Below, piece by piece: positions 1-64,000 of a DNA stretch of 64,000 bases. The notes under the pieces are model-generated. The model was not told where the DNA came from. It saw only the letters and a program-made list of their open reading frames with translations, and made no database searches. Numbering within the stretch: the stretch's first letter is position 1; each line of letters opens with the position of its first letter. Location of the stretch: positions 55,933-119,932 of IMG/VR virus record IMGVR_UViG_3300035698_025127; one strand, 5' to 3'. The position numbers and the translations under genes were made by a program. The stretch comes from a virus.

Positions 1-15
1 TAAAGGCAGACAAAC

Positions 16-246
16 ATGGGAGAAATTAAATTTAGGTTATTGACCAAAGCCGAAGCCGCTGTGTATGGCTTAAACGGTGGAAATCTTTATTTACAATGGA
101 CAAACGGTTTAGCCGATCCAGTTAACCTTATAGAAAGGGCAGAGAATTTTCTATGGGAACAGAAACACATAAGAGCAAAAGTAGACATTTTACCGATCAG
201 ACGGAACGCGGTTCTACTGAGGGCGCAGGAATTACCGATAATGTAA
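16..246 (+). CDS. Hypothetical protein, 76 aa
   Basis: An intact small ORF with an ATG preceded by a weak AGGCAGA-type site. The product has no motif I recognise. Its 3' end overlaps the next reading frame by 94 nt, so one of the two starts may be wrong. It opens a run of same-strand small genes leading to the replication helicase. Confidence 0.5.
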   Translation: MGEIKFRLLTKAEAAVYGLNGGNLYLQWTNGLADPVNLIERAENFLWEQKHIRAKVDILPIRRNAVLLRAQELPIM

Positions 247-608
247 CAAGTTTAATATCAAACGCATTATATGGTGATAAGGGCTCAAAACTAGCGCTAA
301 AAGCAGTTTTTATGGATTCGCTTTTAAAACTTCAGAAACATAAAAGTATAAATATTGTCGATTATGTTGAATTATTATTTGTATTAGTTTCATCTATCGA
401 CACATCTCGTACGTTATCTTTAGAGGAGGGCAAAGAAACTCCGCCTCAAGTACCAAAATCAGCTTTAATTATGCATAAAGGTGAGCCGTGCTTACAAGTA
501 TGGTCATTACCTGATGCTTCGGACAGTTATGTCCGTAAATTAACTGATCTTGAAAATGCAATTTTTATTAGACAACAAGGAAAAAATAATGAAGAAAGCG
601 CCGATTAA
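153..608 (+). CDS. Hypothetical protein, 151 aa
   Basis: An open frame in the phage gene direction, rich in polar residues at the N terminus. A hydrophobic helical stretch (residues about 65-85) is followed by a predicted strand-rich C-terminal half. The long overlap with the upstream gene makes the annotated ATG uncertain; no better start with a clear ribosome binding site is visible. Function not recognised. Confidence 0.5.
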   Translation: MGTETHKSKSRHFTDQTERGSTEGAGITDNVTSLISNALYGDKGSKLALKAVFMDSLLKLQKHKSINIVDYVELLFVLVSSIDTSRTLSLEEGKETPPQVPKSALIMHKGEPCLQVWSLPDASDSYVRKLTDLENAIFIRQQGKNNEESAD

Positions 609-1068
609 CGTATATAAAGAGTTATTTCCCGCAATGAAAAAGAAAATGCAGGAACATGAATTTTCTACCTCAAAATACTATATTCGTCTAGGAATTGAAG
701 ACGGGAAAAAGACTATTTATCCTATTCTAAAGGATAAAGAGAATGGTGAAGTAACTGATACTGATATCATGAATATTGACAGTGAAACAGCGGTATGCTT
801 AGTTATTGACTCTGCACAGATTAGATTATATGAAGGAACTGTCATTGGTCCGACTGACGCTTTTATGGAAATTTTTGAAAATTCACTAATTACTCGTAAA
901 AGTCGAGACAGTTTCAAAAAACAGTATGCGGAAAGTGCAAATGTGCCTATAACTACTGTTGATTTTTGTGCAGAACATAATATCGCACATCCTAAAAGTT
1001 TCGGGTGTCCTCAATGCAATGAAAATTCTCTAAAACAAGCCGAAAAGCTAAAGAATACAGTAAGTTAA
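589..1068 (+). CDS. Hypothetical protein with Cys/His cluster
   Basis: A 159-aa product. I chose the ATG at 589 because AAGGA lies 7-12 nt upstream; a longer reading begins at 550 but has no ribosome binding site. Near the C terminus, FCAEHNIAH and GCPQC form a Cys/His set that could bind one zinc ion. Its stop overlaps the next start by 1 nt (TAATG), indicating translational coupling. Function not recognised. Confidence 0.6.
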   Translation: MKKAPINVYKELFPAMKKKMQEHEFSTSKYYIRLGIEDGKKTIYPILKDKENGEVTDTDIMNIDSETAVCLVIDSAQIRLYEGTVIGPTDAFMEIFENSLITRKSRDSFKKQYAESANVPITTVDFCAEHNIAHPKSFGCPQCNENSLKQAEKLKNTVS

Positions 1069-1544
1069 TGAATTTAACAGAATATATTGACAACCCGCAT
1101 AAAATATCAGAATTAAAAATACACGATCTAGTTGTTTTTAATAGTATTGATAATAGTGGCTATGAATGGGTACAAATATTTGCCACACCGTGGTATGATA
1201 TTCGTTATAATCACATAGTTATACCATTTTTGCGGAAACATATTCTGGATTATGTCTTTGTAAGTTCTAAAAATGTCAATTTACAAGAGTGTATTTCTGA
1301 TACAGATATTAGTGAAATATACAGAATTATTGGAAGTTGGCTGACAGTTGTAAAAAACGAGATCTATTTAAAGACAATATTCAACAAGTTGACGAGGACA
1401 CTTCGAGATATTAACATAAATGACGATGTTATATTAGAAATAGTTAGATTATTTGAGGCAGACCAATTTGCCAGACAAAAGCGTAAATTTGAAGAAAGGA
1501 TTCACCATGGCGCAAAAGCGAATAAAAAAAGTAGATTTCGATAG
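1068..1544 (+). CDS. Hypothetical protein, 158 aa
   Basis: Coupled to the preceding gene through TAATG. The product is mixed alpha/beta with a strongly basic C-terminal tail. It ends in TAG, showing that TAG is used as a normal stop in this genome. It overlaps the next gene by about 38 nt. Function not recognised. Confidence 0.6.
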   Translation: MNLTEYIDNPHKISELKIHDLVVFNSIDNSGYEWVQIFATPWYDIRYNHIVIPFLRKHILDYVFVSSKNVNLQECISDTDISEIYRIIGSWLTVVKNEIYLKTIFNKLTRTLRDININDDVILEIVRLFEADQFARQKRKFEERIHHGAKANKKSRFR

Positions 1545-2376
1545 AGATTATTTCAACTGGAGGGATGACAAAACAAATACTATTCGTCAGGAAGTTTATG
1601 CTAATAACTTGTATGAAATATCAGAACAAGTATTAATAGACATGCGCATATGGGATTTTAAAAAGGCAAAATTTTTACCTGAGCTTGTCTGCAAGGCAGT
1701 TTATGCCGGGGATAAATGTAGGCCTGAAGCTAATAATTCAAGTCCTTTTAGCTATATATATGCTGCACTATTTAAAACAGTTTTGTCACTAAATAAGGTG
1801 CATATCGAAGAATTAAAGCATAGTTCTATTACAAGTGTAGACGACGAATTGGAGCGATATTTAGAATCGAAAGCCAATAATGGCATTGATTTGTCAGAAT
1901 ATATTGAGGCAACTAAACTTAATTGCGCGATAGATTCTTATATTGCATTAAAAGAAAACTATCGTACTGACATGTTTGATAGTACGTTTATACAGTGTTG
2001 CAAAAATATGGCGGCTTGCGGTCTATCGCGCGAGGAAAGCGATTTAATTGTTAGCAATTTTAATGTATCTGATAGCCCGCTTTTTGAAAAAATGCCACAT
2101 TTAAGTAGCAATTTTATGTATAAGTTAGAAGTCTTGTCGGATTTAATAAATAAGTTAGAGGCAACTAATTTTACAACAATGACAACTACTGCCAATGTTT
2201 TAGCACGATATAATTCTCTTATACGTAAAGGATATATAAAAATTCGGAAAATTGAAACATTGCACAGAAACCTTTCCAAGTATGCCGAAAGTAGGGGATT
2301 TACACTTATACAGCGTAAATACAATGATAGTTATTTGTTATATTTAGAATTTAATATGGAGAATTTAAATGTTTAG
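1507..2376 (+). CDS. Hypothetical protein, 289 aa
   Basis: The ATG at 1507 follows GAAAGGA, a better site than the upstream in-frame ATG at 1453, which lies deep inside the previous gene. The protein is mostly helical with a basic N terminus. The segment around residues 75-105 (SSPFSYIYAALF onward) weakly recalls region 2 of phage late sigma factors of the gp55 type, but the similarity is too slight for a call. It could be a DNA- or polymerase-binding protein. Confidence 0.55.
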   Translation: MAQKRIKKVDFDRDYFNWRDDKTNTIRQEVYANNLYEISEQVLIDMRIWDFKKAKFLPELVCKAVYAGDKCRPEANNSSPFSYIYAALFKTVLSLNKVHIEELKHSSITSVDDELERYLESKANNGIDLSEYIEATKLNCAIDSYIALKENYRTDMFDSTFIQCCKNMAACGLSREESDLIVSNFNVSDSPLFEKMPHLSSNFMYKLEVLSDLINKLEATNFTTMTTTANVLARYNSLIRKGYIKIRKIETLHRNLSKYAESRGFTLIQRKYNDSYLLYLEFNMENLNV

Positions 2377-2800
2377 TATATTAATTTCGTGGTCAATATT
2401 GGCTGCTGTAGTGTTTATTGTTTTGTCAGTTTATTTTGTAAAAGAAGTCAGGGCAAAATCTGTTATTAAAGTTCAATATGATCAAATTGTATTGAAAAAC
2501 ATGCTTAGTTATTTGACACAAGTAGCTTTGTTAAGCCAAACGAGAATACAAAATATCGTCATGGAATCAGAAAATGCACTTAAAGTATTTCTTGCAAATA
2601 ACTTAAATGCTGGATATCAAGCATTAACTGATGGTACCGGATTTGAAACTCACGAACCAACATTGTCAAATGAAGAAATAGTTACAACTCTGGAAAAAAT
2701 TCGGGAACATAGCGTACGTATAGCTTATACAAGACTCGGATTTGGACTGTGGTTTGTCCAGTTTGCCATTTTGCTAACTTTATTTGTAATAGGAACATAA
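2369..2800 (+). CDS. Small membrane protein with two TM segments
   Basis: A 143-aa protein with a hydrophobic segment at residues 3-23 and another at about 122-141, separated by a soluble helical middle. This suggests a hairpin topology with the middle on one side of the membrane. The ATG follows GGAG by 8 nt and overlaps the upstream stop. It lies directly before the helicase gene, but nothing links it to replication by sequence. Confidence 0.65.
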   Translation: MFSILISWSILAAVVFIVLSVYFVKEVRAKSVIKVQYDQIVLKNMLSYLTQVALLSQTRIQNIVMESENALKVFLANNLNAGYQALTDGTGFETHEPTLSNEEIVTTLEKIREHSVRIAYTRLGFGLWFVQFAILLTLFVIGT

Positions 2801-4174
2801 ATGTCACAAGAAGCTGCTCTACAACAGGCAATTAGTAATGCACCCAAGACAGTAGGATTAGGAAAACAACTAGAAAAACAAATTATTAGCAATTCACTTG
2901 AAAATAGAGAATTCTTTTTATATGCTTATGAACTTATTGAACCTTCACATTTTGACGATCAAAAAAATAGTGTCATATGGAGTTTCTTAAAGAAATATTA
3001 TTCTACATATAAGATAGTGCCTTCCAGGCTTGTTTTGGAAAATGCATTATCAAAGAAAAATATTGATTTTGAAATACCAGATGTTGATTATAGTTCTATT
3101 GATTATGTCAAAGAAGAGGTCTTTAGAATCATAAAATTGCAGAAGTACGAACGTTTTTTGTTAAGTGCTATTTTACAGGCAAGCGAAACAAACCCGGAAT
3201 ATGACAAGTTATTTGAAGAATTCAAAAAAGTAATTCACATTCAAAATGAAATGTCTGCCGGTATTCAGTATTTTGATGTAAGAACTCGAATGGAGCGTGC
3301 TTCTCAAATGTGGAATGATAGAATTTCTTCAGGATTTCCATCGCTTGATATGCATTTGCCGGGTGGTGGATTCGGCAGAAAAGAAGCTGCTGCAGTCATG
3401 GCCCCGCCGGGTGTTGGAAAATCGTTATGGCTAGTAAATTTCGGCGCGAAGTTTGTTCAACGTGGCATGAAAGTCTTACATTTTACACGAGAAGTTTCTG
3501 AAGAAATTCTAAGTTTGCGATATGACAGTTGTTATCTTGGTAAAAATTCTGATGATGTACTAAGCAATATTGATTTATCTGTTCAACAGATTGAAGGGTT
3601 GCACAGTATTATTTCAAAAGAAAAAGATAAAAATCTGTTATGGGTAAAAGAATTCCCAACTGGTGCATCATCTATTAATGAAGCACAGGCTTATTTGCAA
3701 ATGCTTAAAGATAGGTACAATTTTAAGCCTGATGTAATTATTGATGATTATTTAGACCTTGCGCGCTCTTCAACTTCTTACAAGTCTTCTTATGAAGAAC
3801 AGGCAAGTGTTTTCAAAGAGTTTCGAGGGTGGATGGTAAAAGAGAGTATGTGTGGTTTAACCGCACTACAAACAACGCGAGAAGCGGAAGGGCTAGTGGA
3901 GCCCATTAAAATGAAACATACGTCTGATAGCTATCAAAAACCACGTTTACTTGATTTACTTATGACAATAAACGAGTCTCCTAATGACAAAATAAATAGC
4001 AAACAGCGTCTGTATTTAGCCAAAAACAGAAATAAGGCTGCTGATACCTCCATTATTTTTGGAGTAAATAAACCCAAAATGAGGGTTTTAGATCAAGGCG
4101 AAACATATGCCAACAGTCGCGCGGATGCGCCTAGAAGCATTTCGGAAAGGATACATGATGACACTCCATTCTAA
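2801..4174 (+). CDS. Replicative DNA helicase, DnaB/gp41 type
   Basis: A 457-aa SF4 helicase that would unwind the phage replication fork as a hexamer using NTP. The N-terminal part (to about residue 165) is helical like the DnaB N domain. Then comes a RecA-like motor with Walker A APPGVGKS at residues 201-208 and a Walker B region ending in VIIDDYLDL. Length and domain order fit T4 gp41 and DnaB. The start is at ATG immediately after the preceding TAA. The UvsY-like gene follows at once, so fork unwinding and recombination-dependent replication are co-encoded. Confidence 0.9.
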   Translation: MSQEAALQQAISNAPKTVGLGKQLEKQIISNSLENREFFLYAYELIEPSHFDDQKNSVIWSFLKKYYSTYKIVPSRLVLENALSKKNIDFEIPDVDYSSIDYVKEEVFRIIKLQKYERFLLSAILQASETNPEYDKLFEEFKKVIHIQNEMSAGIQYFDVRTRMERASQMWNDRISSGFPSLDMHLPGGGFGRKEAAAVMAPPGVGKSLWLVNFGAKFVQRGMKVLHFTREVSEEILSLRYDSCYLGKNSDDVLSNIDLSVQQIEGLHSIISKEKDKNLLWVKEFPTGASSINEAQAYLQMLKDRYNFKPDVIIDDYLDLARSSTSYKSSYEEQASVFKEFRGWMVKESMCGLTALQTTREAEGLVEPIKMKHTSDSYQKPRLLDLLMTINESPNDKINSKQRLYLAKNRNKAADTSIIFGVNKPKMRVLDQGETYANSRADAPRSISERIHDDTPF

Positions 4175-4784
4175 TATCGAAGAAGTTATTATTAATGTGC
4201 AAGTAGGTACTGACAGATTAAACCGTTCCTTGACAGACGATTTAAAGATTGACGAGGACCGTATTAATCGCTGGTTAATTGAAATTCCGTCAAAAACCGC
4301 TTATTGGGGTGCATGGTCAAAACGTGCAAAAATGGAACGACTAAGAGCGGAATACAATAAAGAATCTGCTCTTATTCAATCAAAAGCAATGGCTCGAAGT
4401 GCATTAAATGCTTCCAAAAGAGAAGACTTATTAGCATATGCCAGGGCTAATACGGAAGAAAAGAAAGCTCTTTTGAAACCAAAGGATGTTACTGAAACCG
4501 AAGTGACAGACTTGGCAAAGAATATGCCTGCTTATGTCGATTCTATAGCATTATATTTGAAAACTCGTGAAGCCGATGAGATGTTAGATGCAGCCATGGA
4601 AGCTTTTAAAATTTGTCATGGCGCTTTAATGACATTGGCAGCTAATATGCGTACCGAATACAAAACATATGGAAACCATATTAAGCGTGAAGATTCAGAT
4701 TTTTCTGGTAAAAATACTTTAGCGAAAGCATCTAAAAATGCCGTAGAATATGCTACAAAAACTATAAAGGGAATACATGAATAA
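4155..4784 (+). CDS. Possible UvsY-like recombination mediator
   Basis: A 209-aa, highly charged, helical protein. The ATGATG at 4155/4158 sits 7 nt after GGAAAGG, so I prefer it to the earlier in-frame ATG at 4107. The helical pattern, with an aromatic/Trp start near residue 55, a central Lys/Glu-rich helix and a C-terminal helix ending MRTEY, resembles the layout of T4 UvsY, which loads UvsX onto SSB-coated ssDNA. Position between the helicase and SSB fits. The match is by pattern only. Confidence 0.45.
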   Translation: MMTLHSNIEEVIINVQVGTDRLNRSLTDDLKIDEDRINRWLIEIPSKTAYWGAWSKRAKMERLRAEYNKESALIQSKAMARSALNASKREDLLAYARANTEEKKALLKPKDVTETEVTDLAKNMPAYVDSIALYLKTREADEMLDAAMEAFKICHGALMTLAANMRTEYKTYGNHIKREDSDFSGKNTLAKASKNAVEYATKTIKGIHE

Positions 4785-5004
4785 GTACACAAAGGAAGAG
4801 TTAGAGGTCATTAAAATGTGGGAATTTTTTCTTAATGACACTAGTGTTCCAGAAAAGTTATTGTATGAAAAGGCGATGGAATTGGAAAATATAATGAATG
4901 AAATGAGAAAAAATCCATGGTCGCTTTCTATTGAGCCTTTAAATGAAGTTTTTCATAAAATGCAATGTGATTTTCCAAAACAAAAAGAGGTAAATAATGA
5001 ATAA
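4777..5004 (+). CDS. Small protein, tandem paralogue A
   Basis: A 75-aa acidic helical protein beginning MNKYTKEEL. It overlaps the previous stop by 8 nt. The next gene begins MNKYTHEQL and has the same order of helices, so the two look like a tandem duplication. No function recognised. Confidence 0.65.
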   Translation: MNKYTKEELEVIKMWEFFLNDTSVPEKLLYEKAMELENIMNEMRKNPWSLSIEPLNEVFHKMQCDFPKQKEVNNE

Positions 5005-5398
5005 GTACACGCACGAACAATTGATTAATTTTGTGACAAGGTGGTCTGAAATTCTTTCAAAGTTTGACATTTCGGAAGAGCAAATAACCGAGTATGCTGT
5101 TAGATTAGAAGAAGCCGATAAACTTCCACTTAATCCTCTTGGTGAAAGTGTTAATACAATTATGAAAAAAATGTACAAAGAGCTTCCACTTCGTAGTGAT
5201 AAAAAAGTTCAAGAAATTGAGACTTCAGAAACTGAAAACTATGATTCTTTAAAACTGTTATTTGATGAGTTAGAGCAAAAACTAGAAAGCGCATTAAATA
5301 GAATTGTAAAATTAGAAACAAATTCTAATAGGTACGTTCACCCGCAAATGCGTAGGGACGGATATTGTGATGGGTTGAGGCGTAGAGGTGGGGGGTAG
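4997..5398 (+). CDS. Small protein, tandem paralogue B
   Basis: A 133-aa protein sharing its N-terminal MNKYT and first helices with the preceding 75-aa gene. It is extended by a predicted coiled coil (about residues 75-110) and a Gly/Arg-rich tail ending in RRRGGG. The tail could contact nucleic acid. It starts at ATG overlapping the upstream TAA. Function unknown. Confidence 0.65.
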   Translation: MNKYTHEQLINFVTRWSEILSKFDISEEQITEYAVRLEEADKLPLNPLGESVNTIMKKMYKELPLRSDKKVQEIETSETENYDSLKLLFDELEQKLESALNRIVKLETNSNRYVHPQMRRDGYCDGLRRRGGG

Positions 5399-5401
5399 AT
5401 A

Positions 5402-5623
5402 ATGTCAAAGAAAATTATTACAAGAAGTATTGTATTTGTTGGCAATCGCGGTATCCCCGAAGAACTTGAAAATAAAACTGATATTAAGTTATTTGAATAT
5501 TTGACTGACCATTGTGAAGGCACAATTGTTATGTTTGATAATATGAACCGATCTTGGCGTTGGGGCTGTAAAAAGCGGGAACGCATGAAAAAGTTACCAC
5601 ATGCAGTTACGCTAATAATTTAG
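5402..5623 (+). CDS. Hypothetical protein, 73 aa
   Basis: A small basic protein starting 3 nt after the previous stop, part of the same transcription run. The C-terminal half has aromatic and basic residues (RSWRWGCKKRERMKK). No family recognised. Confidence 0.55.
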   Translation: MSKKIITRSIVFVGNRGIPEELENKTDIKLFEYLTDHCEGTIVMFDNMNRSWRWGCKKRERMKKLPHAVTLII

Positions 5624-5632
5624 GAGAACATT

Positions 5633-5989
5633 ATGGGATTTTTAACAGGCTGGAATTTTGCAGCATTATTGATTACTGGCTCATTTATTTTTGGCATTAT
5701 GGCCAAGCTAAAAATGGTCTTTCCGGCCTTTTTTAAGAGACCTCTTGTAAATAGGTTCAAACCTACGTACGCTATTATAGCGGGAGTAGTTATTTGTCTA
5801 TTACCCGGAATATTGGAAGGCGAACTTCCGATACCGTTAAAAATATTCTTAGGTGCGAATGCCGGTTTATATTCGCACTTCTTTAACTCTGTTCTCAGAA
5901 AATTCATTCGTAATCAGGTCGCAACCAATTATATTAAGGCCAATGATTACAATGAAAATGAAGAAGATTTTATTTCTTCGCGAGAATAG
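5633..5989 (+). CDS. Membrane protein, holin-like topology
   Basis: A 118-aa protein with hydrophobic segments at about residues 6-24, 44-62 and 68-84, followed by a charged C-terminal tail rich in Glu and Asn. AGGAG lies 5 nt upstream of the ATG. Size, segments and charged tail resemble a holin, but no lysis enzyme is next to it, so this is only a topology-based suggestion. Confidence 0.55.
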   Translation: MGFLTGWNFAALLITGSFIFGIMAKLKMVFPAFFKRPLVNRFKPTYAIIAGVVICLLPGILEGELPIPLKIFLGANAGLYSHFFNSVLRKFIRNQVATNYIKANDYNENEEDFISSRE

Positions 5990-6122
5990 TACGTTAAGAT
6001 ATAGAAATCCACTGTATGGATGATACTTGGGAACCAAAAACTGTTTGCCGAATGGCTTAACTTGTAACAATGTCTTGATACTTTTCATCCGGGTATCATG
6101 TAAAGAAAGAAAGAGAAACGAA

Positions 6123-7190
6123 ATGACTCATGGCGTAGATATCAAAAAATTACTTGCAAACGCGGAAAACATGAAAAATGGCGGCGGGTTTAATAGTAAT
6201 TTTTGGAGCCCTAAAGAGGCCAAAACAACTATTAGAATTATCCCGCCTAATCCTGAAATTCAAGGTATGCTCCCGGGCGTGTTCTTTGTAAAACACAATG
6301 AACATAATATCAATGGCCAACGTATTGGTTGTGCTGCCGAAATTCTTCAGGAAGATTGTCCTATTTGCACGAAACGAATCGAAATTTACCGCGAACGTAA
6401 AGGCAATCCTGCAAGCTGTACCCCCGAGAGAGAGCAGTTTCTCGCTGCAACTCACAGTTCAAGACGTTTTCTTGCCTTAGTTATTGTTAAAGGCGAAGAA
6501 GACAAGGGTGTACAAATTTGGAGTTTCGGCAAGAAAATGTTAGACAAGTTGCTTTCATTTTATGTTGATTTCTGTGCTGATGGCGATGATGAATTGTCAG
6601 ACATGGACAATGGTCGTGATATTATTATCAACAAGACGATTATTCATACTGAAAACGGAAATTTCCCCAACTATGATAATTCCATTCCGTCTCCGAAATT
6701 AACGGCAGCCGGCACCCCCGAAATGATTGCAAAATGGTGGACAGAACAACCTAAATTGTTAGAAATTGCTTCTGCAAACATTAAGTCCTATTCTGAAGTT
6801 GCGCAGATTGCAGAACAACTCATGGAATCATTTGAGAGAAAGGCCCCACAAGCTCCACAAACGCCTCAGGCGTTACAGAGCTATGCTGCCCCTACCGCTA
6901 GTACTCCTGGCACCCCGCAATCAACTGTGGGCGGCCCCCCGGAACTTAGTATTGCTGGTGTACTGGGTGAGATTGATCTATCTAGCCCCGAAGCACTCAT
7001 TGCTTTTCAGGGATGGCAAAAAAATGGCAATAACGATTTACAGTTATTGTTAGAAGTTGCCAATTCTTATCCTAAACCTGGTACAACAGCCGCAGCAGCG
7101 CCTCAAAAGCCAGCGGAAAAAGTACAGACAGAAATTTATGATGATCCCGAAGCATTGTTAGCTAAAATTCAAAACGAATTAGATGAATAA
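6123..7190 (+). CDS. Single-stranded DNA-binding protein, gp32-like with zinc site
   Basis: A 355-aa ssDNA-binding protein for replication and recombination. From the ATG at 6123 (after GAGAAACG), residues His58/His61, Cys70, Cys79 and Cys82 repeat the His-Cys-Cys-Cys zinc pattern of T4 gp32 (C-x8-C-x2-C here). The core OB-like region is followed by a Pro/Ala/Gln-rich linker (about residues 245-290), and the protein ends in an acidic tail (EIYDDPEALLAKIQNELDE). Acidic tails of SSB proteins bind partner proteins, here plausibly UvsX, UvsY or the helicase. The upstream in-frame ATG at 6027 is unlikely. An intrinsic terminator follows. Confidence 0.88.
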   Translation: MTHGVDIKKLLANAENMKNGGGFNSNFWSPKEAKTTIRIIPPNPEIQGMLPGVFFVKHNEHNINGQRIGCAAEILQEDCPICTKRIEIYRERKGNPASCTPEREQFLAATHSSRRFLALVIVKGEEDKGVQIWSFGKKMLDKLLSFYVDFCADGDDELSDMDNGRDIIINKTIIHTENGNFPNYDNSIPSPKLTAAGTPEMIAKWWTEQPKLLEIASANIKSYSEVAQIAEQLMESFERKAPQAPQTPQALQSYAAPTASTPGTPQSTVGGPPELSIAGVLGEIDLSSPEALIAFQGWQKNGNNDLQLLLEVANSYPKPGTTAAAAPQKPAEKVQTEIYDDPEALLAKIQNELDE

Positions 7191-7203
7191 TAAGTAAGGG
7201 AGA

Positions 7204-7234
7204 AAAGGGAGGGGTAATTCCCTCCCTTTGTTTC
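7204..7234 (+). terminator. Rho-independent terminator after SSB gene
   Basis: A 10-bp perfect stem (7204-7213 with 7220-7229, AAAGGGAGGG/CCCTCCCTTT) with a 6-nt loop, followed by GTTTCT. It separates the highly expressed SSB gene from the HU-like gene. Confidence 0.8.
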
Positions 7235-7238
7235 TATT

Positions 7239-7631
7239 ATGCCAAAAAGATATTTTCAAAAATTTGCAAAGTATTATGGTAGTTTTAGAGGCGCTTACAA
7301 TATAAGAAGGTCAATTACAGCTGACTTTGCCAGTGCATTCAATTTAACGCACGGCAAAGCACAGGAAATGGTTGACTTTTTTGTTGATAAGTTGTTATCT
7401 AATCTCTATAATGGCGTTAGAATCAGGTTTGATGATGTTTTTGTTATTTATCTGGAACCATATCATAGTTATATACACAAATTCTATAATTTTCAGATCA
7501 AACAAAATGACGAGGCACATAAACCATCGCACTGGGGACTAAAGATTCACTTATCGAAACCCGGGTTCAAAAAAATTAACGATTCTATGGGCATACCAGA
7601 TGAACGTGATTTTAGAAGTCCGAACGAATAG
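7239..7631 (+). CDS. HU/IHF-like DNA-binding protein (probable)
   Basis: A 130-aa basic protein. Residues about 28-60 (Phe-Asn-Leu-Thr, Ala, MVDFFVDKLLSNL, NGVRIRF) follow the HU pattern of two helices leading to a Gly turn and the first beta strand, and the C-terminal half is strand-rich. HU-like proteins bend DNA; in phages they serve packaging or replication. The gene sits between SSB and UvsX. The similarity is by pattern, so a different fold remains possible. Confidence 0.5.
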   Translation: MPKRYFQKFAKYYGSFRGAYNIRRSITADFASAFNLTHGKAQEMVDFFVDKLLSNLYNGVRIRFDDVFVIYLEPYHSYIHKFYNFQIKQNDEAHKPSHWGLKIHLSKPGFKKINDSMGIPDERDFRSPNE

Positions 7632-7639
7632 AGGCGCTT

Positions 7640-8920
7640 ATGGTAAAAAAAGTAACTAAAGCTGGAAAAAAAACAAAAACCCCGGTTAACAGAGTAACTG
7701 TAAATTCCAGTAATGTACTGGAAGAAGTAATGGGGCTAATAAGTAAGGACTATTCTTTTGCGTCTGTCAATGAAGAAGAAAAAACAAATTATTTGCCAAC
7801 GGGCAATTCAGCTATTGATTTTGTTTTAACAAATAAATTAACTGGCGGTGGCTGGCCTATTGGCAAGATTACTGAATTATCTGGCAATAATGCTACTGGC
7901 AAGTCTTTGCTGGGGTTATTAGCACTTATTTCTACTATGAATGGTGCTATTAAAGACGAAGACGGTAATCCGCAACCAGGCATTAGCGTTTTGATTGATA
8001 CTGAACGGGCATATAATGCAGAATTCTTTGAGTTATTAGGCGGAGACCATTCAAAATTAGTTTTGGCAACCCCCGAAACCGCTGAAGAAGTATATGATTT
8101 TGTTAAGAATTTCATTGAAATTACAAGAAAAAAAACAGATGTTCCCATTACATTTGTATTTGACTCTCTTGCTGGTACCCCAACTGCTAGCGAATTGGAA
8201 CGTGGCATATCAAGCGGTGAGCGAATGGGTATGCGTGGCATGATTCATGGCCGCGGTATTCGACTTATTAAGGATTTAATTGCAGATGAAAACATTACGT
8301 TTATTGTAATTAATCAGCTTAGAAAAACGTTTGCTATGTACGGCGATCCTGAAGATACAGTCGGCGGGGAAGCTATGAAATATCACGCTTCAATGCGATG
8401 TCGCCTGAAAAAGGGCTATAAAATTTCGACCAAGAAAGGCAAAGTTGAAGCCGGGGCAAAAGGTGTCAACCTGCGTGATATTGTTGGCATTCAGGGCAGG
8501 TTTGTAATACAAAAATCACGATTTACGCGACCATTTAGAGAAGTAACTTTTGACATTTTCTATCGTGGCGGTTTATCTCCGGTGTCAGGACTGTACGATG
8601 TACTTACAGACTTCTATAAAGATACAAACGGTACAATTGAACCATCAACTGAATGGACTGGCAATAAACCGGGACATTGGAAATATAATGTAGATGCCGA
8701 GACTGTTATACCGTTCAAAAAGAGCAATTTTGAAGCTATGCTTAGAGAAAATCTTCACCTTATTGCACCATATAACTTTGAAATTGTTGACCATGTATTA
8801 CCGATAGACGAAGTTGAAGTGGAAAACGGCATCGACGATCAAATTAAAAATGGTGATGATATTGACGATGATGATCTTGCCAATCTTATCGCACAGCCAT
8901 TAGAAGACGAAGAGGAATAA
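7640..8920 (+). CDS. uvsX: RecA-family recombinase UvsX
   Basis: A 426-aa ATP-dependent strand-exchange protein. A basic N-terminal tail precedes the RecA core: Walker A GNNATGKS at residues 82-89, then the ISVLIDTERAYN segment with the catalytic Glu, Walker B ending ITFVFDSLAG, and a QLRKTFAMYGDPEDTVGG region that matches the DNA-binding loop/GG signature of RecA proteins. The C terminus is very acidic, as in UvsX. It overlaps the start of the UvsW gene by 1 nt, so the two are translationally coupled. Confidence 0.88.
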   Translation: MVKKVTKAGKKTKTPVNRVTVNSSNVLEEVMGLISKDYSFASVNEEEKTNYLPTGNSAIDFVLTNKLTGGGWPIGKITELSGNNATGKSLLGLLALISTMNGAIKDEDGNPQPGISVLIDTERAYNAEFFELLGGDHSKLVLATPETAEEVYDFVKNFIEITRKKTDVPITFVFDSLAGTPTASELERGISSGERMGMRGMIHGRGIRLIKDLIADENITFIVINQLRKTFAMYGDPEDTVGGEAMKYHASMRCRLKKGYKISTKKGKVEAGAKGVNLRDIVGIQGRFVIQKSRFTRPFREVTFDIFYRGGLSPVSGLYDVLTDFYKDTNGTIEPSTEWTGNKPGHWKYNVDAETVIPFKKSNFEAMLRENLHLIAPYNFEIVDHVLPIDEVEVENGIDDQIKNGDDIDDDDLANLIAQPLEDEEE

Positions 8921-10491
8921 TGTCAGTTTGTTATATTGTAATAACGAATGTATATAGTATGTTTGTAGGGCCGGGCTTTCGCCCGGCCCTACGCGGTCAA
9001 GACTTAGTTGTCAATGGCTATTTACCATCTAAAGTATATAGTGCATTTCGTATTAAAAATCCTAATGCAACGTTTGTAAATGCTGCCCTAGGCCACGGAA
9101 TGGGTACATATAAAGACTTTATCAGTCGGAAGACAGGAAGGTTTGGTACTGGTCTTTTTGATGACGTTTTGGCAGTTGCAACTCAGCTCGGTATTAAAGT
9201 CGAAGTCAAAGACATGCGTGATGACTTGCCAGTTGAAATGGAAATTAACGAGAATATGTTTGAAAACATAACATTGCGTGATTACCAAGTTGATGCCATT
9301 AAAAAATGCGCACAGTATCAGAACGGATTTATTCGCAAACCTACTGGTGGTGGTAAAACTGTCGATCTTGCTGCATTTGCACTAGCGTTTCAAAATAGAG
9401 TGGACGGCAAGCCTGCTAAAATACTGTATCTTATGGACCGTGTTGGTCTTGCAAGGCAGACGGTAAAACGTTTTATTGAATACGGCATTAAAAAAAGCGA
9501 TATAACACTGATTACAGGTAAGGGCAAGACAGAAAAGAATCCAAGTCCATATGAATGGAATGAGACAAGTCTTGCTAATAAGAGAATTGTAATTGCAATC
9601 TGGCAGAACCATGAGGCCTTATTGCCGCATATGTGGCAGTTTGATGCAGTCTTTGTTGACGAATCCCATCATAGTCGTGGTAAAGTTATGCAGAAAATGC
9701 TGAAAAAGGCTATTAACGCCCGCGTACGTATAGGTGTGAGCGGTACGCCATTTACTGGTGAACTTATTGACGATTTACAACGCAAGTCGATGTTTGGTTC
9801 AATTATTTACGAACTTGAAACAAAAGAACTTATTGATAGAGAATTTTTAGTAAAGCCAATTATTAGATTTTTCCAGATTGCAAGAAACGACAGATACATG
9901 AATATCGCAAATGGTTGGCCTGAAATTTATGATGCCGGTGTTATTTCGTTTGATTATAGGAATCATTTGATTGCAGAAATGGCAAAAGGTCTTGAAGGTA
10001 AGACTCTAATTTTGTTTAAGAATTATGACCACGGCAATTTAATCATGGATAAACTTGGCATTAAAGATTTAGAAATTAACAATAAGTTTAATTTATATAA
10101 GACATTTCATAAGTCAAGAAATGGTAAAACCCTCGTAAAAGACTTATTTTATGTTGATGGTAGGTTTGACCCATCAGTAAGAGAAAAGGCCTTGGACGCA
10201 TTTAGAAAAACTGATAATGCGATTATTGTTGCATCCGGAATTTTTGACGAAGGAATTGATTTTCCCGGAATTAACAGCTTAGTTATTGCAAGTGGAGGAA
10301 AGTCATTTGTTAAGACGATTCAAAAACTGGGTAGGGCATTGCGTCCTAATAATAGCGGTCTTGTGCATGTTTTTGATTTCATGGACATGTCGCATCGTAT
10401 TCTCCGTAAACATTCGGATTCTCGCCTTGGAATATGGCAAAAAGAAGGACATAAAATCGAAATTGTAAAAATTACAAATAAAGATGATTAA
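8920..10491 (+). CDS. uvsW: SF2 DNA helicase UvsW-like
   Basis: A 523-aa superfamily 2 helicase for branch migration and fork regression in recombination-dependent replication. An N-terminal domain (to about residue 105, containing TGRFGTGLFDDVL as in the UvsW N domain) is followed by the motor: a Q-motif-like LRDYQVDAI, Walker A PTGGGKT at 141-147, DESHH as motif II, SGTPF as motif III, and motif VI as QKLGRALRP. An unusual 12-bp-stem palindrome lies in frame at codons about 16-25. The ATG at 8920 overlaps the uvsX stop (TAATG). Confidence 0.88.
   Translation: MSVCYIVITNVYSMFVGPGFRPALRGQDLVVNGYLPSKVYSAFRIKNPNATFVNAALGHGMGTYKDFISRKTGRFGTGLFDDVLAVATQLGIKVEVKDMRDDLPVEMEINENMFENITLRDYQVDAIKKCAQYQNGFIRKPTGGGKTVDLAAFALAFQNRVDGKPAKILYLMDRVGLARQTVKRFIEYGIKKSDITLITGKGKTEKNPSPYEWNETSLANKRIVIAIWQNHEALLPHMWQFDAVFVDESHHSRGKVMQKMLKKAINARVRIGVSGTPFTGELIDDLQRKSMFGSIIYELETKELIDREFLVKPIIRFFQIARNDRYMNIANGWPEIYDAGVISFDYRNHLIAEMAKGLEGKTLILFKNYDHGNLIMDKLGIKDLEINNKFNLYKTFHKSRNGKTLVKDLFYVDGRFDPSVREKALDAFRKTDNAIIVASGIFDEGIDFPGINSLVIASGGKSFVKTIQKLGRALRPNNSGLVHVFDFMDMSHRILRKHSDSRLGIWQKEGHKIEIVKITNKDD
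8965..8992. repeat. GC-rich perfect palindrome inside uvsW
   Basis: A 12-bp perfect inverted repeat (8965-8976 with 8981-8992) with loop TTTC. It is almost pure G+C, in strong contrast to the AT-rich surroundings. It is read in frame as GPGFRPALRG near the helicase N terminus. No T-run follows, so it is not an ordinary terminator. It resembles a small palindromic insertion element. Confidence 0.75.
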
Positions 10492-10530
10492 AATGAAAAC
10501 AAACAACAAACTTGATAACAAGGAATAATA

Positions 10531-11244
10531 TTGGCAACTTTGGTAGAAGTCGCAAAAGAATGGGATTTTGATGCAATGGATATTAGAATCTATGATGCAT
10601 CGTTGGCGTTATCTGCAATAGAATTCGAATATACAGAACGTTATTCTATGCATTTATCATATTCAACTGATCCAAGACACCATGCAAACTGGAAGTTTTT
10701 CAAGTCGGCATGTTTACTTGCTAATAACTTGGGTGTATCTGTTGATAGATATTTAAGGGTAATTTTCTATCGCGTTTCAGATGACGATTCAGACTGGACT
10801 ATCTTCCCGAGTATGATTGCCAGTTTGTGGGCTGTAAACCGCCTCACAGCCTTCAATGAGTATGTACCTTGGGTTGTATCGTCGGAACGCAAGTCGTTGC
10901 AGGACCTAGACCTTATTGTAGCTAGCAAGTATGCCATTGACAGAATGATGAAGCGTGAAAATAGTAGTTGGAATTATCCGGAGCACTTCGAGTTATTTCT
11001 TAAATCTAATAAAGACCCGGTCCACCCTATTTTTACACAAATAATGTTTAACGTTATATCGCAGAAATTTTTATCGGTTTCAAAGACATTTAACGAATGG
11101 TCGTTAAAACTTCCAGCGGATATCGTACGTGAATATATTGATACTACTAAACTAGAGAAATTACGACTCGAGTTATTGATAAATTCGAGTATTCGAACCG
11201 CCTTACAAGAGGCATTAACCACGGACCTATTAGGAGAATTTTAA
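10531..11244 (+). CDS. Hypothetical protein, 237 aa
   Basis: Starts at TTG, 6 nt after AAGGA, with no better start nearby. The product is alpha-helical with many aromatic residues and no recognised motif. It is followed 1 nt later by the next gene and shares its transcript. A role with the recombination genes is possible but only from position. Confidence 0.6.
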   Translation: MATLVEVAKEWDFDAMDIRIYDASLALSAIEFEYTERYSMHLSYSTDPRHHANWKFFKSACLLANNLGVSVDRYLRVIFYRVSDDDSDWTIFPSMIASLWAVNRLTAFNEYVPWVVSSERKSLQDLDLIVASKYAIDRMMKRENSSWNYPEHFELFLKSNKDPVHPIFTQIMFNVISQKFLSVSKTFNEWSLKLPADIVREYIDTTKLEKLRLELLINSSIRTALQEALTTDLLGEF

Positions 11245-11245
11245 C

Positions 11246-11656
11246 ATGAGTGATGAGAAACTGAACAAAGACGTTAACGAAGCAACCAAAGACCTGAACA
11301 CCGAATCAACTGAGAAAATGAAAAAAGCTGTTACCATTATTGAGGACGCACTTCATGGTACTCCGTATGTCTTGGTTACAATGAGTGGCGTTACTGCCCG
11401 TAGCGCCGGACATTCCATTTTGGATCAAGCATTTATGTGCAAAATGGCAAGCGAAATGATGGAATATCAAGCAAAGAATGGCTTTGCACAAATGGGATTT
11501 TTCGGTCCACCACCACAGCAACAAGGTGAAATGACTGCCGAAATTCAAGAAGCTCTTGAAAAGGCACAGCGCGAAGTTGCCGAAGAAGCTACTGAAACTG
11601 CACCTAAAGAAACAAAAGCAACTTTGAAACTGGTAGAAGCAAAAGACAGCGAATAA
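11246..11656 (+). CDS. Hypothetical acidic protein, 136 aa
   Basis: Has a charged N terminus, a central helical/hydrophobic region (residues about 28-80) with a PPPQQQ turn, and an acidic Glu/Ala/Thr-rich tail. TAGGAG precedes the ATG and codon use looks like that of a well-expressed gene. A strong terminator follows. Function not recognised; it could be a small structural or scaffolding-type protein. Confidence 0.6.
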   Translation: MSDEKLNKDVNEATKDLNTESTEKMKKAVTIIEDALHGTPYVLVTMSGVTARSAGHSILDQAFMCKMASEMMEYQAKNGFAQMGFFGPPPQQQGEMTAEIQEALEKAQREVAEEATETAPKETKATLKLVEAKDSE

Positions 11657-11663
11657 CTAATGT

Positions 11664-11693
11664 GGGGTATGCCTTTGGGCATATCCCCTTTTT
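11664..11693 (+). terminator. Rho-independent terminator
   Basis: GGGGTATGCC pairs with GGCATATCCCC (one bulge) around a TTTG-type loop, followed by TTTTTAA. It ends the transcript of the preceding acidic protein gene. Confidence 0.8.
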
Positions 11694-11704
11694 AAGGACT
11701 TATT

Positions 11705-12025
11705 ATGGTAGAAGAACAAGATATTTACAGAAAATTAGGTATTCCGGCAAAAGCTGTAAGGCGCGCTATGCTTGATTCCGAGAAATTATCTATTGATAAT
11801 AGACAGTTTTTTGCAGAACATAGATTTTTTTCTACAAAAGAACTTTGTAAAATGTTTGATATTTCAAAAAAAGAAGTAAAACAGTCAAGGTTATTTTACA
11901 AAATTCCACCTGTCAAAATGGGCAAATCATTAAAAGCTATTTTCGTTTATATCGGGGATGATGGTGGTTATGTGCCAAAAGATGAGTTGGGTTACTCAAA
12001 TATTTTAGAGAAGGGCAAGAAATAA
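11705..12025 (+). CDS. Small protein with possible helix-turn-helix
   Basis: A 106-aa protein. Residues about 40-62 (FFSTKELCKMFDISKKEVKQ) have the spacing of a helix-turn-helix: a helix, a turn at Asp-Ile-Ser and a Lys-rich recognition helix. It starts at ATG after AAGGACTT and overlaps the next start by 1 nt. It might be a DNA-binding regulator, but no family is recognised. Confidence 0.55.
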   Translation: MVEEQDIYRKLGIPAKAVRRAMLDSEKLSIDNRQFFAEHRFFSTKELCKMFDISKKEVKQSRLFYKIPPVKMGKSLKAIFVYIGDDGGYVPKDELGYSNILEKGKK

Positions 12026-12843
12026 TGTCAAAATCAGAATTTATCCCGGGCGCGGGAATGCTATCGGGGCCAAAGGTGACGCCCCTTACTGACGTTACAA
12101 AACAAAAGGCAGCTGACGCCTATGAAGTTCGTGAATTTATGAAACGTGCCGATACTCTGGGAATTGACCCATTAAAACTTGTTGTCGACATGATTGAGGC
12201 AAAAAATACAACATATCCGAAAGCCTATGAGACATACCTGATTGAAAAGGGTATGCTCACAGAAAATCGGGAACTTACCGATCATGGTAGACGAACACTT
12301 GAATTCCATGGGACCGTTTTGCCTGCAACAGGTGAAGGCATTCCCATTACTAGAGAGCCGGAAAATCCAGAGCTTACAGCTGCATACAAAAAAATGTCTG
12401 AAGATTATTTTGATGATAGCACTGTACGCGTCAATGAAGATACGCCTTCGATTTTTAGTCACAATACAGAAAATATTTTCCTGTGGGAACAGTTTATTTC
12501 GTTTTATCTTGATATTCATAAAAACTTATTATCAGATAGAACATCAGAATCTTCTAAGATTAGACAGAATATTATTGGTAAGCTAGCAAGATTTAAACTA
12601 GATGTTGAAAAGTATGGCGAAAATTATTTGAAGGAATTGGTGCTTAGATATCAAACTCACAATATATTTTTGCACAACAGATATCTATTAGGCTATTCTG
12701 ACCATCAGATTAGTGAAAAGATGAAACAACTGAAAAGCGATATCGGTAGTATGACAGAATGGGTACAAACTAAAAAAGTTGAAGATACACCAATTAAAAA
12801 AGTCAAAAAGCCAAGCAGACCGAAAAAAGCAAAGGCTAAATAA
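12025..12843 (+). CDS. Hypothetical protein, 272 aa
   Basis: Coupled to both neighbours (1-nt overlaps). The product is largely helical and ends in a very basic Lys/Pro/Ala tail, which suggests nucleic-acid contact. Residues about 35-80 contain a predicted helical pair. It lies in one operon with the Fe-S nuclease. No family recognised. Confidence 0.6.
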   Translation: MSKSEFIPGAGMLSGPKVTPLTDVTKQKAADAYEVREFMKRADTLGIDPLKLVVDMIEAKNTTYPKAYETYLIEKGMLTENRELTDHGRRTLEFHGTVLPATGEGIPITREPENPELTAAYKKMSEDYFDDSTVRVNEDTPSIFSHNTENIFLWEQFISFYLDIHKNLLSDRTSESSKIRQNIIGKLARFKLDVEKYGENYLKELVLRYQTHNIFLHNRYLLGYSDHQISEKMKQLKSDIGSMTEWVQTKKVEDTPIKKVKKPSRPKKAKAK

Positions 12844-13583
12844 TGGAATTTCCAAAGAAACGAGATCCATTCTTTTCAATGACAAAGTTTACAACCTTTG
12901 AAAGTTGTGGGTATAAATATGCCTTTCAGTACAGGAAGCGCATTCCCCAACCCGCAAACAAGTATTTAATCGCTGGTATTGCAGTCCATGAAGCCCTAGA
13001 ATGGGCCCTGAAGGAGTTTAACGACGGTGTTAAACATACGACTAAGGAAATTATGTTAAAAGCCCTTCAGCACGCTTCTCCGAGACTTCCAGAATTAATT
13101 GTGGAATCCCATAAACAGGACATTGTAGATATTATTTCAAAATCACTTCTACAATACGATGCATATAAGTTATTCAAACCCGATATGATACCTGAATCAA
13201 CATTGCGACTAGAATACAACGATATTCCACTTGTGATGAAAGCAGACATTATTTATCAACCTGAAGGTTCTAAAAATCTTCTTATTGGAGATTACAAAAC
13301 CAGTTCTGCCTTTCACAAGAAAGACGTCATTTTTCAAGCGTCTCTATATCATCATAGCGTTAAGCAATTGATGCCAAAATCTAACCCGACTTTTGCGGCA
13401 ATTATGTTAAAGTTAAACAAAATTTATACAGTAGATCCGTGGCCAGAAGATAAGTTCTGGGGATATGTAACGCGCTTGACGGAAGAAATTCGCAAAGAAG
13501 ACTGGAAGCCGAATACAAAAAGCTGTTTTGCCTTTAATTCGCCATGTCCATTTTCAAAAAGGTGTCCGTACTTTAGAAGCTAA
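12843..13583 (+). CDS. PD-(D/E)XK nuclease with probable 4Fe-4S cluster (Cas4/AddB type)
   Basis: A 246-aa RecB-family exonuclease. Motifs in order: Cys near residue 20 (FESCGYKY), GIAVHEALE with the family His, GDYKT with the catalytic Asp and Lys, and QASLYHHS as the downstream Gln/Tyr helix. Three Cys at the C terminus (CFAFNSPCPFSKRCPYF) complete the C-Cx3 arrangement that holds a 4Fe-4S cluster in Cas4 and AddB. It probably processes DNA ends for recombination, as expected next to UvsX and UvsW. It ends before a terminator. Confidence 0.82.
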   Translation: MEFPKKRDPFFSMTKFTTFESCGYKYAFQYRKRIPQPANKYLIAGIAVHEALEWALKEFNDGVKHTTKEIMLKALQHASPRLPELIVESHKQDIVDIISKSLLQYDAYKLFKPDMIPESTLRLEYNDIPLVMKADIIYQPEGSKNLLIGDYKTSSAFHKKDVIFQASLYHHSVKQLMPKSNPTFAAIMLKLNKIYTVDPWPEDKFWGYVTRLTEEIRKEDWKPNTKSCFAFNSPCPFSKRCPYFRS

Positions 13584-13600
13584 TGATATAGACTATAATT

Positions 13601-13636
13601 ATGGGTAGTCGAGGAAACCCGGCTGCCCATTTTTCT
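13601..13636 (+). terminator. Rho-independent terminator
   Basis: An 11-bp stem with three G:U pairs (13601-13611 with 13620-13630), loop AGGAAACC, then TTTTCTT. It overlaps the apparent ATG start of the next reading frame, which argues that translation of the methyltransferase begins farther downstream. Confidence 0.7.
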
Positions 13637-13657
13637 TATAGTAAAGGTGAAAAAAAT

Positions 13658-14446
13658 TTGCACTATCATAACGAGAAATATGGTATTACGTTATATTGTG
13701 GAAAATGCGAGGATATAGCCCCGCAATTTGACGCAAACAGTATTGATACAATAATAACGGACCCGCCTTATGGCACAACTGCATGTTCGTGGGATTCTAT
13801 TATTTCGTTTGAAGAAATGTGGAGTTTTATTAACAAGGTAAAAAAAGACAATTCCCCAATTATATTAACGGCAAGTCAACCATTTACGTCAAGTTTAATT
13901 GCTTCAAATTATAGTCAATTCAAATGTTGCTGGACTTGGGTTAAAACTAATTGCGGCAACTATATGATGGCTAAGTATGTACCATTAAAATACACTGAAG
14001 ATATAATTGTATTTAGTGATGGCGGTACAAATACTAATTGTACTATCCCTATGAAATACAATCCACAGGGGTTAAGGCGCATTGATAAGAATATCAAAAG
14101 TATTCCGGTCAAAGCCGAAGGTATTAATAGATATAACAGACTTGACCAGGCACGCGTACAGAAATTTACAAATTACCCTAAGAATATACTATATTTCGAT
14201 TCGGTTAAAACTCCTGTTCACCCAACCCAAAAACCAACTACATTAATGGATTATTTAGTAAATACTTATTCTGATCTTGGTGATACAATTTTGGATTTTA
14301 CAATGGGTTCTGGGACTACCGGTGTAGCTTGTATTAATACCGGTAGAAAATTTATAGGAATTGAAATGGACGAGAAATACTTTAAAATTGCAGTTAAAAG
14401 GATTGAAACTGCAATTGAAGAAGTTGAATTAGACATGTTTAGATAG
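13658..14446 (+). CDS. DNA methyltransferase, beta class (N6A or N4C)
   Basis: Motif order DPPY first (TDPPYGTTACSWD), then the AdoMet-binding motif I at the C terminus (DFTMGSGTTGVACI, FIGIEMDEKYF), which marks a beta-class amino-methyltransferase. The conserved HPTQKP precedes motif I. I chose the TTG at 13658, after AAGGTG, because the ATG at 13601 lies in the stem of a terminator hairpin and because homologues usually begin close to the first strand (KYGITLYCGKCED). It may protect phage DNA from host restriction. A nuclease and a second methyltransferase follow. Confidence 0.8.
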   Translation: MHYHNEKYGITLYCGKCEDIAPQFDANSIDTIITDPPYGTTACSWDSIISFEEMWSFINKVKKDNSPIILTASQPFTSSLIASNYSQFKCCWTWVKTNCGNYMMAKYVPLKYTEDIIVFSDGGTNTNCTIPMKYNPQGLRRIDKNIKSIPVKAEGINRYNRLDQARVQKFTNYPKNILYFDSVKTPVHPTQKPTTLMDYLVNTYSDLGDTILDFTMGSGTTGVACINTGRKFIGIEMDEKYFKIAVKRIETAIEEVELDMFR

Positions 14447-14454
14447 GAGACATT

Positions 14455-15054
14455 ATGAAAACGTGGAAAGACGGCGAGAGAAAAGTAGCAAAGTTATTAG
14501 AAGAATGGTGGGGCATTAAGTTTTATAGGTCACCAGAATCAGGTGGCATGGCAACTACAAGAGCAAATTCTTTGCCAAAATCTATGGTACGAAATAGCAT
14601 CGGCGACATTATCTGTGACCAGTTAGATCCAACACTTGACCCTGTTTATGGGTTTCCGTTTGCAGTCGAGGTAAAATGTTACAAACAGATATCTCTATAT
14701 TCGCTTATGACGAAGCCAGACGTTACCTCTAAGCCACTTTTAGAGCAATTTTGGGACCAAGCTATAGACCAAGCTAACAAAGCGCAACGTCAGCCGATTT
14801 TGATTTTCAAAGAAGACAGAAAGCCATTTTTCTGTGGCATTTATGCCGACCTGCTTTACAAGATTATTGAAGTTATGCCAGAGCAAACTGAAGACGTTTT
14901 GAATCACGTCATTTTTCACAAAGACATAGCATTAATGCAGTGGGCAAAGTTTTTTGAATATTTTCCACGAGAATTCGTAGAAATTACAATCAAAAAATAT
15001 CAATTAGCAGTACCTAACATTAACATAGAACAAAACCACGAGACACTGGTATAG
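14455..15054 (+). CDS. PD-(D/E)XK endonuclease, resolvase-like
   Basis: A 199-aa protein with the order Glu8 (DGERKVAKLL), SGG, GDIIC and VEVKCYK, that is E, D and E-x-K of the PD-(D/E)XK fold as in Hjc-type Holliday junction resolvases. WDQAIDQA follows as the conserved Gln helix. It could resolve recombination branches for packaging, or act as a restriction-type enzyme given that methyltransferases sit on both sides. AGGAG precedes the ATG. Confidence 0.7.
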   Translation: MKTWKDGERKVAKLLEEWWGIKFYRSPESGGMATTRANSLPKSMVRNSIGDIICDQLDPTLDPVYGFPFAVEVKCYKQISLYSLMTKPDVTSKPLLEQFWDQAIDQANKAQRQPILIFKEDRKPFFCGIYADLLYKIIEVMPEQTEDVLNHVIFHKDIALMQWAKFFEYFPREFVEITIKKYQLAVPNINIEQNHETLV

Positions 15055-15056
15055 AC

Positions 15057-15749
15057 ATGCAAAATAAAATTATTTGTGCTGACTGTTTAGACATTATTCC
15101 GGGAATTGAAGACAAAAGTATAGATATTTTAATTACAGACCCGCCATACAAAATTTCAACACACGGCAATGGTTTGGCAAAAGACCGCAAAGGGTGGGTA
15201 AATGATATTAGAAAAGACGGGATCGACGTATTTGATCCAATTCCATTTTTAGAGGCTATAAAGCCAAAACTAAAGCTATTTCACGCATATATATTTACTT
15301 CAAAGAGTTTGCTAAGTACATATATAAATTGGATTGAAGAGCAGGGATATGGCTGGGATATGATTATTATGGCAAAATCAAATCCTATTCCTGCAAAATC
15401 GAATAAGTATCTTAACGATAAAGAATATTGTTTGTTTATTCGTGAGCCAGGCGGGTGCTATTTCAACAATAAGGCTGATTATAGTCTATATTATACCGTT
15501 AAACAAACTATATCCAAAAAACCTGAATATGGACATCCCACAGAAAAGCCATTACACATTATTGCAGATTTTATCAAACTGTCTTCGCGCCCGGGCGATC
15601 TTGTGTTTGATCCGTATTTAGGCTCTGGTACAACTGCTGTTGCGTCTCTTTTACTACAAAGAAATTTTCTAGGCATAGAAAACAAATCTAAATATGTAAA
15701 AATTGCAAAAAAACGCATTGACGCGCATATAAACGATATGTTTATATAA
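15057..15749 (+). CDS. DNA methyltransferase, beta class
   Basis: A 230-aa enzyme. DPPY occurs near residue 31 (LITDPPYKIS) and motif I at the C terminus (VFDPYLGSGTTAVA, FLGIENKSKYV), with HPTEKP in between. It is clearly a second, shorter beta-class methyltransferase that differs from the one at 13658 in the target-recognition region, so it should modify another site. It starts 2 nt after the nuclease stop, within one operon. Confidence 0.82.
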   Translation: MQNKIICADCLDIIPGIEDKSIDILITDPPYKISTHGNGLAKDRKGWVNDIRKDGIDVFDPIPFLEAIKPKLKLFHAYIFTSKSLLSTYINWIEEQGYGWDMIIMAKSNPIPAKSNKYLNDKEYCLFIREPGGCYFNNKADYSLYYTVKQTISKKPEYGHPTEKPLHIIADFIKLSSRPGDLVFDPYLGSGTTAVASLLLQRNFLGIENKSKYVKIAKKRIDAHINDMFI

Positions 15750-15787
15750 GTTTTGTCAATCGAAGATAACATTAAAGGAAGTTAATA

Positions 15788-16159
15788 ATGAAAAAAGAAT
15801 TATTTGTATTATTAGAGGGACCGAATAAATACATTGCGTCTTCTAGTATGTTTGCAAAACGCGATTTATATACAGCGTTTAAAAATGCTGGCATACTAAA
15901 AGAAAAATTTGTGAAAGTTGGGTTTTACGGACTTGGGTTTATTGGCCATGTTTCGTATAATGAATTTGCTCGCGCACACCCGAGGGCAGTAGCTGGAGAA
16001 ATTAAACGTGATTGGGATAAACTTATTAGTAACTTAGATGATAAGTATCGTATTGTTTCCAGTGACAGAGAGGTTTATTTTGCTCCCGAAGTGGTATCGT
16101 TGCCGCAAGCGCAATGGGAGAAATTTTTTACAGATAGTGATAATTACGTAATAGTATAG
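15788..16159 (+). CDS. Hypothetical protein, 123 aa
   Basis: Starts at ATG after AAAGGAAG. Mixed alpha/beta with a Gly-rich turn (VGFYGLGFIGHV) near the middle. No recognised family. It begins a run of three small genes just upstream of the tape measure gene. Confidence 0.6.
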   Translation: MKKELFVLLEGPNKYIASSSMFAKRDLYTAFKNAGILKEKFVKVGFYGLGFIGHVSYNEFARAHPRAVAGEIKRDWDKLISNLDDKYRIVSSDREVYFAPEVVSLPQAQWEKFFTDSDNYVIV

Positions 16160-16166
16160 GTTAATT

Positions 16167-16517
16167 ATGAAAATAGTAGAAATTACAGCGACCGGGGATG
16201 TTGCACAATTTAGTCATAAATTACAGACAAGTCAGGATCCAGAGATTCGTCGCCGCATTAAAAAAGCGATTGCATTAATGGATGTAGATATTGATGACGA
16301 TGATGACGATGAATTACAAGAGAGCAAGAAACATAGTTTAGACGTTTTTCTTATTTCAAATATCGGCGAAAAAGTTTTAGACGATATTTCTGATGGCGAT
16401 ATCATATTATATAACAAAAAACCGGTTAAAATAAAGAAACTTCTACTTAATTACCTAACAAAGAAAGCGACATTCGATTTAGCAAACGGTAAATATGCCG
16501 TACTTGATATTAAATAA
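16167..16517 (+). CDS. Hypothetical protein with Asp run, 116 aa
   Basis: A central run of acidic residues (DIDDDDDDELQE) separates a helical N-terminal third from a strand-rich C-terminal half. It lies 7 nt after the previous gene. Function not recognised. Confidence 0.6.
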   Translation: MKIVEITATGDVAQFSHKLQTSQDPEIRRRIKKAIALMDVDIDDDDDDELQESKKHSLDVFLISNIGEKVLDDISDGDIILYNKKPVKIKKLLLNYLTKKATFDLANGKYAVLDIK

Positions 16518-16520
16518 TGT

Positions 16521-16931
16521 ATGGAAACAACAAAGGTTTATTATATTCACTATAGGGATTTCAAAGTTGACAAGTACCCCGTGATCTATACTTTGTTTTC
16601 AAATAACGAAGATACTATGGTACTTAACATTCATTATTTAGTAAAGATATTTAACCCTAACTTTTACAGACATAAAAACAAAACACTGGAACAAACCGTA
16701 GAACAACTGCGAAGATTGCGTAAGCATCCGGCATTGATGCGGTTTTTTCAGTTTATAGAATCAAGAAAATTCGATTCTATGAGTTATGAAACCCGCTATA
16801 GAATCATATCCAAACAGTGGCCCAAGATTACAAAAGCTACTATCCGTCATTATAAAACAAACAGAATAAGAGTTTTGTGGTCCGAAGATAAAGATAACTT
16901 GGATGTAAAACTCAACGAATATAAATTTTAA
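16521..16931 (+). CDS. Hypothetical basic protein, 136 aa
   Basis: A Lys/Arg/Tyr-rich alpha/beta protein, translated just before the tape measure gene. Its position is where tail assembly proteins usually lie, but no sequence motif supports this. The ATG at 16521 lies 3 nt after the preceding stop. Confidence 0.6.
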   Translation: METTKVYYIHYRDFKVDKYPVIYTLFSNNEDTMVLNIHYLVKIFNPNFYRHKNKTLEQTVEQLRRLRKHPALMRFFQFIESRKFDSMSYETRYRIISKQWPKITKATIRHYKTNRIRVLWSEDKDNLDVKLNEYKF

Positions 16932-16945
16932 GGTTTTGATATATA

Positions 16946-19900
16946 ATGGCCAATGAACTTAATATTAAATTAGCAATAGAGAACAAAAAGAAATTTACCA
17001 AAGAAATTTCAGATACTTATGAGTCTTTGTTTTCTAATGCAATGCAAAAATCAGTCAAAAAAATCAGAACTGATACAACATGGCTTAAAGGTAAACCGAC
17101 AAAAGTAGATATTTTTGAGCATGTTGAACTTAAACCATCTAAGAAAATGGCCGGTCAGCTTAATGAAATTTTAAAAGGGCAAGCAGTTACTGCATTTGAA
17201 GCTAATAAGAAACTATCTAAAGAATATGTGGAGTCTATAACTAAAGATTTAAATTTGGCAAATAAGTCTATTTTTAAAGACAATAAATCAATGCAGGGTA
17301 TGTTGCTTGCACAGGCACAAAAATCAAAAATATCAATTGAAAAACTACAAAATGAATATCTTACTAGCTTAAAAACTATGTATACAAAAGGCACACAAGA
17401 TGATATATTATATGCTGAAACTGCATGGCAAACATATAATTTGTTGCTTGAAAGGGCAGAACAAAAAATACAGGAATTTGAAGCTTCAGGGGAAACAAGG
17501 GAAACACAAGAAGAAATTATAGAGAAAAGTTTCTTTTCGAAGCGCAGAGCGGCTGTTATTGAGCAAAGTATGGATATATATAATTCCAAAATTGTGTCAT
17601 GGGGTAAGAATTTAGTGCAGGCCTATTTATCATGGGAAGCCATTAAAGGTTCTATTGTTGACGTTGCAAACATACAATCGAAATTAACAATTCAGGCTAT
17701 TGCTGCTAATAAGCCCATTAGTGAATTATATGACAATGTTGAGAGTATCGCCCAAGCTACATTGGATTATGATGCATCTGCAACTCTTGTGGGTGTTTTT
17801 GCAAATGAAGGCCCAAAAGCAAGTATGGCACTTGATTTAATTGGGACGCAATTAGGACAACTTTCATTTTTAGGGACGGAGATTAGAGATGACGTTGCCG
17901 GTGGAATCGGGGCGATTGTAAGCCTGTCAAAAGACGGCGGCGCATCCTTGGGTGATTTTGCCGATTCCATTTTGAGCATTGCAAACACAGAAACGCGCTC
18001 TCAGATATTCTCGAACCTTATAAATACTTCCAAAACAATGGGTAAACAGGGCGTTACATGGCTAAAGAGAGCTGGGCGTGGATTCTCACAGCTTGAAAAA
18101 GTAATGACTGGTGTTGGTATTTCGTCCGGTGCAATTCGATCTATCTTTTCGGATATTGAGAAAATCAAAATACTTGATCCGACTTCTCCAATGGGGCAAC
18201 TTATTATGCGTTTTGGAGGCCGGGAGTCTATCTTTGAGATCAAGAAAGGTAATATTAAACCGGCATTTGACGCAATGACAAAATTTGCGCAACAATATCG
18301 TTCAGCGTTTACGATGGATACACCAGCAGCCATTTTACAACGAGAGCAACTTGCCGAAATGTTTGATTTGACGCCAGACATTATGGAAGCAATTTCTCAG
18401 CTTGCAAATACCGGTAGTTCTGCTTTGACAAAACAGCTTAAACTAGCAGAAGCACAACGTAAAGGTGGTAAAGAACTAGAAAACATTTATATGGAATATG
18501 CTAAGACTGACCCAACTTATGGATTAAAGTTATTTGCCCTTAAATTAGATGACATGCTAAAGAGTTTTGGCAAAGAAATAGTCCCCTATATTCCTGGCAT
18601 TATGAAAGTTATGAATGAAACGTTTACTCAACAGAATATGAAAGATGTTGCAAAATCACTTGCAACGTTTGCAACTGTTGGTGTTCCTCTTATTGTTGGG
18701 GCTCTTAAAGGCGTCGGCGCTTTGTTTGGTGGCCTAGACTTTATAACTGGTGGTGGCGGGAATGCTATTATGGGCGGACTTAAAACACTTATCGGCATTA
18801 AAATTGCAGGGCTTTTCAAATGGATTTTCGGTAAAAAGTTATTAATGAAAGTTCTTAAAGGTGCAACAGCAAAGACAGCGGTCGCATTTTCTGGCTTATT
18901 TACCGGACTTTCGCGCGCATGGGATGCGACAATGAAAAGCGGAAGCATGTTACATTCTATAATGGCCTTTGGTGGTGGATTTATTGAGGGGATGTTTAAG
19001 TTCTTTTCGACTATCCCAACAATGTTATTTGACGCTTTATTTGATACTAATATTACTGGGTTTGTTGATAATATGTTTGACAATATGCACAAATCCATTG
19101 ACGTTATTTTCCGGGATGGCATATTCGGGTTCTTCCAAGACTTGTGGCGAATTGTACGCGGCAAAGTTACGGAAATGGCCGATACGGCATGGAGTATTGC
19201 CAAAGCCGGTGGCGACGTATTGGCAGTATTGGGTGCAGCAGGCGCTCCTATGGGCCATAAGGTTGCCGGGCGCGAAAGGAAACGCAAGAAGACGTCGAAA
19301 AGAGCCCAAGACCCTCTAATTGTCGGGATGGCAATTGGTGGAGCCCTTGCAGTGAAAGAATCTAAAGGTGCCAAAGGAATGCGGGGATATGAGCATTTAG
19401 GCATAAAAAACAAAAAAGGCATAAATGTCAACCTTACAAAATCTTTTGGTGACGATTTACAAAGCGCACTTGATGGAGTGCCGCTAAGCATTAAAGACCA
19501 ATTACAAATAAATTATGCTTCAAGAAGTGGCGCTACACAAATAAAATTGTTTAATGCAGCTCTTGAAAAGGAAGGCTATCCTGCATATGGCAAACCGGGT
19601 TCACCTAAACATGCAGTTGGTGGAGTAGCGTTCCCGGGCACAAGTCGCCATGAAAAAGGTTTGGCTGTTGATATAGGCGGTATAGGTAGTTTGAGCCCGG
19701 AAGATAGAAGGGTACTATTATTAGAACTAAAAAGATATGGTCTTGGCCGCGGGCAAGGCCTTGGTATTGAAAAGCATCATATCGAACGTATTAAGGGTGG
19801 AGCTGAAGCATCATATTTAAGATCAGCACAAAATTCATCTAGGATGACCACACCAGCATCTATGCCAGTTGCTAGCAATCAGTCAACTTCTAATGCTAGT

Positions 19901-20050
19901 ATGCAATCAACAAATGAATTGCGCGGACAACTAAATCGCGTTGTTAATTTATTAGCAAGTATTGATAATACTTCTACAGATGCAAACAAAGATAATAAAA
20001 TAGCTAATGCTTTAACATCGGCTAATATCGAATTAACAAAGTTAGTATAA
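16946..20050 (+). CDS. Tail tape measure protein with C-terminal M15 peptidase
   Basis: At 1034 aa this is the longest gene of the window. The N-terminal third is long amphipathic helix. The middle contains hydrophobic segments (about residues 570-680), typical of tape measure proteins that fix tail length and later form a channel through the inner membrane. The C terminus carries an M15/VanY-like peptidase signature: SRHEKGLAVDIGG with His902 and Asp909 as zinc ligands and KHHIE with His944/His945. This domain probably cuts peptidoglycan cross-links during DNA entry. Two baseplate-type genes follow. Confidence 0.85.
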   Translation: MANELNIKLAIENKKKFTKEISDTYESLFSNAMQKSVKKIRTDTTWLKGKPTKVDIFEHVELKPSKKMAGQLNEILKGQAVTAFEANKKLSKEYVESITKDLNLANKSIFKDNKSMQGMLLAQAQKSKISIEKLQNEYLTSLKTMYTKGTQDDILYAETAWQTYNLLLERAEQKIQEFEASGETRETQEEIIEKSFFSKRRAAVIEQSMDIYNSKIVSWGKNLVQAYLSWEAIKGSIVDVANIQSKLTIQAIAANKPISELYDNVESIAQATLDYDASATLVGVFANEGPKASMALDLIGTQLGQLSFLGTEIRDDVAGGIGAIVSLSKDGGASLGDFADSILSIANTETRSQIFSNLINTSKTMGKQGVTWLKRAGRGFSQLEKVMTGVGISSGAIRSIFSDIEKIKILDPTSPMGQLIMRFGGRESIFEIKKGNIKPAFDAMTKFAQQYRSAFTMDTPAAILQREQLAEMFDLTPDIMEAISQLANTGSSALTKQLKLAEAQRKGGKELENIYMEYAKTDPTYGLKLFALKLDDMLKSFGKEIVPYIPGIMKVMNETFTQQNMKDVAKSLATFATVGVPLIVGALKGVGALFGGLDFITGGGGNAIMGGLKTLIGIKIAGLFKWIFGKKLLMKVLKGATAKTAVAFSGLFTGLSRAWDATMKSGSMLHSIMAFGGGFIEGMFKFFSTIPTMLFDALFDTNITGFVDNMFDNMHKSIDVIFRDGIFGFFQDLWRIVRGKVTEMADTAWSIAKAGGDVLAVLGAAGAPMGHKVAGRERKRKKTSKRAQDPLIVGMAIGGALAVKESKGAKGMRGYEHLGIKNKKGINVNLTKSFGDDLQSALDGVPLSIKDQLQINYASRSGATQIKLFNAALEKEGYPAYGKPGSPKHAVGGVAFPGTSRHEKGLAVDIGGIGSLSPEDRRVLLLELKRYGLGRGQGLGIEKHHIERIKGGAEASYLRSAQNSSRMTTPASMPVASNQSTSNASMQSTNELRGQLNRVVNLLASIDNTSTDANKDNKIANALTSANIELTKLV

Positions 20051-20060
20051 GGTAAACATA

Positions 20061-20810
20061 ATGCCTAGTTATAGAAATTCAGTTAGAGGGTTTATACTAC
20101 CGATAAGAAACTTCTCGGAAATAGGAGTAAGTAAAATAGCACCTATCTTTTTCCAATCAAATCCACAAATAACAGATTCAAAATCTGCTAGTTATGGTGG
20201 TGACACCCCAATGGGTAGAGCAGAAGGATTCTTAAATTATTCTAGTAGTACAAATAGATCGTTTAGCCTTACATTACAATATACGGCAGTAAGTTCCGAA
20301 TATGATACATTATGGGTAGCTCAACAAGTTTCACGAATAAAAGCACTCGTATACCCTATATATAGTCGTAGCAATAGAACAGCAAAAGAAACTTTTGCGA
20401 CTCCGCCGATGATTCTTTTGAATTATGGTCTGCAATATGTAAATATTCCCTGCAAAGTTTTAGATTATAGTAGCAATATTGAAGATGGCACCCCTATTGA
20501 TTCCCGTACAATGTTACCATATGTTACTACAATAACTATCAATTTACAGACGTCGTATCCATATGGATACGTGCCTGGACATGATGACATTGCAACTAAA
20601 TTTTCAAGTGATGATCCTAATGGCGACCGTGGCGATTCAATATTGCCATCTATCGGAGTACCTAACATTGAAAATAGTAGATATGAAAAGGAAAGTCCAT
20701 TTCCTAGAGGTATTAGCGCGGATAGACAAAACATAGCTGCACGATATAATGGTACAAATGCAACCGTGGCAAAGACTCGCCCACTCGGGTCTTTAAAGTG
20801 GGGTAATTAA
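20061..20810 (+). CDS. Baseplate or tail-tube initiator protein (probable)
   Basis: A 249-aa beta-rich protein right after the tape measure. The segment about 65-180 (FSLTLQYTA, VSRIKALVYPIYS, PPMILLNYGLQY, then a TMLPYVTTITINLQT strand pair) resembles the tube-like beta-sandwich found in baseplate proteins that start the tail tube (gp48/gp54 type). Its gene neighbour is gp53-like, which supports a baseplate role. Exact equivalence to a T4 protein is not established. Confidence 0.5.
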   Translation: MPSYRNSVRGFILPIRNFSEIGVSKIAPIFFQSNPQITDSKSASYGGDTPMGRAEGFLNYSSSTNRSFSLTLQYTAVSSEYDTLWVAQQVSRIKALVYPIYSRSNRTAKETFATPPMILLNYGLQYVNIPCKVLDYSSNIEDGTPIDSRTMLPYVTTITINLQTSYPYGYVPGHDDIATKFSSDDPNGDRGDSILPSIGVPNIENSRYEKESPFPRGISADRQNIAARYNGTNATVAKTRPLGSLKWGN

Positions 20811-20811
20811 T

Positions 20812-21111
20812 ATGCCTTTTTCACAAAACTCAAAGTATACCAGGAATAGTGTTAAGTATATTGATAATAACAATAAATTGCAAGTCTGGTACAATAGGCC
20901 AACTATTGAACAGCATAGTACTGATGAAGTTATTATGGTAGAAGCTGGTGAGCTTATGAGGCCGGACAAAATAGCTAATAGAATGTACGGAAAACCCAAC
21001 TTATCTTGGGTAATTATTCTGACAAACCAAATTTTCGATATTAGAGAATTTTATGTTGGACGTCAATTGCGTATTCCCAAACTGGAAAGGATTCAGGGAT
21101 TTATATTATAA
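20812..21111 (+). CDS. gp53-like baseplate wedge protein with LysM-like fold
   Basis: A 99-aa protein. The sequence VEAGELMRPDKIANRMYGKP, then LSWVIILTNQIFD and a final YVGRQLRIPK, follows the LysM-like pattern of phage gp53 baseplate wedge proteins: a helix after Gly, a tryptophan, Asn, and a closing Leu-x-Ile-Pro. The ATG follows the preceding stop by 1 nt. It closes the tail operon before a new promoter. Confidence 0.65.
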   Translation: MPFSQNSKYTRNSVKYIDNNNKLQVWYNRPTIEQHSTDEVIMVEAGELMRPDKIANRMYGKPNLSWVIILTNQIFDIREFYVGRQLRIPKLERIQGFIL

Positions 21112-21146
21112 GCATCTAACCCTTCCAATACGAGATTAATTAAAAC

Positions 21147-21175
21147 TTGACATAAAAGCCAAAGTGTGGTATAGT
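21147..21175 (+). promoter_or_regulatory. Sigma70-type promoter
   Basis: TTGACA at 21147-21152, 17-bp spacer, TATAGT at 21170-21175. It lies in the gap after the tail genes and drives the DHH phosphoesterase operon. Confidence 0.8.
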
Positions 21176-21213
21176 ATTCGTGAATGAACAAACCTTTTCA
21201 CGGAGTACAGTAT

Positions 21214-22119
21214 ATGAGAACAGTTATTTTCCACCATGGCGACCTTGACGGCTATGCTTCCGTCTGGGCATATTGTAAAATTACATGCACACCACGAACC
21301 GATATTATAGCAATTCCGGTAAATTATGGAGATACCGATTGGAAGAACTACGACATGGAATCACTTAAAAACAAAAAAGTTTTTATGTTTGATTTTTCGG
21401 TATCTAAAGAAGTAATTAGTGAAATTGAAAAGGTTGCGGAATCTTTTCTTCTTATTGACCACCATCAAAGTGCAGTAGAGCTACTTGGTGGCCTTCCCAA
21501 TTGTCATATTGATACAAATTTCTGTGGTGCTGTAAACGTATGGCGCTATTATTCCAAAACAGAAATCCCCCCATTCCTGCAATATGTCCAAAAATTAGAC
21601 CTTTGGCAATTTACCAATAGGCAAGAAGAATATATTTGTATGGGTTTATCCCAGATTGATCTTCGCTATGATGCTATTAATGAAATTGCGGAAAATTTTT
21701 ACAAGTTTTCATATCAACAAGATACTATTGCAAAATATCTTGCAAAAATAGGTGAAATGAAATACAGCAATGTACATAGGAGGGCCAAAAACACACTCAG
21801 GAATGGCCCGGCGTTCTATCTTGCTAGTACGGGTAGCATTTCCTTTAAAAAATACCACGAGGACGATATTCCGATGTTTAATATTCGTGATATTTTGTGG
21901 GCAAGTTCGGCGCTTTTCAAATATTCAGATTATAACCAAGTAGGATCTTTTATAATGAAAAATGACATTGTTTTGTTTTCCCTAAGAGGTATTGAAGGAC
22001 ACGAAGTGCTTCCGATTGCCAAAAAAATGAACGGTGGTGGACATCCAATGGCGTGTGGGTTTGAAATGTCTATTTCTGAATTTATTATTAGTGTGAACGA
22101 AGCTTGTCGTGAATACTAA
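21214..22119 (+). CDS. DHH/DHHA1 phosphoesterase
   Basis: A 301-aa protein. The ATG at 21214 is preceded by CGGAG, so it is preferred to 21184. Metal-binding motifs are present: HHGDLDGYAS (Asp10, Asp12), FDFS (Asp60) and IDHHQ (Asp82-His83-His84). A C-terminal substrate motif GGGHPMACGFEM marks DHHA1. The superfamily includes nanoRNase, RecJ and cyclic-dinucleotide phosphodiesterases. A lone DHH-DHHA1 protein of this length more likely acts on short oligonucleotides or cyclic nucleotides than as RecJ. Substrate cannot be read from sequence. Confidence 0.85.
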   Translation: MRTVIFHHGDLDGYASVWAYCKITCTPRTDIIAIPVNYGDTDWKNYDMESLKNKKVFMFDFSVSKEVISEIEKVAESFLLIDHHQSAVELLGGLPNCHIDTNFCGAVNVWRYYSKTEIPPFLQYVQKLDLWQFTNRQEEYICMGLSQIDLRYDAINEIAENFYKFSYQQDTIAKYLAKIGEMKYSNVHRRAKNTLRNGPAFYLASTGSISFKKYHEDDIPMFNIRDILWASSALFKYSDYNQVGSFIMKNDIVLFSLRGIEGHEVLPIAKKMNGGGHPMACGFEMSISEFIISVNEACREY

Positions 22120-22360
22120 AAACTACGGAATTGACAATATTAAACATGTAGGCCATTATTACCATGATCATTATATTGTTATTCTAGATGATATAGGAGA
22201 GCAAGAGCAAAATCTTGAAATTGAACCCGGAATGCTTGCCGTTATTACGACGGATGGAGATAGGATTATGTCGGAAATTCTCGACATTGAAACATTTTGC
22301 GGAACGTTTCAGGACAAACATGATGACCAATTTAGAATCTACTTTTTCGGAAAGGCATAA
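22109..22360 (+). CDS. Hypothetical acidic protein, 83 aa
   Basis: Starts at GTG overlapping the end of the DHH gene by 11 nt. A small beta-rich, acidic product. No family recognised. It is in the same operon and may be translated by coupling. Confidence 0.55.
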   Translation: MNTKNYGIDNIKHVGHYYHDHYIVILDDIGEQEQNLEIEPGMLAVITTDGDRIMSEILDIETFCGTFQDKHDDQFRIYFFGKA

Positions 22361-22364
22361 TGAA

Positions 22365-22820
22365 ATGTATTCATGTGATAGTAACCATCAAAAGCGTATT
22401 ATGATTGTTAGGGCGATTAACCAGGCAATTGTCCCATTTAACGTTCATAATAGAAATCAAATAGCAATGCCTTTGCTATATGTTTATACACGATTTAATC
22501 GTGATTTTGAAGAAATTTATCCTGATTTTATATATAACAAGTGTAATGTTGTTAGTCAAAAAGCAACAGATGATATAAATAAGTCTGTACTGTCAACTAC
22601 TACAATGTATACAAAATATACAAAAGATATTATGAAAATAAAACATTTTTGTGCTGATACTGGCATAGGGATGACAACATTATCGCAAGTATTATTTCAA
22701 CTAGAAGCATCAAGAAAATCGCCTATTTTAGACAATATGTTACCAGAAGACAATGATAAAGTATTACTATTTTTATGGGACATGGAATATAAACGTCCTG
22801 CTACACAAACCATTAACTAA
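22365..22820 (+). CDS. Hypothetical helical protein, 151 aa
   Basis: The ATG at 22365 lies after GAAAGG; the longer frame from 22215 overlaps the previous gene and is not used. The middle (AMPLLYVYTRF, then FEEIYPDFI) recalls the helix pair seen in the 42.7-53.9 kb family of this phage, but the match is weak. Function unknown. Confidence 0.55.
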   Translation: MYSCDSNHQKRIMIVRAINQAIVPFNVHNRNQIAMPLLYVYTRFNRDFEEIYPDFIYNKCNVVSQKATDDINKSVLSTTTMYTKYTKDIMKIKHFCADTGIGMTTLSQVLFQLEASRKSPILDNMLPEDNDKVLLFLWDMEYKRPATQTIN

Positions 22821-22837
22821 CAAAGGAACAAAACGAA

Positions 22838-23377
22838 ATGATCTACAACATGGACAGATTATATGCCGGGCTACATTATTGTGGGGAAATTCGCGGCATT
22901 TTCAGGCTTTACAATACTTTTTATTTAGCAAAACACTTGACCGGTTATCCACTTGTTTATGAATGGATTCCAAGTAGCCGTGGTGCAAGTAATGGCCCGT
23001 CAAGCTATTATCTTGGAAACGATATTATTTTCTTGATTAGGCGCGGCTTTGTCAGTCAAGATATTTTGTCAGACCGTTCTGTGTCATTTAAAGCCATTAA
23101 TAACGAATATTTCAAAAAATCCAAAGACATTGAAAAGGAAACGGCATATTACAAGAAATTTTTTAAAATTATTAGTGGTATGGACTGGCAAGTTGTAGCA
23201 CTGGCAGCAGCTTATATTGCAGAACGTAATAAGCCGGACAACGATCTTGCACTGGTTAATAGTATTGTGGCCGAACGTAAACGTAGTATTTATACGACTG
23301 AAAGGATTGTCCAGGCAATTAACTTTATTAGTGAGATAGAAACAAAATCTATCTATGCAAAACCCGAAGATAAATAG
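22838..23377 (+). CDS. Hypothetical protein, 179 aa
   Basis: Starts at ATG after AAGGAAC. Helical with several aromatic residues near the N terminus and a charged middle helix. No recognised family. It lies between the DHH and DUF5662 genes in one operon. Confidence 0.6.
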   Translation: MIYNMDRLYAGLHYCGEIRGIFRLYNTFYLAKHLTGYPLVYEWIPSSRGASNGPSSYYLGNDIIFLIRRGFVSQDILSDRSVSFKAINNEYFKKSKDIEKETAYYKKFFKIISGMDWQVVALAAAYIAERNKPDNDLALVNSIVAERKRSIYTTERIVQAINFISEIETKSIYAKPEDK

Positions 23378-23386
23378 AGGAACAAA

Positions 23387-23974
23387 ATGCAGGATTTTAG
23401 TCGCTATATAACACCAACAATGGCGGGGTATTACCATGAAAGAACAGCACGGCATATTAATCTTGTAAAGCAAAATGGATATAACGTTATCAAACATTTG
23501 CCAATGAATATGAAAATGAAAAACGAATTGGCGGCAAATTTGCAAAAACACGATATGTCAAAATTTGAAGATCCGGAAAAAACACCATACATCTTGATTA
23601 CATGGCGATACCATGTTTTAGAGGACGAATTTAGACGTTTGAATCTTACAAAAGAAATATTAGCAGATATGTCTGATATTACAGAATATCATGTTAAAAA
23701 TAACAAACATCACCCTGATTATTGGGATGACACTATAACAAGTAATTTTCTAAACCCTAAAGATAGAGATGCGCCGGGTGAAAAAGTTATCAATGCAACA
23801 AAAATGCCACTTGTAAGCATTATCGAAATGGTTTGTGATTGGTTTGCAGTTGGTCAGGAACGTGGAAATACCGCAAGAGAATGGGCTGGCCGTAGTATCG
23901 GAATACGCTGGGCATTTACAGAGCCACAAAAAATCTTTATTTACAATATAATTGACATTTTGGAAAATATCTAA
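23387..23974 (+). CDS. DUF5662 family protein
   Basis: A 195-aa protein matching the DUF5662 pattern: HINLVKQNGY, LQKHDMSKFEDPE, EYHVKNNKHHPDYWDD and LVSIIEMVCDWFAVG. The conserved His, His-Asp, His-His and Asp residues suggest a helical metal-dependent hydrolase of HD-like design; the biochemical role is not known. Common in phages and some bacteria. It overlaps the next start by 1 nt. Confidence 0.72.
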   Translation: MQDFSRYITPTMAGYYHERTARHINLVKQNGYNVIKHLPMNMKMKNELAANLQKHDMSKFEDPEKTPYILITWRYHVLEDEFRRLNLTKEILADMSDITEYHVKNNKHHPDYWDDTITSNFLNPKDRDAPGEKVINATKMPLVSIIEMVCDWFAVGQERGNTAREWAGRSIGIRWAFTEPQKIFIYNIIDILENI

Positions 23975-24306
23975 TGAAAAAGATACAATTATATGACAAA
24001 TTAGATATCCTTTTCTATAATGATGGCATTCAGATTTTTATGGCCACAGAATTTACAAATAGAAGGTTTCTTGGTGTTTTGATAGATTCTGGCGGCAAAG
24101 ATAATACTTATTTGATTATGGAACCTGACATTATTGCTTTTAATGAATTTTTAGCAAGTAAAAGAGACTTATTAAGTTTAATGATGGGTTCATCTATGCA
24201 TCAGGCAACTATAAATACCGATAAAAAACATTTTTGCTTACATACTACCTACAAGAAGATAAATAAGAAACTGTTGCCGGAGAAAGGGCAAACAAAATGG
24301 AACTAG
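23974..24306 (+). CDS. Hypothetical protein, 110 aa
   Basis: Coupled by TAATG to the DUF5662 gene. Mixed alpha/beta with a basic C terminus. No motif recognised. Confidence 0.55.
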   Translation: MKKIQLYDKLDILFYNDGIQIFMATEFTNRRFLGVLIDSGGKDNTYLIMEPDIIAFNEFLASKRDLLSLMMGSSMHQATINTDKKHFCLHTTYKKINKKLLPEKGQTKWN

Positions 24307-24701
24307 AGAACTTAGTAACCGATATAACGGAAGCTAAGAAGTATGCAAAACCTGCAAACTTTATGCCACCGTTAAAAAAAACAGCAGCAACTTATTCGGA
24401 GATTTTAGCAAGTGCCTCCAAAGCCGCTGCACTGGAATATGCAAAAACAAAAATAAACCCTAAAGTATATTGTGCAGTCTTGCTAAACTATGGCATTGGC
24501 GCTAAAGTAACAATTGGGAAACTTGCAGACGATGTTAATTTTATTTCACACCTCCAATTGGAGGTATTAGGAAGAGAATATGACGTCCGTCCTGTTGATT
24601 CAATGACTATTTATGTTGGGTATCCATCTGCTTCTATTGGTAGAATCCCGGATATGATTCTCAAAGAAATTCTAAACGCCCCGATATGGCAACTTGTATA
24701 A
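24297..24701 (+). CDS. Hypothetical protein, 134 aa
   Basis: Overlaps the previous gene by 10 nt and follows GGAGAAAGGG. The first half is helical and Ala/Lys-rich; the second half is beta-rich. Function not recognised. Confidence 0.58.
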   Translation: MELENLVTDITEAKKYAKPANFMPPLKKTAATYSEILASASKAAALEYAKTKINPKVYCAVLLNYGIGAKVTIGKLADDVNFISHLQLEVLGREYDVRPVDSMTIYVGYPSASIGRIPDMILKEILNAPIWQLV

Positions 24702-24710
24702 GGATTAAAT

Positions 24711-25346
24711 ATGTTTTTTACAAAGTTATTTTTCAAATTTAAGCATTGGTTTTTTCGCGCATGGACACTAGACTATCAAGCACGGGAAAGGGATTATTTC
24801 GGTACACCACACTGGCATTCATTAAGTCCGAGTTCTGCAAATATTATTATGTCAAAAATAAAATGGACAAAAGACGGATTTAAGGAATTGTGGGATGCAT
24901 CCCACCATCCATACTATTCCGATTATATTATTAATTCCATTTTGTTTACCCAAAATGTTGATATCGAAGCTGCAATCAAAATTGCAAAAAAAAGTTCATC
25001 TGAATTTTCGACTATGATGCAGCCAGTAAAAACCGGAGTCGGACAACCGGAAGGCTCATTTGATTGTGACGATTATGCTCTTTGGGCAGCAACGGCAATT
25101 CATTCACGCTATAAACCTATTGTCCTGTCCGTATTTTTCAAAACAGGCTGGTGGCCATGGCAAATTGGCGGACATGCTGTATGCATATATACATACAATA
25201 AGAAATTCTATCACATTGGAAATTGGGGGAAGTCTAAGGGCTATAAAACTGCAAAAGCACTAATTGACGATATTGTTAGCAAAACTGGCAATAAAAAATT
25301 AGTGGCGACGTATACCTATAAAATTAGCGACATTACAAACGATTAA
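24711..25346 (+). CDS. Transglutaminase-like cysteine protease fold (probable)
   Basis: A 211-aa protein. A candidate Cys-His-Asn triad: Cys119 in GSFDCDDYALWAA, His155 in GGHAVCIYTY and Asn171 in YHIGNWG. Spacing and the strand around the His are typical of transglutaminase-like/NlpC-like folds. An amphipathic basic and aromatic N terminus could contact membrane. It might cleave or link peptides, which is notable given the amidoligases elsewhere in the window, but activity is inferred only from these residues. Confidence 0.55.
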   Translation: MFFTKLFFKFKHWFFRAWTLDYQARERDYFGTPHWHSLSPSSANIIMSKIKWTKDGFKELWDASHHPYYSDYIINSILFTQNVDIEAAIKIAKKSSSEFSTMMQPVKTGVGQPEGSFDCDDYALWAATAIHSRYKPIVLSVFFKTGWWPWQIGGHAVCIYTYNKKFYHIGNWGKSKGYKTAKALIDDIVSKTGNKKLVATYTYKISDITND

Positions 25347-25354
25347 GAGGAATC

Positions 25355-25957
25355 ATGGAAAACAAAATTTTTGTAGAAGTTGAAGGCGTGGATTATTCTG
25401 GCAAAACCACTTTGATGGGGCACTTAGTAAATAGACTTGGTATTGTAGACCATTATTTCACAAGAGAACCATACAAAGGAGAATACCGCAATCTACTTTT
25501 AAATGCACCTTTGAAGCGCGATGAAGCTCTGGAAATTTTTGTAAAGGATCGCATAGAACACGTCAAAAGGATGAATACGTTGCCACATAAATATATCTGG
25601 TGCGACCGATATCTTCTCTCGACACTAGTTTATCAAACGGGGACTGAAAAAGAAATTGTGGAAATTATGGAAATGCATAAAGAGGAAAATCTTCCACTCC
25701 CAGATGTTCTGGTTTATTTATTCTGCTCAAAAGAAGTTGCCCGGCAAAGAGCATCAGAACGGCCAGAAACTAACCACTATGACGAACACCACCGAGAGAA
25801 TGCTAAAAGGTATAGGAAAGTTTTATCAAGCGATTCTACGCCATATTACAAGACAATTCCGGTACTGGAGTTCGATACAAGCGTACATGGGCCGGAAGCA
25901 ATTGCCAAACATGTTTGGGATTCGGTCAAGAAGAAAATAGTATTCGCAAATGAATAA
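25355..25957 (+). CDS. tmk: Thymidylate kinase
   Basis: A 200-aa dTMP kinase, making dTDP for phage DNA. P-loop at VEVEGVDYSGKTT (residues 7-19), the dTMP-site FTREPYKGEYR, DRYLLST as the DRY motif, and a LID-like region with Arg (ARQRASERPE). Length fits the family. AGAGGAAT precedes the ATG. It is the last gene of its operon before a strong terminator. Confidence 0.88.
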   Translation: MENKIFVEVEGVDYSGKTTLMGHLVNRLGIVDHYFTREPYKGEYRNLLLNAPLKRDEALEIFVKDRIEHVKRMNTLPHKYIWCDRYLLSTLVYQTGTEKEIVEIMEMHKEENLPLPDVLVYLFCSKEVARQRASERPETNHYDEHHRENAKRYRKVLSSDSTPYYKTIPVLEFDTSVHGPEAIAKHVWDSVKKKIVFANE

Positions 25958-25990
25958 AGAAAAAGCCCCGATTAAGGGGCTTTTTCTTTG
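25956..25990 (+). terminator. Strong Rho-independent terminator
   Basis: A 14-bp perfect stem (25956-25969 AAAGAAAAAGCCCC with 25976-25989) with loop GATTAA. The 3' arm itself provides the T-run. The A-rich 5' arm could let it act in both directions, which suits the convergent genes. Confidence 0.88.
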
Positions 25991-26116
25991 CTCAATTATA
26001 CTTTTTTACATATACGTTTCAAGTTTGTCAATATGTTCCTGAAGTCGCCGGCATTCAAGCTGCTATTTTGCTAATTAGCATGCACACAAAGCCACAAACT
26101 CATTTTTTGTCAACTC

Positions 26117-26134
26117 AAAGACAATATTGTCTTT
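26117..26134. repeat. 18-bp perfect palindrome
   Basis: AAAGACAATATTGTCTTT is a perfect loop-free palindrome at the 3' end of a minus-strand gene. It could be a protein-binding site. The surrounding 25991-26132 region, between the convergent operons, shows no gene. Confidence 0.5.
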
Positions 26135-26612
26135 AGTCCAAGTGTTGATGCATGTTAAAATCCACATCGGCAATGCTATCACGGACAGCATTGTATGCAG
26201 CGGCTTTAAGATTCATTCCTTGTTCCATGGGCCCATTCACCAAGGGTCCAAGCCACAAAGTATATCCGGTTCTGTAGCTGTTTTTCCGAATGGCAATACC
26301 GCCATATTCGCAGACGAACTCAAAATAGCCGGAACGTTTTTCGTTCGCAACTTTTTTAAATTCGCTGATGAACTTGCGATTTTTGCCGGAGAACTCTAGC
26401 CAAACAAAGCCACACAGTTCGCGAAGCCGACCGACAACGCCACCAATTTCGCCGCCTAATTCGTGGATACTTTGGCTAGTAGTGTTTAGCCCGATATCCT
26501 CGACAACGGCATAAGCAGGGCCGGCTTTAAGAAGGACAACGATATGATTATGGGCTGCAATTTTAGCGGCTTTGGTGGCTTCAACGATCATATCTTTGAA
26601 TGTATTTTTCAT
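26133..26612 (-). CDS. Hypothetical protein, 159 aa
   Basis: I chose the ATG at 26612, with AGAG 8 nt upstream, over two earlier in-frame starts. An alpha-helical N terminus with Ala/Lys is followed by a beta-rich half with many aromatic residues. It is transcribed from a near-consensus promoter with the conserved GATTGATTGACAA leader. No family recognised. Confidence 0.6.
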   Translation of the reverse strand: MKNTFKDMIVEATKAAKIAAHNHIVVLLKAGPAYAVVEDIGLNTTSQSIHELGGEIGGVVGRLRELCGFVWLEFSGKNRKFISEFKKVANEKRSGYFEFVCEYGGIAIRKNSYRTGYTLWLGPLVNGPMEQGMNLKAAAYNAVRDSIADVDFNMHQHLD

Positions 26613-26655
26613 TGTCATTCTCTGTGTTAGTAGCTTGTCAATCAATCATAAGTAA

Positions 26656-26683
26656 ACTATAGCATAGAAAATCATAATGTCAA
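26656..26683 (-). promoter_or_regulatory. Sigma70-type promoter with conserved leader
   Basis: On the minus strand: TTGACA (26683-26678), 16-bp spacer, TATAGT (26661-26656), followed by the leader GATTGATTGACAAGCTA that recurs near other accessory promoters. It drives the 159-aa gene. Confidence 0.78.
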
Positions 26684-26715
26684 GGAAAAAATGAAAAAAA
26701 CTATTATACATTACT

Positions 26716-26961
26716 TTATCTATCTCCTTGCATAAGGTCTTTAAATTCGGCCTGTGTAATAACATTTACGTCTGTAACACATTTTTCTTTACCGAAAAAT
26801 TCTCGAAAAGTTTTTCGGTTACGCTGGAGTTTTGCATATTTTTGTGCAACTTTTAAAGTATACGGACCTGCAAAATTATGAAAAAACTCTCCGCTATGTT
26901 TATTTGAACGTAATGCCATTTTAATGTGCACTATGTAATTTTTTTTAATATGTTGCGTCAT
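26716..26961 (-). CDS. Hypothetical basic protein, 81 aa
   Basis: The ATG is preceded by AAAGGAAA at good spacing. Rich in His, Lys and Arg; a nucleic-acid-binding role is possible but not shown. It stands in a minus-strand accessory block. Confidence 0.58.
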   Translation of the reverse strand: MTQHIKKNYIVHIKMALRSNKHSGEFFHNFAGPYTLKVAQKYAKLQRNRKTFREFFGKEKCVTDVNVITQAEFKDLMQGDR

Positions 26962-26996
26962 TTTTTTCCTTTGTTATACATTTTCATGTCAAATTC

Positions 26997-27302
26997 TTAA
27001 CAAGATACATTCATTATGTGGGGTAAATCCTGCTGCATCAAAACAGCACAAAGACTGTATTTTTCAACGCCCAGAATGGTATTTAACATTTCGTTAATAG
27101 CCTTTTGAGGGCTTTTTCTTTTGACACCGAAAAGCTGGCATGGTTCAAACACGCTTGGCGCATAAATGCCATAATAAAACCCATCGGTTTTTCTGCTGAT
27201 TCTGCCAAGTTCTCTTGACAATTCTTTTTTGTTACAAGGAACATATGTAATAACAATACTGTCCTTAATAACACCGCCCTGAATGAATATTGTGTTATTC
27301 AT
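26997..27302 (-). CDS. Hypothetical protein, 101 aa
   Basis: The ATG at 27302 follows TTGGAG and overlaps the previous stop by 8 nt; longer in-frame starts lie inside the upstream gene. Contains RKSPQKAINEML as a basic helix near the C terminus. Function not recognised. Confidence 0.6.
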   Translation of the reverse strand: MNNTIFIQGGVIKDSIVITYVPCNKKELSRELGRISRKTDGFYYGIYAPSVFEPCQLFGVKRKSPQKAINEMLNTILGVEKYSLCAVLMQQDLPHIMNVSC

Positions 27303-27666
27303 TGTGTACTCCAAAATTCCTTTCACAGTGCGAAGCACTTGAAATACTATCATAATTGTAAATTGTGTGAAAGCACTTGTATTCGCCGAGATCATCTATA
27401 TGAACACAATTCAAAATAATTTTGGAATTATCCCATTTTGTAACCTTGCACACCCCATTGCCAGAAAAAATCTTTTCCGGTACTTCGAGGGAACTTACCT
27501 TGACAGGATTGGCTCGATCTTTTCCCGCTGCGATCAAAAGCGTTCCGAATACTCCAGTCACTGCCAATAGCACAAAAATAATCATGGAATATGCAAACCA
27601 TTTTGAAACTTTTTCTTTTTTGCTGCCATACAAATTCATTTTGTAAAGACTTTTAATTTTCGGCAT
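27295..27666 (-). CDS. Membrane-anchored protein, 123 aa
   Basis: The ATG at 27666 follows AAAAGGAA. A basic N terminus, one transmembrane segment at about residues 24-48, then a soluble part with two or more Cys (VCKVTKW, LNCVHI, YKCF, HCERN). This points to an anchored domain outside the cytoplasm with possible disulfides. It is first in its operon under the promoter at 27698-27726. Confidence 0.62.
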   Translation of the reverse strand: MPKIKSLYKMNLYGSKKEKVSKWFAYSMIIFVLLAVTGVFGTLLIAAGKDRANPVKVSSLEVPEKIFSGNGVCKVTKWDNSKIILNCVHIDDLGEYKCFHTIYNYDSISSASHCERNFGVHNE

Positions 27667-27697
27667 GTTTTTTCCTTTTTCGTTTAAGTTAGGTTTT

Positions 27698-27726
27698 AAT
27701 ATATCACAAACCCCTAACTTTGTCAA
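27698..27726 (-). promoter_or_regulatory. Sigma70-type promoter
   Basis: On the minus strand: TTGACA (27726-27721), 17-bp spacer, TATATT (27703-27698). Divergent from the plus-strand genes that start at 27776. Confidence 0.75.
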
Positions 27727-27775
27727 GTTTTAAATATAAAAAATAATCGTACGAATATATATATGGAGGTACATG

Positions 27776-28048
27776 ATGAATGACAATTTAATTTATATTA
27801 TACTCGGTGGATTTGCTTTTGTTGGATTTAGCTCTTTGGGGCTAGGGAAATTATTATCAAAACTTTTTGGTAATAAAAGAAAACAAAAAAATACTCATAG
27901 CAATCCAAGATTACCAAAATACTCTAACCATAAAAAGGAATACGAAAAAGATGAAGACACTATTGATAAAACAGTGGGCAATCTTGCTATTGACAGTTTA
28001 CTTGACGTCATTGATGCCTCAATTAGTAATGGCAAGCGAAAAAAATAA
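27776..28048 (+). CDS. Membrane-anchored small protein, 90 aa
   Basis: ATG at 27776 (another at 27773) after a perfect GGAGGT. An N-terminal hydrophobic segment (residues 6-30), then a charged Lys/Asp-rich tail. Its 3' part overlaps the next gene in another frame over almost 100 nt. This is reminiscent of nested spanin pairs, though the details differ. Confidence 0.6.
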   Translation: MNDNLIYIILGGFAFVGFSSLGLGKLLSKLFGNKRKQKNTHSNPRLPKYSNHKKEYEKDEDTIDKTVGNLAIDSLLDVIDASISNGKRKK

Positions 28049-28379
28049 GCACTCGGAAACTTTTAAAATTCCAGGTGTTTGCCACACTATGATATGCGGA
28101 GAGGAAAAATGCGAATGTATTATTCCCGAGAAATTTGAGTATGCTGTTACAGAAGACGTCATTAGGCAGTTTGTCAAAGAGAAAATGGGCAAAGAAGCGT
28201 GCAAAAATGAACTTGGGGACTGTACAAGCAATTTACAGGACTGTAAAACTCGGCCAGCAGAGACAAAAGTTATTGTAACGAATGAAATTCCGAATTGGGT
28301 ATGGTATGTTTTTGCGGCCGTGGCAGTTGTTACGCTCGTAGGTGGGGGATATGCTGGATACAAATTGGGTCAGTTATAA
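27951..28379 (+). CDS. Exported protein with signal peptide and C-terminal TM
   Basis: From the ATG at 27951 (AAAAGGAA 13 nt upstream) the first 28 residues form a clear signal peptide: MKTLLIKQW, a hydrophobic core and cleavage near MPQLVMA. The mature part has seven Cys arranged in clusters (CHTMICGEEKCEC, CKNELGDC, QDC) suitable for disulfides, and a C-terminal transmembrane segment at about residues 115-138. It is therefore a periplasmic domain held in the inner membrane. It could take part in lysis or superinfection exclusion. Confidence 0.6.
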   Translation: MKTLLIKQWAILLLTVYLTSLMPQLVMASEKNKHSETFKIPGVCHTMICGEEKCECIIPEKFEYAVTEDVIRQFVKEKMGKEACKNELGDCTSNLQDCKTRPAETKVIVTNEIPNWVWYVFAAVAVVTLVGGGYAGYKLGQL

Positions 28380-28538
28380 ATGTCAGTATTCTTTTATATT
28401 CACTGTCTTATTATCATTTTTATGATAATTGGTTTTCTGTGGTCATTAAAAAAAGATCACTTTTCGTACGTAATACTTTGGTTATATATTATTGGCTTTG
28501 TTTTCACTATATTTTGTGGAGTTTTCTGGCATGGATAA
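28380..28538 (+). CDS. Small two-TM membrane protein, 52 aa
   Basis: An ORF of 53 codons starting right after the preceding TAA. Two hydrophobic segments (residues about 3-22 and 29-50) are joined by a short basic loop (SLKKDHF). The length, topology and overlap with the next start (8 nt) are like small holins or similar phage membrane peptides. Confidence 0.6.
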   Translation: MSVFFYIHCLIIIFMIIGFLWSLKKDHFSYVILWLYIIGFVFTIFCGVFWHG

Positions 28539-28713
28539 AAAACATTTAATTATGTATACATTGGGCAATAACATTTTGCACGATCCAACAATTTCTTTAC
28601 TTCCGCCCGATATTCTAAAAGAATTCGCTATTAGAATTTTGCGGTCCCTTGACGTTAATATTGATGGTGACATTGATATCGACAAACTTTTCGAGGAACT
28701 GGAACTTAGTTAA
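28531..28713 (+). CDS. Hypothetical acidic protein, 60 aa
   Basis: ATG at 28531 after GTGGAG, overlapping the upstream gene. An acidic, helical product with a DGDIDIDKLFEEL end. Coupled to the DnaE-like gene by TAATG. Function not recognised. Confidence 0.55.
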   Translation: MDKKHLIMYTLGNNILHDPTISLLPPDILKEFAIRILRSLDVNIDGDIDIDKLFEELELS

Positions 28714-30083
28714 TGACAATTAACTGGACTCATTTACATACACATTCGGTGTATTCCGTTCGCGATGGGTTATCGTCTATAAATGATATCGTCAATAAGG
28801 CTAAAGAACATGGATTTTCAAGCGTTGCTTTGACTGACCACGGCACGGTTGCTGGTAGTTTTCAGTTCATAAATAGTGCTAAAAGCGCCGGAATCAAACC
28901 TATAATCGGTTCAGAGCTCTATATCGAAGCTGTACCAAGGAAATTGATTAAAAACCGCTCTGAGATAGACCACAGTCGTTATAAGAACGAATACAAAAAG
29001 TCAATCAATAGGATGCTGCGGTCCAATTACCATTTAGTTGCTCTTGCACAAAACTATCAGGGATATAAAAACCTTCTTAAAATTACAAATAATTCTATAG
29101 AAGAGGGCTATTTTTACAGGCCCTTGACTACAAAAAAAGTTCTTTTTGAAAATAGCCAGGGAATTTGTGCTTCTTCGGCATGTTTTGGTGGTGAAATAGC
29201 CCGGATGCTTTATGCTGGCAATACAGCACAAGCTGAATATGCTTTATCGGAATATAAAGAGGCTTTTCGGGGCAGATTCGCCATAGAGCTAATGATAATT
29301 AACTTCCCAAGACAAAAACAGATAAATGAAGAACTAATAAGATTAGCACATAAAACTAATACCCCTACAATTATTACTTGTGATTCTCATTACACTAATC
29401 AGAGTGAATATGACTTGCACAGAATTCTGCTGAATATTGATAATGTACGGCAGGGCATCAAGTTAGAAGACATTAGTAATGGCTGGGAATTCGACGCCAC
29501 AGACTTGTTTTATAAGTCCTTAAAACAAATTATGGAAGACTGGGAAAAGCAACATAAAAGTGATATATTTACAAAAGAAGTATTGCTTAATTCCATTCGA
29601 AATACGTCAAATATTATAGATTCTGTTGAAGAATATACACTCCAACACGTTCCTAGGCTTCCGACGTACGATAATGGTTACGAGGTGTTAAAGAAACGCT
29701 GTGTTACCGGGCTATATAATATGATACAAAACGGTATTATTGAAAAAACAAGAGGTTTTGAATATCAAAAAAGGCTAATATATGAATTAAAAACCATCAA
29801 ACAGTTAAATGCAGTCAGCTATATGCTACTGTTCGCCGATGTTACAAATTTTTGTGATAATCCTTTTGACAAAACAATATGGAGCGGGCATGAAATACCC
29901 GAAGAAATACGAGATTTAATTCCGTCAAGCGGAACTATTCCGCGTGGCACAGGTCGTGGATCTGCCGGTGGTTCTTTAGTTGCTTACTTATTAGGCATAA
30001 CCAAAGGTGTTGACCCGCTTAAATTTGATTTACTATTTGAACGCTTTCTTGACATTAATCGTGTCCCGAAAATGAAGTTCTAA
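28713..30083 (+). CDS. dnaE: DNA polymerase III alpha (DnaE) N-terminal part: PHP domain, truncated before active site
   Basis: A 456-aa protein. The N-terminal PHP domain shows THLHTHS (His7, His9, His11) and LTDHGTVAG (Asp42-His43). The C terminus carries the start of the palm, GTGRGSAGGSLVAYLLGITK, then PLKFDLLFERFLDINRV. In E. coli DnaE this segment runs straight into the catalytic PDFDVDF aspartates, but here the frame ends in KMKF and TAA exactly at that point. No remainder of the polymerase is present in this window. It may be half of a split polymerase, one exon of a trans-spliced gene, or a relic acting only through PHP. Confidence 0.85.
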   Translation: MTINWTHLHTHSVYSVRDGLSSINDIVNKAKEHGFSSVALTDHGTVAGSFQFINSAKSAGIKPIIGSELYIEAVPRKLIKNRSEIDHSRYKNEYKKSINRMLRSNYHLVALAQNYQGYKNLLKITNNSIEEGYFYRPLTTKKVLFENSQGICASSACFGGEIARMLYAGNTAQAEYALSEYKEAFRGRFAIELMIINFPRQKQINEELIRLAHKTNTPTIITCDSHYTNQSEYDLHRILLNIDNVRQGIKLEDISNGWEFDATDLFYKSLKQIMEDWEKQHKSDIFTKEVLLNSIRNTSNIIDSVEEYTLQHVPRLPTYDNGYEVLKKRCVTGLYNMIQNGIIEKTRGFEYQKRLIYELKTIKQLNAVSYMLLFADVTNFCDNPFDKTIWSGHEIPEEIRDLIPSSGTIPRGTGRGSAGGSLVAYLLGITKGVDPLKFDLLFERFLDINRVPKMKF

Positions 30084-30097
30084 GGAGACAAAAAAAC

Positions 30098-30370
30098 ATG
30101 CAAAAAATTAATGTATTCTCAGTCGAAGAAACTAAAATTCCTAACGCGCCTAGACAAGGCAAAGAACTTTCCAAAATGCCTACAAAAGGGAACTATTACT
30201 TTTTAGTAAAACTCTATGATAGTACTGGCAACTTTATCATGGCTGCGCATGGCAATGATTTACTAACAGCCAAAAAAACATTGGTAAATGATTTTATTGC
30301 GTCCAGATATTCCACTAATGCATTAAAGGAATATATTGACGAACTTAAACAATATGCAGAAACAGCATAA
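30098..30370 (+). CDS. Hypothetical protein, 90 aa
   Basis: AAGGAGA overlaps the end of the dnaE fragment and lies 9 nt before the ATG. Small alpha/beta product with no similarity to polymerase. Its presence shows that the dnaE frame is followed by an ordinary gene rather than by intron-like sequence. Confidence 0.62.
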   Translation: MQKINVFSVEETKIPNAPRQGKELSKMPTKGNYYFLVKLYDSTGNFIMAAHGNDLLTAKKTLVNDFIASRYSTNALKEYIDELKQYAETA

Positions 30371-30530
30371 AGACATAAAAACAGTCATAGACTTTTTAAT
30401 GACGTTAGAATGTCATGATAAGCACCGAGACTTTTTAGACAGCCTCATAAATTACTATAATGTAAATGGGGGGTTTACTGACAAACAACTTGACGTATTA
30501 AAAAGCATAATGATTTCCGAATCAATATAA
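30336..30530 (+). CDS. Hypothetical small protein, 64 aa
   Basis: Starts at TTG 30336, five nt after AAAGGA; an ATG at 30354 is the alternative but has no good ribosome binding site. Helical with a His-rich middle (CHDKHRDF). Followed by a terminator. No family recognised. Confidence 0.5.
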   Translation: MTNLNNMQKQHKDIKTVIDFLMTLECHDKHRDFLDSLINYYNVNGGFTDKQLDVLKSIMISESI

Positions 30531-30533
30531 AGA

Positions 30534-30558
30534 AGAGGCCTAGCGCCTCTTTTTTTTT
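30534..30558 (+). terminator. Rho-independent terminator
   Basis: A 6-bp stem AGAGGC/GCCTCT with loop CTAGC followed by a run of nine T. It ends the operon that contains the dnaE fragment. Confidence 0.85.
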
Positions 30559-30568
30559 CAAAAAAAAC

Positions 30569-30597
30569 TTGACAAACGCAACAAGATATGTTATAAC
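30569..30597 (+). promoter_or_regulatory. Sigma70-type promoter
   Basis: TTGACA 30569-30574, 17-bp spacer, TATAAC 30592-30597. It drives the gamma-glutamylcyclotransferase-like gene. Confidence 0.8.
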
Positions 30598-30638
30598 ATA
30601 GACAATTGATACAAAAAATACTTAACGAAAGGACAGCA

Positions 30639-31022
30639 ATGAAAAACATTTTTGTTTACGGCACATTAAAAGGTGTTGGTAAACAGCTTGTCGGTAAAGA
30701 TATCAAAGCCACTTTAAAGGGATGGGACCTTTACATGATTATGGACTGGAATGGAAAACCGACTTATCCGACTGTTAAATTATCTTCCAACCCCAATGCT
30801 ATTGTACATGGCGAAGTTCTTACCGATCTTGGTCCATTTGAAGTTGCATTTTTTGACCGATATGAAGGTTTTGAATCGGCCGAAAGTGAAACCAACCTAT
30901 ATAACAAAAAAACAGTAATTGCAACACTTGAAGACAGTTCAGAAATTGAAGTAGATGTATACGAGTTTAATAGTGAACTGTACGATGCTGACTTGCGAAA
31001 AATCGAGGGAGGAAAATTTTGA
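30639..31022 (+). CDS. Gamma-glutamylcyclotransferase-like (AIG2/GGCT fold) protein
   Basis: A 127-aa protein. ATG at 30639 after GAAAGGACAGC. Typical GGCT/AIG2 signature: VYGTLKG at residues 6-12 as the phosphate-like loop, and FFDRYEGFE holding the catalytic Glu. GGCT enzymes release a gamma-glutamyl group as 5-oxoproline, or remove gamma-glutamylamines. In the genome-context study of amidoligases by Iyer and colleagues this family was found together with amidoligases and glutamine amidotransferase-like enzymes, and both partners are present in this window. Confidence 0.8.
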   Translation: MKNIFVYGTLKGVGKQLVGKDIKATLKGWDLYMIMDWNGKPTYPTVKLSSNPNAIVHGEVLTDLGPFEVAFFDRYEGFESAESETNLYNKKTVIATLEDSSEIEVDVYEFNSELYDADLRKIEGGKF

Positions 31023-31345
31023 CAGATATTTTGGTACAATGTAAAAGTGTAAAAGGTGTTGATCCAACAGTTGTAACTTTCCGTGATGTGGAAACTGGTG
31101 AAGAACTTATTGAACGTATTTATACGGGTACTATTAAGCAAATTACCAAAAAATTGGGCGCGCCTGACAGGTGGAAGCGTAGTATTTTTCGCCTTAAGGT
31201 TTCCAATTACCAACATGTCAATGCCGCAACAAAACACTCTAGTCGTTTTGTTCAGTCTGTGAACCCCGCATCCTTTGGGGATGTAAAGCGTATTTGTGAC
31301 GAACTCAATAAAAAGAAAGAGGAGAAAAAATCCAATGCTGTTTAA
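31019..31345 (+). CDS. Hypothetical basic protein, 108 aa
   Basis: A TTG start after GAGGGAGG, overlapping the GGCT stop by 4 nt. Beta-rich with a Lys/Glu-rich C-terminal helix. Because it is coupled to the GGCT gene it may belong to the same pathway, but no motif identifies it. Confidence 0.58.
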   Translation: MTDILVQCKSVKGVDPTVVTFRDVETGEELIERIYTGTIKQITKKLGAPDRWKRSIFRLKVSNYQHVNAATKHSSRFVQSVNPASFGDVKRICDELNKKKEEKKSNAV

Positions 31346-31946
31346 AGCCGATTATGAAAATGGTTGTTTTGTTTCTACAAAAAAATTCGCAAAAAAATAT
31401 GCCGATTTTATACGCATGTTGAATACTTTTGTCATTTCGGATGGCAAAGTTTATGTGCCATTTACTGCACAAAAACTGGCAAACGAATTCTTTGAGAAAA
31501 TGAATGCAGACATTGAATTTGAAGACATTGATGAAAAGTATCATGTCCCCTATGTGCAGATTGATGGCGATAATATGTTGAAAGTATATGTCGCTACTTA
31601 TAACTTGGGATCTATTCTTAGTTCTCATTTTCTTCGTGAAGATTCCAAAAAAGGATTTTTCAAGATCAGAATTCACCCCAACTATAACGAACTTCTTGAA
31701 AGTCTGAAAAAAGAATTCGGCGGCTTTTCCGCAGATGAAAATTTTTCCGATACAATGACAGAGTTGGTCGCTAACCTTAAAGACTTGGGTGATGAAAACG
31801 ATTCCGAAGACGAACGGACCCGAAATATTATTCGGGCCATGATTGTAAGAATCGCAAATCAGGAAAATATTGAACTGAATGCGGCTGGAAAAGAATATGT
31901 GGAAGGCCTCAAAGAAATAACCCCTAGCCGTTACTGGGACTTTTAA
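31335..31946 (+). CDS. Hypothetical protein, 203 aa
   Basis: The ATG at 31335 follows GAGGAG. An alpha/beta product with a charged helical second half (around DENDSEDERTRN). It is the third gene of the GGCT operon, just upstream of the glutamine amidotransferase-like gene. No family recognised. Confidence 0.6.
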   Translation: MLFKADYENGCFVSTKKFAKKYADFIRMLNTFVISDGKVYVPFTAQKLANEFFEKMNADIEFEDIDEKYHVPYVQIDGDNMLKVYVATYNLGSILSSHFLREDSKKGFFKIRIHPNYNELLESLKKEFGGFSADENFSDTMTELVANLKDLGDENDSEDERTRNIIRAMIVRIANQENIELNAAGKEYVEGLKEITPSRYWDF

Positions 31947-31995
31947 TAACAAGCCGTTACCAAAACTTTTAATTAACTAACAAAAAGGACATACA

Positions 31996-32601
31996 ATGTG
32001 TATTATCGGACTAAAGACGATCGGGCAAGAAACCCCCTCACTTAACACACTTCGCGGCTGTTTTAATAGCAATCGCGATGGCGCAGGAATTGCCATTGTA
32101 CGAAATGATAAAGTGGAAGTTCACAAAGGATTTATGAACTGGGGAGACTTTGAAACGGCAGTAAATGTACTTCAGATTGACAAAAATGAACTTGCCATGT
32201 ATCACTTTCGTTTTGGTACTGCAGGCGAAAATAACCAGGCAAATACCCACCCTTTCCCTGTTTGGCCTGTGGACAAGACGCAATTGCGATGGACAAGTTA
32301 TACAGCAAAAGCTGCAATGTCGCATAACGGCATTATGAGCAAATACGGTGGCTATTGGAAACAAGGCAAAGTGGATGAATATTCCGACACTCAGCTTTTT
32401 GTATATGACCAGCTTCGCCACTATACCTTGGCTGACTTATATACCAATGAAACCGTCAAGGAACTCGGTACCCTTATTAATGGTGGTAACAAACTGGCAA
32501 TTATTACCGAGGATAACAAGTATATTCTCGTCAATGAACAGGCTGGAGTTTGGGACCAGGGAATGTGGTGGAGCAACCCCGGATACAAAATATACTGTTG
32601 A
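31996..32601 (+). CDS. Class II glutamine amidotransferase-like Ntn hydrolase
   Basis: A 201-aa protein beginning MCIIGLK: after loss of Met, Cys2 would be the N-terminal nucleophile of an Ntn hydrolase. Supporting segments are SNRDGAGIAI, YHFRFGTAG (the Arg/Gly of the glutamine site) and AMSHNGIM, matching the conserved HNG of GATase class II. AAAAGGAC precedes the ATG. It would release ammonia from glutamine or hydrolyse a gamma-glutamyl amide. The last five codons lie inside a 104-bp direct repeat, so the native C terminus may have been replaced. It ends in TGA. Confidence 0.75.
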   Translation: MCIIGLKTIGQETPSLNTLRGCFNSNRDGAGIAIVRNDKVEVHKGFMNWGDFETAVNVLQIDKNELAMYHFRFGTAGENNQANTHPFPVWPVDKTQLRWTSYTAKAAMSHNGIMSKYGGYWKQGKVDEYSDTQLFVYDQLRHYTLADLYTNETVKELGTLINGGNKLAIITEDNKYILVNEQAGVWDQGMWWSNPGYKIYC

Positions 32602-32688
32602 ATATATCGCCTCAGATTTTGAAATAAAGTAATATTATAAAAACCCTTGACATTCGCTGTAAAGTGTGCTATAACAAAGTCATAACTT
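32585..32688. repeat. 104-bp direct repeat, copy 1
   Basis: Identical over 104 bp to 33152-33255, spaced by 567 bp. It contains the end of a reading frame (codons for KYTVEYIASDFEIK in another frame) and a complete promoter. It overlaps the 3' end of the amidotransferase gene. Confidence 0.9.
32647..32675 (+). promoter_or_regulatory. Sigma70-type promoter in repeat copy 1
   Basis: TTGACA 32647-32652, 17-bp spacer, TATAAC 32670-32675. It drives the first of the two paralogous membrane proteins. Confidence 0.8.
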
Positions 32689-32706
32689 AAAAAGAAAGGA
32701 AATTTC

Positions 32707-32952
32707 ATGGAACAATTTACTCTAAAATACTATCCCGCTATTATAGGTATTCTAGCCCTTTGTTTTACGGTTTATGGATATGCAGTCAGCACTACGATTG
32801 TTTACTATAGCCCGACTACTGGAAAGCCAATAGCATGTCTTTTTGAAAACGCAAAATATGAAGCTGATGCCTTTGTTTGTCAAGAGGCAATAAAAGGCAT
32901 ACATAGACGTAAATACGTTAACCCCGATTTTGCCATGGACCAAGGAGAATAA
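32707..32952 (+). CDS. Small membrane protein, 81 aa, paralogue 1
   Basis: The ATG follows AAAGGAAA. One transmembrane segment at about residues 10-30, then an exterior part with VYYSPTTGKPIACLF and FVCQEAIKG, so two Cys could pair. It is a paralogue of the next gene, which has VYVNSATGEKVGCNI and FICQEAVK in the same places. Confidence 0.65.
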   Translation: MEQFTLKYYPAIIGILALCFTVYGYAVSTTIVYYSPTTGKPIACLFENAKYEADAFVCQEAIKGIHRRKYVNPDFAMDQGE

Positions 32953-32953
32953 A

Positions 32954-33199
32954 ATGTTTGACAAAAATCATTTCGACGCCCGTTCAATTGTATTGTCTAT
33001 TGCAGCAATCGCGATGTTTGCTTTTCTTTTTCATATAATTCTGTCTATCCCTACTGTATATGTTAATTCCGCCACTGGAGAAAAAGTCGGTTGTAACATA
33101 AACGGCAAACAATATGCCGCTGCTTCATTTATCTGCCAGGAGGCCGTAAAAACAAAATATACTGTTGAATATATCGCCTCAGATTTTGAAATAAAGTAA
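32954..33199 (+). CDS. Small membrane protein, 81 aa, paralogue 2
   Basis: The ATG at 32954 follows AAGGAG. Same design as the preceding gene: an N-terminal TM (about residues 14-35) and two conserved Cys. Its last 15 codons lie in the second copy of the direct repeat, and here the repeat sequence is read in a natural frame (KYTVEYIASDFEIK). This suggests copy 2 is the original. Confidence 0.65.
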   Translation: MFDKNHFDARSIVLSIAAIAMFAFLFHIILSIPTVYVNSATGEKVGCNINGKQYAAASFICQEAVKTKYTVEYIASDFEIK

Positions 33200-33255
33200 T
33201 ATTATAAAAACCCTTGACATTCGCTGTAAAGTGTGCTATAACAAAGTCATAACTT
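33152..33255. repeat. 104-bp direct repeat, copy 2
   Basis: Identical to 32585-32688. It includes the 3' end of the second paralogue and a promoter for the CCA-adding enzyme gene. Confidence 0.9.
33214..33242 (+). promoter_or_regulatory. Sigma70-type promoter in repeat copy 2
   Basis: TTGACA 33214-33219, 17-bp spacer, TATAAC 33237-33242. It drives the CCA-adding enzyme gene. Confidence 0.8.
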
Positions 33256-33276
33256 GAAACAAAGGAGAACAAACAA

Positions 33277-34596
33277 ATGAAAAATACAGCAGTCGAAATT
33301 GTTAAAACGCTTCAAGATAGCGGCTTTGTTGCTGTCTTTGTGGGCGGCTGCGTGCGCGATATGATTATGGGCAATACTGTAAATGACTATGATATCGCCA
33401 CTAATGCCCTCCCTGAAGAAGTCAAAGAAATTTTTCCTGATACATTTAATGTTGGAGAAGCCTTTGGTGTGGTTTGCGTGAAAAAATCGGGCCATGTTTT
33501 TGAAGTCGCAACGCTTCGGACTGAAACTGATTATACCGACGGTCGGCACCCCGAAACCGTGAAGTATTCCAAGTCACTACACGATGACATGAAACGGCGC
33601 GATTTCACCATTAATGCAATTGCGTTTGATCCGATTACTGGAGTTTTCTTCGATGCCTTTAATGGCATGGAGGATATTAAGCGTGGTATTATTCGATCTG
33701 TAAGTGGGCCCGGAAGTAGTGCTGTACAGCGTTTCAAAGAAGATTATCTTCGCATTTTGCGCGGTATCCGTTTTGCGACACGTTTCAGCTTCAAAATCGA
33801 ACCCGATACAAAAAGCGCAATGTCTGTATGTATTAAAGGCTTAAAGGAAATTTCCATGGAGCGTATTGCCATGGAATTCCGAAAAATGTTTTCCCATAAA
33901 AATCGTGCTGATGCTTTTTTTATGCTATACGATTGTTTTGTATTTGACAGTCTTTTCCCCGAAATTATTCGGCTTGAAGACACAGAACAGAAACCGGAAT
34001 ATCACCCCGAAGGAAACGTTTTTATTCACACGCATATTGCAGTTGCATCGCTGCCCAGGGATGCAAGTTTTGCCGTTACCATGGCAACTATTCTGCACGA
34101 TATCGGCAAGCCCGATACAGTTGATGAAAACCTTTCCTGTAAGGGACATGCAGAAGTCGGCGCAGTTTTGGCAGAAAAAATCTGCCATCGTTTGAAACTT
34201 CCCAGTACGGAAATTGACTTTATTGTAAAGGCCGTTGGTTCGCATATGCGGTTTTATTCTGTCAAGGAAATGTCTTTGGCAAAACTTCGCAAACTCATTG
34301 TCGATCCGGACTTTGAAGATATGCTGACTATTCATAAAGCCGACATTGCAGCCTCTACTAAGGATCCATCCTTTGCCGATCATATCGAAAAAATCCGAGT
34401 TCAATTTGAAAATGAGCCGGTACTTCCGGCGCCCTTGGTACAAGGTCGTGATCTTATTAAGCTGGGATATAAACCATCAAAAAAGTTTGGTCCAGTATTG
34501 AAAAGTTTGTTTGACTTGCAATTGGAGCACGGCACGGAACTTAACAAGTTGTTAGAAATTGCACATAACAAAATGAAGGAGATTACAATTACATGA
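33277..34596 (+). CDS. cca: CCA-adding enzyme / tRNA nucleotidyltransferase with HD domain
   Basis: A 439-aa protein. Class II nucleotidyltransferase head: FVGGCVRDMIMG (residues about 19-30), then DYDIATNA with the catalytic Asp-x-Asp, and RRDFTINAIAFD. The neck/body has EDYLRILRGIRFATRF. A C-terminal HD phosphohydrolase has HTHIAV and ILHDIGKP. The arrangement matches bacterial Cca. It would restore 3'-CCA ends of tRNA, useful if host or defence nucleases trim tRNAs. AAAGGAG precedes the ATG. Confidence 0.88.
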   Translation: MKNTAVEIVKTLQDSGFVAVFVGGCVRDMIMGNTVNDYDIATNALPEEVKEIFPDTFNVGEAFGVVCVKKSGHVFEVATLRTETDYTDGRHPETVKYSKSLHDDMKRRDFTINAIAFDPITGVFFDAFNGMEDIKRGIIRSVSGPGSSAVQRFKEDYLRILRGIRFATRFSFKIEPDTKSAMSVCIKGLKEISMERIAMEFRKMFSHKNRADAFFMLYDCFVFDSLFPEIIRLEDTEQKPEYHPEGNVFIHTHIAVASLPRDASFAVTMATILHDIGKPDTVDENLSCKGHAEVGAVLAEKICHRLKLPSTEIDFIVKAVGSHMRFYSVKEMSLAKLRKLIVDPDFEDMLTIHKADIAASTKDPSFADHIEKIRVQFENEPVLPAPLVQGRDLIKLGYKPSKKFGPVLKSLFDLQLEHGTELNKLLEIAHNKMKEITIT

Positions 34597-35168
34597 AAAT
34601 GCTACACGACAGCGGCTCAAAACTTGCACAAAGTCTTAAAGACTTGAGGCCATGGCTCGATACTTATGAAGGGCGAGATTCTCTTTATCAGCCAGCAGAA
34701 ATTGATAATTTGCTGGAAGAAATTCCACTTCTATTTGAACTTTCCCATGGTAAAGAAACTGCCACTTCGTTTGCTTTGACGCATAACGAAATTGAATTCA
34801 TTGATGAAAGTTACGACGGGTTTGACGAACTGGAAATTCTGGAGCGCTGCAGCCAATATGATGCAGAATTTAAAAGAGCTACCGGGGTTGACATTGACCA
34901 GATGACTATTGCTGAATCAATTAATCGCATAGAACAGTTTCTTAATTCTTTGGGCGATACCATCATTAACATTAGAGATGAGTTTAATACTGTTTGTATT
35001 GGAATTTTGGACTGCCAAAGTGGCGCGCAGCACTTCCATTGTCTTGATGAAGGAGATGTTACAGTATGTCTTTCAGCACTTCTTATGCTGGACAAACTCG
35101 AATTAACACACTTTGAAAATGTTATACTTATTCTCGACGAATATAATACCTTGGCCAATTCAGAATAG
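34593..35168 (+). CDS. Hypothetical acidic protein, 191 aa
   Basis: Overlaps the cca stop by 4 nt (ATGA). Acidic, helical, no recognised motif. The stop codon lies inside an inverted repeat (35165-35198) that may control the next frame. Confidence 0.6.
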   Translation: MKMLHDSGSKLAQSLKDLRPWLDTYEGRDSLYQPAEIDNLLEEIPLLFELSHGKETATSFALTHNEIEFIDESYDGFDELEILERCSQYDAEFKRATGVDIDQMTIAESINRIEQFLNSLGDTIINIRDEFNTVCIGILDCQSGAQHFHCLDEGDVTVCLSALLMLDKLELTHFENVILILDEYNTLANSE

Positions 35169-35439
35169 TTGCCATGGCAACGGCAATCTGGCAACTATTT
35201 CAAATTGGCAGCGCCGCGATGTTGACCCGGAATATGACGAAAACGAAGTTGAATATCACCTTTATCCGAATGATGAGGGCGATTCCTTGTGGCTTTTGAA
35301 CAGAGAACAACCCATTGAATCGCTCTTGGAATTCGGTGGAGAGTTCGAATACCGGACTGAATACGACTGTCCCACCGCTTACGGATACGAAATTAGTGCC
35401 GATACCCATGAACTGGTAGAAGTAAACACTAGCTATTAA
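35113..35439 (+). CDS. Hypothetical acidic protein; start uncertain
   Basis: The clearly coding part begins near 35205 (RRDVDPEYDENEVEYHLY onward) and is acidic and beta-rich. The only ATG codons in this frame (35113, 35119) lie within the upstream gene and have no ribosome binding site, and the frame then passes through an inverted repeat. The gene may have lost its 5' end, or may start at a non-standard codon after the repeat. Confidence 0.4.
   Translation: MKMLYLFSTNIIPWPIQNSCHGNGNLATISNWQRRDVDPEYDENEVEYHLYPNDEGDSLWLLNREQPIESLLEFGGEFEYRTEYDCPTAYGYEISADTHELVEVNTSY
35165..35198 (+). promoter_or_regulatory. Inverted repeat with alternative hairpins
   Basis: A 10-bp perfect inverted repeat ATAGTTGCCA/TGGCAACTAT (35165-35174, 35189-35198). 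A second, mutually exclusive palindrome GTTGCCATGGCAAC (35168-35181) shares the first arm. No T-run follows, so it is a possible RNA switch or operator rather than a terminator. Confidence 0.45.
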
Positions 35440-35468
35440 AAACTGCAATAAATAAAAAAGATTTTTTT

Positions 35469-35520
35469 CCTCCGAATATATGTACGTTATACAATGTAAC
35501 AACATATACCGGAGGTTTTT
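35469..35520 (+). promoter_or_regulatory. Hairpin sequestering the ribosome binding site of the gp26-like gene
   Basis: CCTCCG (35469-35474) pairs with CGGAGG (35510-35515), ATATGT with ACATAT, and GTTA with TAAC in the inner part. The 3' arm contains the GGAGG used by the gene at 35524, and a T-run follows. It can act as a terminator for the upstream transcript or as a translational lock. Confidence 0.6.
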
Positions 35521-35523
35521 TAT

Positions 35524-36354
35524 ATGATGAAGGATATTATTAACACACCAAAACAGGATTCCCCTGTGGAGGTCGTAGAACTTAACAGTAAGCGTGTAGC
35601 AGTACCGTTTTTGGTTCCATCTAAAGGTAAACTTAGTGGAAACAATTTTGATGGGAATATTCGCTTACTCCCTATGACAGCGTCACATTTATTGATGCTA
35701 TTAACGCCAGCCCTATATAACAATGACCTTGTTTTTGTAAACATCCTGAAAGATTGTGTACTTGACTTGCCTTTTGACGTCATTGAACTTTTGACCCAAG
35801 ACAAAGACGCCATTATTATGGCAATTAGGGCAATTTCCTATGGTAATGACCACAAAATTACAGTTGAATGTGATAGCTGTGGCCATGAATATATTACCAA
35901 CGTCAACCTTGAACGTGATATTAAAGTGGATTATCTGGAAAGTGATAAGTTGAAAATGCCTATCGAAATTCCCAAAACTCTGTTAAACGAATCGAAAAGC
36001 GTCAACCTAAGATACAAGACATGGAGGGATAATATTGCAGTATCGAAAACAAGTGAGGCGCAAACTAGCGATTCACTAGATTCCAGCATTTTAGACTTTT
36101 TAGAGCTTGTAATTACTGAAGTTGAAGGTATTGGCAAAAATAGTCTTGACATCAGAGAATGGCTAAATGGCATTAGCGCCCACGATATCGGTGTGTTACT
36201 CAGTGTTGCCAATTCTGAGAAGTTTGGTATTAATGCCGAATTTACCCCGGAACCGTGTCCAAAATGTGGTCATGTATTTAAGACAATTTTTAGAACAGAC
36301 CCGTCATTTTTTCGGGCAACCGCACCTGAAGCCTTCCTTGAGGGCCTATACTAA
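35524..36354 (+). CDS. T4 gp26-like baseplate hub protein with zinc ribbon
   Basis: A 276-aa protein that fits the T4_baseplate (gp26) family. It has an N-terminal LVPSKGKLSGN, a helical middle with DFLELVITEVEG-type segments, and two CxxC pairs (CDSCGH and CPKCGH) that would form a zinc ribbon. In T4 the protein is needed for hub assembly. GGAGG with a 7-9 nt spacing supports the ATG at 35524, but that site is within a hairpin. The next reading frame overlaps its end. Confidence 0.65.
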   Translation: MMKDIINTPKQDSPVEVVELNSKRVAVPFLVPSKGKLSGNNFDGNIRLLPMTASHLLMLLTPALYNNDLVFVNILKDCVLDLPFDVIELLTQDKDAIIMAIRAISYGNDHKITVECDSCGHEYITNVNLERDIKVDYLESDKLKMPIEIPKTLLNESKSVNLRYKTWRDNIAVSKTSEAQTSDSLDSSILDFLELVITEVEGIGKNSLDIREWLNGISAHDIGVLLSVANSEKFGINAEFTPEPCPKCGHVFKTIFRTDPSFFRATAPEAFLEGLY

Positions 36355-36565
36355 TCTTCAAGATTATTATGACGCCACTTTTCAGTGGATGCGGAAACTA
36401 GAAAGTCAAGAAAAGGACCTGTATAAACAAATTCATATTTTGACGCGACACTGCCGATATGAATCGGATTTTTTATACAAGATACCGTTAAAACACTTCA
36501 ATTACATTATGGATTTCTGGAATGAAGAACAAGAAGCAAAAAAACGCGAACAAGAAACTAAATAG
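36338..36565 (+). CDS. Small helical protein overlapping gp26-like gene
   Basis: A 75-aa product starting at TTG 36338, or made by frameshift from the upstream gene, since this frame (+1) is open from 36167. Sequence after the overlap is coding-like: YYDATFQWMRKLESQEKDL, then DFLYKIPLKHFNYI and a Lys/Glu tail. Overlapping partners are typical of tail or baseplate chaperone pairs. Confidence 0.5.
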   Translation: MRAYTNLQDYYDATFQWMRKLESQEKDLYKQIHILTRHCRYESDFLYKIPLKHFNYIMDFWNEEQEAKKREQETK

Positions 36566-36803
36566 CGTCGATACCGATGGAAATATTTATCGTTTGTATC
36601 ATGATATTAATATGATACACGAAACGCTCGATAAAAATGACGTCTTCGAAGAAGCCATGGTACTCCACCAAAAAGATGAACTCTCGAGAACAGTAATCTA
36701 TGAAATTTCTAAAGATTCTTATAGAATTATCTGGAAAAACGGGGTTCCAAAACCAAAAACGTCATGGACACCAAAATCTTTTGGCAAGAGGAGAACAAAG
36801 TGA
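36522..36803 (+). CDS. Hypothetical basic protein, 93 aa
   Basis: ATG inside the 3' end of the previous gene (44-nt overlap). Basic, mixed alpha/beta. It ends in TGA that overlaps the next GTG start, so TGA is a normal stop here. Function unknown. Confidence 0.6.
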   Translation: MKNKKQKNANKKLNSVDTDGNIYRLYHDINMIHETLDKNDVFEEAMVLHQKDELSRTVIYEISKDSYRIIWKNGVPKPKTSWTPKSFGKRRTK

Positions 36804-37030
36804 AATCAAACTTTGGAGGTGACATTATTGACGTCGCAAATTGTTTTGCCGAATATTGGCATTTTAACAAGAAGAAGTCTATTATTATAAGATTTTACGA
36901 GGATGATGCTTTTATTGACGTCAGAAACTATAATGTTAGTCCGAGTTTGTCCCCCGTTCAAGTTAAATTGTTTGTTGAAAACAGGCTAAATGAAGTATTG
37001 CCATCACTATGTGCTAGCGATAGTCGATAA
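36800..37030 (+). CDS. Hypothetical protein, 76 aa
   Basis: I chose the GTG at 36800 because GAGGAGA lies 7 nt upstream; the ATG at 36764 is upstream within the previous gene. The product is alpha/beta with a strand pair (IIIRFYEDDAFIDVR). Last gene before a terminator. Confidence 0.58.
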   Translation: MKSNFGGDIIDVANCFAEYWHFNKKKSIIIRFYEDDAFIDVRNYNVSPSLSPVQVKLFVENRLNEVLPSLCASDSR

Positions 37031-37092
37031 TGGGCCGCAAATAGCCCTAGAATCAACTCTAATCAGTTTTTTACAACAGATAAGCATAACAA

Positions 37093-37135
37093 AAAGAAAG
37101 GCCCTAGCGATTAAGCTAAGGCCTTTTTTCTTTTG
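37093..37135. terminator. Bidirectional Rho-independent terminator
   Basis: AAAGAAAGGCC...TAGC pairs with GCTA...GGCCTTTTTTCTTT around loop GATTAA; A-runs and T-runs on the two sides allow termination in both directions. It lies between the convergent plus operon and the minus-strand genes. The 37136-37280 stretch contains no convincing gene. Confidence 0.8.
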
Positions 37136-37280
37136 TCATGATTTCCTCTTAATCTTCGCCAGTTATGGCATTACGCGTGATTTTCTCCTAGGAATAGCAA
37201 AGGTCAGTAGGAAGAAGCTGCCGTTTTTTGGACAACGGGTTTCTATTTGTTTCGGATTTTTAAGTAATACAGTTTCATTT

Positions 37281-37505
37281 TTATTTTCCCTTGCAAAGAT
37301 GACAGTTGGGGTGAAGTTTGCCATGGCGAATTTCATCAGTAATATCTCTCATATTAAATGGGTCCACACAATTCCAATATGGCTCGAAAGTAGTTCCAAA
37401 ATTGACTGCCAAGCCACACCCTTCACACTTTTCCCGTTTTTTCCCCTGTATGATTTTCAACATTGTCACAAGGCCATCAGCGGGGTGTGATTCATGATTT
37501 GCCAT
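37281..37505 (-). CDS. Small zinc-ribbon protein, 74 aa
   Basis: Contains CEGCG near residue 28 and CHLC near the C terminus, a CxxC pair of pairs able to hold one zinc ion. Its ATG overlaps the end of a 28-aa exported-peptide ORF. Function unknown; possibly a nucleic-acid or protein adaptor. Confidence 0.62.
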   Translation of the reverse strand: MANHESHPADGLVTMLKIIQGKKREKCEGCGLAVNFGTTFEPYWNCVDPFNMRDITDEIRHGKLHPNCHLCKGK

Positions 37506-37581
37506 TATTCGCTACAGGAAATGCATAAACAACCATAATTATGGCGAATATGCATGTTAATACTTTTTTAAAAATTGTCAT
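37495..37581 (-). CDS. Micro-ORF encoding a signal-peptide-like 28-mer
   Basis: ATG coupled to the preceding stop (TAATG), ending in TGA that overlaps the next gene. The product is MTIFKKVL followed by a hydrophobic core and a polar end (ANGKS), that is, a whole signal peptide or tiny membrane peptide. It may be real and coupled, or the remnant of a longer exported protein. Confidence 0.45.
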
Positions 37582-37925
37582 TACTCCTCTACGCTAATCT
37601 CAATGTCGTTAACATCGGCTTCGCACCGGTAGCCCTTCGAACCAGCCCAAACAACCGTCGGGTCTTCCGACGGCATGTAGTTATAGTCTCCGGGCTTAAA
37701 ATTGCCCTCAATACCAGGGTGGAATGACTTGACAGTAATAGTCGTTGCTCGTTTCGAAATGTAATCGCCGGAAGACCCACAACTTTTTATATAAACGCCT
37801 TCGGGAATCCGCACTTTCATACCCCGCCGAATACCGGGAATTGCAATTCTTCCGTCCTGCCAATAGGCACCTTTAAGTGTCGAGTAAACATCGGTATACT
37901 TTTTCCAAACTTTCATGATTTCCAT
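37581..37925 (-). CDS. Hypothetical beta-rich protein, 114 aa
   Basis: The ATG at 37925 follows TGGAG; the in-frame ATG at 37937 lacks a good site. Rich in Gly, Ile and Val with many predicted strands (RIPEGVYIKSCG, FKPGDYNYMPS). First in a minus-strand operon with the two small genes after it. No family recognised. Confidence 0.6.
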   Translation of the reverse strand: MEIMKVWKKYTDVYSTLKGAYWQDGRIAIPGIRRGMKVRIPEGVYIKSCGSSGDYISKRATTITVKSFHPGIEGNFKPGDYNYMPSEDPTVVWAGSKGYRCEADVNDIEISVEE

Positions 37926-37966
37926 AATTAGCTCCATTCATTTGTTTGTTTTTCAATCTTGAATAA

Positions 37967-37994
37967 ACTATACCATACTTTTAAAGAATGTCAA
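37967..37994 (-). promoter_or_regulatory. Sigma70-type promoter
   Basis: On the minus strand: TTGACA (37994-37989), 16-bp spacer, TATAGT (37972-37967), then TTATTCAAGATTGA, a partial form of the shared leader. Confidence 0.75.
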
Positions 37995-38042
37995 GGAAAA
38001 AAACGTCTTTTTTTGCACTATTCGTGTTTTTTTTCTTGTTTC

Positions 38043-38339
38043 TTATAATTCAGCTTCGAATAAGCTACAAAGGGCGTTACGCTGTATACCGGTAAAAGTG
38101 TTTTCGCGTGTAATTTTGAACCCCGAAACTAATACTAACCTTACTTTATAGTTATCACTATTACGCGTGATTTTCGCATAATTATACTTTTTGCTTCCGG
38201 TAAATCTGAAACCCAAGGCAATTTCTTTTGTTCCGCAAGTAGATACAATTTTGGCATTAATTTTGCGCATTAAGCTATTTCCTAAATCGCTGCTAATGTC
38301 ATTTGTTGGTTGCAATCTCTGCCTTAAAATATAACTCAT
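38043..38339 (-). CDS. Hypothetical basic protein, 98 aa
   Basis: The ATG at 38339 follows GGAACGAGG; the earlier in-frame ATG lies in the leader. Basic and beta-rich. Single gene under its own promoter. No family recognised. Confidence 0.58.
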   Translation of the reverse strand: MSYILRQRLQPTNDISSDLGNSLMRKINAKIVSTCGTKEIALGFRFTGSKKYNYAKITRNSDNYKVRLVLVSGFKITRENTFTGIQRNALCSLFEAEL

Positions 38340-38382
38340 GATTAGCCTCGTTCCAAATAGTTTGTCAATCAACCATGAATAA

Positions 38383-38410
38383 ACTATAGCATAGAAAACC
38401 AGAATGTCAA
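38383..38410 (-). promoter_or_regulatory. Sigma70-type promoter with conserved leader
   Basis: On the minus strand: TTGACA (38410-38405), 16-bp spacer, TATAGT (38388-38383), followed by GGTTGATTGACAAACTA at 38374-38358. Confidence 0.78.
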
Positions 38411-38423
38411 GGGGGAATTGCTA

Positions 38424-39866
38424 TTACCATAAAAAATGTTTTATTTCGAATTTCATTAATGGTATTTCTGTCAAAAATGACAAAATCAAAATACCAAGAA
38501 AAATATACATATTCATTTTTGTTTTCTTATTCAGAACAACATTATAAATGGCACACAAAGTCAAAAAACTGGTAAACACTGTTAGCGAATTCCATCTACC
38601 CATATCCCAAGCCACAAAGTGCAAAAGTTGTGGTGAGAGCGAAGACACAATAGAAAACGGTATTTTCCAAATCATTTTATTTTGTTTTAACAAAGAAGTT
38701 GATAACCACATCATATAAAAAATGAGTGGCAATATCCCTGCCAGTTGAGGCAACAAATTATTTTTGTACTCTTGCCACATAATAATGTGCTTTACTCTAT
38801 TGTCAGACATATCACGAGTGATAACGTCAAATACATAATAGTTTATACGATAATCTGTTTTTTGTATTATATTTGCAATCATTAAATATTTGTCATGTTC
38901 TAATACTGTAACTCCAGAAACCCACAATGTTAGCCCCAATACTGCTATTGCTATTAAAACAATAGCCAGCATTCTTTTGTATGACATATCATATACTAGC
39001 AGAGACATAAAAGCAACGGGGGCAAAAATAACAATCATCCCTTCATGAACGAAAACCAAAGCAACAAATAATATTAACGTCAATACAAGTTTAATCATGA
39101 AATTTCTGTTGAGTAATATTATCAAAACACATAATAGACCAATGTGATCAAAATAACCAATTGTACTAGCAAAAAACATTACTGTTGAGCTTGCAAAAAC
39201 CACAAAAGATATTAGTGCCATATTTCGACATTGTTTAAAATACGATTTTATAAACATAAATAGTAACAAAATGCTTAACGCCGATATAATGTGAGCAACT
39301 ACACTAACATTCCAATCGTATCTATCAAAACACAAATTCAAAATATAACCAACCAAACCTCTTTTTGCAAAACCGACGTCATAATTGATTAACATTTGGG
39401 TTGCCGGCCAATCATGAAGGCCATCATAACCGGACCAAAAAGATATACAAAAAAAAGTAATAGTTGCAATAAATAGCCACTTCAAATTGGCACTGGAAAT
39501 AATGGCAAATACACGCACTCTGTTTGAAATAAGCATATATCCTGATAACACAGATAAAAATATTGATATTACTATCATGTTTTTGACAAGTTCCATATCA
39601 CCGCTATACAAAACTATTTTCATGCATAATATAGTATACGCAACTATACAAACAGTGATATATTTATTGTTGTAGTATTTGTCATATTTTAACAAATACA
39701 AGATTGATGATGCAAACATAAAAAAATAAATGGGCTGAACATTACAACAATCGCCCATTATAATTGATAGCAGCCACGATATGGCATTATTCAAAAGGAA
39801 TAAAGCTGCCGAAACTAGCAATATTTTCACTACTGCGATTTCTATTCCATTGTATTTGCAACTCAT
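38424..39866 (-). CDS. Polytopic membrane protein, EpsG/O-antigen polymerase-like
   Basis: A 480-aa protein with about 11-12 hydrophobic segments throughout and short loops. A larger loop around residues 155-175 (GLHDWPATQ, NYDVGFAKRGLVG) and FVHEGMI in a later TM resemble the Arg/His loops of Wzy/EpsG-type polysaccharide polymerases or GT-C glycosyltransferases. Such proteins in phages alter surface glycans and stop superinfection. It is unusually AT-rich and has its own promoter, so recent acquisition is likely. The substrate is unknown. Confidence 0.55.
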   Translation of the reverse strand: MSCKYNGIEIAVVKILLVSAALFLLNNAISWLLSIIMGDCCNVQPIYFFMFASSILYLLKYDKYYNNKYITVCIVAYTILCMKIVLYSGDMELVKNMIVISIFLSVLSGYMLISNRVRVFAIISSANLKWLFIATITFFCISFWSGYDGLHDWPATQMLINYDVGFAKRGLVGYILNLCFDRYDWNVSVVAHIISALSILLLFMFIKSYFKQCRNMALISFVVFASSTVMFFASTIGYFDHIGLLCVLIILLNRNFMIKLVLTLILFVALVFVHEGMIVIFAPVAFMSLLVYDMSYKRMLAIVLIAIAVLGLTLWVSGVTVLEHDKYLMIANIIQKTDYRINYYVFDVITRDMSDNRVKHIIMWQEYKNNLLPQLAGILPLIFYMMWLSTSLLKQNKMIWKIPFSIVSSLSPQLLHFVAWDMGRWNSLTVFTSFLTLCAIYNVVLNKKTKMNMYIFLGILILSFLTEIPLMKFEIKHFLW

Positions 39867-39907
39867 AGTATTTACCTTTTGTTTGTCAATCTCACACTTA
39901 CAAACAA

Positions 39908-39936
39908 ACTATAATACGTAACGCCACAAATGTCAA
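39908..39936 (-). promoter_or_regulatory. Sigma70-type promoter
   Basis: On the minus strand: TTGACA (39936-39931), 17-bp spacer, TATAGT (39913-39908). It drives the large membrane protein gene. Confidence 0.78.
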
Positions 39937-40002
39937 GAAAAAAACCAAGTATTAAGATAAAAGATTAGGGCTTTAAAATTTCGACGGGCCACGGGTTTCA
40001 TA

Positions 40003-40215
40003 TTATTTTCCAATCACAAAAGTCAAATTAATGCAGTCGATATCTTCTTGACTGTCAAGATTGTACATGTCAATTTGATGGCCTTTCTTTGACCGAATAT
40101 ACAATTTTCCGCCGATCATTTCTGCAATACGAGAACCTTTTCCGTTTGCAAAATACAATTTTACTTGTTTCTTGTTAGCCCCAAAAATTCGTTTCAATTT
40201 TTCAACAGTATTCAA
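40003..40215 (-). CDS. Hypothetical basic protein, 70 aa
   Basis: TTG start at 40215 with GGAGAAG 4-10 nt upstream, overlapping the preceding gene by 14 nt. Lys-rich N-terminal helix, then strands. An ORF extending upstream in the same frame would overlap fully with another gene and is not used. Function unknown. Confidence 0.48.
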   Translation of the reverse strand: MNTVEKLKRIFGANKKQVKLYFANGKGSRIAEMIGGKLYIRSKKGHQIDMYNLDSQEDIDCINLTFVIGK

Positions 40216-40438
40216 TGTCTTCTCCAATTTTACACCATATCTTTTTAGTAACCGTCTTACGTTCAATTTCCGTACAGACTGCACAGACTGCCCAGCCATC
40301 ATCTGAATTTTGATAATCAAACTGAATATCATTATCGCCCGAATCGCGGTAGAAAGTAACGCCATTAAAATATATTTTGTCCTTAAACATAAAAATCAAT
40401 CTGACTACGCCATAGTCAAAATTATGAAAAAATAGCAT
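40202..40438 (-). CDS. Hypothetical protein, 78 aa
   Basis: Start uncertain: ATG at 40438 or 40390, neither with a strong ribosome binding site. Contains CAVCTEIERK and repeated Asp/aromatic residues. It lies downstream of the broken rtcB in the same frame and may be co-transcribed with it. Confidence 0.45.
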   Translation of the reverse strand: MLFFHNFDYGVVRLIFMFKDKIYFNGVTFYRDSGDNDIQFDYQNSDDGWAVCAVCTEIERKTVTKKIWCKIGEDIEYC

Positions 40439-40510
40439 TCCGAAAAGTCTTATTTTTGAGCAGTGCCATCCACATTGAGCGGTTGCGCGATTCGGCAAAA
40501 AGCCGAAATT

Positions 40511-41287
40511 TCAGAGCTTTGGTAAGCCGGATACAATCTCCAAGACGCGGGCGGGCTTTACACCACGATACAGAATCATCTCGCGATTACATTCCGCGTA
40601 ATGTACAGCCCAAGTCATAGCCTCAATATACTTTTTCCCCATTTCGGAAGCCACAGGCAAATGGTCTAAATTGCCCGTATAAATTTTCTATTCTTTGCAA
40701 TAGTCAGCAGCCTCCTTAATAAACATTTTTGCAATTCTCAAGCCAATATTTCGGCTTCCACTGTGCAACATTACCGAAAGTTTCCCATTGCTGTCTTTTT
40801 GCAATTCGATAAAGTGGTTTCCGCCACCCAAAGTACCAAGTTGCGAACGAGCTTTCTCCGGCCATTCATTATAGTCTCTATGGCCAAAGAATCCACGGAA
40901 AACCTTTTCAAATTCGTCTTCAAGCGCTTCAGGCATTTTATCCGAATGGTCGTGGCCTGCGAACCCAACAGGAACATTCAAATAGACTTCTTCGATAATT
41001 TCCTGCACATCTACCGAATCAGCGTCGAGGTCCGTCAGGGCCCACGCCATCCCGCAACCTATGTCTACCCCTACTGCAGCCGGGACAACGTTCTCACGGC
41101 AGGCCAGGACTCCACCAATGGGCATTCCCATACCGGGGTGACCGTCGGGCATCAACGCAACGTGGTGAAATGCATCGGGCAGTCGAGAAAGGTTCCCCAT
41201 TTGTTTTGCAAGGTCGGGATGACCATAATATTCATTTTCGGGAACCCAGATTTTGATGGGCACGCCACCGGCAGTATATTCAAACAT
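40511..41287 (-). pseudogene. rtcB: RNA ligase RtcB, interrupted and truncated
   Basis: The first 199 codons are clearly RtcB (tRNA-splicing/repair ligase): DGHPGMGMPIGGV, GVDIGCGM with the metal Cys, GTLGGGNHFIE and LHSGSRNIG. A TAG at 40690-40688 then interrupts the frame, yet the same frame continues for 58 codons with RtcB-like sequence (VASEMGKKYIEAMTWAVHY, ECNREM) before diverging and ending in TGA. The C-terminal part with the guanylylated His is missing. The gene is most likely inactive, unless the product serves another role. Good promoter and AAGGTAA site remain. Confidence 0.8.
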
Positions 41288-41326
41288 TTTATTACCTTGT
41301 TTCGTTAAGATTTAATTTCTAAGTAA

Positions 41327-41355
41327 ACACTAGCACATTTTTTTCAATATGTCAA
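41327..41355 (-). promoter_or_regulatory. Sigma70-type promoter
   Basis: On the minus strand: TTGACA (41355-41350), 17-bp spacer, TAGTGT (41332-41327), a weaker -10. It drives the rtcB remnant. Confidence 0.65.
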
Positions 41356-41363
41356 GGTTTATT

Positions 41364-41642
41364 TTAGTCTCCTGCCGAAATATTATCATGTGACAACCAT
41401 TCCGTTTTTTCACCGGAAATGATCGCGGGGTCGTAGGTCGATCCAATGGGATGTTGGTTGTTAAGTGGAGTTGCCCGCGGGGTATAAGCGCAACTACAAC
41501 TATCCGAATAAATACACCATATAACAATTACCCAAAAGATTATGCTACCAAGTGAAGTATTGTTTATCTTTGTTTCCCTTTTAACTCCCCTTTTAACTAA
41601 TTTAGCATAAATCCTTCTTTTATTTCTTCTTCTATTTGACAT
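41364..41642 (-). CDS. Basic membrane-anchored protein, 92 aa
   Basis: A very basic N terminus (SNRRRNKRR), then one TM segment at about residues 30-47 with Cys residues just after it, and a polar tail. It overlaps the previous gene by 11 nt. Function unknown. Confidence 0.58.
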   Translation of the reverse strand: MSNRRRNKRRIYAKLVKRGVKRETKINNTSLGSIIFWVIVIWCIYSDSCSCAYTPRATPLNNQHPIGSTYDPAIISGEKTEWLSHDNISAGD

Positions 41643-41922
41643 TTTTACTTCTAGTCATCATCAAAAACTTGTACAAAACGGCATTAAAATAAAGGTCAAA
41701 CGGAACTTTCGGGGTTTTGAAATTTACATGGAAGTAAAAATATGGTGCCACTAGCAATCTAATTATTGTCGTTATGCATAACGATACCATATAGGACCAG
41801 TAAATTACTGCAAAAGGTAGAACTAAGAATAGCCAGCTAATGCTGACTATCCCTGTAATATTCGCAATAATAATCGCAGCAATAAGCCCAAAACAGAACC
41901 GGATTAAATTGGCATATGTCAT
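41632..41922 (-). CDS. Multi-TM membrane protein, 96 aa
   Basis: Three hydrophobic segments (about residues 4-20, 24-44, 47-66) and a basic C terminus. Coupled to the upstream gene by ATGA. Could be a small pore or an inner-membrane exclusion protein, but nothing specific is seen. Confidence 0.6.
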   Translation of the reverse strand: MTYANLIRFCFGLIAAIIIANITGIVSISWLFLVLPFAVIYWSYMVSLCITTIIRLLVAPYFYFHVNFKTPKVPFDLYFNAVLYKFLMMTRSKNVK

Positions 41923-42218
41923 AACATAATCTGCTGTGCCATGTCCATGGCGGCCGGGCTTGTATTATCGGCCAGATCCAAGAGCCGTTCTCTGTTTCCA
42001 ACAATGTCAAAACAAAGTTCAACATAACACCTTGCATCGAAAAAATCCATGATATCACTTGCGTGAAGGGTTTCTTTTCGCCATGCCGGGGACAGACTTT
42101 GACAATAAGCGAATTTTTTCAGATCATTGAGTTTTTCCCATTCATCGACGGAAAACTTACCACAAGTTCTTTCAGTAGCGCCGAGAAAAGTTTCAATTTT
42201 GCTAATCATGTCTTTCAT
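41919..42218 (-). CDS. Hypothetical protein, 99 aa
   Basis: The ATG follows AAGGATAAAATAA. Helical, acidic, with three Cys. It ends in TGA overlapping the next ATG. First gene of a three-gene minus-strand operon with two membrane proteins. Confidence 0.6.
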   Translation of the reverse strand: MKDMISKIETFLGATERTCGKFSVDEWEKLNDLKKFAYCQSLSPAWRKETLHASDIMDFFDARCYVELCFDIVGNRERLLDLADNTSPAAMDMAQQIML

Positions 42219-42263
42219 TTTATTTTATCCTTAGTTTCGCATTAGGTAACTCATTATTGTTGT

Positions 42264-42292
42264 ACTATACAGCATAGATCTTTTTTTGTCAA
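42264..42292 (-). promoter_or_regulatory. Sigma70-type promoter
   Basis: On the minus strand: TTGACA (42292-42287), 17-bp spacer, TATAGT (42269-42264). Confidence 0.78.
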
Positions 42293-42343
42293 GTTTTATT
42301 TTACTCGTGGCGGTTTCCGCACATCGGACAACCTTCTTCATGT

Positions 42344-42616
42344 TTAATTGTTATAATGATATGCGCCTTTCTTAATGAGTTCGGGATAATCGAAGAAAAC
42401 CTGCGGCAAAACTTCTCGGCCTTCATATACTGCCCTACGGATTTGCCGTTTATGCATTGCGCACACATAAGCACGATCAAATTTGCTGTTAAGGTCGATG
42501 GGCTTTTTGCACAACTCTGAAATTTGTTCCGGGCTGCTCATCAAAGTCTCGTGAGACATCTGATAAAATTTTGTTGCCGGGGCGATAGCCTTTTTAATGC
42601 GTTTCAGAAAGTTCAT
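42344..42616 (-). CDS. Hypothetical basic protein, 90 aa
   Basis: The ATG follows GAAAGGAACC. Basic and helical. It is preceded by a -10 box TATAGT at 42664-42659 and the leader GATTGATTGATAAACTA, but the -35 is poor because it overlaps the divergent promoter. A CPMCG motif appears in another frame right after its stop. Confidence 0.58.
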   Translation of the reverse strand: MNFLKRIKKAIAPATKFYQMSHETLMSSPEQISELCKKPIDLNSKFDRAYVCAMHKRQIRRAVYEGREVLPQVFFDYPELIKKGAYHYNN

Positions 42617-42682
42617 TATCGGTTCCTTTCAAGTAGTTTATCAATCAATCTTGGGCTAACTATACCATAAAAAAATAAAAAC

Positions 42683-42711
42683 TTGACATAGAATCAACTT
42701 TGTGTTATAGT
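42683..42711 (+). promoter_or_regulatory. Sigma70-type promoter of the small-gene array
   Basis: TTGACA 42683-42688, 17-bp spacer, TATAGT 42706-42711. It drives the first run of array genes and overlaps a divergent minus-strand promoter. Confidence 0.8.
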
Positions 42712-42729
42712 GTGTTTCAGGAGAATAGA

Positions 42730-43098
42730 ATGAAATTGATAAGATTTTACATTAGAAAACCAAACGGAACTTTGCTAAATGGATTTCGGGTAAAGGGGCC
42801 AGAGTGTCCGATACTAAATACCTTACTTTATATTGATTGTTTAATGGGGGTGGGAGGACTATCCTTTGACGAATCGGCTCGACATGCTATGACAAAGATT
42901 AGTCGTGCATATGTTTATATAGCATTATATAAATTACCCGGCAATTATAAATTGTTTCAAGATATATTTAAAGGGATTACAGATACAGAAATAAAGTTAA
43001 CGAAAAAATATAAGAAAAGATACGGACATATAATGCGTAACATAATACATAATACATGGTCTTGGTCCCTGAAAATGTCCTATTTAGCACGCCAATAG
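42730..43098 (+). CDS. Array protein 1, 122 aa
   Basis: The ATG at 42730 follows AGGAGA. Architecture of the array family: a short strand region first (KLIRFYIRKPNGTLL), then a helix (ILNTLLYIDCLM), a second helix and a basic tail. Function unknown. Confidence 0.62.
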   Translation: MKLIRFYIRKPNGTLLNGFRVKGPECPILNTLLYIDCLMGVGGLSFDESARHAMTKISRAYVYIALYKLPGNYKLFQDIFKGITDTEIKLTKKYKKRYGHIMRNIIHNTWSWSLKMSYLARQ

Positions 43099-43122
43099 AC
43101 TACAAAACTAGAAAGAAGCTTC

Positions 43123-43608
43123 ATGAACTTTAGAAATAATTTCTATAAAATGCCGGATAGCTCGACTGTTACTACAGGCGTTATTGTGCCGGGGTTGACA
43201 TATCTAAATGCTTTTATTTTGATCGAAATGATAATGGCACGTGACCATTCTCTGGAATATTCAGTAAAATATGCTCGCAGATATTTTGCAAGAATCAATA
43301 TGTATAAAGCATTGTGTAAATTCGATGATCACCCGGATATACTAGACTATTTAACTAATAACATGGATCCTTTTGTACAGTACCGTTGCATAAAAGAACA
43401 CAAAGAATTATTTGACAATATGGTTTCTGAAATACAAACCCATGCGGATAAAATGGCGCTTAATCGTTTGCTCATGAAAATGAATAATCTTAGAGAATCA
43501 AGCTCATATTATTATACTGCAGGTACATGTGGAACAACAATGGCAACAATACCGACAACAACATCAATTACTTCAGATACAATAATAACTAATAATAGGT
43601 ATAGATAA
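43123..43608 (+). CDS. Array protein 2, 161 aa
   Basis: Begins with a polar N terminus, then the family helix (LNAFILIEMIMARDHSLEYSV) and a second helical unit. The C terminus is Thr/Tyr-rich and low complexity. It overlaps the next ATG by 1 nt. Function unknown. Confidence 0.6.
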   Translation: MNFRNNFYKMPDSSTVTTGVIVPGLTYLNAFILIEMIMARDHSLEYSVKYARRYFARINMYKALCKFDDHPDILDYLTNNMDPFVQYRCIKEHKELFDNMVSEIQTHADKMALNRLLMKMNNLRESSSYYYTAGTCGTTMATIPTTTSITSDTIITNNRYR

Positions 43609-43958
43609 TGTTAGATTTAAGTATTTATGACAAATACGAGACTATACCGTGGCGCATATTATGTTTATTGGCACAATATGACCAAAATATTGATAAACTA
43701 CTGTCAATTCCCGATCTTATAAACTATTTATATGCACAGAATATTCATTATTCCATGATTTTTATTTTTTTGGGCATTTTTCGTCAAGATATTAGAAATT
43801 ATATTATCGCAACAGAGGATTATGAATATTTATTTTCCAATGTAAATGGTACCTGGGCGCCAGTAGTCAGACAATACTGGAAGACATATGTGCGAATAAA
43901 TATTGAAGCTGATACTGGTTTGCCACTAGTTGATTTAGACTATTTAGGGGGGATTTAA
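43608..43958 (+). CDS. Array protein 3, 116 aa
   Basis: Coupled at TAATG. Helical family core IPWRILCLLAQYDQNIDKLL, then IPDLINYLY. Acidic with many aromatic residues. No known family. Confidence 0.6.
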   Translation: MLDLSIYDKYETIPWRILCLLAQYDQNIDKLLSIPDLINYLYAQNIHYSMIFIFLGIFRQDIRNYIIATEDYEYLFSNVNGTWAPVVRQYWKTYVRINIEADTGLPLVDLDYLGGI

Positions 43959-44314
43959 TGTCAATATCTGACATGAGAATGGAAATGATACGCAAAGTAA
44001 AGTGGATAGATATATATTTATCTGACGATGCGCCACCAAGAAGTTTTCAAAAACTTTATGATACCTTAGATATATGTTATTTGTTATTTGCGTTTGATGT
44101 TTTAGACAGAGAAGATTATCCTCGCTCTCTTATCGTTGACATTATAACTACTTATCTTTTAGTTCAGCCGATATTGGCTCATTTTATCTTTGCAGAATGC
44201 TTTGAGCTAATAAGTATTGATGAAATTAAGAATATTGATCCTTTTGATTCAAGTTGTGACGATCAAATTGATCTTTTTCGGAAATATTTATGTGAGGTAA
44301 ACGGTGTTACGTGA
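43958..44314 (+). CDS. Array protein 4, 118 aa
   Basis: Coupled at TAATG. The core LYDTLDICYLLFAFDVL, then YPRSLIVDIITTYL repeats the helix-pair pattern of its neighbours. It ends in TGA inside the next gene's start. Function unknown. Confidence 0.6.
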   Translation: MSISDMRMEMIRKVKWIDIYLSDDAPPRSFQKLYDTLDICYLLFAFDVLDREDYPRSLIVDIITTYLLVQPILAHFIFAECFELISIDEIKNIDPFDSSCDDQIDLFRKYLCEVNGVT

Positions 44315-44657
44315 AATGTGTCCGATAATAGTTGAATCACGTCATTCCGTTGGCGAATATTTACAATATACGCATGCATTTGAAATACTCTATATAATGG
44401 ATCATTTAATTGATATATACGGGTATACAGAGAGTCTTGAAAAGTGTTTTTATTATACGGAAAATATTCATCCCAGAATCCTCTGCAAAGCCTTTATGGG
44501 ACTATTGCCAGACCTTGAATATACTTTGCTAGATAAGCCCTTTGCGAATACGCTAGAAAATGTTATTCAACTTAAATCAAGCAATCTTATCTGGAGTATC
44601 GGATATAAAATTATATCTAAATTAGACAAGGAACTAGATAATGCCAAACCTATTTAA
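44304..44657 (+). CDS. Array protein 5, 117 aa
   Basis: A GTG start after TGAGGTAA, overlapping the previous gene by 11 nt. The core FEILYIMDHLIDIYGYTESL, then a second helical unit. Function unknown. Confidence 0.58.
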   Translation: MLREMCPIIVESRHSVGEYLQYTHAFEILYIMDHLIDIYGYTESLEKCFYYTENIHPRILCKAFMGLLPDLEYTLLDKPFANTLENVIQLKSSNLIWSIGYKIISKLDKELDNAKPI

Positions 44658-44961
44658 TGTTCCCTTTTGTTATGCATATCCTCCTGATGAACGCAATATG
44701 TGTGCACAAATTAGCGAGTATTTAACACGCGAAATATTCCCAAACTGGGAAGTTTCAAGCCCTCTTAGAGATCAACACCATATTATATTAAGAATATTAA
44801 TAGCATATAATTACCTCAAAGAACAGAAATTTTCAGCAAACGACATAATATACTATATACTTCGTCAGGAAAATCACACAACTAACACAAAAGAATTGCT
44901 ATATTTTACTATAGGTACAATAGACCGCGAAATATGTTTAGACTTGAAAAAAACAATATAA
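44641..44961 (+). CDS. Array protein 6, 106 aa
   Basis: The segment ILRILIAYNYLKEQKFSANDI, then IYYILRQENHTTNTKELLY matches array protein 9 (ILRILLAYEYLMTKNYPPEVI, then VNYIIYQEKSSNNIYEIIY) closely enough to show a gene duplication. It overlaps the preceding gene by 17 nt. Confidence 0.65.
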   Translation: MPNLFNVPFCYAYPPDERNMCAQISEYLTREIFPNWEVSSPLRDQHHIILRILIAYNYLKEQKFSANDIIYYILRQENHTTNTKELLYFTIGTIDREICLDLKKTI

Positions 44962-45063
44962 CACACTTTTCTTACAAAAATTTACTATTTAACGAAAGGC
45001 GATGTATTAGTATATTTCGTCAAATAAGTATGGATATAAGTCTACATGACCAATTGGAGAGAT

Positions 45064-45555
45064 ATGAATAATATAGAAATAGAACGACGTTTTTTTGTCA
45101 AAAATGGTATTTTGCGCAAAGAAGATTGCCCATTTTATTTTGAAATAATACAAGGTTATATAGGTACTATACAAGATATAGACAAAATAGTCAGAATACG
45201 CAAAACTTTAATGTATTGTGGCGACAAAATACATGAAAATTCTTATTTAACAATAAAGGGTGACAAAATAAACGGCAAAGGGTACGAACTCGAAACGCGA
45301 ATACTTGACAATGTAGACGATTTTTTCAAATTATGCCCAAAAGGGACTATTTTGTCAAAAACTCGGCTAATTGTACCATATAAAAACAGACATTTTGAAG
45401 TGGATTTATTTCATGGCAAATACGAAAATTTAATAATAGCCGAAATAGAGCTAGATGATATTAATGAAGACGTCGAACTGCCGTCATGGATAGGCCAAGA
45501 AATAACAAATAATAAACGATTCTCTAACTATAATCTAGCAATGGCACAAAAATGA
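45064..45555 (+). CDS. CYTH-domain triphosphate tunnel enzyme
   Basis: A 163-aa protein. The ATG at 45064 follows TTGGAGAG. Family signature near the N terminus: IEIERRFFV, an ExExR in place of ExExK (Glu5, Glu7). Tunnel strands with paired basic and acidic residues follow: VRIRK, YLTIKGD, YELETRI, LSKTRLIV, FEVDLF and IAEIELDD. CYTH enzymes cut inorganic or nucleoside triphosphates or make cAMP (class IV cyclase). The active role here is unknown; a nucleotide-signal function is possible. It interrupts the array of small genes. Confidence 0.8.
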   Translation: MNNIEIERRFFVKNGILRKEDCPFYFEIIQGYIGTIQDIDKIVRIRKTLMYCGDKIHENSYLTIKGDKINGKGYELETRILDNVDDFFKLCPKGTILSKTRLIVPYKNRHFEVDLFHGKYENLIIAEIELDDINEDVELPSWIGQEITNNKRFSNYNLAMAQK

Positions 45556-46049
45556 ATATAACTTTTCAACCATTATATGATATATGCCCAGCAGGTGAAG
45601 TTATAGGACTTGAACTTATATTGCCAGGCTCCTTTACGCGCGACATATCAGGGGAAAGATTATGGATATTTAACGAACTAAATGACATAACATTACAATA
45701 TAAAATCCATCCAAACGTACCAATAAGGACAGCATTCTCTATTTACGAAAAAATACCAAATACTTATAATGTGCTAGTAATGTTTGAAACACTAATAAGT
45801 TATGGGTATACAACACAAAACGCAATAAGATTTCTACAGAAATATATGCACCCAGTATCAATATATATAGCATTACATGCAATAGTAAATGAATACCTAC
45901 TATATAATGTCAAAAAGGATGTCCCATCTGCCTGCATGAACAAAAATTCGAGAGCAATCTATAGACGAGACCACCACTCAATTGTAAATAGATACGGAAT
46001 GCACAACGACCTGCGAAAAATTGCTAATAAAAGAGCGCTAAACAAATAA
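45552..46049 (+). CDS. Array protein 8, 165 aa
   Basis: Overlaps the CYTH stop by 4 nt (ATGA). A beta-rich N-terminal half is followed by the family helix pair (YNVLVMFETLISYGYTTQNA, then IRFLQKYMHPV) and a basic tail. Function unknown. Confidence 0.6.
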   Translation: MNITFQPLYDICPAGEVIGLELILPGSFTRDISGERLWIFNELNDITLQYKIHPNVPIRTAFSIYEKIPNTYNVLVMFETLISYGYTTQNAIRFLQKYMHPVSIYIALHAIVNEYLLYNVKKDVPSACMNKNSRAIYRRDHHSIVNRYGMHNDLRKIANKRALNK

Positions 46050-46060
46050 GGATGCAAATA

Positions 46061-46447
46061 ATGTCAAGCGACATATACCGCCTAAAACAAATAACTAAGA
46101 AATGCCTGCAAAATAATCAATTCATCAACTTTATGATCCCAGACATAAAATCTTACCACATGAAATTTATACTAAGAATATTACTGGCTTATGAATACTT
46201 AATGACTAAAAACTATCCGCCCGAAGTAATAGTAAACTATATAATTTATCAGGAAAAAAGTTCGAATAATATATACGAAATAATATACCACACTATAAGA
46301 CAAATAAATAATGAAGTAAAACAATATTTACTAGATAATTATACAATACGAAGCAAAAAATATCTTGAATATCATATACGTCAACCCATCATACAACTTA
46401 ACAGTATAATTGGATTAATCATACATAACACCATTCATCACAAATAA
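46061..46447 (+). CDS. Array protein 9, 128 aa
   Basis: ATG at 46061 after AAGGA. Paralogue of array protein 6, with an added basic and hydrophobic C-terminal extension. It ends the first run of array genes. Confidence 0.62.
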   Translation: MSSDIYRLKQITKKCLQNNQFINFMIPDIKSYHMKFILRILLAYEYLMTKNYPPEVIVNYIIYQEKSSNNIYEIIYHTIRQINNEVKQYLLDNYTIRSKKYLEYHIRQPIIQLNSIIGLIIHNTIHHK

Positions 46448-46518
46448 AAATTGACCCCCCCTCCGCAGTGTGGGAAAAATCGTTTGTTATTTGTAGGTAC
46501 CATGTATAGCATCATATA

Positions 46519-46561
46519 CCGACTTATGGTCCGACTTATGGTCCGACTTATGATCTGACTT
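46519..46561 (+). repeat. Tandem 12-bp repeats
   Basis: CCGACTTATGGT is present twice in perfect tandem (46519-46542), a third copy with one change follows (46543-46554), and a partial fourth to 46561. They lie about 75 bp upstream of the -35 box at 46636. The 46448-46688 gap otherwise holds only the promoter. Confidence 0.85.
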
Positions 46562-46635
46562 GATTGAAAACGAAACTCGGAAAAAGAGACAAAAAAAAGT
46601 CCTTTCAAAAAAAATTCTGGGAAATTTTTTTAGAC

Positions 46636-46664
46636 TTGACATTTTTCTTGTTTTGTGTTATACT
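46636..46664 (+). promoter_or_regulatory. Sigma70-type promoter
   Basis: TTGACA 46636-46641, 17-bp spacer, TATACT 46659-46664. It drives the membrane-anchored array protein. Confidence 0.8.
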
Positions 46665-46688
46665 AGTTATAACTTGAAAGGAATATTT

Positions 46689-47156
46689 ATGGTAGAATTT
46701 TTTATGATGCTCGGCGCGGTTATGCTCCTATATGTCGGCATAATACTATTTTCAATTGTATTTTTAATAATCATAAACTTTATAGCGCGCCTTGAAGCGA
46801 ACAAAAAAAGATACATTTATTTGTGCAATAGCAAACTAATTATTACTGACCATTGGTTTAAGAGACCACTTTTTTATACTGGCAAGCGTATTCATTGGCC
46901 TAAATTACATGCTAACAGCCAAGAGCAATTAGTATTTACGTTTGTTCATTTAATGGAATTCGGCATAGATTATTTTATAGACCATTTAATGGGCAGAAAA
47001 ACAGCATATTTTATGATTGGCGGGATTAATATTAATATTGGCAACTATATAACAAGATATAGTCAATATCATTATGCTAGTTATCTAGTATGTTATTCCA
47101 AACTAAATAATATTTTAGCTAATCTGGAAAAGGAATCGGAATATGATATTATATAG
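46689..47156 (+). CDS. Membrane-anchored array protein, 155 aa
   Basis: The ATG at 46689 follows GAAAGGA; the in-frame upstream ATG at 46560 is before the promoter. One or two N-terminal TM segments (residues 4-34), then a basic soluble part with a helix (LVFTFVHLMEFGIDYFIDHLM) similar to the array family core. It may be a membrane-bound member. Confidence 0.6.
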   Translation: MVEFFMMLGAVMLLYVGIILFSIVFLIIINFIARLEANKKRYIYLCNSKLIITDHWFKRPLFYTGKRIHWPKLHANSQEQLVFTFVHLMEFGIDYFIDHLMGRKTAYFMIGGININIGNYITRYSQYHYASYLVCYSKLNNILANLEKESEYDII

Positions 47157-47727
47157 CATAAAAAAACCTTTTGGGGAGCCGGTCATACAACGATGTTACA
47201 AATATTTTAACTTTGTGAAATTCATGGCTTTTTTGGGTCTTGTAAGGTATGTAAATGTCTTATATCCGTTCCCTGACGGCACGAAACATGTAAAAAATAA
47301 CAAAGAAATTAGGGCATATATGGTCTATTATGCTTTATTATATGAAAAATTTGACAGACGTTCCATTATTGAATTTCTTATTGTTTGGAATAATTTCGTA
47401 TATTATGATCCTTATTTGATATCGAACTTATATTACAATATAGGCGCATTCGATGTGAAATTTAAGACTGCATTTGAAGAAGTCGTGGGTGGAGACACTT
47501 ATTTACGAACTATTTTACGTTCTTTTCATTTTTCAGAACATAGTTATTTGTGCGCACAATCCAAAATAGTGCGAGAAATTATGACTGAATGTGAAATGCC
47601 GTATCATATGTCACGCTTACAAATAAATTTGTATCTCTTCTGTTGCGAACAGGAAAAAAAGACTGGTTCGAGTGGAGTAGGCGACAGAATTCTGATAGAT
47701 TTCCTTATTATGGCAAAGAAAAAATGA
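47143..47727 (+). CDS. Array protein 11, 194 aa
   Basis: Overlaps the upstream gene by 14 nt. N-terminal strand (ILYSIKKPFGEP), then family helices (AYMVYYALLYEKFDRRSIIE). Longer than its neighbours because of a basic C-terminal region. Function unknown. Confidence 0.6.
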   Translation: MILYSIKKPFGEPVIQRCYKYFNFVKFMAFLGLVRYVNVLYPFPDGTKHVKNNKEIRAYMVYYALLYEKFDRRSIIEFLIVWNNFVYYDPYLISNLYYNIGAFDVKFKTAFEEVVGGDTYLRTILRSFHFSEHSYLCAQSKIVREIMTECEMPYHMSRLQINLYLFCCEQEKKTGSSGVGDRILIDFLIMAKKK

Positions 47728-47734
47728 TTTTTTC

Positions 47735-47763
47735 TTGACAAATGAGTGACTATGTGCTATAGT
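47735..47763 (+). promoter_or_regulatory. Sigma70-type promoter
   Basis: TTGACA 47735-47740, 17-bp spacer, TATAGT 47758-47763. It drives array proteins 12-14. Confidence 0.8.
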
Positions 47764-47804
47764 ATTTATATTGAGAAGAATCTAAACTAACAAAGGACTA
47801 TTAA

Positions 47805-48275
47805 ATGTCAAGATACATAGAATTTACAAGATTGGGGCGCATTGAGGAAACTGACGAATGCATTTTAAATAAATACTCGTATGATCCCAATGTTGATCCG
47901 TGTAAACGATGCATGTTAGTTAATCCATTTACATATATTATTAGGCCTACTGCTCCAGACATGTTTTCTATGGAACATACAGTTGGTAAATCAGGTCATA
48001 AACTTGACTTACTTATTATGTTAGAAAAAATACTTACAAAATTGCCAGAGCACCAAGGTTTTGACAATTTAAGTGTGGTAAATTTTTTCTGCAATCGACT
48101 TGTACGAAGCGCCTCACTTACACGATACGTGGTATATGATTGGCTAGGCTTACTAATGGCAGATGTTAAACATTTTTGTTTTTATGGGGATGAACCAACT
48201 AAATATTATTCTGCTATCGCAAACGAAACAAAAAATTATTTGTCTTTGCTAGATCAGAGGAACATAAAAAAATGA
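47805..48275 (+). CDS. Array protein 12, 156 aa
   Basis: The ATG follows AAAGGAC. A polar N-terminal half with CKRCM, then the family helix pair (LDLLIMLEKILTKLPE, then LSVVNFFCNRLV). Overlaps the next start by 4 nt (ATGA). Function unknown. Confidence 0.6.
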   Translation: MSRYIEFTRLGRIEETDECILNKYSYDPNVDPCKRCMLVNPFTYIIRPTAPDMFSMEHTVGKSGHKLDLLIMLEKILTKLPEHQGFDNLSVVNFFCNRLVRSASLTRYVVYDWLGLLMADVKHFCFYGDEPTKYYSAIANETKNYLSLLDQRNIKK

Positions 48276-48604
48276 ATAACAAAAAAATAATCACAATAAT
48301 GAATAATACCTTTTTAGTTCCCGATATTAAACTCGATTTAGACGGAATTAGGTCGATATTTGACAGACAAGGATTTAATCCAAACATCAAATTGCTTATG
48401 TTATTAGATGTTTTTTTGACCGCAACGAATGACGATGAAAAAAAGGTAACAACTTTAATTGCTTCGACTTGCGGAATTGCGAACTTGCAGATCGCAGATA
48501 TAATTAAAACACTAAAAGGGAAAAAAATGAATATGTACTATAACCGTGACTCGTGGCCCATATTTTTTGCTATTAGTGACTATATAAAGGAAATAGAATT
48601 ATGA
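48272..48604 (+). CDS. Array protein 13, 110 aa
   Basis: Coupled at ATGA. Short strand region, then IKLLMLLDVFLTATNDDEKK, then ANLQIADIIKTLK, the helix pair seen through the array. Coupled to the next gene by 4-nt overlap. Confidence 0.6.
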   Translation: MNNKKIITIMNNTFLVPDIKLDLDGIRSIFDRQGFNPNIKLLMLLDVFLTATNDDEKKVTTLIASTCGIANLQIADIIKTLKGKKMNMYYNRDSWPIFFAISDYIKEIEL

Positions 48605-48990
48605 TTGAAACACTTCAACACGCAAAAGAAAATCCAAGTAATCTTTATGTAGTTGTGACTGCAAGAAATAACATTATTAACTATGTAACTTCAGCAGGTT
48701 CTTCAATTAAACTTGAACTATCGAAAATGAATGTCGTATATCCAGTACTTACAGATAATATCAACTGTGCTAATTCGTATTTACTAGATGTATTATTTAT
48801 ACTTTTGTTTTTAGTAGAACGTCCAACGTTACGCAATCAAGCTATTGCAGAAAAAATATTATGTAACCCAAACAGTTTGAGTGTGCGAGGATATAGCTTT
48901 GCAATAACAAGATTTAACTTGTATGCAGAAAAGTTTTACGATATTGATGATTTTTGTTCCCATGTTTTGAAAGGAAAAAAACTTAGATAA
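48601..48990 (+). CDS. Array protein 14, 129 aa
   Basis: Coupled at ATGA. N-terminal strands (LYVVVTARNNIINYV), then the helix pair (YLLDVLFILLFLVERPTLR, then NQAIAEKIL). Ends in TAA just before a 176-bp structured gap. Confidence 0.6.
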   Translation: MIETLQHAKENPSNLYVVVTARNNIINYVTSAGSSIKLELSKMNVVYPVLTDNINCANSYLLDVLFILLFLVERPTLRNQAIAEKILCNPNSLSVRGYSFAITRFNLYAEKFYDIDDFCSHVLKGKKLR

Positions 48991-49166
48991 TGGACAAGAA
49001 ATGCTAGTTATTTTAAGCAACAAACATCGGGCTGTCACGGGCCCATGAAATACCTTATGTATTTTGAGGCTTTAGCGCACTTAGAGGTAAAGGTAGTGAA
49101 ATAGCCCTTTGGGGTTAGGCCCATTTCCGCCGTCAATTTGTAATTATTAGTAAATAAGGAGAATAC
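48991..49166 (+). other. Gene-free gap with possible RNA structure
   Basis: No ORF. The sequence is locally GC-richer and offers pairings such as GGGCT..CAC with GTG..AGCCC and GGGCC with GGCCC, plus ATACCTTATGTAT. It could be a leader or structured RNA for the following genes; no named RNA family is recognised. No clear promoter. Confidence 0.35.
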
Positions 49167-49601
49167 ATGAAACATTACTATATAAAAAGTATGCCTGACG
49201 GCAGTATAAGATCCGTATCTAACTATAAATACGACAAAAGTTCATATTATATTGTAAAAAAAATCTCCCGTCTTTATGGTGCATTTAAGGCAAAACATTA
49301 TGATCTTAATTATGTCCCTAATTTACTTGAAATATTAACATGGGTAGAACAAACCATAGAATTTTGTCCAATGGGCAAACAATTGAATTTTCTTAATTCG
49401 ATTGGATATGATATAGCTTATCTTGTGAATATTTTGAGTGTTTTGTTTCCCCGAGAAGCTCTTATGATTTCTCAATCGCATATGAATTATTTTAATGAGG
49501 CTATACTAATAAGGTGGGAATCTTCTCTTTTTGTATATCATAACAAGATATTATGCGATATAAAAGAGGATATAGAATGGCGTTTAGGAGAAAGTTCATG
49601 A
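49167..49601 (+). CDS. Array protein 15, 144 aa
   Basis: The ATG follows AAGGAGA. N terminus MKHYYIKSMPDGSIRSVS is typical of the second half of the array (Tyr-rich strand, Asp-Gly turn). Then LLEILTWVEQTIEFC, LNFLNSIGYDIAYLVNILS. A close paralogue follows in an interrupted form. Confidence 0.65.
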   Translation: MKHYYIKSMPDGSIRSVSNYKYDKSSYYIVKKISRLYGAFKAKHYDLNYVPNLLEILTWVEQTIEFCPMGKQLNFLNSIGYDIAYLVNILSVLFPREALMISQSHMNYFNEAILIRWESSLFVYHNKILCDIKEDIEWRLGESS

Positions 49602-50059
49602 ATTATTACTATATAGTGAGTGCTCGTGCATATGGTTTAGTAAAAATAACTCAGTATGAACCCGACTTTGGCAGTGATTATATTGTAACAAAGATAATTA
49701 ATCTTCGTGATGCATTCCGTTCAATAAAATCTGATATGTGAGTTCCAGCCGACTTAATAATTTTATTATCACTTATAGAACAGACGACGTCAATATTTTC
49801 ACCCAATCGGCAAATGCATTTTCTTAGTTCGATGGGATATGAAAAAACATATGTTATAAATATTTTGAGTATTTTATTCCCTATTGACGACCTTTATCTT
49901 ACTAGTGATGAAAAACATTCACTTGCGAAATACAAAGGCGAGGTGGAGCCTTTTAATCTTTTAGATATATACAATAAAATGCTACATAATATAAAGAATG
50001 ATATAAAATGGAATACAGCAATGTCAAACTGGAATAATTGGGTTAAAAATCGAAAATAA
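49598..50059 (+). pseudogene. Array protein 16, interrupted by in-frame TGA
   Basis: Starts at ATG 49598 after TAGGAGA (MNYYYIVSARAYGLVKIT). TGA at 49739-49741 stops the frame after 47 codons. The same frame then continues with sequence matching the preceding paralogue (LIILLSLIEQTT; MHFLSSMGYEKTYVINILS) up to 50059. It is a recent nonsense mutation, or less likely a readthrough site. An ATG at 49814 might start an N-terminally short form. Confidence 0.75.
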
Positions 50060-50062
50060 TAC

Positions 50063-50091
50063 TTGACATATTGCGTTTTTTATGTTATTAT
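50063..50091 (+). promoter_or_regulatory. Sigma70-type promoter, duplicated type
   Basis: TTGACA 50063-50068, 17-bp spacer, TATTAT 50086-50091, followed by CATAATGAGTTGTTTA. Nearly the same unit recurs at 51735. Confidence 0.78.
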
Positions 50092-50140
50092 GATCATAAT
50101 GAGTTGTTTATGTTAAAAAAACGCAATAAAAGGTTAATTT

Positions 50141-50281
50141 ATGAGGAAAGTGGTTTTATATCGAAACGAGAATGCGGAGAATATCGGAAAACGTCTAAAG
50201 TTTTTTCTGACCCCGGCAGAAGATGGGGGCATTGAAGGTTGGGGCCTTATTAAAAGCTCCCATATGGGTTTATTATGTTAA
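50141..50281 (+). CDS. Small ORF of the array, 46 aa
   Basis: ATG 9 nt after AAAAGG. Product begins RKVVLYRNENAENIGKRLK and is basic. It overlaps the next gene's ATG by 7 nt, so it could be a leader that couples translation. It may alternatively be a real small protein. Confidence 0.5.
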   Translation: MRKVVLYRNENAENIGKRLKFFLTPAEDGGIEGWGLIKSSHMGLLC

Positions 50282-50796
50282 TTTATGCATATCGAAACAG
50301 CTTGACCAATAAAATACTCTTTTCTGGTTATTCGCCAGTTAATGGGTTTAAACGCGTGTCCCCGGGTTTACCACTCATTGGGGCAAAAAGATTTGGAAAT
50401 TCCCACCTTAATCATATATTAGACTTTCTAATTCGATATAACACATATTGTAATTATTTGACAGATAACGAACTAATAAATTATTTTGTAGAAAACCATA
50501 CTTATGTATGTGGCCCCGATGTTAGGTCATATAATAGAAATTCTTTGGAAATTATACTTATGGAAATAAAGGCCGGCCGTGTTCTGCCGCCTTCAGAGGG
50601 AGGAGATATGCAATTTCGAGATAGTTCGCCTCTTGTTAAATCATACCGAATTTTACATTATATTCGTATACTGTTACAACAAATAATGGGCTCGGATAGA
50701 CATGAATGCATTAAAGTACGCTATATAAACGACGATACCAAAGAAGGATGGGTAATTATTCGTAAAAATAAAAGTGGCAATGCATTTAATGAATAA
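50275..50796 (+). CDS. Array protein 18, 173 aa
   Basis: N terminus MLIYAYRNSLTNKILFSG is shared with array proteins 20 and 22. The helix core is LNHILDFLIRYNTYCNYLTD, then NELINYFVEN. The C terminus is basic. Function unknown. Confidence 0.62.
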   Translation: MLIYAYRNSLTNKILFSGYSPVNGFKRVSPGLPLIGAKRFGNSHLNHILDFLIRYNTYCNYLTDNELINYFVENHTYVCGPDVRSYNRNSLEIILMEIKAGRVLPPSEGGDMQFRDSSPLVKSYRILHYIRILLQQIMGSDRHECIKVRYINDDTKEGWVIIRKNKSGNAFNE

Positions 50797-51223
50797 TTTT
50801 TACTATATAAAAAGATTTGAAGACGGCAGCATGAGTAGGCCCGAACAACATCGCCCTGACAGTTTTAATCAACAAGTGGGTTTATATCTATTTACAATAG
50901 AAAAAATACCCATAATCCACTGTTTTTATGCTGATGCTGATTTTGATACTGGTGATGAAAGAGCCTCTTGTGCTTTTCTGGAATTGCTAACATGGATAGA
51001 ACTCACAATGTCATTCTCTAATCCTCGAGTGCAGATGACTTTTCTTGTCCATAAAATCGGTTTTGATAGGCATTGTATTGTTAGGATACTAGAGGCCTTA
51101 TTTCCCGGTCAAAATAGTATAGCCCTTGAATCACTTGAATATGCAAAAGATCGCAGCGGCATATCAAATGACCTCGCCAATGCATTAAATGATTTTAAAC
51201 AAATAATTGAAAAGCGAAGTTAA
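50789..51223 (+). CDS. Array protein 19, 144 aa
   Basis: I chose the ATG at 50789 because the product then begins MNNFYYIKRFEDGSMSRPE like its paralogues; a GTG at 50774 is possible. Core FLELLTWIELTMSF, then MTFLVHKIGFDRHCIVRIL is very similar to array protein 15, and both are 144 aa long. Confidence 0.63.
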   Translation: MNNFYYIKRFEDGSMSRPEQHRPDSFNQQVGLYLFTIEKIPIIHCFYADADFDTGDERASCAFLELLTWIELTMSFSNPRVQMTFLVHKIGFDRHCIVRILEALFPGQNSIALESLEYAKDRSGISNDLANALNDFKQIIEKRS

Positions 51224-51225
51224 AA

Positions 51226-51729
51226 ATGCTAATATATATATATAGAAGAACCAATAGCGAAATATTTGTTTCAAAAAGTCAGCCACACGTTCTTACATCG
51301 TCGTCAAAAACAAAATTTGTTTGTTCAATCCCATATATCTCAAAAATAACTCATAGTGGCATGTCACAAATATTAATCTTTTTGATATGGTACGAATTAT
51401 TAAGAAATACCTGTACTGATTATGAAATTATTAATATGTTTACCAGAATAATTGATACTATACCCGACCACGACAAAAATTTTACCCAATTCACCCTAGG
51501 ACAAATAATTTATAACATAAAAAACCCTCACCCCCCTCACAGAATTTATTCGAAACAAGAGACGCTCGAAAGTATAAAATTTAATAAATCATATTGCTAT
51601 TTAGACTTTACTAATATAACTTTAAGACAAGTATACGGGCTCGAAAGGAATGGGGTGCCGTTTATTCATAAAGGCGAAAATTATCTCTGGCAGGTAGGGT
51701 TTACGGAATATCCACACTATAGCGTATAA
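51226..51729 (+). CDS. Array protein 20, 167 aa
   Basis: N terminus MLIYIYRRTNSEIFVSKSQ, core SQILIFLIWYELLRNTCTDY, then EIINMFTRI: same layout as array protein 18. C-terminal region is aromatic-rich. Ends just before a promoter. Confidence 0.62.
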   Translation: MLIYIYRRTNSEIFVSKSQPHVLTSSSKTKFVCSIPYISKITHSGMSQILIFLIWYELLRNTCTDYEIINMFTRIIDTIPDHDKNFTQFTLGQIIYNIKNPHPPHRIYSKQETLESIKFNKSYCYLDFTNITLRQVYGLERNGVPFIHKGENYLWQVGFTEYPHYSV

Positions 51730-51734
51730 AATAC

Positions 51735-51763
51735 TTGACATATTGCAAGTTTTATGCTATTAT
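51735..51763 (+). promoter_or_regulatory. Sigma70-type promoter, duplicated type
   Basis: TTGACA 51735-51740, 17-bp spacer, TATTAT 51758-51763, then CATAATGAGTTGTTTA as at 50063. It drives the last run of array genes. Confidence 0.78.
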
Positions 51764-51811
51764 AGTTTCATAATGAGTTGTTTAATGTAATAATTGTGAA
51801 AAGGCACTTAA

Positions 51812-52153
51812 ATGCATTATGTTTGGTTAAAAAACGACAGAATTCAATTAAATCATAGTAATTCTATAAGGCCGCCTAATTCTGTTCTTCTTGTTAAATC
51901 AACAGAAAGCATTTCGAGAAATGATATTCTTTTTCAGGTTCTTACATATTTCGAGTGTCTTTTTGGTAATTTTTCACAAAAACAAATTACCCGTTTTTTT
52001 GATGAAACTTCGGGATATCACAAAACATTTATAACTAATGCATTATTGCCAAGTGTTCTGGGCCGTGTTCGCGAAGGGGTATTACTTACTTCAAAATATG
52101 ACAACAATATATTAGTAAAAGCAAGGCTTGAAATAGAAAGGTATCTGGGATAA
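51812..52153 (+). CDS. Array protein 21, 113 aa
   Basis: N terminus MHYVWLKNDRIQLNHS, core LFQVLTYFECLFGNFSQKQ, then ITRFFDE. The stop overlaps an ATG (TAATG) that I take as the true start of the next gene. Confidence 0.62.
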   Translation: MHYVWLKNDRIQLNHSNSIRPPNSVLLVKSTESISRNDILFQVLTYFECLFGNFSQKQITRFFDETSGYHKTFITNALLPSVLGRVREGVLLTSKYDNNILVKARLEIERYLG

Positions 52154-52555
52154 TGTTGATATTTGTTGATAAAAAAACCAATAACATTGGGTTTTCAAGT
52201 TATTCTGGGGTTTGGGCAAGACCCATCATATCCCAAGCTCGAATGGCCTGCAATTCAAGGTACTGATATAAAAGACCAAGATGATATAGCTATAAAAATA
52301 ATACTTGTATTAAGCTTTTATGAATTTATTAGTGAACATTTTCCCGAAGAAATGGCACTTCGTTCACTAAAATGTAATCATGATGAGCATTTTGTCTATA
52401 AAGTATTTTCACTTATAGATGACAGTTTGGCAGAACGTTTCATGTATAACAATGAAGTCGGATGTGAGTCTAATCGCGAAATAAGATTTTCAGCTTCTAA
52501 CCAAGTAAAGTTATTAAAAATAATAAGAAAAATAATGAGGAATTTATCATTATGA
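52153..52555 (+). pseudogene. Array protein 22, apparently frameshifted
   Basis: The ATG at 52153 is coupled to the previous stop and encodes MLIFVDKKTNNIGFSSYSG, which matches the N termini of array proteins 18 and 20. That frame soon ends. The frame open from TTG 52163 carries the family core (AIKIILVLSFYEFISEHFPEE). The two halves join with a +1 shift near the GGGG run at 52207-52210. It is either a decayed gene, a recoding site, or a sequence error. Confidence 0.65.
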
Positions 52556-52920
52556 GCAAAATATATTTATCGAAAAATAACAGGATTCATGTACGAATGA
52601 AGCCAACAAATATATGTGGCCCCGTATTCGATTGGCCCCATCTTCGCATTATTGGCTGTCTAGCAACAGAATGGACATTTCACATTTTAAGAGGCTATGA
52701 ATTTATTAGTAAAAAATTTTCTGAGGAATGTGCCTTTCATTTTTTAACACGCACGTATGGATTTTTCCAGTCGGCGAAAATCTTCACGATTGTTGATATG
52801 AATGTTGCTCATAGATTTAGTTTGTTTCACAACGCGCAATTACCCATACTTGTACTTGGAAACAAAGATTTAAAAATTCAAGCTATAATTAAAGACATTA
52901 GGATGAATTTAAATGCATAA
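52552..52920 (+). CDS. Array protein 23, 122 aa
   Basis: Coupled by ATGA. N terminus SKIYLSKNNRIHVRMKP, core WTFHILRGYEFISKKFSEEC, then AFHFLTRTYGF, closely resembling the core of array protein 22. Function unknown. Confidence 0.63.
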   Translation: MSKIYLSKNNRIHVRMKPTNICGPVFDWPHLRIIGCLATEWTFHILRGYEFISKKFSEECAFHFLTRTYGFFQSAKIFTIVDMNVAHRFSLFHNAQLPILVLGNKDLKIQAIIKDIRMNLNA

Positions 52921-53350
52921 ACGTATGAGAGCATATGCAAGACACAACCCCCATACCAACCGGGACGAAATTCATTTTGGGAGACACGATGACAAAGAAC
53001 CGAACCATCGGATCCCCGGCACTCCCATAGTTGATTGGGTTAAATTTCGCATTAGTACAAATTCGTGTACTTGCGAACATACATTAAAATTGCTTATGTT
53101 TTACGACATACTAATTAGTAATTTCCCTGAATACTTGGTATTTGAAAGTATATATCTTAATATTGGATTTAAATACGCATTTTCTATTTTAGGACCTCTT
53201 TCCCGTATTGATTCATCTATTGCCTGTAGATTCTTCGATACAACTCAAGGTAAACACATGTTAGAAAGTTATGACCCTTATGATATTTTGCCGGGCTATT
53301 CCCATTATATAAGAAATATTATACAAGATATAGAAAACAGAATATTATGA
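52913..53350 (+). CDS. Array protein 24, 145 aa
   Basis: Overlaps the previous gene by 8 nt. His/Arg-rich N-terminal strand region, then LKLLMFYDILISNFPEYLVF. A final helix ends in a basic tail. Overlaps the next start. Confidence 0.62.
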   Translation: MHKRMRAYARHNPHTNRDEIHFGRHDDKEPNHRIPGTPIVDWVKFRISTNSCTCEHTLKLLMFYDILISNFPEYLVFESIYLNIGFKYAFSILGPLSRIDSSIACRFFDTTQGKHMLESYDPYDILPGYSHYIRNIIQDIENRIL

Positions 53351-53766
53351 TGTATTATTATGTTTTGAATACAAATGGCAATCTTAAAGTGAGTGCAACA
53401 AAACCGCCGATATCAGAAAATTATGTGACATTGCCTGTAAGGCTAAACCGTGCCAATTTAATAAAAAATATCGAAACAAAGCAAGCACGGCGTATTGCCG
53501 GAAAATCTCCAGATAATGATAATACCTGGCAAATGGTTATATTATTACTTGCATGTTCCGACTTATTAGGTGATAATTTTTCGCTGGAAAACATTGCTAA
53601 TTATCTAAATAAAGAGTGTTGTTTAAGAAATAGTTTTGTCGAAATGATAATAAAAACAGCATTACAAGAGGAATATATAGTAAAAGCGGATATACAATGT
53701 GAATTTGACATAAAATGGCAGAATAAAATTATGGAACAAGTTGCTCGAATAGAGGAAAATATTTAA
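53347..53766 (+). CDS. Array protein 25, 139 aa
   Basis: ATGATG start overlapping the previous stop. N terminus MMYYYVLNTNGNLKVSATK, core WQMVILLLACSDLLGDNFSL, then ENIANYLN. Coupled to a final truncated member by TAATG. Confidence 0.62.
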   Translation: MMYYYVLNTNGNLKVSATKPPISENYVTLPVRLNRANLIKNIETKQARRIAGKSPDNDNTWQMVILLLACSDLLGDNFSLENIANYLNKECCLRNSFVEMIIKTALQEEYIVKADIQCEFDIKWQNKIMEQVARIEENI

Positions 53767-53885
53767 TGTATTATTGCTATATTCTAATTAGGAGCAAACA
53801 AAATATATCGAAGTCCCAACTGGTAATATCTGTATTGCCTTGTGGGAATTGTGATGATGGTGCTTGCCCATGCAGCAGTGTATAA
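53766..53885 (+). pseudogene. Truncated last array member, 39 aa
   Basis: Starts at a coupled ATG with the family N terminus (MYYCYILIRSKQNISKS) but stops after 39 codons with a Cys-rich end (CGNCDDGACPC). The helix core is missing. The 53886-54055 stretch after it carries only short inverted repeats (for example GGCCACAA/TTGTGGCC) and no gene. Confidence 0.55.
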
Positions 53886-54055
53886 AATGCTCAATAATGG
53901 GCCACAAATAGCCCTTGTGGCCACGAGTACTGTATTAGGCATACTATCACCATGTCGGCCCTGGCTGGCGCCCCGACCTGTTTTGTATTTGCCATTACTC
54001 AGTGCAAATTGATGGGACACGTTTTTGATAATACGGATACAGACGAATTTTTTTC

Positions 54056-54084
54056 TTGACAAATGACAAGAAATATAGTATACT
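54056..54084 (+). promoter_or_regulatory. Sigma70-type promoter
   Basis: TTGACA 54056-54061, 17-bp spacer, TATACT 54079-54084. It drives the gene at 54130 and probably those that follow. Confidence 0.8.
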
Positions 54085-54129
54085 GTTTTTTAGACCTAAA
54101 CAATAACTAGAAAGAAGAAATATTTCATT

Positions 54130-54882
54130 ATGAAACAAAAAGTGGAAACTATTAAAAGCAGAATTGATTATCTTCGGAAACTCAATCTTCTGGCGGCGAA
54201 AAATGTCAAAACTATTAAATCCATCGGAATTAATATCCTGAAGACGGGCCGCGAACTGATTGCAGAATATCCCAAAGACAATGATGTTGTTGTTTCCGGT
54301 CGTAATATTATCGGCGAAGCAAATCGTCAATTTCTCCGAAAACGCAGTGCAGCCCCCGGGGGTCGCGCCATTGCTCTGGCTTATGCATTCACCCGCGGGA
54401 AACGATATAAAACAGTAGAGCCCAATACTGCCCAAATGGGCGTTGTTGCCCTGTCCGTTTCCATTGCCAGACTTGTTGGCGCCACTCCGGAATGTATCGT
54501 ATTCTGGTTTGAAAGTGATAAAAACATGTACGAAATTATTCCGTTTGAACATCAGCTTACACAATTCAAGCAACTTGCCGTCAAAATTGAAACTGCTCAG
54601 GTTAAATTTGAGGTCACAAAACGTACATGGAAAAAAGCAAAGAAAAAATCTGAAGAAGATGAGGGTAACGAAGAATTAAAATCGCAGAAAAAGAAAAGTT
54701 ACAAAAAATATCAAAACGCAAAATATAAGTTGGAACAACTTGTTGCAAATTATTTAAGAGCAGATATGGTTACCCCCGATTCTCTTTTCTCAGAATCTGA
54801 ACCGGTTGACAAAGTTGCTCAAAAAGCAAAGGCAAAAGTTATTGACAGCTTAGTAACAAGAAATACAAAGGTTGCAAAGTAA
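54130..54882 (+). CDS. Hypothetical protein with Lys-rich coiled coil, 250 aa
   Basis: The N-terminal half contains a Gly/Arg segment (RKRSAAPGGRAIALAYAFTRGKR) and strands. The C-terminal half is a long Lys/Glu helix (about residues 150-205), then a short tail. High codon adaptation compared with the array genes. No family recognised. Weak GAAAGAAG site upstream. Confidence 0.6.
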   Translation: MKQKVETIKSRIDYLRKLNLLAAKNVKTIKSIGINILKTGRELIAEYPKDNDVVVSGRNIIGEANRQFLRKRSAAPGGRAIALAYAFTRGKRYKTVEPNTAQMGVVALSVSIARLVGATPECIVFWFESDKNMYEIIPFEHQLTQFKQLAVKIETAQVKFEVTKRTWKKAKKKSEEDEGNEELKSQKKKSYKKYQNAKYKLEQLVANYLRADMVTPDSLFSESEPVDKVAQKAKAKVIDSLVTRNTKVAK

Positions 54883-55139
54883 TGTCACACTCGATCAAAC
54901 AAGTCAAAAAAGACAAATGGCAGATTTTTGGGCACAAACACGAATCTATTGTACAGTCTTATATTGTTATTGAAGACGATTACTGCCGAATTAGTATTAT
55001 CGGCGGCAATCCAAAGCAGAAAAAGGATGTGAGGTGCGAATTAGATAAAAGTTCTGTCATTAGAGGCTATCTATCATATATTATGTATGCAATTCGCAAG
55101 CTCAATGATATGGAAAAAAAACTTGACAAAACAGGATAA
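54882..55139 (+). CDS. Hypothetical protein, 85 aa
   Basis: Coupled at TAATG. Beta-rich with a basic N terminus. No family recognised. Shares the transcript of the 250-aa protein and of the pentapeptide-repeat protein. Confidence 0.58.
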   Translation: MSHSIKQVKKDKWQIFGHKHESIVQSYIVIEDDYCRISIIGGNPKQKKDVRCELDKSSVIRGYLSYIMYAIRKLNDMEKKLDKTG

Positions 55140-55146
55140 AACAAAA

Positions 55147-56139
55147 ATGATTGTGAGACTGTCCCCCAAAACTCTGCGGTCCTACTGTATGAGAGAAGAT
55201 TTTATTGCAAAATATATTGAAACTTTTGGCAATACACAATATATTTTCCCTTGGGATATTGCTTCTCAATGTTTTTTTCTATCTTCTTCTTTCCCGGATA
55301 TGATGGCAAAACTGCAATTACCTTTCCTGCCCATGGAGAAAACGAATTTAAGAGGGCTGCAAATTTACAATACTATCCTTAAAAAAATTAGAATTACAAA
55401 GTCAAGTTTGGAAAATTCGAGTTTTAGAGAATGTACTTTGCAAAAAGCTGTCTTTAAAAATTCCAACATGGAAAATGTAGACATGCAGAATGCCAACATA
55501 ACTAATGCAATTTTTGATAACACCAATCTTGAAATGTCAAATTTTGATGAAGTAGAAGCCGACAACTCCGAATTTGATTTTTCAAATATTCGGTATGCCA
55601 GTCTTCATGCAGGCGGGTTTAACAATGCATCGTTTAGAAATTGCGATATTTCTTTTTCTGACCTTGGAAACGCAGTAGCTAATCGGTCAACTTTTGTAAA
55701 GTCATATATTAATAATAGTTCGTTTATAGGGACAAAACTTAATAATTTATGTATGCTAAATACCGATGCTGCTCAAAGTAATTTTGAACGTGCTTTCATT
55801 CTGGATGGCAACATAAAACAATCGTATTTCAAAAATGCTGATTTTTCATTCTCAACGTGTAACAGAATTTATTTTCAAGGTTGTGTTCTTCGAGGCGCTT
55901 CTTTTGAATCAGCTACTCTTAATGGGGCGAAATTTGAAAATGTAAATTTTCGTGATGCCAATTTTAATAAAGCTATATTGCGGCGTGCTATTTTCAAAAA
56001 CGAGGATTTAAAGAATGCAGATTTTTCAGGTGCTGACTTACAATATGCAGATTTTAGCGGTGCAGACCTACGCAAGGTAATTTTTAACAGAACAAATCTC
56101 GCAGGTCTCCAATACAATAAATCCACTAAATGGTGGTAA
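55147..56139 (+). CDS. Pentapeptide-repeat protein
   Basis: A 330-aa protein from the ATG at 55147 (an in-frame ATG at 55087 lies in the previous gene). After about 70 residues come some 45 pentapeptide repeats of the A(D/N)LxF type, such as LQKAVFKNSNMENVDMQNAN and ADFSGADLQYADFSGADLR. They fold into a right-handed quadrilateral helix. Some members mimic DNA and inhibit gyrase (Qnr, MfpA); others have no known role. No partner can be deduced from the sequence. Confidence 0.85.
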   Translation: MIVRLSPKTLRSYCMREDFIAKYIETFGNTQYIFPWDIASQCFFLSSSFPDMMAKLQLPFLPMEKTNLRGLQIYNTILKKIRITKSSLENSSFRECTLQKAVFKNSNMENVDMQNANITNAIFDNTNLEMSNFDEVEADNSEFDFSNIRYASLHAGGFNNASFRNCDISFSDLGNAVANRSTFVKSYINNSSFIGTKLNNLCMLNTDAAQSNFERAFILDGNIKQSYFKNADFSFSTCNRIYFQGCVLRGASFESATLNGAKFENVNFRDANFNKAILRRAIFKNEDLKNADFSGADLQYADFSGADLRKVIFNRTNLAGLQYNKSTKWW

Positions 56140-56251
56140 AGCCGACTTACTTTTAGCTTCTAAAATACAAATGTTACATTATAATATATGAAAAAGAACC
56201 AAAGGCAAAAAGGACACTGAATAAAAAAAATCTTTTTTTGATGTTTTTTTC

Positions 56252-56279
56252 TTGACATTTTTTTTTCTTGTGGTATAGT
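56252..56279 (+). promoter_or_regulatory. Sigma70-type promoter with conserved leader
   Basis: TTGACA 56252-56257, 16-bp spacer, TATAGT 56274-56279, followed by GATTGATTGACAAACTA at 56288-56304. It drives the first amidoligase gene. The 56140-56251 stretch shows no gene. Confidence 0.8.
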
Positions 56280-56322
56280 TAGTCCAAGATTGATTGACAA
56301 ACTACCTGAAAGGAACTGACAA

Positions 56323-57321
56323 ATGAACGACATTGCAAAAAAAATTATCCCTTATACCTCCAACCTGATGGAAGATTTAACTTTCGGTGTTGAGCTTGAA
56401 ATTTGTCTCCCCCGCAGTGCTAACCTTCGCGACATGATGAAGGATGCCGGCATCCCAAGAAACAAATTTAATTCCACTGCAGATTATAGCAGCCAGGACT
56501 ATGATATATGGCAGGCCAAAAACGATTGCAGCCTGTCTTGTTCCTCCGGCTTTTTCAATATCGAAATTGTAAGCCCCGTCCTTTCCGGTACTGCTGACAT
56601 TGAACTTGTCAAAAAAGTTATCGTATCCATCAAAAAATTCGGCGGTGAAGTTAATGAAACTTGCGGCGTTCATATCCATATCGGTTTTGACGGTCTTGTC
56701 AAACCCGGCAAGTCATTTAACGCGCCGGAACGCACCGCCCTTGTAAACAACCTTGCAGACATTACAGCGGAATTTGATCAGTCTCTTATGCTCATGGTTG
56801 AGCGGGACCGCTGGAGTCAGGCTTGCTGCAGACGCTACAAAGACTATTCGGAACACGAGACTTACGATATGAATCATCAACGCAGTAAACTTGCCTCCAG
56901 AGATTGTGCAGTTGCTTTCGGTTCTCACTCTCAGATTATCAACGCGAAACGTTTCCTGTCTAACTTCGAAAACAAACGAACCATTGAATTTCGCCTCTTG
57001 GAAGGCTGCCTTGACGAAAACAAAGTTGCTGCTTGGATCTGGTTCTGCCAGCGGTTTCTCCATCGTGCATTTAGCACCAAAGTTCGCGCAATCGGCCGCA
57101 CTCGCAAATTTACTGACCTTCTGAGCTTCCTGCGCTGTGACCGTGCCGACGAAAAACGCGGTTTTGATCGCAACGAAACTACCAAGGGTTATGTGGACTG
57201 CCTTCGCAAACTTGCCAAAAAACACAACAGTAGCAAAACCCCTTATTATCGCGCACATTGCAACTTCCACAACTATGTGCGCCCGCCCAAAGCAATGATA
57301 ATCAAAAATCTTGCAGCATAA
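56323..57321 (+). CDS. Amidoligase_2 family enzyme, copy 1
   Basis: A 332-aa putative COOH-NH2 ligase of the glutamine synthetase/GCS fold. Signature segments: FGVELEICLP (residues 21-30) with metal-binding Glu, CGVHIHIGF (about 114-122), and TIEFRLLEGCLDE (220-232). Such enzymes are predicted to join an amino group to a glutamate or aspartate carboxyl using ATP. GAAAGGAAC precedes the ATG. A second paralogue lies downstream, and GGCT and GATase-like genes lie at 30.6-32.6 kb. Codon use is like that of a well-expressed gene. Confidence 0.82.
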   Translation: MNDIAKKIIPYTSNLMEDLTFGVELEICLPRSANLRDMMKDAGIPRNKFNSTADYSSQDYDIWQAKNDCSLSCSSGFFNIEIVSPVLSGTADIELVKKVIVSIKKFGGEVNETCGVHIHIGFDGLVKPGKSFNAPERTALVNNLADITAEFDQSLMLMVERDRWSQACCRRYKDYSEHETYDMNHQRSKLASRDCAVAFGSHSQIINAKRFLSNFENKRTIEFRLLEGCLDENKVAAWIWFCQRFLHRAFSTKVRAIGRTRKFTDLLSFLRCDRADEKRGFDRNETTKGYVDCLRKLAKKHNSSKTPYYRAHCNFHNYVRPPKAMIIKNLAA

Positions 57322-57327
57322 AAAATA

Positions 57328-57339
57328 GGGCTTCGGCCC
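57328..57339 (+). other. UUCG tetraloop hairpin between genes
   Basis: GGGC-TTCG-GCCC forms a very stable small RNA hairpin after the first amidoligase stop. No T-run follows, so it could protect the mRNA 3' end after cleavage, or tune downstream translation. Confidence 0.6.
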
Positions 57340-57359
57340 CACCTTAACGGAGAAAAAAA

Positions 57360-57614
57360 ATGACAAACGCAACTACCAACCCTGAAATCATTTGCGCCGA
57401 AACAGTTAATGCGGACGTAACCGAATACAGTGTACGCCTTGACGGCAAGGATTATGGGTCTATGTACCAAAAAAATAATATGTGGTCATACGATCTTGAC
57501 GCATTAAATGGCAAAACCAGCATAGTCCGCGTATTTGACAATCCTCTGGACGCCGCAAATGACACTATCCGGATCACCAACAAATTAAACGATGTATTCC
57601 ATTTCATGGTCTAA
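57360..57614 (+). CDS. Hypothetical acidic protein, 84 aa
   Basis: The ATG follows CGGAGAAAA. Acidic, beta-rich N-terminal half, Asn-rich C terminus. It lies between the two amidoligases and could be a substrate or partner, but no motif shows this. Confidence 0.6.
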   Translation: MTNATTNPEIICAETVNADVTEYSVRLDGKDYGSMYQKNNMWSYDLDALNGKTSIVRVFDNPLDAANDTIRITNKLNDVFHFMV

Positions 57615-57622
57615 CCCCCCAC

Positions 57623-57638
57623 AGGGGCTTCAGCCCCT
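57623..57638 (+). other. Second intergenic hairpin
   Basis: AGGGGC-TTCA-GCCCCT, a 6-bp perfect stem with a tetraloop, placed like the hairpin at 57328 just before a ribosome binding site. Confidence 0.55.
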
Positions 57639-57654
57639 AACAAGGAGAATGACT

Positions 57655-57819
57655 ATGGAATATAAGAAATTGGGTTCATGTTGCGAAGCGTCACGGAATC
57701 GAGGTGATCCCATGATCCCAATATTCTCAGATGAAAAAGCGGTAAAACAGTGGGCAAGACGGGTATTTGACCCTTTTTTCTTGACATGTCGAAAATTTTA
57801 TGTTATGGTATATCCATAA
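57655..57819 (+). CDS. Small ORF, 54 aa, possibly truncated
   Basis: The ATG at 57655 follows AAGGAGAA. Contains GSCCEAS near the start. Its last third reads through the promoter at 57781, which suggests the original 3' end has been lost. Function unknown. Confidence 0.45.
   Translation: MEYKKLGSCCEASRNRGDPMIPIFSDEKAVKQWARRVFDPFFLTCRKFYVMVYP
57781..57809 (+). promoter_or_regulatory. Sigma70-type promoter
   Basis: TTGACA 57781-57786, 17-bp spacer, TATGGT 57804-57809. It drives the second amidoligase. Confidence 0.75.
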
Positions 57820-57853
57820 CTTATAAACCTGTGATAATTTAACGGAGAAAATT

Positions 57854-58831
57854 TTGACAACATACTGGCAAGACTATACGCCCAATTTTATGGAAGATGT
57901 TGGGTTTGGTATTGAAATTGAATGTTTTATTCCGGACACAACAACAAAACGGGCTGTTCTGGAAAACGCAGGCATTGCGCCTGAAGATATTCATGACCGC
58001 TATGGCAATTACAATAAGTGGCAACTCGAAACCGATTGTAGTTTGAATTCAAAAAGAGGTTTTCTTAACACCGAATTTGTAAGCCCCGTCTTGCACGGTC
58101 AAGAAGGTCTCGAACTTGTTCGTAAGGTAATCCGCTCCATTAAAGAATCTGGCGGAGTTGTAACTAAAAGGTGTGGAATTCATGTCCATTATGGGTTCAA
58201 AGATTTTTTAAACCCCGGCATCGACACACCAATTAAAACTTCAGAGCGGGTGAAAATTTCGAACAATGTTGCAAACATGTTTACCGAATTTGACCAGTCA
58301 TTTATGCTTATTGTTGCTAAGCATCGTAGCGAAGACTGTCATTATTGTACACGCAAAAAAGACTATTGCGAAGCGGATGGCAAAAGGGCCATTGATAACG
58401 CACAAAAACACTTTGAAAGTGACCGGTATGTTGCGGCCCATACTTCTCACGGCTGGGCCCTGAACCTCTATGCCCTTACTAATTGGTCTTGTACCCGTCC
58501 AACTGTTGAATTTCGTCTCCTGGAAAACTGTCTTGATGAAGACAAAATCGTCACATGGATCTGGCTTTGCCAAAGGTTTCTCCACCGGGCTCTTACCCAT
58601 TCCACAAAGAAGTGCACTCGTACCCGCAAATTTTCAGAACTGATCAAATTTTTGGATTGCACATACAGCAATAAAAATAGAAATGAACAGACCGCCGGAT
58701 TTGTAAATTATTTAAACAGAATGGCAAAAAAGCGTAGTTCAAGAGAACATCCATACAATGTTCCCCATTGCCATTTTGCAAACTATATCCGCCCCAAGAA
58801 ATTCCGAACCATTAGAAGCGAAAGTTGTTAA
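57854..58831 (+). CDS. Amidoligase_2 family enzyme, copy 2
   Basis: A 325-aa paralogue of the enzyme at 56323. TTG start after ACGGAG. Key segments: FGIEIECFIP (18-27), CGIHVHYGF (about 108-115), and TVEFRLLENCLDE. The C-terminal helix WIWLCQRFLHRA is nearly the same in both copies, but the substrate-facing middle parts differ, so the two could act on different substrates or form a heteromer. It overlaps the next gene by 7 nt. Confidence 0.82.
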   Translation: MTTYWQDYTPNFMEDVGFGIEIECFIPDTTTKRAVLENAGIAPEDIHDRYGNYNKWQLETDCSLNSKRGFLNTEFVSPVLHGQEGLELVRKVIRSIKESGGVVTKRCGIHVHYGFKDFLNPGIDTPIKTSERVKISNNVANMFTEFDQSFMLIVAKHRSEDCHYCTRKKDYCEADGKRAIDNAQKHFESDRYVAAHTSHGWALNLYALTNWSCTRPTVEFRLLENCLDEDKIVTWIWLCQRFLHRALTHSTKKCTRTRKFSELIKFLDCTYSNKNRNEQTAGFVNYLNRMAKKRSSREHPYNVPHCHFANYIRPKKFRTIRSESC

Positions 58832-59205
58832 TTACCATAGAAAATGCAGGATTAATCGAAAAAATGGCCATTCATCTTGGCGCTACTGCTGACAAATTTT
58901 GGCCCGAGTGGGTCAAGTATGTTGCGGCCGAAGAAATTTCTATTGATATCGGTTTGATTGTATGTGGTCTTATGTTTTTGGCCGCGGGTATTTATATCGT
59001 GCGGGCAATTAAGAAAACCGGCGAATTCAGATGGAGTTCCAGACAATATGATATGTCCGAAGATATTGTTTTTTGGGTAATCATCTCCGGAATTTCTTTC
59101 TTGGTTTCTATGTTTCTGGTTTATCAAGCAGATATTGTACCTGCCATTGTGGCGCCGGGGGGATTTGCCTTAACAAAATTCTTGGCTCAATGTAAGCGAT
59201 TGTAA
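58825..59205 (+). CDS. Membrane protein with two TM segments, 126 aa
   Basis: TTG start at 58825 overlapping the amidoligase stop; an ATG at 58864 is an alternative. TM segments at about residues 41-61 and 79-101 (FWVIISGISFLVSMFLV). It might anchor the amidoligase at the membrane, which is only inferred from coupling. Confidence 0.58.
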   Translation: MLITIENAGLIEKMAIHLGATADKFWPEWVKYVAAEEISIDIGLIVCGLMFLAAGIYIVRAIKKTGEFRWSSRQYDMSEDIVFWVIISGISFLVSMFLVYQADIVPAIVAPGGFALTKFLAQCKRL

Positions 59206-60312
59206 TACCGTAACTGCCCGGTGTAATTTATATTCCTTTTGATACTGTCTAAAACTCAAAACAAAAGCCCTACTTGTATTCATATAAGTAGGGTTTTTTG
59301 CTACAATATCGCGCTGTAAGCGCTCCACCAACAAAAAAGCATACTCAGCGATGGGTTTCGGTATAAAGCTCGATAGAATGCGATGTCCCTCCAACATTTC
59401 GCGCCCTATTCTATGGTCATCCGGGAACCCTATTAATCGGGCAACTTCACGCAACGTCATAGGACGATTTTTAATGGGATGGATAAATTTTGGATCCGAA
59501 GAAATGGTTGGCGCAGGCATGTAGCGGTCAAGTCTTATTGGCATTTGAGTTTTCAATATTTTGCCGTCACGCTCATGCCATATTGCCGGGCGTTTTTCAA
59601 CATTGTAGAGTTTTTCGCCTTCTTTTAAAAGGGGTACTGATTCCCACAGTAATCTATATTTAAGTTGTTTCGCGGGTAATTCTGGTACAGCATGTCCATC
59701 CAAAAATATGCGGCCGACCTGTACGGCGCCGGTTTCTGATGGCAAGACGTCAACTAAATTTCTTATGAACGGATAAACTACCGGAATATCCTTTATCTGT
59801 TCAATTTCAAACGAATTTAATCGTGGTGATAATCCATTTTTGTTACCTATGATAATTAAATATTCAGCATTGATCGGACTGCCAACAGCCATAGCATTGA
59901 CTTGTGCAATTGTCCATTTATATGAACTATTTAGACTATCAAACCAATCTGTCCAATATTTCGGATTATGTTTTGATGATATTCTGGCGGGAACTACAAA
60001 TAAAATGTTTTCAGTTTTGAGCATGTTTGAGGCGACGTCAACTGCAAATTTCAGTTCATAGTTTTCCTGACGCCCGGTAGTATTCGGTTGTCCATAAACA
60101 ACGTCATACTGTTCCCTGTGCGTTTCCAGGAATTCTGCCAAGTCAAAAAAATAAGGCACCCGGGTATATTTCATGTTTCGTTTAGCTGCTGCAATAATTC
60201 TTGAAAATTTTAATTTCTTCGTATTTTCATATACTGCATCTGTAGCGACGTCAAACCTCTCTGCTGTTATTCTGAGAGATTGCGAATAACAAAATATCCC
60301 GAGTGCCTTCAT
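59170..60312 (-). CDS. Divergent C5-cytosine methyltransferase-like protein
   Basis: A 380-aa protein. The C-terminal RPMTLREVARLIGFPDDHRI is the classic motif region of Dcm-type enzymes. Around residue 75 the sequence VVYGQPNTTGRQ takes the place of motif IV (GGPPCQ), so the catalytic Cys is missing (Asn here). Motif I is also not standard. It may be a non-catalytic DNA-binding relative or an enzyme with changed chemistry. Its last about 45 codons run through a terminator and overlap a plus-strand gene, so the original stop may be lost. Confidence 0.65.
   Translation of the reverse strand: MKALGIFCYSQSLRITAERFDVATDAVYENTKKLKFSRIIAAAKRNMKYTRVPYFFDLAEFLETHREQYDVVYGQPNTTGRQENYELKFAVDVASNMLKTENILFVVPARISSKHNPKYWTDWFDSLNSSYKWTIAQVNAMAVGSPINAEYLIIIGNKNGLSPRLNSFEIEQIKDIPVVYPFIRNLVDVLPSETGAVQVGRIFLDGHAVPELPAKQLKYRLLWESVPLLKEGEKLYNVEKRPAIWHERDGKILKTQMPIRLDRYMPAPTISSDPKFIHPIKNRPMTLREVARLIGFPDDHRIGREMLEGHRILSSFIPKPIAEYAFLLVERLQRDIVAKNPTYMNTSRAFVLSFRQYQKEYKLHRAVTVLQSLTLSQEFC
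59264..59299. terminator. Bidirectional Rho-independent terminator
   Basis: CCCTACTT (59268-59275) pairs with AAGTAGGG (59286-59293), with T-runs on both strands (GGGTTTTTT on plus, GGGCTTTTGTTTT on minus). It serves the convergent operons, though the minus-strand reading frame passes through it. Confidence 0.82.
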
Positions 60313-60313
60313 A

Positions 60314-60811
60314 TTACTCGCTTAATACTTTTAGCAAAATTTCATCCATGTCTTCTTCTGGCTGCTTTATAATGGTTGAAATAAATTCCGGAGTACATGA
60401 ATATAATGGCTGTCCGCATACTGTAAATGAACTTGCCTGTGTTAGCGACACCCACTGGCCGACTTTCAGATCAGCGCCAACCAGATTGCCCTCTCTATCT
60501 TTTGTTTTGGCTACGTTGGGTCCAATAGATACAATTTCCATAATTTGTTGCATAAAATTTTTCAATCTTGTTTCGGCAATCGAACCGGGCAACAAAATAC
60601 TGCCAGCTTTCCCAAGGGATTCTTTGGGCGGAGCATAGTTCAATTTTTTGGTAATAACATAACGATATCTTGCAGCAGGAATAAGTTTTTCCGGTAAACC
60701 GTCTTCCTCTAAAGATTTAATCATATCTTCTCGTGACTTGTCTTTTTCCTCTAATGCTTCAATTTGAGCAGAAGCTGAATCGTAACTCGGGCTAGTAATA
60801 ATTTTTGACAT
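60314..60811 (-). CDS. Possible GroES-like co-chaperone, 165 aa
   Basis: The ATG follows TAGGAGACAG. Residues about 70-130 (GSILLPGSIAETRL, then VSIGPNV, NLVGADLKVGQWVSLTQ) have the order of GroES: first strands, mobile-loop region, GPG-like turn, and the KVGDxV strand. T4 gp31 is a phage example that helps fold the capsid protein. The N-terminal part is a charged helix not found in GroES. The match is weak and by pattern. Confidence 0.4.
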   Translation of the reverse strand: MSKIITSPSYDSASAQIEALEEKDKSREDMIKSLEEDGLPEKLIPAARYRYVITKKLNYAPPKESLGKAGSILLPGSIAETRLKNFMQQIMEIVSIGPNVAKTKDREGNLVGADLKVGQWVSLTQASSFTVCGQPLYSCTPEFISTIIKQPEEDMDEILLKVLSE

Positions 60812-60838
60812 TATCTGTCTCCTATGTTAATTATATTG

Positions 60839-63592
60839 TTAACCACACGCACTAAAGCCACAACTTGGGCATTTCATGCATTTCTCTTCATAAACTAAAC
60901 GGCCATTACATCCCTGATTGGGGCAAAGCGGTCTAATTATATCGTATACTTCTTTAGGAACATCTTCTTTTTCAGCACCAGAATACCTTTCTGATAATAA
61001 CTGTTTAAGAATTCTGGAAATTTGATACGAAAAATCCATTCCGGACGACGTCTTATCAAACTGCTTAATCAGTTTATCAAGTGGATAGCCATGTCTCAAC
61101 AAAATACTTGCAAGTCTCATTGACAGGTTGCGCAATTTAAATGATGATGCATGCCCGCTAATCTCTGTTCCGAACTTAACAAATAATTCAATAGGATAAT
61201 TGTCAAGTAAAGTGGTAATTAGATATACCTCATCACGTTCATTTTCAGGTAATTCTGGGTCTCTAAAACGAAATACCTTTGCTTCATCTTGAGTTGTCAA
61301 TGAAACTCGTGGTGGTTCTTTTGGTACTACTCGCGATGGTTCATTAGTCTTTGTAAGATTAATTATTTGTGTATATTTTGAACCGTCACGATAAATGGTC
61401 AAGCCTTTGCATCCCGAATTATATGCGTCTAAATATGCCTTTATAATGTTCTCTACAGTAGCATCATGAGGCATATTGATAGTTTTGGAAATGCCATTAT
61501 GAATAAATTTTTGGAGTTCTGACTGCATTAAAACGTGTCCCTCAACTCCAATATCCTGACTTGCCTGAAAAAACTCCGGCAAATTGCTTTTCTCAATTTT
61601 TATAGTACCATCGTGAATTTTTTCAATATCTAATCCCAAAACAGTTTGTGCATATTCTTCAACTACTCTCGGCATATACATTTTAGAAACATATTCCGAC
61701 TCGCCTTTGTCAGTAGTTTCTACGTGTTTGCGCTCAAAAGGCTCCAGACTAGTAAGCGGTTCGCAACCAGAAGAATTAATAGAATCACAAATATAAGACG
61801 TTGTGCCTGTAGGCATCAAGAAAGTAGTATGAGCATTTCTAATACCGAATTCTTTAATTCTATTAATAAGTGATAACCACTGTTCTAATGGCAGATTTCC
61901 GTAAAGACACATATCGGCCAAAAAGTCATTATATCCTCTAAATAACTTTTCATAATGCGCCCGCGTTTGCTGAGTATTCGGGCCGCCGTCAAATTCTTCT
62001 CCAAAATCAAGAGTAGTAAGATCCCATTTTGAACCCTTAAATGCAGGAAATGCTCCACTATATTGTAAGTCGTTAAATTTGTCTGACCACGGAACTAATT
62101 TTCCGACTGCTGGAAGTGATGGGAAATTAGCATCGCGCGTACCCGAAGATTCCTTTTGAATTTCGATTGATTCCAACTTATTGTTATAAAGGAATGGATC
62201 ACTACTTGTAGCATCATAAAACAACTTATTTGTATTATATTTTTTCATTGCACCAAAAACGGCAAGATCATTTTCTTGATTATCTTTGGCAATTGATACG
62301 GATTCATCCATAGACCAATATGTAACACGTTCTGTTAATTCACTTGCAAACTTTCTGCCAGCGTAGCTTTCATACTGAAGTTTTAAGTAAATAAGTACAT
62401 TTGCAAGGCCGAAATAACCTAACCCGAGAGGACGTGAAGCCAATGTAACAACTTTTGATTGTTCGTTGGGCAACTTATTAATGCTTACAACACGATCAAG
62501 CGCGCTAGTCATCAGCCTAGTCGTATTTTCGAGTTTTTCCCAATCAACAGAATAATTCCAATCACCTTCACGCTTTTTGATATGGTTATTTAGATTAATT
62601 GAACCTAGATTGCAAGTGGCATAAGCCATACCAAAATGCTCGCCACAGGGATTTGGATTTCTAATGACGCCCATGTTGCTTACATAATTATATTGGTTTA
62701 CTCTATCTACAAAAACAATACCCGGATCACCGACCTCCCAAGCTGCCTTGGCAATTGCAGCAAAAACATCTCTTGCCTTGTAAATTTCATAAATTTTTTT
62801 ATCCCAATGGGTACACCAAAGCCCTTCTTTCACTTGTCTAACAACTTTGCCCCCGTGGAGTCCACGCAGCCTAAGAGCTTCTCTCTCACTAATAAAAATC
62901 CAATTGTTTGGTGTAATGTCGGAACCATCGGTATAATCACTTAAACAAGTTACCCACTGATCATCATCCGTACTACCCTCTAAATTCAAAATATCGAAAA
63001 AGACGTCGGGTGCAGATACGCTAAAATTCAAATTTGAGAATTTTTCATAGTCGCCTTTTTTCTGGGCATTAGTTTTACTCCAGATAAAACTCATAATGTC
63101 CGGATGATCTAGCCTTAAAAGGCCCATCTGTGCCGCTTTACGGATTCCGCCGCCCTGAACCGACATACCAGCAGCATTAAAATTTTCCATAAAACTGAGG
63201 GGACCTGTGCTTATCCCTTGAGTACTTTTAATTGGATCTCCGGCCGGCCTTAATGTTGAATAATCAATTCCAACACCGCCACCCTTTTTAAACGTCATAG
63301 CAGACATTTTCACAGAATCAAAAATACAATCCATGGAGTCTGCTATTGGGTATTCAAAACAGGAGGACAACATGCCTAATCTAGCCCCAGCATTAATAAG
63401 TGATGGAGTTGCCAAAATAGCGTCTCTATTGAGAAACATTTCCAAAACAGCTCGTCTAATAGCAGTATCGCTCTTTAGCGGGAAAAGAGCATTTACTACT
63501 CGCCTATTTAGCTTTTCCCAGTTTTCATCTTTTAGATAATAACGTTCGTTAAGAATATTTTCAACATGTGGCTCCAGAATAATTTTAGCCAT
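60839..63592 (-). CDS. nrdJ: Class II (B12-dependent) ribonucleotide reductase NrdJ
   Basis: A 917-aa enzyme. Features in order: LSSCFEYPI with the first redox Cys, GGGVGIDYSTLRP, RNPNPCGE and CNLGSINL with the catalytic cysteines, LMPTGTTSYI, and a C-terminal Cys-rich zinc ribbon (CPNQGCNGRL, CMKCPSCGFSACG). Length, zinc ribbon and lack of an ATP cone fit NrdJ using adenosylcobalamin, so the phage makes dNTPs without oxygen or a small subunit. GGGGAGG precedes the ATG. It overlaps the upstream gene by 8 nt. Confidence 0.9.
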   Translation of the reverse strand: MAKIILEPHVENILNERYYLKDENWEKLNRRVVNALFPLKSDTAIRRAVLEMFLNRDAILATPSLINAGARLGMLSSCFEYPIADSMDCIFDSVKMSAMTFKKGGGVGIDYSTLRPAGDPIKSTQGISTGPLSFMENFNAAGMSVQGGGIRKAAQMGLLRLDHPDIMSFIWSKTNAQKKGDYEKFSNLNFSVSAPDVFFDILNLEGSTDDDQWVTCLSDYTDGSDITPNNWIFISEREALRLRGLHGGKVVRQVKEGLWCTHWDKKIYEIYKARDVFAAIAKAAWEVGDPGIVFVDRVNQYNYVSNMGVIRNPNPCGEHFGMAYATCNLGSINLNNHIKKREGDWNYSVDWEKLENTTRLMTSALDRVVSINKLPNEQSKVVTLASRPLGLGYFGLANVLIYLKLQYESYAGRKFASELTERVTYWSMDESVSIAKDNQENDLAVFGAMKKYNTNKLFYDATSSDPFLYNNKLESIEIQKESSGTRDANFPSLPAVGKLVPWSDKFNDLQYSGAFPAFKGSKWDLTTLDFGEEFDGGPNTQQTRAHYEKLFRGYNDFLADMCLYGNLPLEQWLSLINRIKEFGIRNAHTTFLMPTGTTSYICDSINSSGCEPLTSLEPFERKHVETTDKGESEYVSKMYMPRVVEEYAQTVLGLDIEKIHDGTIKIEKSNLPEFFQASQDIGVEGHVLMQSELQKFIHNGISKTINMPHDATVENIIKAYLDAYNSGCKGLTIYRDGSKYTQIINLTKTNEPSRVVPKEPPRVSLTTQDEAKVFRFRDPELPENERDEVYLITTLLDNYPIELFVKFGTEISGHASSFKLRNLSMRLASILLRHGYPLDKLIKQFDKTSSGMDFSYQISRILKQLLSERYSGAEKEDVPKEVYDIIRPLCPNQGCNGRLVYEEKCMKCPSCGFSACG

Positions 63593-64000
63593 GACGTCCT
63601 CCCCATCGTACGCTCGTACTAAATCGCGATTTTCTAGGGGTGCTATATCTCACAATGTGTACGTCATTGCCATATTCTGTATACAAAAATTTTCTTAGAT
63701 CATTTAAAAGTTGAAAACTTTCCTGATGATTAAGGGCGTCAAGACGATTCGAAATGGGATCATATAACTTAAATTCAACTACAGTTTTGTTGTCCTTAAT
63801 GTCATAACTTGATTCCCCTTCTATAATACGTGGGCCTAATATTTTTTCAAATGTGCCAACTTCATAAATGCCGGAGCGCTCACCGCGTTTAATAATCGCA
63901 GCCCATCTAGTTGCCTGTATCATGTCTTTATTGTAACCAAAATGCGAGGCCAATAATGCAGCCTGTCGTGGTGACGGAGCATTTTTAGCTATAGTAACCA
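63585..64000 (-). CDS. Hypothetical protein, partial (5' end beyond window)
   Basis: The frame is open to the window edge (VTIAKNAPSPRQAALLASHFGY before the visible TTG at 63953), so the true start lies outside. The rest is alpha/beta with EFKLYDPISNRLDAL and an Arg/Ser-rich tail. Upstream of nrdJ in one operon. No family recognised. Confidence 0.6.
   Translation of the reverse strand, partial: VTIAKNAPSPRQAALLASHFGYNKDMIQATRWAAIIKRGERSGIYEVGTFEKILGPRIIEGESSYDIKDNKTVVEFKLYDPISNRLDALNHQESFQLLNDLRKFLYTEYGNDVHIVRYSTPRKSRFSTSVRWGGRHG

Follow-up and report, generated by a model that had tools for sequence, protein, structure and literature searches.

Do the small, closely packed genes between positions 42730 and 53766 of this viral DNA descend from one ancestor, and what might their products do for the virus? 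The stretch analysed (64,000 nt, referred to as the window) covers the right-hand part of a 119,932-base record of an uncultivated virus. Its large terminase finds its best match, at about 35%, among T4-like phages, e.g., Flavobacterium phage immuto. Among the matches listed in IMG/VR, the nearest terminases of uncultivated viruses are 34-38% identical, and one short record is the same as the large terminase gene of this virus; closer relatives may lie beyond that list. Terminase, helicase, RecA-like and other phage genes are present in the genome by eye. From the closeness of the terminase and this gene set, the virus is classed as a distant T4-like myovirus.

Here, we observe 24 closely packed plus-strand genes, 22 of which encode small orphan proteins; 10.2 of the 11.0 kb of this array are coding. 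The open reading frames and coordinates of the initial annotation are correct, and its overlaps of 1-17 nt between adjacent genes are seen within operons. It had also spoken of about two dozen apparently paralogous proteins. This seems to hold for most, but not for the CYTH-domain protein and the membrane protein. Genes and promoters, with their standing in the candidate family and the evidence for it, are as follows.

42683-42711, plus strand: strong sigma-70 promoter, TTGACA-17-TATAGT with extended -10 TG; array start
42730-43098, plus: g01, member, 122 aa; hairpin and helices; in-register links to g21, g02 and g08; low-confidence AF2 model
43123-43608, plus: g02, member, 161 aa; links to g08 and g01
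43608-43958, plus: g03, probable member, 116 aa; without hairpin; motif and register tests
43958-44314, plus: g04, probable member, 118 aa; profile-profile comparison, register, profile merging
44304-44657, plus: g05, possible member, 117 aa; GTG start; motif score among the best 2% of controls, at the common register
44641-44961, plus: g06, member, 106 aa; close paralog of g09
45064-45555, plus: CYTH-domain protein, non-member; Pfam PF01928, E 5e-6
45552-46049, plus: g08, member, 165 aa; motif, profile-profile comparison, register
46061-46447, plus: g09, member, 128 aa; close paralog of g06
46636-46664, plus: strong sigma-70 promoter with TG
46689-47156, plus: membrane protein, non-member; hydrophobic N-terminus by eye; no Pfam match
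47143-47727, plus: g11, small helical protein, 194 aa; layout by eye only; no significant link (motif, HMMER, register)
47735-47763, plus: strong sigma-70 promoter with TG
47805-48275, plus: g12, 156 aa; one in-register profile link to g22-24, absent from the unsupervised register
48272-48604, plus: g13, 110 aa; equal or higher motif score in 6% of controls
48601-48990, plus: g14, 129 aa; no significant link (motif, HMMER)
49167-49601, plus: g15, member, 144 aa; paralog of g16 and g19
49598-50059, plus: g16, broken member; in-frame TGA at codon 48 (49739-49741)
50063-50091, plus: strong promoter; promoter and leader duplicated at 51735
50275-50796, plus: g18, member, 173 aa; paralog of g20
50789-51223, plus: g19, member, 144 aa; paralog of g15/g16
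51226-51729, plus: g20, member, 167 aa; paralog of g18
51735-51763, plus: strong promoter; copy of that at 50063
51812-52153, plus: g21, member, 113 aa; profile-profile comparison, HMMER leave-group-out, register
52153-52555, plus: g22, member, apparently broken; ATG at 52153, body open from 52163
52552-52920, plus: g23, member, 122 aa; paralog of g22/g24
52913-53350, plus: g24, member, 145 aa; AF2 model, pLDDT 65
53347-53766, plus: g25, member, 139 aa; linked to g06/g09

The closest relationships are clear. The paralog groups named by the initial annotation show 24-34% identity and E values from 1e-4 to 1e-11 and, in one case, 2e-14 (blastp, phmmer), and all are true paralogs: g06/g09 (E 1e-10), g15/g19 (E 4e-10), g15/g16 in the C-terminal part (E 2e-14), g18/g20 (E 6e-8), and g22/g23 (E 2e-7 from 52163), with g24 as the third of this group. 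At the same threshold, paralog groups in four compared phages, two of them partly sampled, hold at most three members. The broken members reported earlier are real in the case of g16 and apparent in that of g22. The ATG of the latter was most likely placed correctly and overlaps the stop of g21 (TAATG), which couples the two genes. The frame from this ATG encodes MLIFVDKKTNNIGFSSYSGV before it runs into a stop, and the next frame is the one in which the body stays open. With N-terminus and body in different frames, a frameshift appears to have broken g22, the alternatives being slippage, a start at a TTG further downstream or an error in the assembly. Only g15 and the broken g16 have a measurable dS below 1, with a dN/dS of 0.72 (interval 0.42-1.1). 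Since dS is at or near saturation in all other pairs, rapid evolution of the array is suggested only. Of the fast-diversifying family that had been proposed, the diverging family is supported by the common register described below, early promoters, broken members and the lack of a database match, whereas the speed rests mainly on the g15/g16 ratio and the absence of relatives.

Beyond these pairs, two readings compete: a single family, or several unrelated small families of two or three tandem duplicates each, whose layout is a generic Ile/Leu/Tyr-rich helical look. For the latter speaks that HMMER passes only the pairs and one triple. Standard iteration from each pair recruited nothing beyond the pairs, and in leave-group-out searches only g24 and g21 reached an E below 0.05. 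Tandem duplicates of two or three are also found in related phages, and the composition of the array is biased to I, L, Y and N. Against unrelated families, 16 groups scored higher with one another than with 60 control phage proteins in profile-profile comparison (P 3e-7). Because of the composition bias, the comparison was repeated with reversed (P 0.0016) and column-shuffled groups (P 1.4e-4); the P values are guides, since the pairs are not independent. Hence composition-matched nulls are exceeded, and the links fall in one register, with 10 of the 20 top links sharing it against a null mean of 1.6. Two single links across groups point in the same direction, namely that of g16 to g24 across the C-terminal half (E 0.005) and the weak match of the g22 N-terminus to g18 (E 0.43) and g20 (E 0.16), which begins at residue 1.

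The register itself was examined by an unsupervised test, in which a single offset for each protein has to satisfy all pairwise alignments. The array reached a weight of 141, compared to 72-100 in 12 null sets and 72-97 in eight of nine neighbour-gene windows of related phages. The ninth reached 220 and holds a recent duplicate pair; such pairs were collapsed in the array. In nine of 15 groups the unguided offsets coincide, within 5 residues, with the ILxxLxxYExL helix recognised by eye. The common register was recovered for 12 proteins (g01, g02, g03, g04, g08, g21, g25, g06/09 and g22-24) and not for g05, g11-g14, g15/19 and g18/20. A position matrix from 11 paired or C-terminal members, applied to the ten others, ranked four of them (g01, g03, g05, g08) with the best 2% of controls and located the motif where it was expected. 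With their own group left out, g15, g18, g19 and g20 fell in the top 4%. This test is not fully independent, since all sequences were visible when the alignment was drawn up by eye. High single scores (at least 18) show a slight excess, seven in the array and two to five in neighbour windows. Agglomerative profile merging gave two groups (4 and 6 nodes) with scores slightly above shuffles. An unsupervised two-block Gibbs motif search with one member per group showed no excess over shuffles, which marks either a limit of the method or weak similarity.

Taken as a whole, homology beyond the pairs is statistically supported, though in the twilight zone, and so is the placement of one core helix in one register in most members. 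The comparisons support a single family, which by our own estimate counts at least 12 and probably 16-17 proteins. A lack of links beyond the close pairs, which the initial annotation had named as evidence against a family, is what HMMER gave and not what profile-profile comparison gave; therefore the unity of all two dozen is not proven. Unrelated families are, in our judgement, doubtful, yet a serious contender. Outside the array, a 133-aa protein (4997-5398) carries the array helix motif at 21 bits, above every other control, and is possibly a distant family member or a chance match.

The layout first described, a Tyr-rich hairpin start followed by helices, holds in part. The hairpin start is enriched and the core helix is shared by most proteins, but the hairpin is not universal. 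At least two aromatics at residues 3-7 occur in nine of 21 array proteins and in 7% of controls, and the Tyr-rich start is absent from the proteins beginning at 43608, 43958, 44304, 44641 and 46061. The AF2 model of g24, built with six array relatives, is weak (pLDDT 65) and shows a hairpin of two strands, a third, short strand and four or five helices. A disjoint alignment for g01 gives a hairpin and then helices in the same order of elements as g24, at low confidence (pLDDT 45). The family layout is thus modelled as an N-terminal beta-hairpin and about four helices. A Foldseek comparison with PDB and with viral models retrieved no similar fold. Within the paired set there is a recurrent C-terminal helix motif, its score inflated by the close paralogs in that set. 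With charges from -11 to +14, the array proteins have no common chemistry that would hint at a ligand.

Near-consensus sigma-70 promoters with extended -10 lie ahead of five array gene groups (at 42683, 46636, 47735, 50063 and 51735), in good agreement with the repeated promoters noted before, and also recur in this genome part. The window contains five exact instances of TTGACA-17-TATAGT, and 100 shuffles produced none. Between the copies at 50063 and 51735, identity is 83% along 41 nt and 85% in a leader block of 26 nt. Promoters of this type suggest that the array is expressed early. Both copied leaders (50099-50116 and 51773-51790) contain a five-codon mini-ORF, MSCLC and MSCLM, respectively, and three to four tandem 12-nt units (ATGGTCCGACTT) lie at 46514-46561, upstream of the 46636 promoter.

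Repeats and duplicates are also seen elsewhere in the window. Two promoters (32647-32681 and 33214-33248) are identical together with their upstream DNA over about 88 bases (about 32601-32688 and 33168-33255). Downstream of them lie small membrane-type paralogs (32707, 32954) and a gene that by eye resembles a CCA-adding enzyme (33277); a third paralog of 32954 is located in the left genome part (genome 17228-17584). Tandem Amidoligase_2 genes, 42% identical, occupy 56323-57321 and 57890-58831 (Pfam E 2.5e-18 and 3e-21). At 37032-37048 and 53899-53915 lie two nearly identical copies of a 17-nt element, GGGCC(A/G)CAAATAGCCCT, with similar translated surroundings; it is possibly a repeated stem-loop. 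On the minus strand, the RtcB RNA ligase gene (40688-41287) covers no more than the N-terminal half of its Pfam profile (positions 1-207 of 426) and therefore looks truncated.

Searches of Pfam, NCBIfam, PHROGs and PADLOC, a collection of defence proteins, gave no convincing match to any of the 22 orphan proteins; with the PDB and viral folds added, this agrees with the earlier remark that no named family fits. Isolated matches on different members to phrog_9725 (E 0.002), GajB (E 0.002) and Cas8b (E 0.003) were regarded as chance. Relatives were found neither in IMG/VR by pattern scans with array or flanking genes, nor in GTDB genomes by pattern scan, a method that reaches fairly close relatives only, nor in phage records by tblastn. 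A 21-row profile found no relative, and one weak match in 24 terminase-related records was rejected as antisense in a structural-gene region. An Rfam search found nothing. As far as these searches reach, the protein family is new, and so is a takeover-like cassette built mostly from one scaffold. Gene-family expansion of this sort is known in phages.

We favour, at a probability of roughly one half, a lineage-specific tandem expansion of one small protein in an early cassette that serves as a host-takeover or counter-defence module. One ancestral protein, an N-terminal beta-hairpin with a bundle of about four helices, would have been duplicated in tandem in the early region. Host RNA polymerase would transcribe the array right after phage entry, and the proteins may then bind different host proteins, one scaffold having been copied and retargeted. 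A takeover or counter-defence function is inferred from context, and the role in conflict with the host proposed initially (decoys, inhibitors) is plausible only by analogy. More specifically, the array might be a private diversifying binder set, in which an orphan fold was duplicated about 20 times in the early cassette and its copies were retargeted to different host defence or takeover targets under constant birth and death; we hold this to be rather unlikely.

It is improbable that the array consists largely of duplicate DNA, decaying or nearly neutral, and retains few functional genes: two members are broken and the dN/dS of g15/g16 would fit, but 20 of the 22 candidate ORFs are open and closely packed with 4-nt couplings, strong promoters are kept, and phages usually lose useless DNA. 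Least credible are DNA-binding regulators with a helix-(F-S-x-x-x-I)-helix core acting as a helix-turn-helix (HTH) for temporal control, since the slightly HTH-like F(S/T)xxxIxxY step in the sequences and the expansion of Myb-type HTH factors in phage G (PMC7824862) are set against the lack of an HTH hit in Pfam and of an HTH fold in PDB, several strongly acidic members (g04 -11, g03 -6) and a single residue between helices 2 and 3 in the model.

The favoured expansion in an early cassette can be compared with three known systems. The host-takeover module of Bacillus phage SPO1 comprises 26 small early genes in about 12 kb, arranged in several operons with strong early promoters (PMC6873191). 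The array likewise combines about two dozen clustered small genes with strong promoters, its early timing being read from promoter type; unlike the SPO1 genes, its members mostly appear to be paralogs of one family, and no relation between the two was seen via PHROGs or Pfam. In the early anti-defence regulon of the Sulfolobus virus SIRV2, diverse small early genes, with Acr paralogs in one genome, follow a copied strong promoter (PMC11065993). The array resembles it in that small, probably early genes follow a repeated strong promoter, whereas the promoters and hosts of SIRV2 are archaeal and those of the array are of the bacterial sigma-70 type, not one per gene. Bacillus phage G carries a zinc-ribbon expansion of about 35 copies (PMC7824862), likewise a small protein that multiplied in a lineage-specific manner within a single large phage genome. 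Zinc ribbons have paired CxxC, while the array proteins have no Pfam match and no paired CxxC ligands in their sequences; by eye, a single CxxC occurs in g12 only.

Host-takeover and counter-defence genes of phages are usually sets of unrelated orphans. A one-scaffold array, if true, would show duplication and retargeting as an origin of such gene sets, and would offer about 20 candidate host-directed proteins in one genome for joint screening. Register coherence within an array, as used here, can recover families below the reach of standard HMM search.
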